Source of the DNA: a virus
Virus record (IMG/VR): IMGVR_UViG_3300030085_005461
Coordinates: 1 to 21,885 of that record
Length of the DNA stretch: 21,885 nucleotides
Reading direction: 5' to 3' (one strand)
Part shown: positions 1 through 21,885 of the stretch, piece after piece
Layout of the letters: every line of letters begins with the position of its first letter
How positions within the stretch are numbered: the first letter of the stretch is position 1
Notes under the pieces: model-generated
Databases searched by the model: none
Told to the model about the DNA's origin: nothing
Seen by the model: the letters and a program-made list of their open reading frames with translations, nothing else
Made by a program: the position numbers and the translations under genes

Positions 1-1524
1 TTGGACAGGATCATTACCTTCAGCCTCAATTTGTGCTAATCTAAACTTACGTTTAGCATCTTCTCTAGATAAATCTCTATATTCATCATATTGATCTTCA
101 CTAAAATGATAAACATTATCATAAATCCAATCAGAAGGTACTAAACCTTGTTCTAATAATTGCTGAGATAATTCTGTTTTAGATTTAAGTAATTCTATTT
201 TTTCCTGTTCTAAAATAATAGAAGGTGCTGCCATATTTAAAGTAAAATTAGTTAATGTTTCATCAGTATACCCTTGAGTATATAAATGAACTAATGCAAT
301 TTTATTTAATTCTGATAATACAATTCTTTGTATTCTTTCTATTGTACGAGCAAATCTAATATCCTGTTGAGCTAGTGTAGCTTTTCCTTCTATACCCTCT
401 TCATAGCCTAAAAATGCTTTTGGTATTTTAAGTGCAGCAAATAGTTTACCTCTTAAATATTCAACATCTTGAATACCATCATACTGTAAACCAGGTGTGG
501 TTTCTATTTTTGTTGTTGCATCATTACCTCTAATTGGAATATAAAAATCTTCTAACATGTTTTGCATGTTATATTTTAAATTATATTCACCAGTTCTATT
601 ATCTTGGAATGGAGTTCTTTTTAATTGTGAAATAGTTTTTTGCATGAATGTTTCTACTTCATTAGGAGGTATAGAACCAATATTCATATAAAATATTCTT
701 TTTTCTGGTGCTCGTGCTATTCTATGAATTAACATTGCATCTTCCATTAAAACATATTGTTTATATAATTTACGAGCAGGTTCAATATAAGATCTACCAT
801 AAGGAAGATAATTAACATCTGAAATTAGTCTAAAATGGGCCATTTCATAGTTGTCAAAGAAAATACCAGGTTCATTTTCTAAATTAGCTCCTGCACCTGG
901 AACTGGATACATACCTGAACTTATATTATCCATACCATCAGGTGCATATCTATATCTTATTTCAGCTGGATTATCAGGATTGAAAGCTTCTTGTCTTTCA
1001 ATATGATAAGCTGTATATGGTATAACATTATATACACCATATTTTTCAGCTATTTCTAATTTTAGGAAGAAATCACCATATTTACACATTTGTCTAATCC
1101 ACATCCAAAGATTAAATTCAATATTTAATACGTCATAGAATAAATTATATAATATTTTTTGAATGTCTTCATTAGCACTTCTAATTTGAAGTACTTCTCC
1201 CATATCATTTTTTAATGTTGATTCATCAGATAAAATATCTAAAGCAGAAGCTATAATAGCATCTTGATCCATTAAATCGTACTCAGAGTATAATTGAGGT
1301 CTTAAATATTGATAATTAATATTAAATTGAGCCCCATATAAAGAAGAAGGACTTGTAGAATAAATTCTATTATATCTATCTAATAATGAATTAGTTTCGA
1401 TTTCTCCAGTAGCCTGTATTTTACCACTGTCAATTACTTTTACTTGATTACCACCTACATTTCTTATTATTACATCAGTAGAAAATAATCTTTTTAATCT
1501 TGAAAATATGCTTTTATCAGCCAT
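1..1524 (-). CDS. 20: Portal vertex protein, T4 gp20-like (3' partial)
   Basis: The frame is open for 508 codons from the ATG at 1524 to the window edge with no stop, so the C-terminus lies outside. The protein starts MADKSIFSRLKRLFSTD and has the features of myoviral portals: an N-terminal stretch on the order YNRIYSTSPSSLYGAQF, a segment MDQDAIIASALDILSDEST, then MWIRQMCKYGDFFLKLE, RLISDVNYLPYGRSYIEPAR and LAQQDIRFARTIERIQ. These match the conserved portal core known from T4 gp20. Portals form the dodecameric ring at the unique head vertex, dock the terminase motor and nucleate prohead assembly. It directly follows the terminase gene, with the late-promoter-like motif of 1537-1549 in the 28-base gap. 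T4 genes 18 and 19 (tail sheath and tube) are not between them, unlike in T4. The family is certain; the start is the only ATG close to the motif. Confidence 0.95.
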   Translation of the reverse strand, partial: MADKSIFSRLKRLFSTDVIIRNVGGNQVKVIDSGKIQATGEIETNSLLDRYNRIYSTSPSSLYGAQFNINYQYLRPQLYSEYDLMDQDAIIASALDILSDESTLKNDMGEVLQIRSANEDIQKILYNLFYDVLNIEFNLWMWIRQMCKYGDFFLKLEIAEKYGVYNVIPYTAYHIERQEAFNPDNPAEIRYRYAPDGMDNISSGMYPVPGAGANLENEPGIFFDNYEMAHFRLISDVNYLPYGRSYIEPARKLYKQYVLMEDAMLIHRIARAPEKRIFYMNIGSIPPNEVETFMQKTISQLKRTPFQDNRTGEYNLKYNMQNMLEDFYIPIRGNDATTKIETTPGLQYDGIQDVEYLRGKLFAALKIPKAFLGYEEGIEGKATLAQQDIRFARTIERIQRIVLSELNKIALVHLYTQGYTDETLTNFTLNMAAPSIILEQEKIELLKSKTELSQQLLEQGLVPSDWIYDNVYHFSEDQYDEYRDLSREDAKRKFRLAQIEAEGNDPVQ

Positions 1525-1536
1525 AATATATTGTTA

Positions 1537-1549
1537 TTATTATAAATAT
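1537..1549 (-). promoter_or_regulatory. AT-rich promoter-like motif upstream of portal
   Basis: On the minus strand the bases read ATATTTATAATAA, immediately after the terminase stop codon and 12 bases before the portal ATG. The same core lies upstream of eight other genes here. It resembles the T4 late promoter TATAAATA and also the Bacteroidota -7 box TAnnTTTG, and I cannot decide between them from sequence alone. Confidence 0.5.
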
Positions 1550-1552
1550 GAT

Positions 1553-3124
1553 TTAGAAGAGCCATCTAATGTCTTCTTTATCATTCCCAAATTTTTGTTC
1601 GTAAGGATTTTTATTTGTTTGATTACTTCCATATCCTAATTGGTATGGTGATCTATTAACAGACATATTACTTAATGATTTTTTAGTAATATCTATTCCT
1701 CTTTGTCTAAATTTTAAAGCCGTATCTCTAATATACATTGCTATACCAAAAGCCATAACTAAATCATCATTATAACCTCCTTGAGCTTCGGGTCTTCCAT
1801 TTCTCCAAATAAAAGTTCTCATTTCTTCTAATAAACGTTTAGATTGAAATGTAACACCTTTATCACTTAAATATTCCTGAAATTTACCTACTACCATAGG
1901 TCTAGTCCTTGAAGACATAGTAAAACCAGGAACCATTCTACTAGTATCCATATATTTTTCAAAATAAGAATTGGCATTTGGACTTTCTGTTTTATGAGAA
2001 TAGTATAAATTAGGATAAGCTCTATCAATACAAACTTGAATAGTTGCCCAACCAATATTAGCATTTTCAACTACTAATAATGCTTCATTATATTCTGTAG
2101 CTAAACCAACTAATAAATGTCCATATTCTTTAGTTCCAATTTGACCCTTATATTCGGCAACTTGTACATTACTTTCAATATCAATAACATGACATGCAGA
2201 ATAATCTTTACCATCGCCTCTAGCAACATCAGCTACAACCATATAATTTCTAGTATAGTCTGGTGATTCCCAAACCCATAAATTTTGATCAACTCCTCTT
2301 CTTTCCAATGGATCCTTTATAAATGTTTTTTCGTAATATTCAATATACTCAGGATAGAACACAATGTCACCGGATGTTGAAAAATCACAGTCACATTCTT
2401 GAGCTGCCATTCTAGGATCACCTAATAATTCATCTTGTCGTTTTCTCCAAGCATCATCTCTTTCTGGATGAACAAACCAAGGTAATTTTATAGGCAAAAA
2501 ATCATTTTCTGATGCTTCTGCTCTTGTCCAAGTTTGATGAAACCAATTACCAGTACCATAAGGAGTACTTAATGCTATACAGCCCCCTCCAGTAGCAAGT
2601 GTTTGTTGAGCTGATGCCCATATTTCACCTATATTTTCAATAAATGCCGCCTCATCAATTAATAACAAGGATACTGCTTCTGATCTACCAGCATCACTAC
2701 TTGCAGATGTTGCCTTAATTTGTGAACCATTTATAAGCCTTAAATTTAATTTATTATTTTCAGCTGCATCTACTTTTAACCAGGAAGGTAAATTTTCATA
2801 CATAAATTTTACCTTTGTAACCATATTTTTAGCGGTTTCTTGTTTTGTTGCTATACAAAGAATATTTTTATCTTTAGCAAATAACATCATCCATAAAGAA
2901 TAACCCGCAGATAAAGTTGATAAACCTAACTGCCTTGATTTTAATACTATGGAATAGGGGTTATCTCTAAACAACTTTAATACTTTTTCCTGAAATGGAT
3001 ATAGATTAAATTGAATTCTACCTCTTTGTGGATGTTGGATGTAACAGTATTTTTTCATAAAATGTACAGGGTCCTTAGCACATTTTAGATACTCAGATCT
3101 TATTACTTTTTTTATTTCCGACAT
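1553..3124 (-). CDS. 17: Terminase large subunit, T4 gp17-like
   Basis: This is the DNA-packaging motor and headful nuclease, 523 residues (T4 gp17 is about 610). The N-terminal ATPase shows a Walker A region SRQLGLST at residues 63-70, a Walker B LLLIDE at 153-158 and an STP coupling motif at 186-188. The Walker A lacks the usual Lys before Ser/Thr; the Lys at 62 or Arg at 64 may serve, as in other terminases with deviant P-loops. The C-terminal RNase H-like nuclease shows VADVARGDGKD (Asp 299), VVEN (Glu 353) and YNDDLVMA (Asp 453/454), the expected acidic triad. The start ATG shares a base with the stop codon of the upstream signal-peptide gene (TAATG), suggesting translational coupling with the lysis-like pair. 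The protein acts in the cytoplasm on the portal. Identification is secure. Confidence 0.96.
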   Translation of the reverse strand: MSEIKKVIRSEYLKCAKDPVHFMKKYCYIQHPQRGRIQFNLYPFQEKVLKLFRDNPYSIVLKSRQLGLSTLSAGYSLWMMLFAKDKNILCIATKQETAKNMVTKVKFMYENLPSWLKVDAAENNKLNLRLINGSQIKATSASSDAGRSEAVSLLLIDEAAFIENIGEIWASAQQTLATGGGCIALSTPYGTGNWFHQTWTRAEASENDFLPIKLPWFVHPERDDAWRKRQDELLGDPRMAAQECDCDFSTSGDIVFYPEYIEYYEKTFIKDPLERRGVDQNLWVWESPDYTRNYMVVADVARGDGKDYSACHVIDIESNVQVAEYKGQIGTKEYGHLLVGLATEYNEALLVVENANIGWATIQVCIDRAYPNLYYSHKTESPNANSYFEKYMDTSRMVPGFTMSSRTRPMVVGKFQEYLSDKGVTFQSKRLLEEMRTFIWRNGRPEAQGGYNDDLVMAFGIAMYIRDTALKFRQRGIDITKKSLSNMSVNRSPYQLGYGSNQTNKNPYEQKFGNDKEDIRWLF

Positions 3125-3537
3125 TATTTAAGTAGAAAAATGGTAACAGCGACAGCTACTATACCAGCACCCCCCATTAATTTTGTTTTTAATTGTTGTT
3201 TTTTTAAATCGGTTTCTAATTTTTCAGATAATTTTTTTGAGAGGGTAAGTTGGTCTGATTTTGTATTTAATATAGAATTAAAGTTACCAATTTGATCTTT
3301 TAAATTAAATATAACACTATCTTTTAAAATTATTTTATCTTCTAATAACTTTATCTTATCAATATTTAATAATAACTCTTCTTTAGCTCCGTCTCCTGAA
3401 ATTAGATCTTTAATTACTAATTTTGCTATTGGTTTTTGTAATTGAATCGAGGATGGCACTGTATCGTTCTGTGAAAAACTTTTCAAGCTCATCATCATTA
3501 AAATCATCAACGGCACTAATTTTAGTATTAATTTCAT
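3124..3537 (-). CDS. Secreted coiled-coil protein with C-terminal TM (spanin-like, downstream partner)
   Basis: The 137-residue protein has an N-terminal signal peptide (MKLILKLVPLMILMMMSLKSFSQ), whose end FSQ is typical of flavobacterial signal peptidase I sites. A polar, Leu/Lys-rich coiled coil follows (residues about 50-115), then a C-terminal hydrophobic segment GGAGIVAVAVTIFLLK that could span a membrane. There is no Cys, so it is not a lipoprotein. The gene starts inside the upstream gene and overlaps it by 128 bases in another frame. That arrangement recalls Rz/Rz1 spanin pairs, in which the outer-membrane partner is nested in or overlaps the inner-membrane partner. A role in host envelope disruption at lysis is inference from topology and overlap. 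Without a lipobox the outer-membrane anchoring would have to differ from a classical o-spanin. It could instead be a structural membrane protein. Confidence 0.7.
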   Translation of the reverse strand: MKLILKLVPLMILMMMSLKSFSQNDTVPSSIQLQKPIAKLVIKDLISGDGAKEELLLNIDKIKLLEDKIILKDSVIFNLKDQIGNFNSILNTKSDQLTLSKKLSEKLETDLKKQQLKTKLMGGAGIVAVAVTIFLLK

Positions 3538-3793
3538 ACTTTAAATTATTTATTTTTTGATTTTTAAAATCAAGTTCTTTATCTAAACTACTTAATTGGT
3601 TATTTAATGTATCTATTTTAAAAGTCAATTCGTCATTTTCACTATGTAACGAATCGACTTTTTGTTCTAATGCATCAATTTTAGCATTATACTCTTCAAC
3701 ATATCTTTCTCTATCTGAATAAAGTAACCAAACTATAATACAAATAAGAACTATAATTTTTAATATGTAAATAACCCTTTCCTTATACCCCAT
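3410..3793 (-). CDS. Membrane-anchored coiled-coil protein (i-spanin-like)
   Basis: The 127-residue protein has one N-terminal transmembrane helix (YILKIIVLICIIVWLLY, about residues 8-24) preceded by basic residues. A long coiled coil with heptad-like Leu/Ile spacing follows (residues about 34-95). The predicted topology is N-in with the coil in the periplasm, the architecture of inner-membrane spanins such as Rz. Its last 128 bases overlap the start of the next gene in a different frame, also a spanin-pair feature. The ATG shares a base with the stop of the 3793-4533 gene (TAATG). No endolysin or holin is recognisable beside it, so the lysis role is inference. The membrane and coil features are directly visible. 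Confidence 0.7.
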   Translation of the reverse strand: MGYKERVIYILKIIVLICIIVWLLYSDRERYVEEYNAKIDALEQKVDSLHSENDELTFKIDTLNNQLSSLDKELDFKNQKINNLKYEINTKISAVDDFNDDELEKFFTERYSAILDSITKTNSKISN

Positions 3794-4533
3794 TATATTT
3801 TTTTATCTAGAATATTTTCTAATTCCTTTTTTAATTTGGTTTTAGCTTTTAATTTATCTAATAAAATTTCCTTTTCCATTCCCTTAGCCTTAGAATAATC
3901 TCTAGCTAATGTTCTCATATCTGATTGAATTTTAGCTAATTCTTCAGCTGTTTTAGCTAATCCCTTATTTTTAGAAATTTCATCTTTAGATGGTTCTTTT
4001 TCGTCTTCTTCATTCATGTTTTCTTTAATTCCACTTTGGGCATCAAATATTATTTCAACATGATTATCAATATACTTTACATCGTCTTTAGGAATACCTA
4101 AATTTTCAGCCATATCTTTAATAGTATCAGCTATATATTCTACTTCACCTGAAGTAACGATTTTTTTAGCATAATCAGCATCTTTTACGGCTCTTAATTC
4201 CATTTTAAATAAAAGGTCATTTAATTTAGCCATTCTTATAACTTCATTTTTTCTATCAGACATATCACCATAACCACCAGCAACTACTTTATCCATAAAT
4301 GCTTTAGCAGCAGGGCATACTCTATAATATCGTGTTTGATAACCAAATACATTTACATTATATCTATCAGCTGCTCTTTCAGCTTCTTCTATACCAGCAT
4401 CTTTTTTCAGACTAATAGTTTTTTCAAGTTCTTTATTTAACTCTTGTTGAGCTTTAACCTCTTCTTCTGTTGCCTCAGATAAAATAGAGATAATATTTTC
4501 TTTGATATAATTTTTTAAATCAGATTTTTTCAT
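3793..4533 (-). CDS. Putative internal head protein with LSE|A leader
   Basis: The 246-residue protein is not recognised by function. It starts MKKSDLKNYIKENIISILSE followed by Ala-Thr, an amphipathic leader ending at residue 20 in Leu-Ser-Glu before Ala. That fits a T4 gp21-type prohead protease site. A very similar stretch (VSELKSKIKEDIIEFLSE) occurs inside the protein at 13611-14540. The body is charged and mostly helical, with a central part around YNVNVFGYQTRYYRVCPAA (residues about 59-77) and a C-terminal Lys/Glu-rich coiled coil. It is the first gene of a unit that continues through the spanin-like pair, terminase and portal, preceded by its own AT-rich motif. I infer a packaged core protein; a scaffold role is also possible. 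Confidence 0.6.
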   Translation of the reverse strand: MKKSDLKNYIKENIISILSEATEEEVKAQQELNKELEKTISLKKDAGIEEAERAADRYNVNVFGYQTRYYRVCPAAKAFMDKVVAGGYGDMSDRKNEVIRMAKLNDLLFKMELRAVKDADYAKKIVTSGEVEYIADTIKDMAENLGIPKDDVKYIDNHVEIIFDAQSGIKENMNEEDEKEPSKDEISKNKGLAKTAEELAKIQSDMRTLARDYSKAKGMEKEILLDKLKAKTKLKKELENILDKKI

Positions 4534-4546
4534 TATAATAAGGGTT

Positions 4547-4559
4547 TTATTATAAATAT
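4547..4559 (-). promoter_or_regulatory. AT-rich promoter-like motif upstream of 4533 gene
   Basis: The minus strand reads ATATTTATAATAA directly after the stop codon of the NadR-like kinase gene and 13 bases before the ATG at 4533. It would start the unit containing the spanin-like pair, terminase and portal. Confidence 0.5.
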
Positions 4560-4560
4560 A

Positions 4561-5091
4561 TTAAAGATTTGTAAACTTTAATATTTGCTCTATACGCTCA
4601 TCTGTGGAACCTGAGATTTTTTCTATTTTATTAGCCATGTGGCTATATCTCTTAATAAGTGTAGTAATTGTAAAATCAATTAAATCTCTATAATGTTCAT
4701 CAGTTTCCCTTACCCCATTATCTTCAACAGGAATACCATAAGGAGAAATATAAAAAATATAATCATATTCCCTAACAAACTCTTTAGCATAATTTTCAAA
4801 AATTTCTTTATCATAATGTGAAATAGATTTTGCATTCATTGTAAATGCCATAACATCAATTACTGTTCTATCTGTAATAATGTCATTATTCATTAATTCA
4901 GCACAACGCTCGGCCAAAAATATTGTTTGACCTTTTAATGTAGAATCTGTGTTTAATGGAATACCTAAATCATTTAAATATTTACTACGTTCTGTTGCAA
5001 ATTTATAATCTTTAAATTGAGATAATTCCTTTAACGCTTTAACTAATGTAGTTTTACCTACACTCATTGTACCACATAATCCTATTTTCAT
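4561..5091 (-). CDS. NadR-like P-loop ATPase/kinase
   Basis: The 176-residue protein has a P-loop GTMSVGKTT at residues 7-15. It has the overall pattern of the AAA_28/NadR-type nucleoside kinase group, including an ATERSKYL segment after the first helix, a TDRTVIDVMAFT strand in the Walker B position and a YDYIFYISPYGIP strand. NadR C-terminal domains phosphorylate nicotinamide riboside, and related phage proteins are annotated as kinases of nucleosides or nucleotides. The substrate cannot be read from the sequence. No (L/I)xE leader precedes the P-loop, so unlike the neighbouring block it is probably a cytoplasmic metabolic enzyme. It lies 3 bases downstream of the 5095-5355 gene. Fold confidence is high; reaction confidence is low. 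Confidence 0.75.
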   Translation of the reverse strand: MKIGLCGTMSVGKTTLVKALKELSQFKDYKFATERSKYLNDLGIPLNTDSTLKGQTIFLAERCAELMNNDIITDRTVIDVMAFTMNAKSISHYDKEIFENYAKEFVREYDYIFYISPYGIPVEDNGVRETDEHYRDLIDFTITTLIKRYSHMANKIEKISGSTDERIEQILKFTNL

Positions 5092-5094
5092 AAT

Positions 5095-5355
5095 TTAATT
5101 TCTATAATCTGAAAGGTGAGTTTTCATTGATTGATTTTTATAATAAGGTAATCCTTCTCTCTGTTTTCTAGCATCATTCCATTCTTCTTTTGAATGCTTA
5201 ATACCATATAAATGATATTCTCCTTTTTTTTCATTACCTTCAGGAATTAAAGCATATCCTTCCCAATTATGAAGCTTACCGTCCCAAACATATGCTATGG
5301 TTCCATCTGCTTTTTTTAATTTTCTACTTTGTGGAAATGGTGTTTTATCTGTCAT
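5095..5355 (-). CDS. Small conserved-looking phage protein, unknown function
   Basis: The 86-residue protein is Trp/Tyr/Gly-rich in its middle: GTIAYVWDGKLHNWEGYALI, then EYHLYGIKHSKEEWNDARKQ, then GLPYYKN. It has no signal peptide, membrane segment or Cys. The pattern resembles small hypothetical proteins found in other T4-like phages, but I cannot name a function. It is co-oriented with, and 3 bases from, the NadR-like kinase and has its own upstream AT-rich motif containing an exact TATAAATA. Confidence 0.6.
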   Translation of the reverse strand: MTDKTPFPQSRKLKKADGTIAYVWDGKLHNWEGYALIPEGNEKKGEYHLYGIKHSKEEWNDARKQREGLPYYKNQSMKTHLSDYRN

Positions 5356-5363
5356 AATAATTG

Positions 5364-5380
5364 TTTATTTATAATATACG
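5364..5380 (-). promoter_or_regulatory. Promoter-like motif with exact T4-late TATAAATA
   Basis: The minus strand reads CGTATATTATAAATAAA in the 34-base gap between the FAD oxidoreductase stop and the ATG at 5355. It contains an exact copy of the T4 late -10 sequence TATAAATA. Together with the following bases it is the clearest late-promoter candidate here. Confidence 0.55.
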
Positions 5381-5389
5381 AAATTATTT

Positions 5390-6685
5390 TTAATTATCCA
5401 ATATTTTTTCAGCAACTAGAGTACCATGTGCACCTGATACAGAAATACCTCTAGCTGATAAAGCATCACCAACAAAGTGAACATTTGGATATTTTGTTAA
5501 ACTTAAATCTTTATAATTTACTAATGGCTCAGGAGCTAAATATTTAACTTCAGGTACATAAATTCCCCAATCATCTTTAAGTGTTGGGAATACCTTTTTC
5601 ATATCCTCTATAAAATCAACTATATACCAAAAATAGGGTTGCATTGCTTTACTTATATAATGCATTGTATCAACTTTAACAGATGATACTTCTATACCCT
5701 CAGAAGTTTGTGATGGTTCTCTACTTGGACTATAGTATAACCCTGTACCATCTTTTTGTAATTTATTTACTACTTCTCTTGCCCATTTAAATGGTTTATC
5801 TATACCTCTAATTTCCATTAATATACCAAAATTTGTCATATCATTTCTAAATGACTCATCTTTTTTAGCATGACCATTATATGAATGATCACCATATGTT
5901 TCTTCTACAGCAACATAAGCAGCATTATTATTTGTACAAAATGATCTTAATGATACACCTTTATCTTCAAATTTTCTATATAACTTAAAATCATAGGCAA
6001 CATCAATTAATTTTTGAAAGTGTTTTTGTGGTGCTTCAAATCTAACTCCTATTTGTACTGGTTTTTCTTCAGTTGGTAATTCGTATTTTTTCATTATTTC
6101 AGAAGTAAAATCAATACCTGATTTACCTACACCAAATATAAGTTTATCATAATTAAAATAACCATAGGGTTGACCTTCTGGCTCAATAAATACTTGTTGT
6201 GTTTCAAAATTAATATCTACTACTTTAGTTTCCCAATGAAATTCTACACCTTTAGATACTAAATAATCATACCAACTTTTACCAATTTCATGTAAATAAT
6301 CAGTACCAATATGCCAACATGGGAATAATCTTAAACCAAAATATGGTTTAATAAATTCAGGTTCTTCCTCTGGATTTGATAATATAATTTGTTCTGGGTG
6401 AGGGTGAAATCTACTAAAATTATCTACTACTTGCTTCATAAGCTCCATAGCTTTTTCTTCACCTACATATTTAGATAATTGTCCCCCGATTTGAGTAGAA
6501 TAAGTTAATTTACCATCACTCCAACCACCTGCACCTAAGTAACCTGTCATTACTTCTTCATATGGTCTTAAATATGGATCTAAACCCATATCTATAATAG
6601 TGATTTTACCTTTAAAATCATTATCAACTAATTTTGTAGCAGCATTAACACCTGCTACACCTGCTCCAATTATTACTACATTCAT
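5390..6685 (-). CDS. FAD-dependent oxidoreductase (COG2509-like)
   Basis: The 431-residue protein begins with a Rossmann dinucleotide-binding motif MNVVIIGAGVAGVNAATKL (GxGxxG at residues 7-12). It has GYLGAGGWSDGKLT near residues 48-61 and ends with the FAD-ribityl-binding pattern NVHFVGDALSARGISVSGAHGTLVAEKIL. The GGxSDGK segment and layout match the uncharacterised family of predicted FAD-dependent dehydrogenases (COG2509-like). The substrate is unknown. No signal peptide or (L/I)xE leader is seen, so it probably acts in the infected cell as an auxiliary metabolic enzyme. It stands alone between two AT-rich gaps carrying promoter-like motifs. The enzyme class is secure; the reaction is not. 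It appears intact, with no frameshift. Confidence 0.85.
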   Translation of the reverse strand: MNVVIIGAGVAGVNAATKLVDNDFKGKITIIDMGLDPYLRPYEEVMTGYLGAGGWSDGKLTYSTQIGGQLSKYVGEEKAMELMKQVVDNFSRFHPHPEQIILSNPEEEPEFIKPYFGLRLFPCWHIGTDYLHEIGKSWYDYLVSKGVEFHWETKVVDINFETQQVFIEPEGQPYGYFNYDKLIFGVGKSGIDFTSEIMKKYELPTEEKPVQIGVRFEAPQKHFQKLIDVAYDFKLYRKFEDKGVSLRSFCTNNNAAYVAVEETYGDHSYNGHAKKDESFRNDMTNFGILMEIRGIDKPFKWAREVVNKLQKDGTGLYYSPSREPSQTSEGIEVSSVKVDTMHYISKAMQPYFWYIVDFIEDMKKVFPTLKDDWGIYVPEVKYLAPEPLVNYKDLSLTKYPNVHFVGDALSARGISVSGAHGTLVAEKILDN

Positions 6686-6702
6686 TTAATTTATTTTAAT
6701 AC

Positions 6703-6717
6703 ATTAATATACAAAAT
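6703..6717 (-). promoter_or_regulatory. Promoter-like AT motif upstream of FAD oxidoreductase
   Basis: The minus strand reads TTTTGTATATTAATG about 17 bases before the ATG at 6685. It shares TTYGTATATT with the gaps upstream of 5355, 7262 and 21704, and is the most divergent of the nine copies. Confidence 0.4.
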
Positions 6718-6731
6718 TTTTTTATAATATC

Positions 6732-7262
6732 CTAATCTTTTTTTATTATAACCGGAAGTGGATTAAACCCCTCTGGTATGGAATATATTTTAGTTAATTC
6801 CCTAATTTTATCTTTTTCTAATCTATATAATGGTAAATCATTAAAAATAGTACCATAAAACATTGTATCTCCATTTTCATCTGGTTCAGTCCAATATCCA
6901 CCCTTTTTTTCTTCTCTATACTTTACGTTATAACAACAATTTTCGGGATTATTATCAAAATATATTTTATTAATTTTAATATTAGGAAATATTAAATTTA
7001 AATGTTTTTCAGCTATAGTTAAATCCTCCGATTTACAAAAACCAACTCCCGATATTATTACATGATTATTATTAGTAATAGCTTGTATTAATTCTTCATA
7101 CCTAACTTCTCTTCTAAAATCAGTTTTAGAAAAAGAATCAACCGTTTTTAACATCCAATCATCAAAAATTATATAATTAATAATAGGATGAGTTTTATAA
7201 TACTCTATTAAAGTACTTTTACCTGAACCAGGTAAACCAATAATAAATGTAGCTTCTTTCAT
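6732..7262 (-). CDS. P-loop kinase (AAA/zeta-like)
   Basis: I choose the ATG at 7262, giving 176 residues starting MKEATFIIGLPGSGKST. This places the P-loop (GLPGSGKST, residues 9-17) at the N-terminus as is usual. An upstream ATG at 7286 would add eight residues but would place the start inside the terminator T-run and promoter-like motif. After the P-loop come YIIFDDWML, HVIISGVGF (Walker B-like strand) and KINKIYFDNNPENC, a layout like small nucleotide or polynucleotide kinases and zeta-type kinases. The substrate is unknown. Cys 96-97-like residues in the NPENCCYN segment are unusual but not diagnostic. The gene follows a strong terminator, so it begins a new unit. No head-targeting leader is present. 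Confidence 0.7.
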   Translation of the reverse strand: MKEATFIIGLPGSGKSTLIEYYKTHPIINYIIFDDWMLKTVDSFSKTDFRREVRYEELIQAITNNNHVIISGVGFCKSEDLTIAEKHLNLIFPNIKINKIYFDNNPENCCYNVKYREEKKGGYWTEPDENGDTMFYGTIFNDLPLYRLEKDKIRELTKIYSIPEGFNPLPVIIKKD

Positions 7263-7274
7263 AAATACAAACCC

Positions 7275-7284
7275 ATAAATATAC
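7275..7284 (-). promoter_or_regulatory. Promoter-like motif upstream of 7262 kinase
   Basis: The minus strand reads GTATATTTAT right after the T-run of the terminator, 12 bases before the chosen ATG. It matches the GTATATTTATAAC found before 21704. Its position between terminator and start supports the ATG at 7262 over 7286. Confidence 0.45.
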
Positions 7285-7322
7285 AAAAAAAAAGCTGTAG
7301 CTCCAAATATTGGGCCACAGCT
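7285..7322 (-). terminator. Rho-independent terminator
   Basis: On the minus strand an inverted repeat (AGCTGTGGCCCAATA paired with TTGGAGCTACAGCT) is followed by a run of nine T. The stem has a 6-bp outer part, one mismatch, then about 6 more pairs with one bulge and a 3-base loop. It lies downstream of the 28-residue microORF and would end the long head-protein transcript before the metabolic genes. It is the only strong intrinsic terminator I see in the window. Confidence 0.85.
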
Positions 7323-7344
7323 CCTATAATTTTTTTAATAAATC

Positions 7345-7363
7345 GACTGGCTATGAATCAGTC
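7345..7363. other. Short hairpin downstream of the Cys-rich microORF
   Basis: An inverted repeat GACTG/CAGTC with a 9-base loop lies 6 bases after the microORF stop codon and about 22 bases before the terminator hairpin. It has no T-run. It could stabilise the 3' end of the transcript or be chance. Confidence 0.35.
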
Positions 7364-7369
7364 TATATG

Positions 7370-7456
7370 TTACTTACAGCATTTACTCTCACACCAACCA
7401 AGACATACTTTGTTAAATGTAATTTTACAAATTGTTTTACAAATTTTTTCTTTCAT
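7370..7456 (-). CDS. 28-residue Cys-rich microprotein
   Basis: An ATG at 7456 opens a 28-codon frame ending in TAA at 7370. The product is MKEKICKTICKITFNKVCLGWCESKCCK split here as MKEKICKTICKITF plus NKVCLGWCESKCCK. It has six Cys in a CxxxC, CxxxC, then CC arrangement and six Lys. Support for reality: its ATG shares a base with the stop of the upstream leader gene (TAATG), as at seven other junctions here, and it is followed by a hairpin and a clean terminator. It could bind a metal (Zn or Fe-S) or form disulfides; there is no signal peptide. Function is unknown and the length is short enough that chance cannot be excluded. Confidence 0.5.
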   Translation of the reverse strand: MKEKICKTICKITFNKVCLGWCESKCCK

Positions 7457-7806
7457 TATAATTTTATTTCTATTTCAACATAATCAGATCCAATATCCCA
7501 ATCATGATCAAATCTTTTAGCTAATTCCATAAATGCATGATCTTTACCTATAAATTCTTCAATATTATTTTCATTATAAAAATCATCAATATCATCTTCT
7601 CTATCATCATATGAAACAGAAAAAGATACTTTTCCATCTTCAACAAAACCGTCATAATTACCTGATTTGCTTTTTAAATAAGCCATAGCACCATCTTCAT
7701 CAGTTTCAATTTCCATTTTAGCCGAACCTAAATTAAAATTTTTTGTTTCTACTTTTTCAAATAGTCTGCCTTCAGCTAAATATTTTCTTAAATCAAAGTT
7801 ATCCAT
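7456..7806 (-). CDS. Small acidic head cargo protein with MDNFDLRKYLAEG leader (copy 1)
   Basis: The 116-residue acidic protein begins MDNFDLRKYLAE followed by Gly, a predicted head-targeting leader ending at a Leu-Ala-Glu site (residue 12). A second site-like LFE follows at 15-17. The rest is rich in Asp/Glu and looks like a small alpha/beta domain (for example VSFSVSYDDREDDIDDFYNE). It has no similarity to the bodies of the other leader proteins. It is 3 bases downstream of copy 2. Packaging in the head is inferred from the leader; the cargo function is unknown. Its acidity suggests a DNA mimic or inhibitor role as one possibility, which is speculation. Confidence 0.65.
   Translation of the reverse strand: MDNFDLRKYLAEGRLFEKVETKNFNLGSAKMEIETDEDGAMAYLKSKSGNYDGFVEDGKVSFSVSYDDREDDIDDFYNENNIEEFIGKDHAFMELAKRFDHDWDIGSDYVEIEIKL
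7768..7806 (-). repeat. Leader repeat, copy 1
   Basis: This 39-base stretch encodes the leader and start codon. It is nearly identical at DNA level to 8179-8217 and 8736-8774 and clearly related to 9276-9308, while the coding sequences beyond it are unrelated. Confidence 0.8.
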
Positions 7807-7809
7807 TTT

Positions 7810-8217
7810 TTATACTGTAAAAGTAAAGAATTTTAAATCTTTACCTGCTATTTTTATATCTTCAGGAGGATTACCAAAATCATTTTCAAATTTTGTTTTG
7901 TCCTCTAAAGCATCATAATCATCTTTAAACATGTAAGTTATACCTACATCACCTTCACCTTGACTAACTACTGCTCCAACTATATTATATTCTTCACTAT
8001 CTTCTGTGCCTCCTATATCTCGAAAAGATTTAACTTGATCAATTTCTTTACTTATAAAATCATTATAATCAACTTCTTCCTCATCATCTAGAAATTCATC
8101 ACGCATGTGTTGTTTTACATCTTCAACATTAGCATTTAAAAATGAGATTAATTCTGGGTATTCTTGTTCGTATAGCTTACCCTCAGCTAAATATTTTCTT
8201 AAATCGAAGTTATCCAT
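7810..8217 (-). CDS. Small acidic head cargo protein with MDNFDLRKYLAEG leader (copy 2)
   Basis: The 135-residue protein starts MDNFDLRKYLAEGKLYEQEY. A predicted cut after Glu 12 (LAE before G) and another possible after Glu 17 (LYE before Q) would leave an acidic body. The body contains DEFLDDEEEVDYNDFI and a C-terminal beta-like part (GITYMFKDDYDALEDK, IAGKDLKFFTFTV). It is unrelated to copies 1 and 3 beyond the leader. Its ATG shares a base with the stop of copy 3 (TAATG). No function is recognised. Confidence 0.65.
   Translation of the reverse strand: MDNFDLRKYLAEGKLYEQEYPELISFLNANVEDVKQHMRDEFLDDEEEVDYNDFISKEIDQVKSFRDIGGTEDSEEYNIVGAVVSQGEGDVGITYMFKDDYDALEDKTKFENDFGNPPEDIKIAGKDLKFFTFTV
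8179..8217 (-). repeat. Leader repeat, copy 2
   Basis: This is the second near-identical copy of the leader-coding DNA. It differs from copy 1 at only a few positions. Confidence 0.8.
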
Positions 8218-8774
8218 TATCTTTTTAGTTTTAAAATTGATTTAGCTAATTCTTCTAAATATTCATTAGCTTCTTTATCATCTAATTCTTCTAAATCACG
8301 TTTAATTTCGTCAATGTAGTAAGAATCATCTTGATTTTCATTTAATTTACCTTCTTGTTGATAATAATCATCTCTATCACCACCATAAAATTGACCATAA
8401 TCAGTTCCATACTGCATAGCTTCTTTCCTCATTACTTCTTCAGGTACTTCAGTACCTTTAGGGTATTCTTTAAATGTATCTTCATGACCTTCAACCATAT
8501 CAAAGTAATCTTCTACATCATACCATTCATGACCTTGTTCATCTGCTAAATCCATTATTTCTTGTGTACCATAATGGTATGTATTAAAATTAGGATCAAC
8601 AATCACTCCATTTACTAATGAAAATATCTCAGCATTTGGTCCTGCTTCTTTCATTTCTTTGTCGTAGTCGTAATCATTACCCTCTATGAATTTAAATTTA
8701 GTTCTATCTACAACAACTTCTTGTAGGTATATTTTACCTTCAGCTAAATATTTTCTTAAATCGAAGTTATTCAT
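8217..8774 (-). CDS. Head cargo protein with MNNFDLRKYLAEG leader (copy 3)
   Basis: The 185-residue protein begins MNNFDLRKYLAEGKIYLQE. LAE before G at residue 12 and YLQE at residue 19 are site-like. The body is very rich in Asp, Glu and Tyr (YDYDKEMKEAGPNAEIFSLV, WYDVEDYFDMVEGHED, YGTDYGQFYGGDRDDYYQQE). Next comes LNENQDD, another site-like point, and a helical C-terminal 40 residues ending in basic KLKR. Its first 8 bases overlap the cupin-like gene. The function is unknown; the leader implies packaging. Confidence 0.65.
   Translation of the reverse strand: MNNFDLRKYLAEGKIYLQEVVVDRTKFKFIEGNDYDYDKEMKEAGPNAEIFSLVNGVIVDPNFNTYHYGTQEIMDLADEQGHEWYDVEDYFDMVEGHEDTFKEYPKGTEVPEEVMRKEAMQYGTDYGQFYGGDRDDYYQQEGKLNENQDDSYYIDEIKRDLEELDDKEANEYLEELAKSILKLKR
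8736..8774 (-). repeat. Leader repeat, copy 3
   Basis: This is the third near-identical copy of the leader-coding DNA. Its first codons differ so that residue 2 is Asn rather than Asp. Confidence 0.8.
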
Positions 8775-9015
8775 TTATTCTAATTTTTAAATCTGTTGAA
8801 CCTTTATGTATTCTATGAATACGATGTCTGTTTATAAATATACAATCACCTTTTGATAATAACAAAGGTAATTCATTATCAAATTGAAATTTCCATCCTT
8901 TACCTTCTAATATTTCAATATTTCTATCTTCATCATCCATATGCCAAATTAAATCCATAGGATCTACGTCTTTTGAAAATATTCTTATATTAGAACTATC
9001 TTTATATGGTTTCAT
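8767..9015 (-). CDS. Small cupin-like protein
   Basis: The 82-residue protein has the strand pattern of a minimal cupin barrel: LIWHMDDEDRNIEILEG, then GWKFQFDNELPLLLSKGDCI, then FINRHRIHRIHKGSTDLKIRI. A Gly-Asp turn and a His in the last part (RHRIHRIHKG) are typical of small cupins, though the metal-binding His set is incomplete. It lacks the leader carried by its neighbours. It overlaps the 9012-9308 gene by 4 bases (ATGA) and the 8217-8774 gene by 8 bases, so it is tightly coupled within the cluster. The role is unknown; a small-molecule or sugar-binding function is a guess. Confidence 0.6.
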   Translation of the reverse strand: MKPYKDSSNIRIFSKDVDPMDLIWHMDDEDRNIEILEGKGWKFQFDNELPLLLSKGDCIFINRHRIHRIHKGSTDLKIRINE

Positions 9016-9308
9016 TTTTCTAATTCTGGATGGAATTTTATGTAAACTTCTTTGGCATCATCTTTTATTGATTCACCATCAACTTCTACTTCAGCTGGAT
9101 AAACGCTAGCTGCGGGTCCATACCAATAATTTATTTTATATCCCCCTTCTTCTGTTAATTCAACAATTAAGCCTCTTTGATAATCTTTTTCTTCAGCTTG
9201 TAAATAAACTTTTTTACCTCTAGGTAAAATTAGTTCTGCCTTAGATATTCTATTATTATCCTCTTCTTTTTGTTCTTTTAAATATTTTCTTAAATCAAAA
9301 TTTTCCAT
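9012..9308 (-). CDS. Head cargo protein with MENFDLRKYLKEQ leader (copy 4)
   Basis: I place the start at the ATG at 9308, giving 98 residues beginning MENFDLRKYLKEQKEED. This ATG shares a base with the stop of the next gene upstream (TAATG), and the product aligns with the other leader proteins. An in-frame TTG at 9314 is not needed. The predicted cut is after Glu 12 (LKE before Q). The body (KAELILPRGKKVYLQAEEKD, YKINYWYGPAASVYPAEVEV) looks like a small beta-rich domain. The function is unknown. Confidence 0.65.
   Translation of the reverse strand: MENFDLRKYLKEQKEEDNNRISKAELILPRGKKVYLQAEEKDYQRGLIVELTEEGGYKINYWYGPAASVYPAEVEVDGESIKDDAKEVYIKFHPELEK
9276..9308 (-). repeat. Leader repeat, copy 4 (diverged)
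   Basis: This fourth leader-coding copy matches the others over the FDLRKYL codons but differs at its 3' part (Lys-Glu-Gln instead of Ala-Glu-Gly). Confidence 0.7.
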
Positions 9309-10282
9309 TACCAAAAAGTATTCATATTAGCACCTAAACCTAACAGTGAGGCATATCTAGGTAGTCTACATGACCAATATCTTGCTGTAGTCCTATCATT
9401 AGCTGTTTTACATCTATGACGAGCAGCAAATGCTTTTCTTGCTTTAGGATTTCTAATTTTAGCTTTTAATCCACCTGAACCAAATGTAACTTTTTTAATT
9501 TTTTTAGTTTTAGGATCTCTAACATAAACATAGTATGCCTTAGGACCTCCTCTTTTTGGTTTTCCAATAGGTGGGTCTTTCTTTTTCTTTTTTTTCTTTT
9601 TTGCTTCTGTAAGTGCTTGTTTTAAAATTTCTTTAATTTTGATTTTTTTCTTTGGATCAGCTAATCTACCAAATAAATTTTGGTCAATATCTATTCCTAA
9701 AGCAGATTTACCAGTAATAGCACTAGAAAGAGAATCAATACTAACATCTAAATCTTCAAGATCCTGTTCTCTACTAGTATCACCTTTTTTCATGTCTTCT
9801 AAAGCTCTTAAAATATCTTTTAAAACGTTTAATCTTTCTTCTGGTGTTTCCTTTAAGGTTTTTAAATAAGGTTCTTTAGATCCATCTTTATAAATAACAG
9901 TCCAATTTTCTGGGTCATTTCCTTTTTTATCTATTTTTTCTACTTCTTTTCCTGCTATGGTTAGTTTTTCATTTAACATAGGTAAATCTAAAGGTACTGC
10001 TTCACCTTCAAATAATCCAAATTCACCTAAATGTGTTTTAATTAAATGTTCATCTTCCTCGCATAAATCAATTATGTCTCTGGAATACATTTTTCTAGCT
10101 TCTCTAATTAAATTTAAATGAGCATCTGAACCAATTCTAAAAACTGATTCAAATAAAGGAATATTTTTATCTAAATGGTATTGTAAATTTTCAGATAGTA
10201 AAGATTTTACCTTTACTTTACCTTCTGTAAGTAAGGGGCCCCTTATTGATTCGCAAGTATTACATCCACATTTTTGACACAT
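9308..10282 (-). CDS. Multi-segment head protein with N-terminal Cys cluster and basic YWSC tail
   Basis: The 324-residue protein starts MCQKCGCNTC, with four Cys in ten residues that could bind metal. LLTE before G follows at residue 20. Further site-like motifs are LFE before S (45), LFE before G (92), LNE (105) and ALTE before A (226). After the last comes a run of eight Lys and a basic domain (residues about 240-315: KAYYVYVRDPKTKKIKKVTF, ARKAFAARHRCKTAND, ARYWSCRLPRY). I have the impression that this tail recurs in other phage head proteins. I infer a packaged, DNA-binding core protein that may be cut into several pieces. An AT-rich motif sits just upstream, so it starts the transcript of the small leader proteins. 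Confidence 0.7.
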   Translation of the reverse strand: MCQKCGCNTCESIRGPLLTEGKVKVKSLLSENLQYHLDKNIPLFESVFRIGSDAHLNLIREARKMYSRDIIDLCEEDEHLIKTHLGEFGLFEGEAVPLDLPMLNEKLTIAGKEVEKIDKKGNDPENWTVIYKDGSKEPYLKTLKETPEERLNVLKDILRALEDMKKGDTSREQDLEDLDVSIDSLSSAITGKSALGIDIDQNLFGRLADPKKKIKIKEILKQALTEAKKKKKKKKDPPIGKPKRGGPKAYYVYVRDPKTKKIKKVTFGSGGLKAKIRNPKARKAFAARHRCKTANDRTTARYWSCRLPRYASLLGLGANMNTFW

Positions 10283-10290
10283 ATCTTATT

Positions 10291-10303
10291 TTATTATAAA
10301 TAT
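10291..10303 (-). promoter_or_regulatory. AT-rich promoter-like motif upstream of 10282 gene
   Basis: The minus strand reads ATATTTATAATAA. It overlaps the stop codon of the 10303-11592 gene and lies 8 bases before the ATG at 10282. If it is a promoter the mRNA would be nearly leaderless. Confidence 0.5.
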
Positions 10304-11592
10304 TAACTATAGGTTACCTTGCCATTTTTATCAGTTGTCTTTTCAATACCGGCTTCTTCAATATATAAAGGATTTATTACCCATTTATAATCATCCCAAT
10401 AAAAAACTCTACTTCTTGATTTGCCTTCTTCATTAGTGCCTCTTAAAGAAACATATAAATCAGTTAATTCTTGAATATTGCTTTCAAAAGATTTAAGATT
10501 AGATAAAAACTCTTCTATTGTTGCGGGGTTTTTACCTTTATAATAATAATTAGCATCTCCATCAGTTTCACCAAATTTACCATCACCAGTAAATGCTTCA
10601 AAAGCTTCATCTTTACTTAATGGTTGGGATAAAATTGAAGGTGCTTCAGATCCATATTGTTGTTGTCTATCCTTAATAAACATTGAAATTTGATAGGATT
10701 TTAATTTACCCTTAAATAACCCATTACCAGCTCTTGGATCGGTAGAATTAATTAAAGCTTTATAAGCTCCTAAGACTATTGGTTTTAATTTATCTCCTAA
10801 TATTTGTTTAGCTCTTTTTGCCCCCATCCAATTTTCAATATAAGTAGCATTATCAGCTTTTAAACTTACTTTCATAGGAGAAGTTAAACCTTCTGGAGAT
10901 GGTTCTGTATTAATTTGTAAATCATTTTTTGGGTATCCTACTCCTTTAAAATTAGGATCACCTAAATAAGTTACTTTTAATGGTTTTCCTTTATATTCAA
11001 ATTCCCAATCTGGGGATGTTTGTTCAATAAATAAATTGGCTATTAAAGATTCTTGAGGGTGACCAGGAACAAAAGGATGATAAACATCAGGATTATTTTT
11101 TACACCTTTTAAATCAGGATCAAATTTTTCAACATTTTTTCCAGTTGGTTTTAAAATAGCATTTAATGGAATAAAATATTGATCACCTTTATATGTTATT
11201 GGGGCATAGTAAGAACTTCCTTTTTTTGCTAAATCAGCTTTATCATTTGAATCAATAGTAAATTCATCACCTACATTAATTTTAACATCAACAGATTCAA
11301 TATTTTCTTTTGGTCCCTTAAATAAATTTTGGCTTTTTAAAGACTTATATAATGTAACTCCCACTTCATGACCATTCCAGGCATTTTCTATATATTTTTC
11401 CCAAGTACCTAAGGTACCAGAAAAACCAGTAGCTGAACCTACCATATCGGCTTCAGATAAAATAAATTTTTCTTTTGTTAATTTGAAAAAAATATCCTCT
11501 AATAATTTTACATCATTAGTATCATCTAAATCAGGATATCCTTTAGGAAATTTATAAGCGAATTTTGTAAAAAATTTATCTAATACATCCAT
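10303..11592 (-). CDS. Unknown head-block protein with possible PD-(D/E)xK-like core
   Basis: The 429-residue protein starts MDVLDKFFTKFAYKFPKGYP and has ILSE before A at residue 47, so a longer leader may be removed. The middle contains HPQESLIANLFIE (Glu 181), GYPKNDLQIN (Asp 224) and MKVSLKADN (SLK 243-245). This order resembles the acidic and SxK residues of PD-(D/E)xK nuclease-like folds, but I regard it as a weak hint. A C-terminal part reads KWVINPLYIEEAG. Its ATG shares a base with the stop of the gene at 11592-12059 (TAATG). No firm function; either a packaged enzyme or a structural protein. Confidence 0.6.
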   Translation of the reverse strand: MDVLDKFFTKFAYKFPKGYPDLDDTNDVKLLEDIFFKLTKEKFILSEADMVGSATGFSGTLGTWEKYIENAWNGHEVGVTLYKSLKSQNLFKGPKENIESVDVKINVGDEFTIDSNDKADLAKKGSSYYAPITYKGDQYFIPLNAILKPTGKNVEKFDPDLKGVKNNPDVYHPFVPGHPQESLIANLFIEQTSPDWEFEYKGKPLKVTYLGDPNFKGVGYPKNDLQINTEPSPEGLTSPMKVSLKADNATYIENWMGAKRAKQILGDKLKPIVLGAYKALINSTDPRAGNGLFKGKLKSYQISMFIKDRQQQYGSEAPSILSQPLSKDEAFEAFTGDGKFGETDGDANYYYKGKNPATIEEFLSNLKSFESNIQELTDLYVSLRGTNEEGKSRSRVFYWDDYKWVINPLYIEEAGIEKTTDKNGKVTYS

Positions 11593-12059
11593 TATGCTTC
11601 TACATCTACGTTAACATCTACCTCATCTTCAACATCTGCAGTTTCAGTACCGGCATCAGCATCAGCATCTGCTTCGCCTTCTACTTCAGCACCACTAGCA
11701 GGGCCTACTCTTAATAGTCTGTTAATCGCTAAAGCACATCTTTCTTCTTCGTCTAGATTAAGTAGATAATATTTTTTTCCTTGTACTTGCCCTATCCAAC
11801 TTTTGATTGTGTACATTAAAAGAAAATTTTCTCCATTTAGTAAATTGATTCTAAAAGTAGTTGGTCTTGGGGCAACCCAATCAACCGATTCAATAAAAGA
11901 ATCAAACTCATCAGTTAATAAGTTAACAATAATATCTTTTAAAGGGGGAAATTTTTGAATTTCAGGATAAGCCAGAGCGGCATCATCCACTTTAGTCCTT
12001 TTATCCAGTATGTCTACTGCAAGTACTTTGATTTTTTCTCTTAAATCTGCTTTGGTCAT
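11592..12059 (-). CDS. Head-block protein with acidic repetitive tail
   Basis: The 155-residue protein begins MTKADLREKIKVLAVDILDK, a leader-like helix without a clear LxE site. A small domain of about 85 residues follows (TTFRINLLNGENFLLMYTIK, GKKYYLLNLDEEERCALAIN). The last 35 residues are almost only Ala, Asp, Glu, Val and Thr (GEADADADAGTETADVEDEV, DVNVDVEA). Similar acidic Val-Asp tracts occur in the two upstream genes. The gene is joined to both neighbours by TAATG junctions. The function is unknown; the acidic tail may bind basic partner proteins in the prohead core, which is inference. Confidence 0.6.
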   Translation of the reverse strand: MTKADLREKIKVLAVDILDKRTKVDDAALAYPEIQKFPPLKDIIVNLLTDEFDSFIESVDWVAPRPTTFRINLLNGENFLLMYTIKSWIGQVQGKKYYLLNLDEEERCALAINRLLRVGPASGAEVEGEADADADAGTETADVEDEVDVNVDVEA

Positions 12060-13609
12060 TATTTATCATTTTTTTTCTGTAAATAAGCCGCTACAGCCAT
12101 TTTTCTTCTTTTTTCTTGTGATTTACCTTTAAATTGAGGTGCATCAGAGTCTGAAAAATCATCAATATGTTTTTCAAGTGAAGATTTTTTAGTTAATTTT
12201 TCTTTTAATGCTTTGTCAATTGCCTTAGATTGACTATCATGTGCCTTAACAGCACCTTTAAGTTGTTTAGAAACTTTTTTAAGACCTTTTATATCTTTTT
12301 TTGATAGTTCTTTTTCATTTATTGGTGTTAAAATATAGTCACCGTGTTTATGTTTATCAACTTTAACTACTTTTTTAAGTAATTTGATTAATTCAGCCTT
12401 ATTAAATCCGAATTTTTTTACTGCTTTAACTAAAGGTGCTAAACCAGCTGCTCCACCCTCATCTTTTAAGGTTTGTCTAATTGCTTTTTCCGCTCCAAGT
12501 CTTTTTTTAACATCTTCTTCTTCACTAACTACATCAATATCAACTTCAACTGCATCCATATTATCAATCATAGCATCTATTTTAGCTACCATTTCTTCAC
12601 CATCAATATAATCAAAAGCACTATCTAGCATAGCGTTTGCTTGTATAATTTTTTTCTGCCACCATTGTGGAAAATCAACTTCACCTTGACCATCATATTT
12701 ATCTACTGCTCTATAAAGCATTTGGATCATTTGACCAGCTCTAGCTAATTCTTTTTTAAGCATATGTGGTTCATTATCTATGTGACCTACATCTAAATCA
12801 TCCATAGACATCATATGACCTTCATTTACATAAGCTACTCCATCTTCAATTTCAAATCCTTCTTCTTCTAATCTATCAATAAACCCACCTAAAGTAACAT
12901 CGTATCTATTAGCTGAATACATATTGCTAAATGCACCATAACCATCTAATCTTGATAATTCATTTGGAAAATATAGTCTAACTATGTTTCTTGCTTCATC
13001 TTCTTTTTGTTCTATGTTATCAACTATATCTCTAAGATCCATTACTGCATCATCAATTTCCGCTTCACTATATTCTTCATTGACTTTGCCTTTAGATAAA
13101 TCTTTTGTTTTGTCTTGTAATATATTTGATTTAATTATAAATTTAAGAATCTTTTTTAGTTTAGAAAATTCTTTAGCATCAACAGGTTCTTTATCAAACC
13201 CCATTCTGTCTACAAAACTTTGTAAAAAATCTACATCACCTTGATCTAAACCATGACCTTCTTCTAACCCCTTCATTTCTAATTCATCTTCTCTTCCTAA
13301 TGCTTTATCTTCTTCACCATAATCAGCTCTACCGGAAAATCCAGTATCTACTGTTTTAGTTAAATCTGTACTTGCATTTGGGACTATATCATCTTCTTGT
13401 TGAAGTGATTTTTTTATTAGTTCTTTTAGGTTTTCTAAATTCATACCCTCAATTTTCTTTTTTGCTTGTTTAGTTGCTATACCATACATAACTTTTTCCG
13501 CATCTGCACCGTATTTTTGAACTAGTTTACGCTTATTGGACAACAGGCCTTTTATGGCTTCGGAGCGTTTATCTAGTTCTCTTTCAGTCAGTTTACGTTC
13601 ATTAAGCAT
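12059..13609 (-). CDS. Large charged prohead-core-like protein
   Basis: The 516-residue protein is very rich in Lys, Asp and Glu. It starts MLNERKLTERELDKRSEAIK, with LNE and LTE motifs in the first nine residues. Next is KYGADAEKVMYGIATKQAKK (residues about 36-55), a pattern I associate with marine T4-like virion proteins. The middle has PHMLKKELARAGQMIQMLYR and GEVDFPQWWQKKIIQANAML. An acidic VEVDIDVVSEEED tract follows, and the end reads DAPQFKGKSQEKRRKMAVAA, also apparently a recurrent C-terminal module. It sits between two other head-block genes, one base from the upstream gene. I infer an internal core or scaffold protein. Confidence 0.65.
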   Translation of the reverse strand: MLNERKLTERELDKRSEAIKGLLSNKRKLVQKYGADAEKVMYGIATKQAKKKIEGMNLENLKELIKKSLQQEDDIVPNASTDLTKTVDTGFSGRADYGEEDKALGREDELEMKGLEEGHGLDQGDVDFLQSFVDRMGFDKEPVDAKEFSKLKKILKFIIKSNILQDKTKDLSKGKVNEEYSEAEIDDAVMDLRDIVDNIEQKEDEARNIVRLYFPNELSRLDGYGAFSNMYSANRYDVTLGGFIDRLEEEGFEIEDGVAYVNEGHMMSMDDLDVGHIDNEPHMLKKELARAGQMIQMLYRAVDKYDGQGEVDFPQWWQKKIIQANAMLDSAFDYIDGEEMVAKIDAMIDNMDAVEVDIDVVSEEEDVKKRLGAEKAIRQTLKDEGGAAGLAPLVKAVKKFGFNKAELIKLLKKVVKVDKHKHGDYILTPINEKELSKKDIKGLKKVSKQLKGAVKAHDSQSKAIDKALKEKLTKKSSLEKHIDDFSDSDAPQFKGKSQEKRRKMAVAAYLQKKNDK

Positions 13610-13610
13610 T

Positions 13611-14540
13611 TTAATCTGTTCTATTACCTACAACAAATTTTCTTGTAAAATACGTAATTGTATTACCTATCTGATCAGTTAAAACTTCATCGCCTAATCC
13701 TTCAGATGCCTTCATAGCAGCTTGTAAAGAATCTTGAACTAATTCTTCTATAGGTGATAAACCAACTTCAACATCAGCTTTAACTCCAGTTTTTTTAATA
13801 TTAATATTATCACCTTCAGCATCAACATCAACTTCAGCTTCATCTTCTATATCTACATCAACATCAACATCTTCTTCTTGTTCAGATAAAAATTCAATAA
13901 TATCTTCTTTAATTTTAGATTTAAGCTCAGATACTTTCATTTTCTTTAATTCCGCTTCAATATCATCTTTAGCATCCTCAAATCCATCCTTGTATCCTTC
14001 TTGTTCAGCATCGGTTCTAGCATCTTCTTTAACTAAACCTTCTCCATATGCAGCTCTAATAGCACCACATACTTTTTTAGCTCCTTCTTTACCATATCTA
14101 CCTTCATTATCAGCTAAACATTGATCAAACGGGTAAGAGCCTTCTTGAATTTTAGTATATGCTTCAGAAATAGTTTCTTTTAAATCTCTTTTATCCATTT
14201 TAAAGCCTTTTTTTCCTACACCATGTTCTTTTTTAAAGTATCCTTTACCTACTTCTTCAACATTTTCTTTATTGACTTTATTTTTTCCTGGGCCTTTGGC
14301 TTTTCCTTTAGCTTCAGCATCTCTTTTACCAAATTTACCGTAAGAATCGTCTCTACGGTCTTTAAAAGATTGTTTTTTTCCTTTTTCTGCACCTCTACGA
14401 GCACCTAGAGATTCGTCTTCTCTATCATCGTATCCTTGCTTTTTTCTTTCAGTAACTTCTTTTGATTCAGAAATTACTTCTTGCTTATCTCCGTAGATTT
14501 TTCCACTTTTTAAATAAGCTTGATAATTAAAGTTGTCCAT
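13611..14540 (-). CDS. Multi-segment head protein with internal leader-like sites
   Basis: The 309-residue protein begins MDNFNYQAYLKSGKIYGDKQ, a diverged form of the shared leader, with VISE before S at residue 25. A highly charged repetitive part follows (DDREDESLGARRGAEKGKKQ, FKDRRDDSYGKFGKRD). Then KRDLKETISE before A (126) precedes a small Cys module, PFDQCLADNEGRYGKEGAKK then VCGAIRAAYG (Cys 141 and 158). A second internal leader-like stretch VSELKSKIKEDIIEFLSE before Q (220) precedes an acidic Val-Asp tract and a final helical domain. It therefore looks like several packaged units fused in one chain. The gene begins a unit after its own AT-rich motif. The function of each unit is unknown. 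Confidence 0.65.
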   Translation of the reverse strand: MDNFNYQAYLKSGKIYGDKQEVISESKEVTERKKQGYDDREDESLGARRGAEKGKKQSFKDRRDDSYGKFGKRDAEAKGKAKGPGKNKVNKENVEEVGKGYFKKEHGVGKKGFKMDKRDLKETISEAYTKIQEGSYPFDQCLADNEGRYGKEGAKKVCGAIRAAYGEGLVKEDARTDAEQEGYKDGFEDAKDDIEAELKKMKVSELKSKIKEDIIEFLSEQEEDVDVDVDIEDEAEVDVDAEGDNINIKKTGVKADVEVGLSPIEELVQDSLQAAMKASEGLGDEVLTDQIGNTITYFTRKFVVGNRTD

Positions 14541-14552
14541 TATAGTATATTT

Positions 14553-14566
14553 TTATTTATAAATAT
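14553..14566 (-). promoter_or_regulatory. Promoter-like motif with exact TATAAATA upstream of 14540 gene
   Basis: The minus strand reads ATATTTATAAATAA, beginning in the stop codon of the lipoprotein gene and ending 12 bases before the ATG at 14540. It contains the T4 late consensus TATAAATA. Confidence 0.55.
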
Positions 14567-15360
14567 TAATTAATTCCTCTAGAATTGCCTCCTCTTGAAC
14601 TATTATTACTGGGTCTTGAGCTATTATTATAACTCGGGCTAGGGCTATAAGAAGGTTTAGAATAGTTATTAGAAGGTCTTGAATAATTGTTAGAAGGTTT
14701 ATAATTATTATTATTACTAGGTTTATAATTATTATTACTAGGTCTGTAATTATTATTAGGTTTTATTCTAATGTTATTACTATTACTATTAGGTTTATAT
14801 ATATTATTATTATTGTTTGGTTTATAGTTATTAATAAGATTATTTATTGCATTATTATTAACAGGTCTATTGCTTACATTTTCAATCCTATTTACCATTA
14901 TTCTATTGGATATATTTCTATTATTAAATGTTAAACTACCCCTTCTACTTGCATTATAAACAACATTATAACTAGGATTATTAAAAGGTCCTTGATACCA
15001 ATTATTATATGGTCTCCAAGGTCTTAAGTACCAATCCCAATAATTCCAAGGTCTGTAGTAATATGAATAGTAAGGATAATGATATGAATAGTAATTACCA
15101 AAACCATAATAAAAATCAAAATCCATCCAAAGTGGTCTATAACCCCAATAACCATAATTATGACCCCAATAAAATCTAGGTCTCAAAGGCCTAAAATCTA
15201 ATGTAATAGTATTAAATTCTAAACTTGTAAATAAATTGACAGAGTCTTTTTTTATTTCATCTAAGTAAATTACTTCGGTTTTAACAGGCTGATAAGTAGA
15301 TAATTGATAAGAACCACAACTAGTAAGAAGTAGTATTAATAATGAATATATTAACTTCAT
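14566..15360 (-). CDS. Tyr/Trp-rich outer-membrane-type lipoprotein with Asn/Pro/Ser repeats
   Basis: The 264-residue protein has a lipoprotein signal peptide (MKLIYSLLILLLTSC, Cys 15 followed by Gly-Ser). Residues about 55-125 are extremely rich in Tyr, Trp and Pro (YYGFGNYYSYHYPYYSYYYR, PWNYWDWYLRPWRPYNNWYQ). Residues about 165-264 are low-complexity Asn/Pro/Ser/Lys with KPSNNNNY-like units. Such a protein would be lipid-anchored in the host envelope, and after synthesis could alter the cell surface, for example superinfection exclusion or lysis. That role is inference. It lies inside a cluster of head genes, overlapping nothing, one base after the 15361-16254 gene. The lipobox and composition are clear; function is unknown. 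Confidence 0.75.
   Translation of the reverse strand: MKLIYSLLILLLTSCGSYQLSTYQPVKTEVIYLDEIKKDSVNLFTSLEFNTITLDFRPLRPRFYWGHNYGYWGYRPLWMDFDFYYGFGNYYSYHYPYYSYYYRPWNYWDWYLRPWRPYNNWYQGPFNNPSYNVVYNASRRGSLTFNNRNISNRIMVNRIENVSNRPVNNNAINNLINNYKPNNNNNIYKPNSNSNNIRIKPNNNYRPSNNNYKPSNNNNYKPSNNYSRPSNNYSKPSYSPSPSYNNSSRPSNNSSRGGNSRGIN
14605..14830 (-). repeat. Low-complexity tandem repeats in lipoprotein gene
   Basis: Imperfect repeats encode units like NNNYKPSN, NNYSRPSN and NNYSKPS across about 75 codons. The DNA is a run of short AT-rich units, prone to slippage and length change. Confidence 0.75.
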
Positions 15361-16254
15361 CTATTTCTTCTTTTTAAATTCGGATTTCTTTGTATTTTTT
15401 ACAAACTGTTTACCTTTTTTACTACCACGTACTTTTTTAGCTACGGTAGCTTTTCTTTGAGCTTTAGTAAGTGATTGAGCTTTTTTTCTAGGCAAACATC
15501 TAGTAGTTGGTTTACCTTTTTTCATTGTTCCACAAGGGCCAGCTATGTTACCTGATGTATTAATTCTTACCCAATCTTCTTTTTTAAACCAATCACGTAG
15601 TGATTCTAAAACAGCTAATTTATAAGCTGAACCAAATGGTGCTGATTTGCCCTTATGTTTTTTCTGTGCTTCGGGATCTATATTTTCTTTCATAGGGCTA
15701 AGATAGTCACTAATTTTTTTCATAGCTTCTTCGGCTGATATATTTCCTCCCATCCAGTTATTATGGACATAATACATAACATCTTCTACATCAAAATTAC
15801 TACCTACATTAATTCCAACATTTATAGCTTTTTCTACATCTTCATTATAGTCACTTAAACTAATTGATTCATTCATTTGGCTTCTTAAAAGTGATTTCCA
15901 GGTAAGCATTACTTCAGCTACTCCTCCTATAAATTTACGATTGTTTAATTCATTTTTAAATTTACCAAATAATGCTCTTAAATCCTCTCTAAATTCAGCT
16001 ACTGCTCCTGTTGGGTTGAATGGTTCTGAATCTGGAGTGGGTTCTGGTGGGTTTTTTAGGAAACCGCTATAACGGGTAACTTCATTTACAGATCTCATAT
16101 CATATAATTCAGCTAATTGATCTGCTAAATCATCTAGTACTTTATCAGATGGAATTTCTAATACATTCATTGCAAATTCCTCTCTACCTATACTTTTAGC
16201 TAAAGTAGTTAACCTTTCTCTACTTGAGGGTCCTATTCTTTCGTTTAATGCCAT
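15361..16254 (-). CDS. Head-block protein with basic GPCGT/RCLP tail
   Basis: The 297-residue protein starts MALNERIGPSSRERLTTLAK, with LNE at residues 3-5. The body is helical (residues 15-190), including a GNISAEEAMKKISDYL segment. The last 80 residues form a strongly basic module: DWFKKEDWVRINTSGNIAGP, then CGTMKKGKPTTRCLPRKKAQ, then Lys/Arg-rich sequence ending in KKKK. Cys 241 and 253 may pair or bind metal. This module resembles tails I have seen in other phage and viral proteins, but I do not assign a family. The gene joins the 16254-16925 gene by TAATG. I infer a packaged DNA-associated protein. Confidence 0.65.
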   Translation of the reverse strand: MALNERIGPSSRERLTTLAKSIGREEFAMNVLEIPSDKVLDDLADQLAELYDMRSVNEVTRYSGFLKNPPEPTPDSEPFNPTGAVAEFREDLRALFGKFKNELNNRKFIGGVAEVMLTWKSLLRSQMNESISLSDYNEDVEKAINVGINVGSNFDVEDVMYYVHNNWMGGNISAEEAMKKISDYLSPMKENIDPEAQKKHKGKSAPFGSAYKLAVLESLRDWFKKEDWVRINTSGNIAGPCGTMKKGKPTTRCLPRKKAQSLTKAQRKATVAKKVRGSKKGKQFVKNTKKSEFKKKK

Positions 16255-16925
16255 TATTTTTTCTTTTTCTTTTTCTTACCACTCATTTGACCTTTACAAA
16301 CCTTTACAGCACGACCAGATAAATAGGCGGATGATTTTTCACCAGCAGCCATTCTACGTTTACGGTAAGCTTCACCTTTAGGACAAAGTTTTTCATTTAA
16401 TTGCTTACCTAAAGCTTTTATTTCATATAATTCAGCTTTAATCTCTTCATTAGTAAATTCAGGATTATTTTCTTTAATAAAACGAAGTGTTTCTTTAATA
16501 CTTTCATTTCTTCCTCTAAAAATAGAATCAGAATTAACTATACGAACAACTTCTCCTCTATCTTCATCATCAACAGCAAATACTTCATAACCTCTATATT
16601 GTTGACCCTGGTATTTTCTTCCAAAATTCATTAAATCTTGTTGTGAACCTCTTACGTCAATTCTATCAAACACTTTTTCTCTAACAATAAATTTTAATTT
16701 TGGAAATTTACGAGATAATTTATCAGCTAAATCTTCTAAAAATTCCTGGTTTTCTCCAACTACATTTTTATCAGATTCTAATTCAGCACCCATTCTAGGA
16801 TCATCGCCTCCTCGTGTAATATTAAAAGAAGACCCTTCATCATCTTTATTAATATTTTGGTCTATATCTAGTTCTCCTAAATATCTTTTTTTATTCCATT
16901 CGTATAAATTAAAATTATCTTCCAT
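16254..16925 (-). CDS. Head-block protein with basic Cys/poly-Lys tail
   Basis: The 223-residue protein begins MEDNFNLYEWNKKRYLGE, a variant of the shared leader ending at Leu-Gly-Glu (18). The middle is alpha/beta (FPKLKFIVREKVFDRIDVRG, YRGYEVFAVDDEDRGEVVRI). A site-like QLNE before K at residue 178 precedes a basic module, LCPKGEAYRKRRMAAGEKSS and AYLSGRAVKVCKGQ (Cys 181 and 210), ending in seven Lys. The A-rich Lys codons run directly into the TAATG start of the next gene and may help ribosomes load there. The gene starts after its own AT-rich motif. Function is unknown; DNA-associated packaging is inferred. Confidence 0.65.
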   Translation of the reverse strand: MEDNFNLYEWNKKRYLGELDIDQNINKDDEGSSFNITRGGDDPRMGAELESDKNVVGENQEFLEDLADKLSRKFPKLKFIVREKVFDRIDVRGSQQDLMNFGRKYQGQQYRGYEVFAVDDEDRGEVVRIVNSDSIFRGRNESIKETLRFIKENNPEFTNEEIKAELYEIKALGKQLNEKLCPKGEAYRKRRMAAGEKSSAYLSGRAVKVCKGQMSGKKKKKKK

Positions 16926-16933
16926 AAGTGATT

Positions 16934-16946
16934 TTATTATAAATAT
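16934..16946 (-). promoter_or_regulatory. AT-rich promoter-like motif upstream of 16925 gene
   Basis: The minus strand reads ATATTTATAATAA, starting in the stop codon of the 16946 gene and ending 8 bases before the ATG at 16925. It is identical to the 1537, 4547 and 10291 copies over 13 bases. Confidence 0.5.
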
Positions 16947-17527
16947 TAATCTTCTTTTGACTTATAACTTTTTAAATACTTAACTACATTTTCAGTATAT
17001 TCATTTACTTTATCCTCATTTAAATTACCAACCCAATTTTCAACTTCTCCATTTTCTGATATAAATGATTTATTACTTTCAGTTAATTTTTCTTTTACAT
17101 ATTGTTTAAATTCTTCTATTCTTTTATCAATAATTAAATCATTAATATTATCATAATGTTCCTTATACTTTCCTTCATTTTTTAGTTTATCTTCGTATTT
17201 AGCAAAGCAATTAAGACAAAATCTGTGAATATTATAATAAGGTTTATCAGCCCTATTCATTAATTTTTTACATTTAGGGCATAATAAAGGAACTAAGTGT
17301 AATTTTTTAGCTTTATCTAATTTAGTAATATTTTGTTTGATACCATCTTTTATAGTCCAAGTGCGACCATCGCTTTCCCAAACATCCCCTTCTTTATAAT
17401 GCTTATCAGGGCTAGAAAAACCAACACTAGAACGTGTTTTTTCTCCGTATTTACCCTTAACTAAATTTCTAAGACGTTCTACATCTTGTTTTTGAAATTC
17501 TTTTTTTAAAACTGTATCCTTGCTCAT
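16946..17527 (-). CDS. Zinc-ribbon protein, unknown function
   Basis: The 193-residue protein has a central module: KEGDVWESDGRTWTIKDGIK (residues about 45-64), then LCPKCKKLM and HRFCLNCFAKYEDKL (Cys 83, 86, 104, 107), forming a CxxC...CxxC zinc ribbon. A Lys/Glu-rich helical C-terminal half follows. It lacks an N-terminal LxE leader; MSKDTVLKKEFQKQDVERLR is plain helix. Its start overlaps the stop of the 1127-residue gene by 4 bases (ATGA). The pattern looks like a family found in other T4-like phages, but I cannot name its function. It may bind nucleic acid or a head protein. Confidence 0.7.
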   Translation of the reverse strand: MSKDTVLKKEFQKQDVERLRNLVKGKYGEKTRSSVGFSSPDKHYKEGDVWESDGRTWTIKDGIKQNITKLDKAKKLHLVPLLCPKCKKLMNRADKPYYNIHRFCLNCFAKYEDKLKNEGKYKEHYDNINDLIIDKRIEEFKQYVKEKLTESNKSFISENGEVENWVGNLNEDKVNEYTENVVKYLKSYKSKED

Positions 17528-20500
17528 AAACCTAATTTTTTAAGATCATTGATGACTTGTTCGGCTGAAGTATATACAATTCCAGTTCCTCCTTTAGCTT
17601 CCCATCTACTAACTGTATCAGCTCTATCATCAATTAATATATCATTTTTTGTTAATTCGGATTTAACTTCGTGTTTTTCTTTAGCTTTTTTAAAATTAAT
17701 ACGAGGTTTACCTCCAAGTAAATCACTATGATTTCTTACCCAAAGTATTTTACCTAAATAAGATTGTTTTTTAACTGATGGAGCTGTTAATAATTCATAA
17801 TTATATTTTTTTACATAATCCACTAATTTTTTAGCACCAGGCATTTCTGGGATGCCTACCCAAAAGCTAACTTTATGGTCCTCATCTATAAAATCCCAAA
17901 ATTTATTTTTACCATATTTTTCTTCAAATTGTCTTGGTTGCATACCAGACAAATCCTCAAAACGTTTATCAAAATTAGCTATAACTCCATCCATATCTAG
18001 ATAAACTTTATATTCGCTTTCTTGTTCTTCTAAACCCCTAGCTAATTCCCTAGCATAAGCATTTAAACCAAAAGGATCCTTATTTTTGCTTTCAAATAAA
18101 GGTACATTTATTTTAGGTGCTCTTTCTCTCCATAAATTTTTAATATCTTCTCTATCTTTAGGTGATAATTTAAGTTTAAACTCTAAATAGTCATCAATAA
18201 CTTTACCTAAAGGTTGCCTTGATTTTTTAGCTTTTAAATATAATCCTTCTAAATTAGCATCTATTTCCTTTTCTAATTTATAATAATCAGGAGTACCTAA
18301 TTTTTTTCTCCAAATTTTCCACCAAGGTTTTTTACCTGATTCTAATTCTTTTCTTTTATCCTGATCTGATTTCATTTCTTTACCTGCCTTAACATTAGGC
18401 CCCGCTTGCATTAGATGTGAGATTTCATGTCGAATTATATTTCTTAAATCCATAGATATTTCTTCCCACTTTTTAGGTAATTCTGTACCATTTATTATAA
18501 ATTTAAGTTCTACCTCAGGTACAAATGGTTTAGCAACACCACTATCTTTATATTTAGCATTATTATCAAAAATAGCTTGAGCTTTATAAGTAAAATCTAA
18601 GAATGGGTAATCTAATTCTTTACCTGGGCCAACTTCTACTTCAAAATAACCTTTTCTTTGTTTATCTTGAAAATCACCTTTCCATGCATTTAAAGTAAAT
18701 CCAGCTAATTTAGTTACTAAACTATCATATTTACCCTCAGTTAATAATTCTTTTAATTCTTGTTTATTTAAAGAATCTGTCCAACTTCTAAATAAAATAT
18801 TACCTGTTTCATATGCTTCTCTTTCTAATTGTTCTAAATAATCATCCTCATTTACATCAGTAGTGTTTACATTATGTAACCTATTTTCATTATTTTGATG
18901 AACGTGTACTAATTCATGAGCATAAGATCTTAAAATATCTTTGGGATGTCTTCCATAAGTAAATAAAACTATATCATTGGTATCGGGAACATAATAGGCT
19001 GTTTTACCAAATACATCCATACCATTTTCAATAGCATCATGTACCATTTGAACTTTAGGTAATGGAGTTAAAGCCATCTCATTATCCATAAAATATTTAG
19101 TTAAAGATGCAATATAAGGTTTAAAGTTATAATTACTAGAATCTATTTGTTCATTTAAGTTTTTCTTAGATTTTCTAACCATACCCCATTTAGGTAATTT
19201 TTTGCCCTTATACTCACCATCCATTTGAAAATTTCTAACAGTATATTTTTTACCATCTTTATCTTCTAAAGATAATTTATATCTGTTAACACCTTCTCTA
19301 CTATTTTTTATAACTTTTAATTGTTTAGATTTTTCTAATTTTTTACCACCTAAAGGAAAACCTTTGGGTGCTCTTAAAACATCACCGGGCATTACTTGTC
19401 CTGAATAGTTAGATAAATCTATACCAATTTCAGTTAAATCTCTATAACTAGTACCTGATGGGAAAGATTGCATTTTTCTTTTAGCTGCTTCTTTAGTTTT
19501 ATATGGACCAAATTCTTGTCTTATACCAGGTGAAAATGGATTATCTTGCATAAAATAAAATTTACCATCTTTTTTATAAATGGATCTATATCTATAGCCC
19601 GATTTTCCAAAACCTTTTTTCCCTTCTTGAAAATGACCTACACTTTTATAAGTTATAGGTTTATCAAAACTATCCTTTCTTCTTGTAGCTTGTCTTTCAA
19701 ATTCAGCTCTAGTAAGTTGTTTATCTGCTAATCTTCTTTTTATTTCTTCTGCTGATAGAAATTTATATAGCAATCCTCTTTTTCTCTGGGAGCTTAAATC
19801 TCTTAAAAGTCGTAGTGTATATTCATATTCATTTCTTTCTTCATTCCATTTAACTTCAACAACTTCAACCGGGAAGTCTCTTTGTTCTTTATAACCTCTA
19901 TATGTTAATACTTTACCTTCTAAAAATTCAGGTGGTACAGGACCAGCTACTGTAACTCTATTTTTCCAAATACTAATTGGTTTTGATTCTTTAAGTTTTT
20001 TCAAACGTTGAGTTTTTTTCTTAGATGCCTCTTTACGTTTTTTAATATATTCAAATCCTGATCTTAATTTCTTTTTCTTAGCTGGGTCTTTAGTTCTACC
20101 TAAAGCTGCTCTTACTCTTTGATGAATTAAATTAATAATCTGAGATTGTCTAGCATGTGATTTAGCTTTAAATGATTTTTTATTTAAAGTATCTACTATA
20201 TCTTGCCTAGTACTAAATTTAATACCAACTGTATCTTTTGGATCTTCGTCTGTGTAGAGTCTACGTCCTGATCCTTTAGGTTTTTTACCAGTACCTTTTT
20301 TAGGATCCTTTTTCTTTTTTCTACCTTCTGTTACTTTATCAGATATCATTTGATATACTTGGTCTACTTCTTCATCTTTTAACTCATCAGGTAAATATGG
20401 TATTAATTTTTCTTTACTTATTTTACCTGCTTGTCTAGCAGCAGTACCAGATGAACCTCCCTTAGTAATTATAGTTCTTAATTCTAAGTTAGGATAATTA

Positions 20501-20907
20501 TCTAATTTTGTAGTTCTAGCAGCTATATCTTTAAAATCATCTTCATTACCTTCTCTCGCACCTAAAATAAATAAAACATCCTCATCAGGATTATTTTTAG
20601 CGTAATCATAAGTAGCTTTTATTGGAGGTACACTACTATATTTTATATTAATATTAGCTGATACTGGAAGGTATTGTTTGTAAATATCCCATATTTGAAT
20701 AGATTCTTCAGGAGTAACACCATCTCTTTCTTTACCTCCTATATTAATAACAAATTCATCTATATTAGGGTTTTCTTCTATAGCCTGTTTTACAACCTTA
20801 AAATGGCCTTTTGTTGGTGGTTTAAAACCTCCTCCATATACTGCTACTACCTTCTTTTTTTCCTGTTCAGGTAACAAATCCTTAATTAATTCATATACTA
20901 AACTCAT
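17524..20907 (-). CDS. 1127-residue multi-enzyme polyprotein (NTase, two HExxH, HAD nucleotidase)
   Basis: Domains in order. Residues 15-194: cytidylyltransferase-like fold (VVAVYGGGFKPPTKGH, TKGH at 32-35 as the (H/T)xGH motif; SSGTAAR at 152-158), like NMN or phosphopantetheine adenylyltransferases. 195-307: basic helical part (HARQSQIINLIHQRVRAALG). 308-586: beta-rich unknown. 587-724: HELVH at 664-668 with a later Glu in EREAYE, a zinc-protease pattern. 725-939: HEISH at 827-831 with KEIDANLE downstream, a second such pattern. 962-1127: HAD-type 5'(3')-deoxyribonucleotidase (DMDGVIANFD at 971, LLTAPS, LIDDRADT). Site-like motifs LPE|Q (14), VTE|G (194), LKE|S (307), LNE|Q (586), LLTE|G (724), LFE|S (939) and LEE|Q (961) fall at these boundaries. 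I infer a head-packaged polyprotein cut by the prohead protease. Domain calls are firm except the proteases' activity; the processing is inference. Confidence 0.85.
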   Translation of the reverse strand: MSLVYELIKDLLPEQEKKKVVAVYGGGFKPPTKGHFKVVKQAIEENPNIDEFVINIGGKERDGVTPEESIQIWDIYKQYLPVSANINIKYSSVPPIKATYDYAKNNPDEDVLFILGAREGNEDDFKDIAARTTKLDNYPNLELRTIITKGGSSGTAARQAGKISKEKLIPYLPDELKDEEVDQVYQMISDKVTEGRKKKKDPKKGTGKKPKGSGRRLYTDEDPKDTVGIKFSTRQDIVDTLNKKSFKAKSHARQSQIINLIHQRVRAALGRTKDPAKKKKLRSGFEYIKKRKEASKKKTQRLKKLKESKPISIWKNRVTVAGPVPPEFLEGKVLTYRGYKEQRDFPVEVVEVKWNEERNEYEYTLRLLRDLSSQRKRGLLYKFLSAEEIKRRLADKQLTRAEFERQATRRKDSFDKPITYKSVGHFQEGKKGFGKSGYRYRSIYKKDGKFYFMQDNPFSPGIRQEFGPYKTKEAAKRKMQSFPSGTSYRDLTEIGIDLSNYSGQVMPGDVLRAPKGFPLGGKKLEKSKQLKVIKNSREGVNRYKLSLEDKDGKKYTVRNFQMDGEYKGKKLPKWGMVRKSKKNLNEQIDSSNYNFKPYIASLTKYFMDNEMALTPLPKVQMVHDAIENGMDVFGKTAYYVPDTNDIVLFTYGRHPKDILRSYAHELVHVHQNNENRLHNVNTTDVNEDDYLEQLEREAYETGNILFRSWTDSLNKQELKELLTEGKYDSLVTKLAGFTLNAWKGDFQDKQRKGYFEVEVGPGKELDYPFLDFTYKAQAIFDNNAKYKDSGVAKPFVPEVELKFIINGTELPKKWEEISMDLRNIIRHEISHLMQAGPNVKAGKEMKSDQDKRKELESGKKPWWKIWRKKLGTPDYYKLEKEIDANLEGLYLKAKKSRQPLGKVIDDYLEFKLKLSPKDREDIKNLWRERAPKINVPLFESKNKDPFGLNAYARELARGLEEQESEYKVYLDMDGVIANFDKRFEDLSGMQPRQFEEKYGKNKFWDFIDEDHKVSFWVGIPEMPGAKKLVDYVKKYNYELLTAPSVKKQSYLGKILWVRNHSDLLGGKPRINFKKAKEKHEVKSELTKNDILIDDRADTVSRWEAKGGTGIVYTSAEQVINDLKKLGL

Positions 20908-21704
20908 GAATTTAAAAATTGTTTTATTTTAGATTGTGCTTCTTCTTTGGATACAGAATTATCTATTATTTCTTTTGCTCCGTCATCACTTAGTAAAGCT
21001 TGGATTTGAGCATTAGTTTCAGCCTTTTGTTTTTTTCTTTTTTCTATTTGAGCAGGAGTTTTAGGTTTAGTTCCTGTAGGTTTAAATGGGTCAAGATATT
21101 TTTTAATAATATCAGCTATATTTTTTAATTTTTCATCTTGTAATGTATTTGCTACAGATACAAAATTATTACCAAACATTTGTTTATATGTTTCAAAATT
21201 TTTAGTTACTGATAACCAAGTGCTCATTACAATAGCGGGTGCTAAACTTCTATCTTCACCACCTGATTTTTCAAATCTATCTTGGTTTTGTTTTAATGAA
21301 CGTTCTAAATCAGTATAAACATAAAGCATAAACACATCATATCCAGCTTCCTCTAATTCATTTTTTAATATTTCTGTTTGTTTAACTGATGCTGCAGTTC
21401 CATCTAAAATAAATGATTCTTTACCTTGAATTGTAGCTGCAACTTTACCTTTGAACTCTTTATTTGCAGCAGCCATAGCTTTTGCAGATTGGCTTCTTTC
21501 TTCAGGAGTTGCATTTTTTAAATCAAGTGATACATTTGCTTTTTTAAGTAAATCAATATAAGTATTATCTACATTAAGGACTTTAAGATTACCTAAATCT
21601 AATCCACTTAAGACAAATCCTTTACCAGCACCAGGAGCACCAGCTAAAATAATAGCTTTAGGACCATTTAGTTGTTCAATTAAAAGATTATAGAGATTGA
21701 CCAT
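20904..21704 (-). CDS. Zeta-toxin-like P-loop kinase with LIE|Q leader
   Basis: The 266-residue protein starts MVNLYNLLIE followed by Gln, a short leader ending in a Leu-Ile-Glu site at residue 10. The P-loop domain follows at once: AIILAGAPGAGKGF (Gly 22 to Gly 29), a DNTYIDLLKK acidic segment, ESFILDGTAASVKQTEIL and YDVFMLYVYTDLERSLKQNQ. This is the layout of zeta-toxin/chloramphenicol phosphotransferase-like kinases, some of which phosphorylate UDP-sugars. No antitoxin gene is next to it. A Lys-rich linker (residues about 212-232) leads to a helical C-terminal end. The leader suggests the kinase is packaged in the head and delivered to the cell with the DNA. The fold is clear; substrate and delivery are inferred. 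It overlaps the 1127-residue gene by 4 bases. Confidence 0.8.
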   Translation of the reverse strand: MVNLYNLLIEQLNGPKAIILAGAPGAGKGFVLSGLDLGNLKVLNVDNTYIDLLKKANVSLDLKNATPEERSQSAKAMAAANKEFKGKVAATIQGKESFILDGTAASVKQTEILKNELEEAGYDVFMLYVYTDLERSLKQNQDRFEKSGGEDRSLAPAIVMSTWLSVTKNFETYKQMFGNNFVSVANTLQDEKLKNIADIIKKYLDPFKPTGTKPKTPAQIEKRKKQKAETNAQIQALLSDDGAKEIIDNSVSKEEAQSKIKQFLNS

Positions 21705-21707
21705 ATG

Positions 21708-21720
21708 TTATAAATATACG
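21708..21720 (-). promoter_or_regulatory. Promoter-like motif upstream of zeta-like kinase
   Basis: The minus strand reads CGTATATTTATAA only 3 bases before the ATG at 21704. If the TATATTTA part were a -7 box, transcription would begin at about the ATG, giving a leaderless mRNA. Confidence 0.45.
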
Positions 21721-21757
21721 AAAAGAATCCTGGAAATCCTAATTTTTACATAGATAT

Positions 21758-21885
21758 TTAATAACCAAATCTGGACTTCTGAGCGTTAAAATTTTGTAAT
21801 ACTTCTGCCTGAGTGAAAAATTTATTATAAACTCTAAAACAACCCATTTGACCATTAAAACCATCTCTAGGTTTTGCCTCATTTT
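21758..21885 (-). CDS. C-terminus of a LamG/concanavalin-like phage protein (5' partial)
   Basis: The last 42 codons of a gene entering from the right edge end in TAA at 21758. The visible part includes DGFNGQMGCFRVYNKFFTQA and EVLQNFNAQKSRFGY. A strand G-x-M-x-x-F-x-V-Y followed by a short helix and the ending RFG is the usual C-terminus of LamG/concanavalin A-like lectin domains in phage tail or receptor-binding proteins. Such domains bind sugars on the host surface or decorate the particle. Only the end is visible, so the full size, other domains and exact position in the virion are unknown. It is separated from the kinase gene by 53 bases with a promoter-like motif. Confidence 0.7.
   Translation of the reverse strand, partial: NEAKPRDGFNGQMGCFRVYNKFFTQAEVLQNFNAQKSRFGY

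Follow-up and report, generated by a model that had tools for sequence, protein, structure and literature searches.

The window, a 21,885-nucleotide stretch of viral DNA (IMG/VR record IMGVR_UViG_3300030085_005461), encodes a 1127-residue protein that is very likely a head cargo polyprotein, targeted by its leader, cut into modules by an S77 prohead protease and ejected with the DNA, the cut sites serving also for the exchange of cassettes. It belongs to a large family of polyproteins in T4-like phages of aquatic bacteria, in which modules are exchanged between phages; one search returned 36 related loci, and further searches hundreds more. The reading frame is as the original prediction had described it, and the seven sites listed there (14, 194, 307, 586, 724, 939 and 961) are all present. 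In the following list a slash marks the predicted cut, and borders are those of recombination in relatives.

17524..20907, minus strand: polyprotein gene, 1127 aa (open reading frame list)
20866..20907, minus strand: residues 1-14, MSLVYELIKDLLPE/Q, an N-terminal leader; putative signal for capsid targeting, with E14 as the first predicted cut
20326..20865, minus strand: module 1, residues 15-194, NadD/PPAT-fold nucleotidyltransferase; terminal site VTE194/G (border 194, n=107)
19987..20325, minus strand: module 2, residues 195-307, basic, helical; terminal site LKE307/S (border 306, n=36)
19624..19986, minus strand: module 3, residues 308-428, beta-rich; terminal site FQE428/G (border 431, n=10)
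19429..19623, minus strand: module 4, residues 429-493, small, beta; terminal site LTE493/I (border 493, n=5)
19150..19428, minus strand: module 5, residues 494-586, beta-rich; terminal site LNE586/Q (border 582, n=94)
18736..19149, minus strand: module 6, residues 587-724, MP1, HExxH metallopeptidase-like; terminal site LTE724/G (border 720, n=71; alignment A1)
18091..18735, minus strand: module 7, residues 725-939, MP2, HExxH metallopeptidase-like; terminal site LFE939/S (border 940, n=64; alignment A2)
18025..18090, minus strand: spacer of 22 residues, 940-961, SKNKDPFGLNAYARELARGLEE, flanked by two sites and leader-like (linker 936-963)
17527..18024, minus strand: module 8, residues 962-1127, HAD 5'-3' deoxyribonucleotidase (phrog_2643, 2i7d)

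The earlier domain calls hold for the nucleotidyltransferase, the HAD and the two HExxH modules. The HAD module, of the DxDG-motif HAD-fold class, matches phrog_2643 (E=1.8e-23), with 2i7d as its top structural match. The HExxH segments, AHELVHVHQ and RHEISHLMQ, are both conserved in the alignments, where a downstream E is invariant. A PDB sequence search gave no relative of MP1 or MP2, the fold search gave no zincin among the matches listed, and in 50,697 phage records the only matches to MP1 and MP2 were those of phage immuto. Pfam matches to the polyprotein were all sub-threshold, and PADLOC detected nothing. The half-chain alignments A4 and A5 were used; the all-fragment alignment A3, in which MP2 and the beta modules were misplaced, was dropped.

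Among relatives the modules of the window protein are reordered, duplicated (module 3 in tandem in L007), inserted, dropped or encoded as separate genes, and the chain may carry extra domains: ADP-ribosyltransferase, ParB, plastocyanin, Fe-superoxide dismutase and zeta-toxin kinase. The likeness of the spacer to a leader is backed by a recurrent peptide, DPFGLNxYARELA. Recombination borders map to residues 194, 306, 431, 493, 582, 720 and 940 of the window protein, and the matching site E residues are 194, 307, 428, 493, 586, 724 and 939, which bears out the claim that sites adjoin domain borders. A scan for the strict form [LIVM]xE[GSANQ] returned E14, 45, 194, 307, 586, 724, 939 and 961; the one addition to the seven, E45, had been mentioned in the original prediction, and IEE45/N falls within the nucleotidyltransferase. 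LTE493, previously placed inside a domain, is instead a module border in relatives, as is FQE428, which had not been listed; residue 493 is also an HSP end (n=12 in a separate tally of HSP ends). The argument that the P1' residue differs at matches inside domains consequently fails for 493.

Over 110 non-redundant relatives, [LIVMF]xE lies within 12 residues of 383 of 423 well-supported borders, against 157 expected, and the strict motif was observed 255 times against 58.6; since these counts share phylogeny and are not independent, their P-values are nominal. Control motifs (xD, xK, shifted spacing, charged P3) occurred at 0.5-1.5 times expectation, and the reversed motif, which is made of the same letters as the real one, at 2.3 times. 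Within the window polyprotein an excess of (L/I)xE over shuffled sequence was not borne out (12 against 12.4), and the strict form with G, S or Q occurs 7 times against 2.9 (P=0.024). The signal thus resides in placement at borders, the loose motif being short and its raw density unenriched. In AlphaFold models the six internal sites (194, 307, 586, 724, 939 and 961) lie in or border low-confidence linkers (among them 308-325, 560-589, 715-726 and 936-963), as expected of sites that are not buried, and the in-fold matches at 45, 51, 996, 1009 and 1021 lie in blocks of pLDDT 84-94. Low pLDDT at 369-440 and 482-504 may stem from few homologs rather than disorder.

At the N-flank of MP2, [LIVMF]xE immediately precedes the module in 68 of 69 unique flanks from 11 unlinked upstream contexts, with 3.0 bits of information at P3 and 4.1 at P1, and 0.4-1.0 at P4-P11. 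P1 is E in 68 of 70 junctions amid unconserved flanks. At the C-edge of MP2, the motif is present in all 42 cases with a module downstream and in none of the 15 in which MP2 ends the reading frame. These observations bear on the proposal that domains are joined by (L/I/V)xE-G/S as a preferred linker or helix end, in a chain that stays uncut and acts as a full-length multidomain enzyme. E, G, S and N abound in linkers, the motif is no denser than in shuffled sequence, and the polyvalent virion RNA polymerase of phage N4 is packaged uncut (PMC5512222). Nevertheless, xD and xK are not enriched at borders, P1 is held as E where its surroundings are not, and the motif is lost when nothing lies downstream and also ends leaders; an uncut chain is accordingly considered improbable.

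Modules are exchanged at the positions of the motif, as they would be if it were a DNA-level recombination hot spot for shuffling cassettes and not a protease site. Its glutamate codons track the background, however (GAA:GAG 61:7, background 0.89:0.11), the 70 junctions comprise 45 different 12-mers, and standalone genes, which have no junction, retain the motif at the end of their leaders. The recombination-site reading was rejected on codon use and is very improbable indeed. The motif is constrained at the protein level.

The leader of the window protein, MSLVYELIKDLLPE/Q, with I8 at P7, L11 at P4, L12 at P3 and E14 at P1, has the T4-type pattern of hydrophobic P7 and P4 and a terminal (L/I)xE. 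In T4, residues 4 and 7 of the targeting sequence, as in IPIII, are needed for targeting, and processing acts through 8 and 10; an Asp at position 10 of IPIII prevents processing and leaves targeting intact (PMC9026906). Leaders of homologous polyproteins are hydrophobic at P7 in a fraction of 0.92 and at P4 in 0.74, and P3 is also kept; thus leaders retain hydrophobic P7 and P4, whereas internal junctions retain P3 and P1 only. Standalone MP1 (L150, L155, L164, L202, L203), MP2, HAD and kinase genes begin with leaders of 8-20 residues ending in the motif, such as MIKLSYLLNE/, MKYIKMFESFTLNE/ and MISLVQLLKE/. In immuto, unlike the window, and in about 35 loci, the HAD has a gene and a leader to itself. 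HAD homologs in five other phages have no leader, their first residues being the catalytic motif, and about ten related polyproteins begin with the nucleotidyltransferase at the very start, so that a leader cannot fit. Leaders were also found on other genes of the window.

20904..21704, minus strand: zeta-toxin/AAA kinase in the adjacent gene, with the 10-aa leader MVNLYNLLIE/Q (PF06414, E=1.3e-15)
7456..9314, minus strand: four small genes (7456-7806, 7810-8217, 8217-8774 and 9012-9314) with the leader (D/N/E)NFDLRKYL(A/K)E/(G/Q)

The kinase has about 100 homologs, nearly all with a leader of like kind, and in L168 it is fused into the polyprotein; it is predicted to be of the same cargo class as the polyprotein. 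The four small genes are probably further head cargo.

The expected protease was sought in the window and in a close isolated relative, Flavobacterium phage vB_FspM_immuto. Two genes at the start of the window give the comparison.

1-1524, minus strand: gp20-like portal, interrupted by the contig end, 61% identical to immuto
1553-3124, minus strand: T4-type large terminase, 60% identical to immuto

These identities place the window contig beside immuto, in which the prohead protease comes after the portal. The contig ends inside the portal, before the expected protease locus, and a search of it for S77 gave no match, as did the same search of control genomes; the negative result therefore carries no information on absence. 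An S77 (gp21-type) protease is encoded by immuto (QQO91880; PF03420, E=8.9e-35), and each of the 8 related contigs of at least 90 kb has one too, in keeping with the prediction of such an enzyme. Genes 183-184 of immuto are direct homologs of the polyprotein (37% identity over 58% of the query) in a like genome neighbourhood, annotated just as NMN adenylyltransferase and 5' nucleotidase; the N-terminal domain of 183 differs from that of the window protein. Predicted sites in these immuto proteins include VMAE702/G and RLPE565/G in gp183 and LLE15 or LEE16 in gp184. Leader-like motifs occur in 25 of 33 genes of the immuto head region (11.6 expected) and in 47 of 135 of its early region (50.3 expected). 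Its gp23-type capsid protein carries VSE59/A near the site of the T4 capsid cut, the position having been compared by eye, and the motif is found also in its scaffold candidates and protease. Virion proteomics of immuto was not found in titles and passages from literature that lay mostly outside subscription journals.

This distribution of the motif also weighs on a third proposal, that the embedded zincin-like metallopeptidase modules cut the junctions themselves, in the head or after injection. Polyvalent phage proteins often contain such peptidases, and their processing has been ascribed to embedded zincin-like or C-terminal assemblin-like peptidases (PMC5512222); HExxH occurs in two modules of the window protein. 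But the junction motif is that of T4 gp21 (PMC9026906), it terminates leaders of genes without a metallopeptidase, and it occurs in the immuto head proteins named above. Moreover, relatives lacking both metallopeptidase modules keep it at their borders (1.64-1.78 times expectation; xD and xK controls, 0.82-1.04). Self-processing is therefore given little credence, and the prohead protease is the preferred agent.

The polyvalent proteins known from phages and conjugative elements, which include zincin-like peptidases, ADP-ribosyltransferases and ParB-like domains, likewise join many unrelated enzyme domains in one shuffled chain, which is considered to enter the host along with the phage DNA (PMC5512222). 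The window family shares with them disparate activities in one chain (nucleotidyltransferase, two HExxH modules, HAD) and domain shuffling between elements, but differs in having S77 (T4 gp21-type) motifs at its joints and a targeting-like leader. T4 IPI-III and Alt resemble it in their short hydrophobic leader with a terminal (L/I)xE, their effector function as cargo and their S77 protease, and the leader register P7, P4, P3, P1 is common to T4 internal proteins and the window family. T4 cargo, however, consists of single units trimmed at one end, whereas the window family has several folded modules with internal sites; gp22 and other T4 core proteins are cut to many pieces that are mostly discarded (PMC9026906). 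In the giant phages phiKZ and SPN3US, numerous head and ejection proteins are cleaved behind xxE by diverged gp21 homologs, yet no reported site separates enzyme modules; of the mapped SPN3US sites, 13 of 14 take off N-terminal propeptides and one a C-terminal propeptide (PMC10052503). DarB of phage P1 is a large multidomain protein with an N-terminal capsid targeting signal (PMC9024508), but splitting into modules at serial prohead-protease sites is not known for the Dar system. The parts are already known; what appears undescribed is their union in a polyprotein that recombines and is cut by the prohead protease, and in literature mostly outside subscription journals no report of prohead-protease sites that separate enzyme modules was found.

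The proposal that several enzymes are made as one cargo and released in the head is supported by shuffling at the sites, by the motif at leader ends and by its loss from a last module. The leader of about 14 residues would bring the chain to the prohead core in the manner of a T4 internal-protein targeting sequence, and as the head matures the gp21-type protease would cleave behind (L/I/V)xE, taking off the leader and freeing the nucleotidyltransferase, basic, beta-rich, two HExxH and deoxyribonucleotidase modules within the head. The freed modules may then leave with the DNA and work early in infection. The cut sites would double as joints along which cassettes recombine between phages, and would let modules be fused or exist as standalone genes with leaders of their own.

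Since nearly every joint carries the expected protease signal, one chain probably yields a set of enzymes that travel in the head and are passed on to the host. Eukaryotic viruses are known to process enzyme polyproteins by serial maturation cleavage. The family is likely a phage counterpart, in which a leader and serial prohead-protease sites give stoichiometric, exchangeable head enzymes with the sites as recombination joints, leaders holding both targeting and processing residues and internal joints processing residues only. If so, phages too employ such cleavage, and have a natural format for packaging multiple cargoes. The isolated phage immuto makes the idea directly testable. The motif would provide a rule, readable from sequence, for which proteins of the very common uncultured T4-like phages enter the head and where they are cut, and by this rule many 'hypothetical proteins' may be readable as injected effectors.

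The source contig, from an uncultured virus, is 30,493 bases long, and the window covers its bases 1-21885. The main genes of the window are all encoded on the minus strand. Read from its right end, they comprise a zeta-toxin-type kinase, the 1127-residue ORF (17524-20907), a run of small genes, the large terminase and, cut by the contig end, the start of a portal gene. Flavobacterium phage vB_FspM_immuto (immuto), an isolated phage of 160 kb, shares 60% identity in the terminase and 61% in the portal; its head region is of T4 type and comprises a gp20-like portal, an S77 prohead protease of the gp21 type (PF03420, E = 8.9e-35) and a gp23 capsid protein. Further features of the locus are:

15361-16254: gene carrying an NxxGKAAPFGSGYxxLNE-type peptide, KGKSAPFGSAYK
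14566-15360, minus strand: lipoprotein-like protein among presumed cargo genes, its C-terminal half repetitive and rich in Asn, Ser, Tyr and Pro
7456-9314, minus strand: otherwise unrelated small proteins with paralogous leaders MxNFDLRKYLAE, as in immuto genes 179, 194 and 195
L001:959-3131, adjoining the window on the right: a row of three related genes, each of about 230-258 residues, lectin-type-beta-like in look, the first holding a run of N

The ORF and its motif positions were confirmed on re-examination of the sequence. Its N-terminal part is an adenylyltransferase of the NadD/PPAT fold; the other modules are one that is basic and helical, three that are beta-rich, a pair with a conserved HExxH (MP1, residues 587-724; MP2, 725-939) and a HAD deoxyribonucleotidase (962-1127). 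The density of (L/I)xE, which the original prediction proposed to compare with shuffled sequence, is not raised (12 against 12.4), so the case rests on where the motif is placed. When P1', the residue after the putative cut, must be G, S or Q, there are 7 matches against 2.9 in shuffled sequence (P = 0.024).

A first search gave 36 related loci, and searches with the two HExxH modules gave another 160, the sets overlapping. In them the modules are reordered, doubled, split by foreign modules or encoded as genes of their own. One locus has the order nucleotidyltransferase, MP1-MP2, beta, beta, HAD; another has three genes, for nucleotidyltransferase plus MP1, HAD and MP2; in immuto HAD is a separate gene. 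In a further locus the kinase, encoded by its own adjacent gene in the window, is fused ahead of the nucleotidyltransferase through the joint LVNNILNE. A short peptide, NxxGKAAPFGSGYxxLNE, recurs before junctions at many loci (e.g. L055, L036, L037).

Module borders were set purely by alignment stop points, the motif playing no part. In the window polyprotein they fall at 194, 306, 431, 493, 582, 720 and 940, and motif glutamates lie at 194, 307, 428, 493, 586, 724 and 939. Residue 493, which had been placed inside a domain, is thus a border, and site 428, absent from the earlier list, marks another. Among 110 non-redundant proteins, [LIVMF]xE lies within 12 residues of 383 of the 423 well-supported borders (157 expected) and the strict form [LIVM]xE[GSANQ] at 255 (58.6 expected), these and the flank counts below being numbers of sequences rather than independent events. 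Control motifs (D, K, shifted spacing, charged P3) reached 0.5 to 1.5 times the expected count, and the reversed motif, made up of the same letters, 2.3 times.

The expectation that the sites lie in linkers was borne out when each half was modelled with AlphaFold, every internal border site being within or beside a stretch of pLDDT below 50 (residues 192-211, 308-325, 369-440, 482-504, 560-589, 715-726, 936-963 and shorter stretches). Low pLDDT in the beta-rich part is weak evidence because the alignment there is shallow. Where the motif occurs within the nucleotidyltransferase or HAD fold, block pLDDT is 84-94.

MP2 starts with G(K/R)YD, preceded immediately by [LIVMF]xE in 68/69 unique flanks; the motif is near the start of MP1 in 103/119 flanks and of HAD in 78/80. 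Information in the MP2 N-flank is 0.4-1.0 bits per column from P11 to P4, 3.0 at P3, 2.2 at P2 (mostly N) and 4.1 at P1, and the regions upstream form 11 clusters with no detectable similarity between them (65/92 are in one, MP1). Motif codon use is that of genes at large and 70 junctions are encoded by 45 different 12-mers; the constraint therefore acts on protein, not DNA. P2 is N in 42/70 internal junctions of MP2 flanks, a preference absent in leaders, which may reflect the specificity of the S77 protease of this phage group. Where a module follows MP2, its C-edge reads LPLxE followed by G, N or S (motif in 42/42), whereas MP2 at an ORF end terminates in LNLPKF (0/15; nominal Fisher P 4.5e-14). 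That the polyprotein simply stays uncut is very unlikely, as it leaves this loss unexplained.

Where MP1, MP2, HAD or the neighbouring kinase has a gene to itself, a short N-terminal leader precedes it and closes with the same motif (MIKLSYLLNE, MKYIKMFESFTLNE, MQLTLSDILFE, MISLVQLLKE). The leader of T4 IPIII is MKTYQEFIAE. Its targeting depends on residues 4 and 7 and its processing on 8 and 10 (PMC9026906); leaders here are hydrophobic at the matching P7 (0.78) and P4 (0.71). Values for the polyproteins' own leaders are 0.92 and 0.74, and for NFDL leaders 1.0 and 1.0; MxNFDLRKYLAE probably serves phages of this group as a shared capsid-targeting leader. Internal junctions keep P3 and P1 and are hydrophobic in only 0.16 at P7 and 0.36 at P4. 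For HAD leaders the values drop to 0.43 and 0.14, in part an effect of scoring the first motif where there were several. HAD homologs of Caulobacter phage Cr30, Agrobacterium phage Atu_ph07, Xanthomonas phage XacN1, Synechococcus phage BUCT-ZZ01 and Sinorhizobium phage Phosso have no leader and start at the catalytic motif.

About ten polyprotein relatives begin with the nucleotidyltransferase, also leaderless. Nine of ten hold an internal DPFGLNxYARELA-type peptide by pattern, and the tenth a similar one by eye; hence this peptide may be an internal targeting signal. As DPFGLNxYARELAxxLEE it recurs between two motif sites at many loci and at residues 940-961 of the window polyprotein.

The S77 protease is encoded by immuto, by 5/27 of the first related contigs and by 22/42 of the next, including all 8 of at least 90 kb; most contigs lacking it are fragments. 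The motif occurs at residues 9-26 in 25/33 genes of the immuto head region (11.6 expected) and in 47/135 early genes (50.3 expected). It is also near the ends of immuto's protease and scaffold candidates, and in its capsid protein as KQIVSE59 followed by AN, presumably, by eye, near the T4 gp23 cut position.

Self-processing has been proposed for polyvalent proteins (PMC5512222), and the HExxH modules might likewise cut the polyprotein. This is very unlikely here: the motif belongs to gp21, ends leaders of genes without HExxH modules and is enriched at borders of proteins lacking them. A second polyprotein family without these modules (L077:8095-10605, L078:8028-10190, L073:8095-10095) has almost no Pfam match, a leader M(K/E)DIQKIKEFFSKP..E and motif sites at many recombination borders. 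The best explanation, and a likely one, is that the polyprotein would be targeted to the phage head and cut by the S77 protease as the head matures, its enzymes presumably being ejected after packaging.

Polyvalent proteins, T4 capsid targeting and S77 proteolysis are already known. In SPN3US, the best-mapped case, 14/14 cuts take off terminal propeptides (PMC10052503), and no description of serial prohead-protease sites as joints of a recombining enzyme polyprotein was found in the accessible literature. Fe/Mn superoxide dismutase and plastocyanin-type copper protein modules, unusual phage-head cargo, lie within related polyproteins (L169:1485-5402, L035:9992-13207). At three loci (L023, L028, L030) a Tox-ART-HYD1-like ADP-ribosyltransferase module (sub-threshold in Pfam) adjoins a NadD-like adenylyltransferase, possibly an NAD-linked pairing. 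The modules in relatives, which include ADP-ribosyltransferase, ParB-like, plastocyanin, Fe-superoxide dismutase and zeta-toxin-type ones, would, by analogy, fit a set of early-infection effectors.
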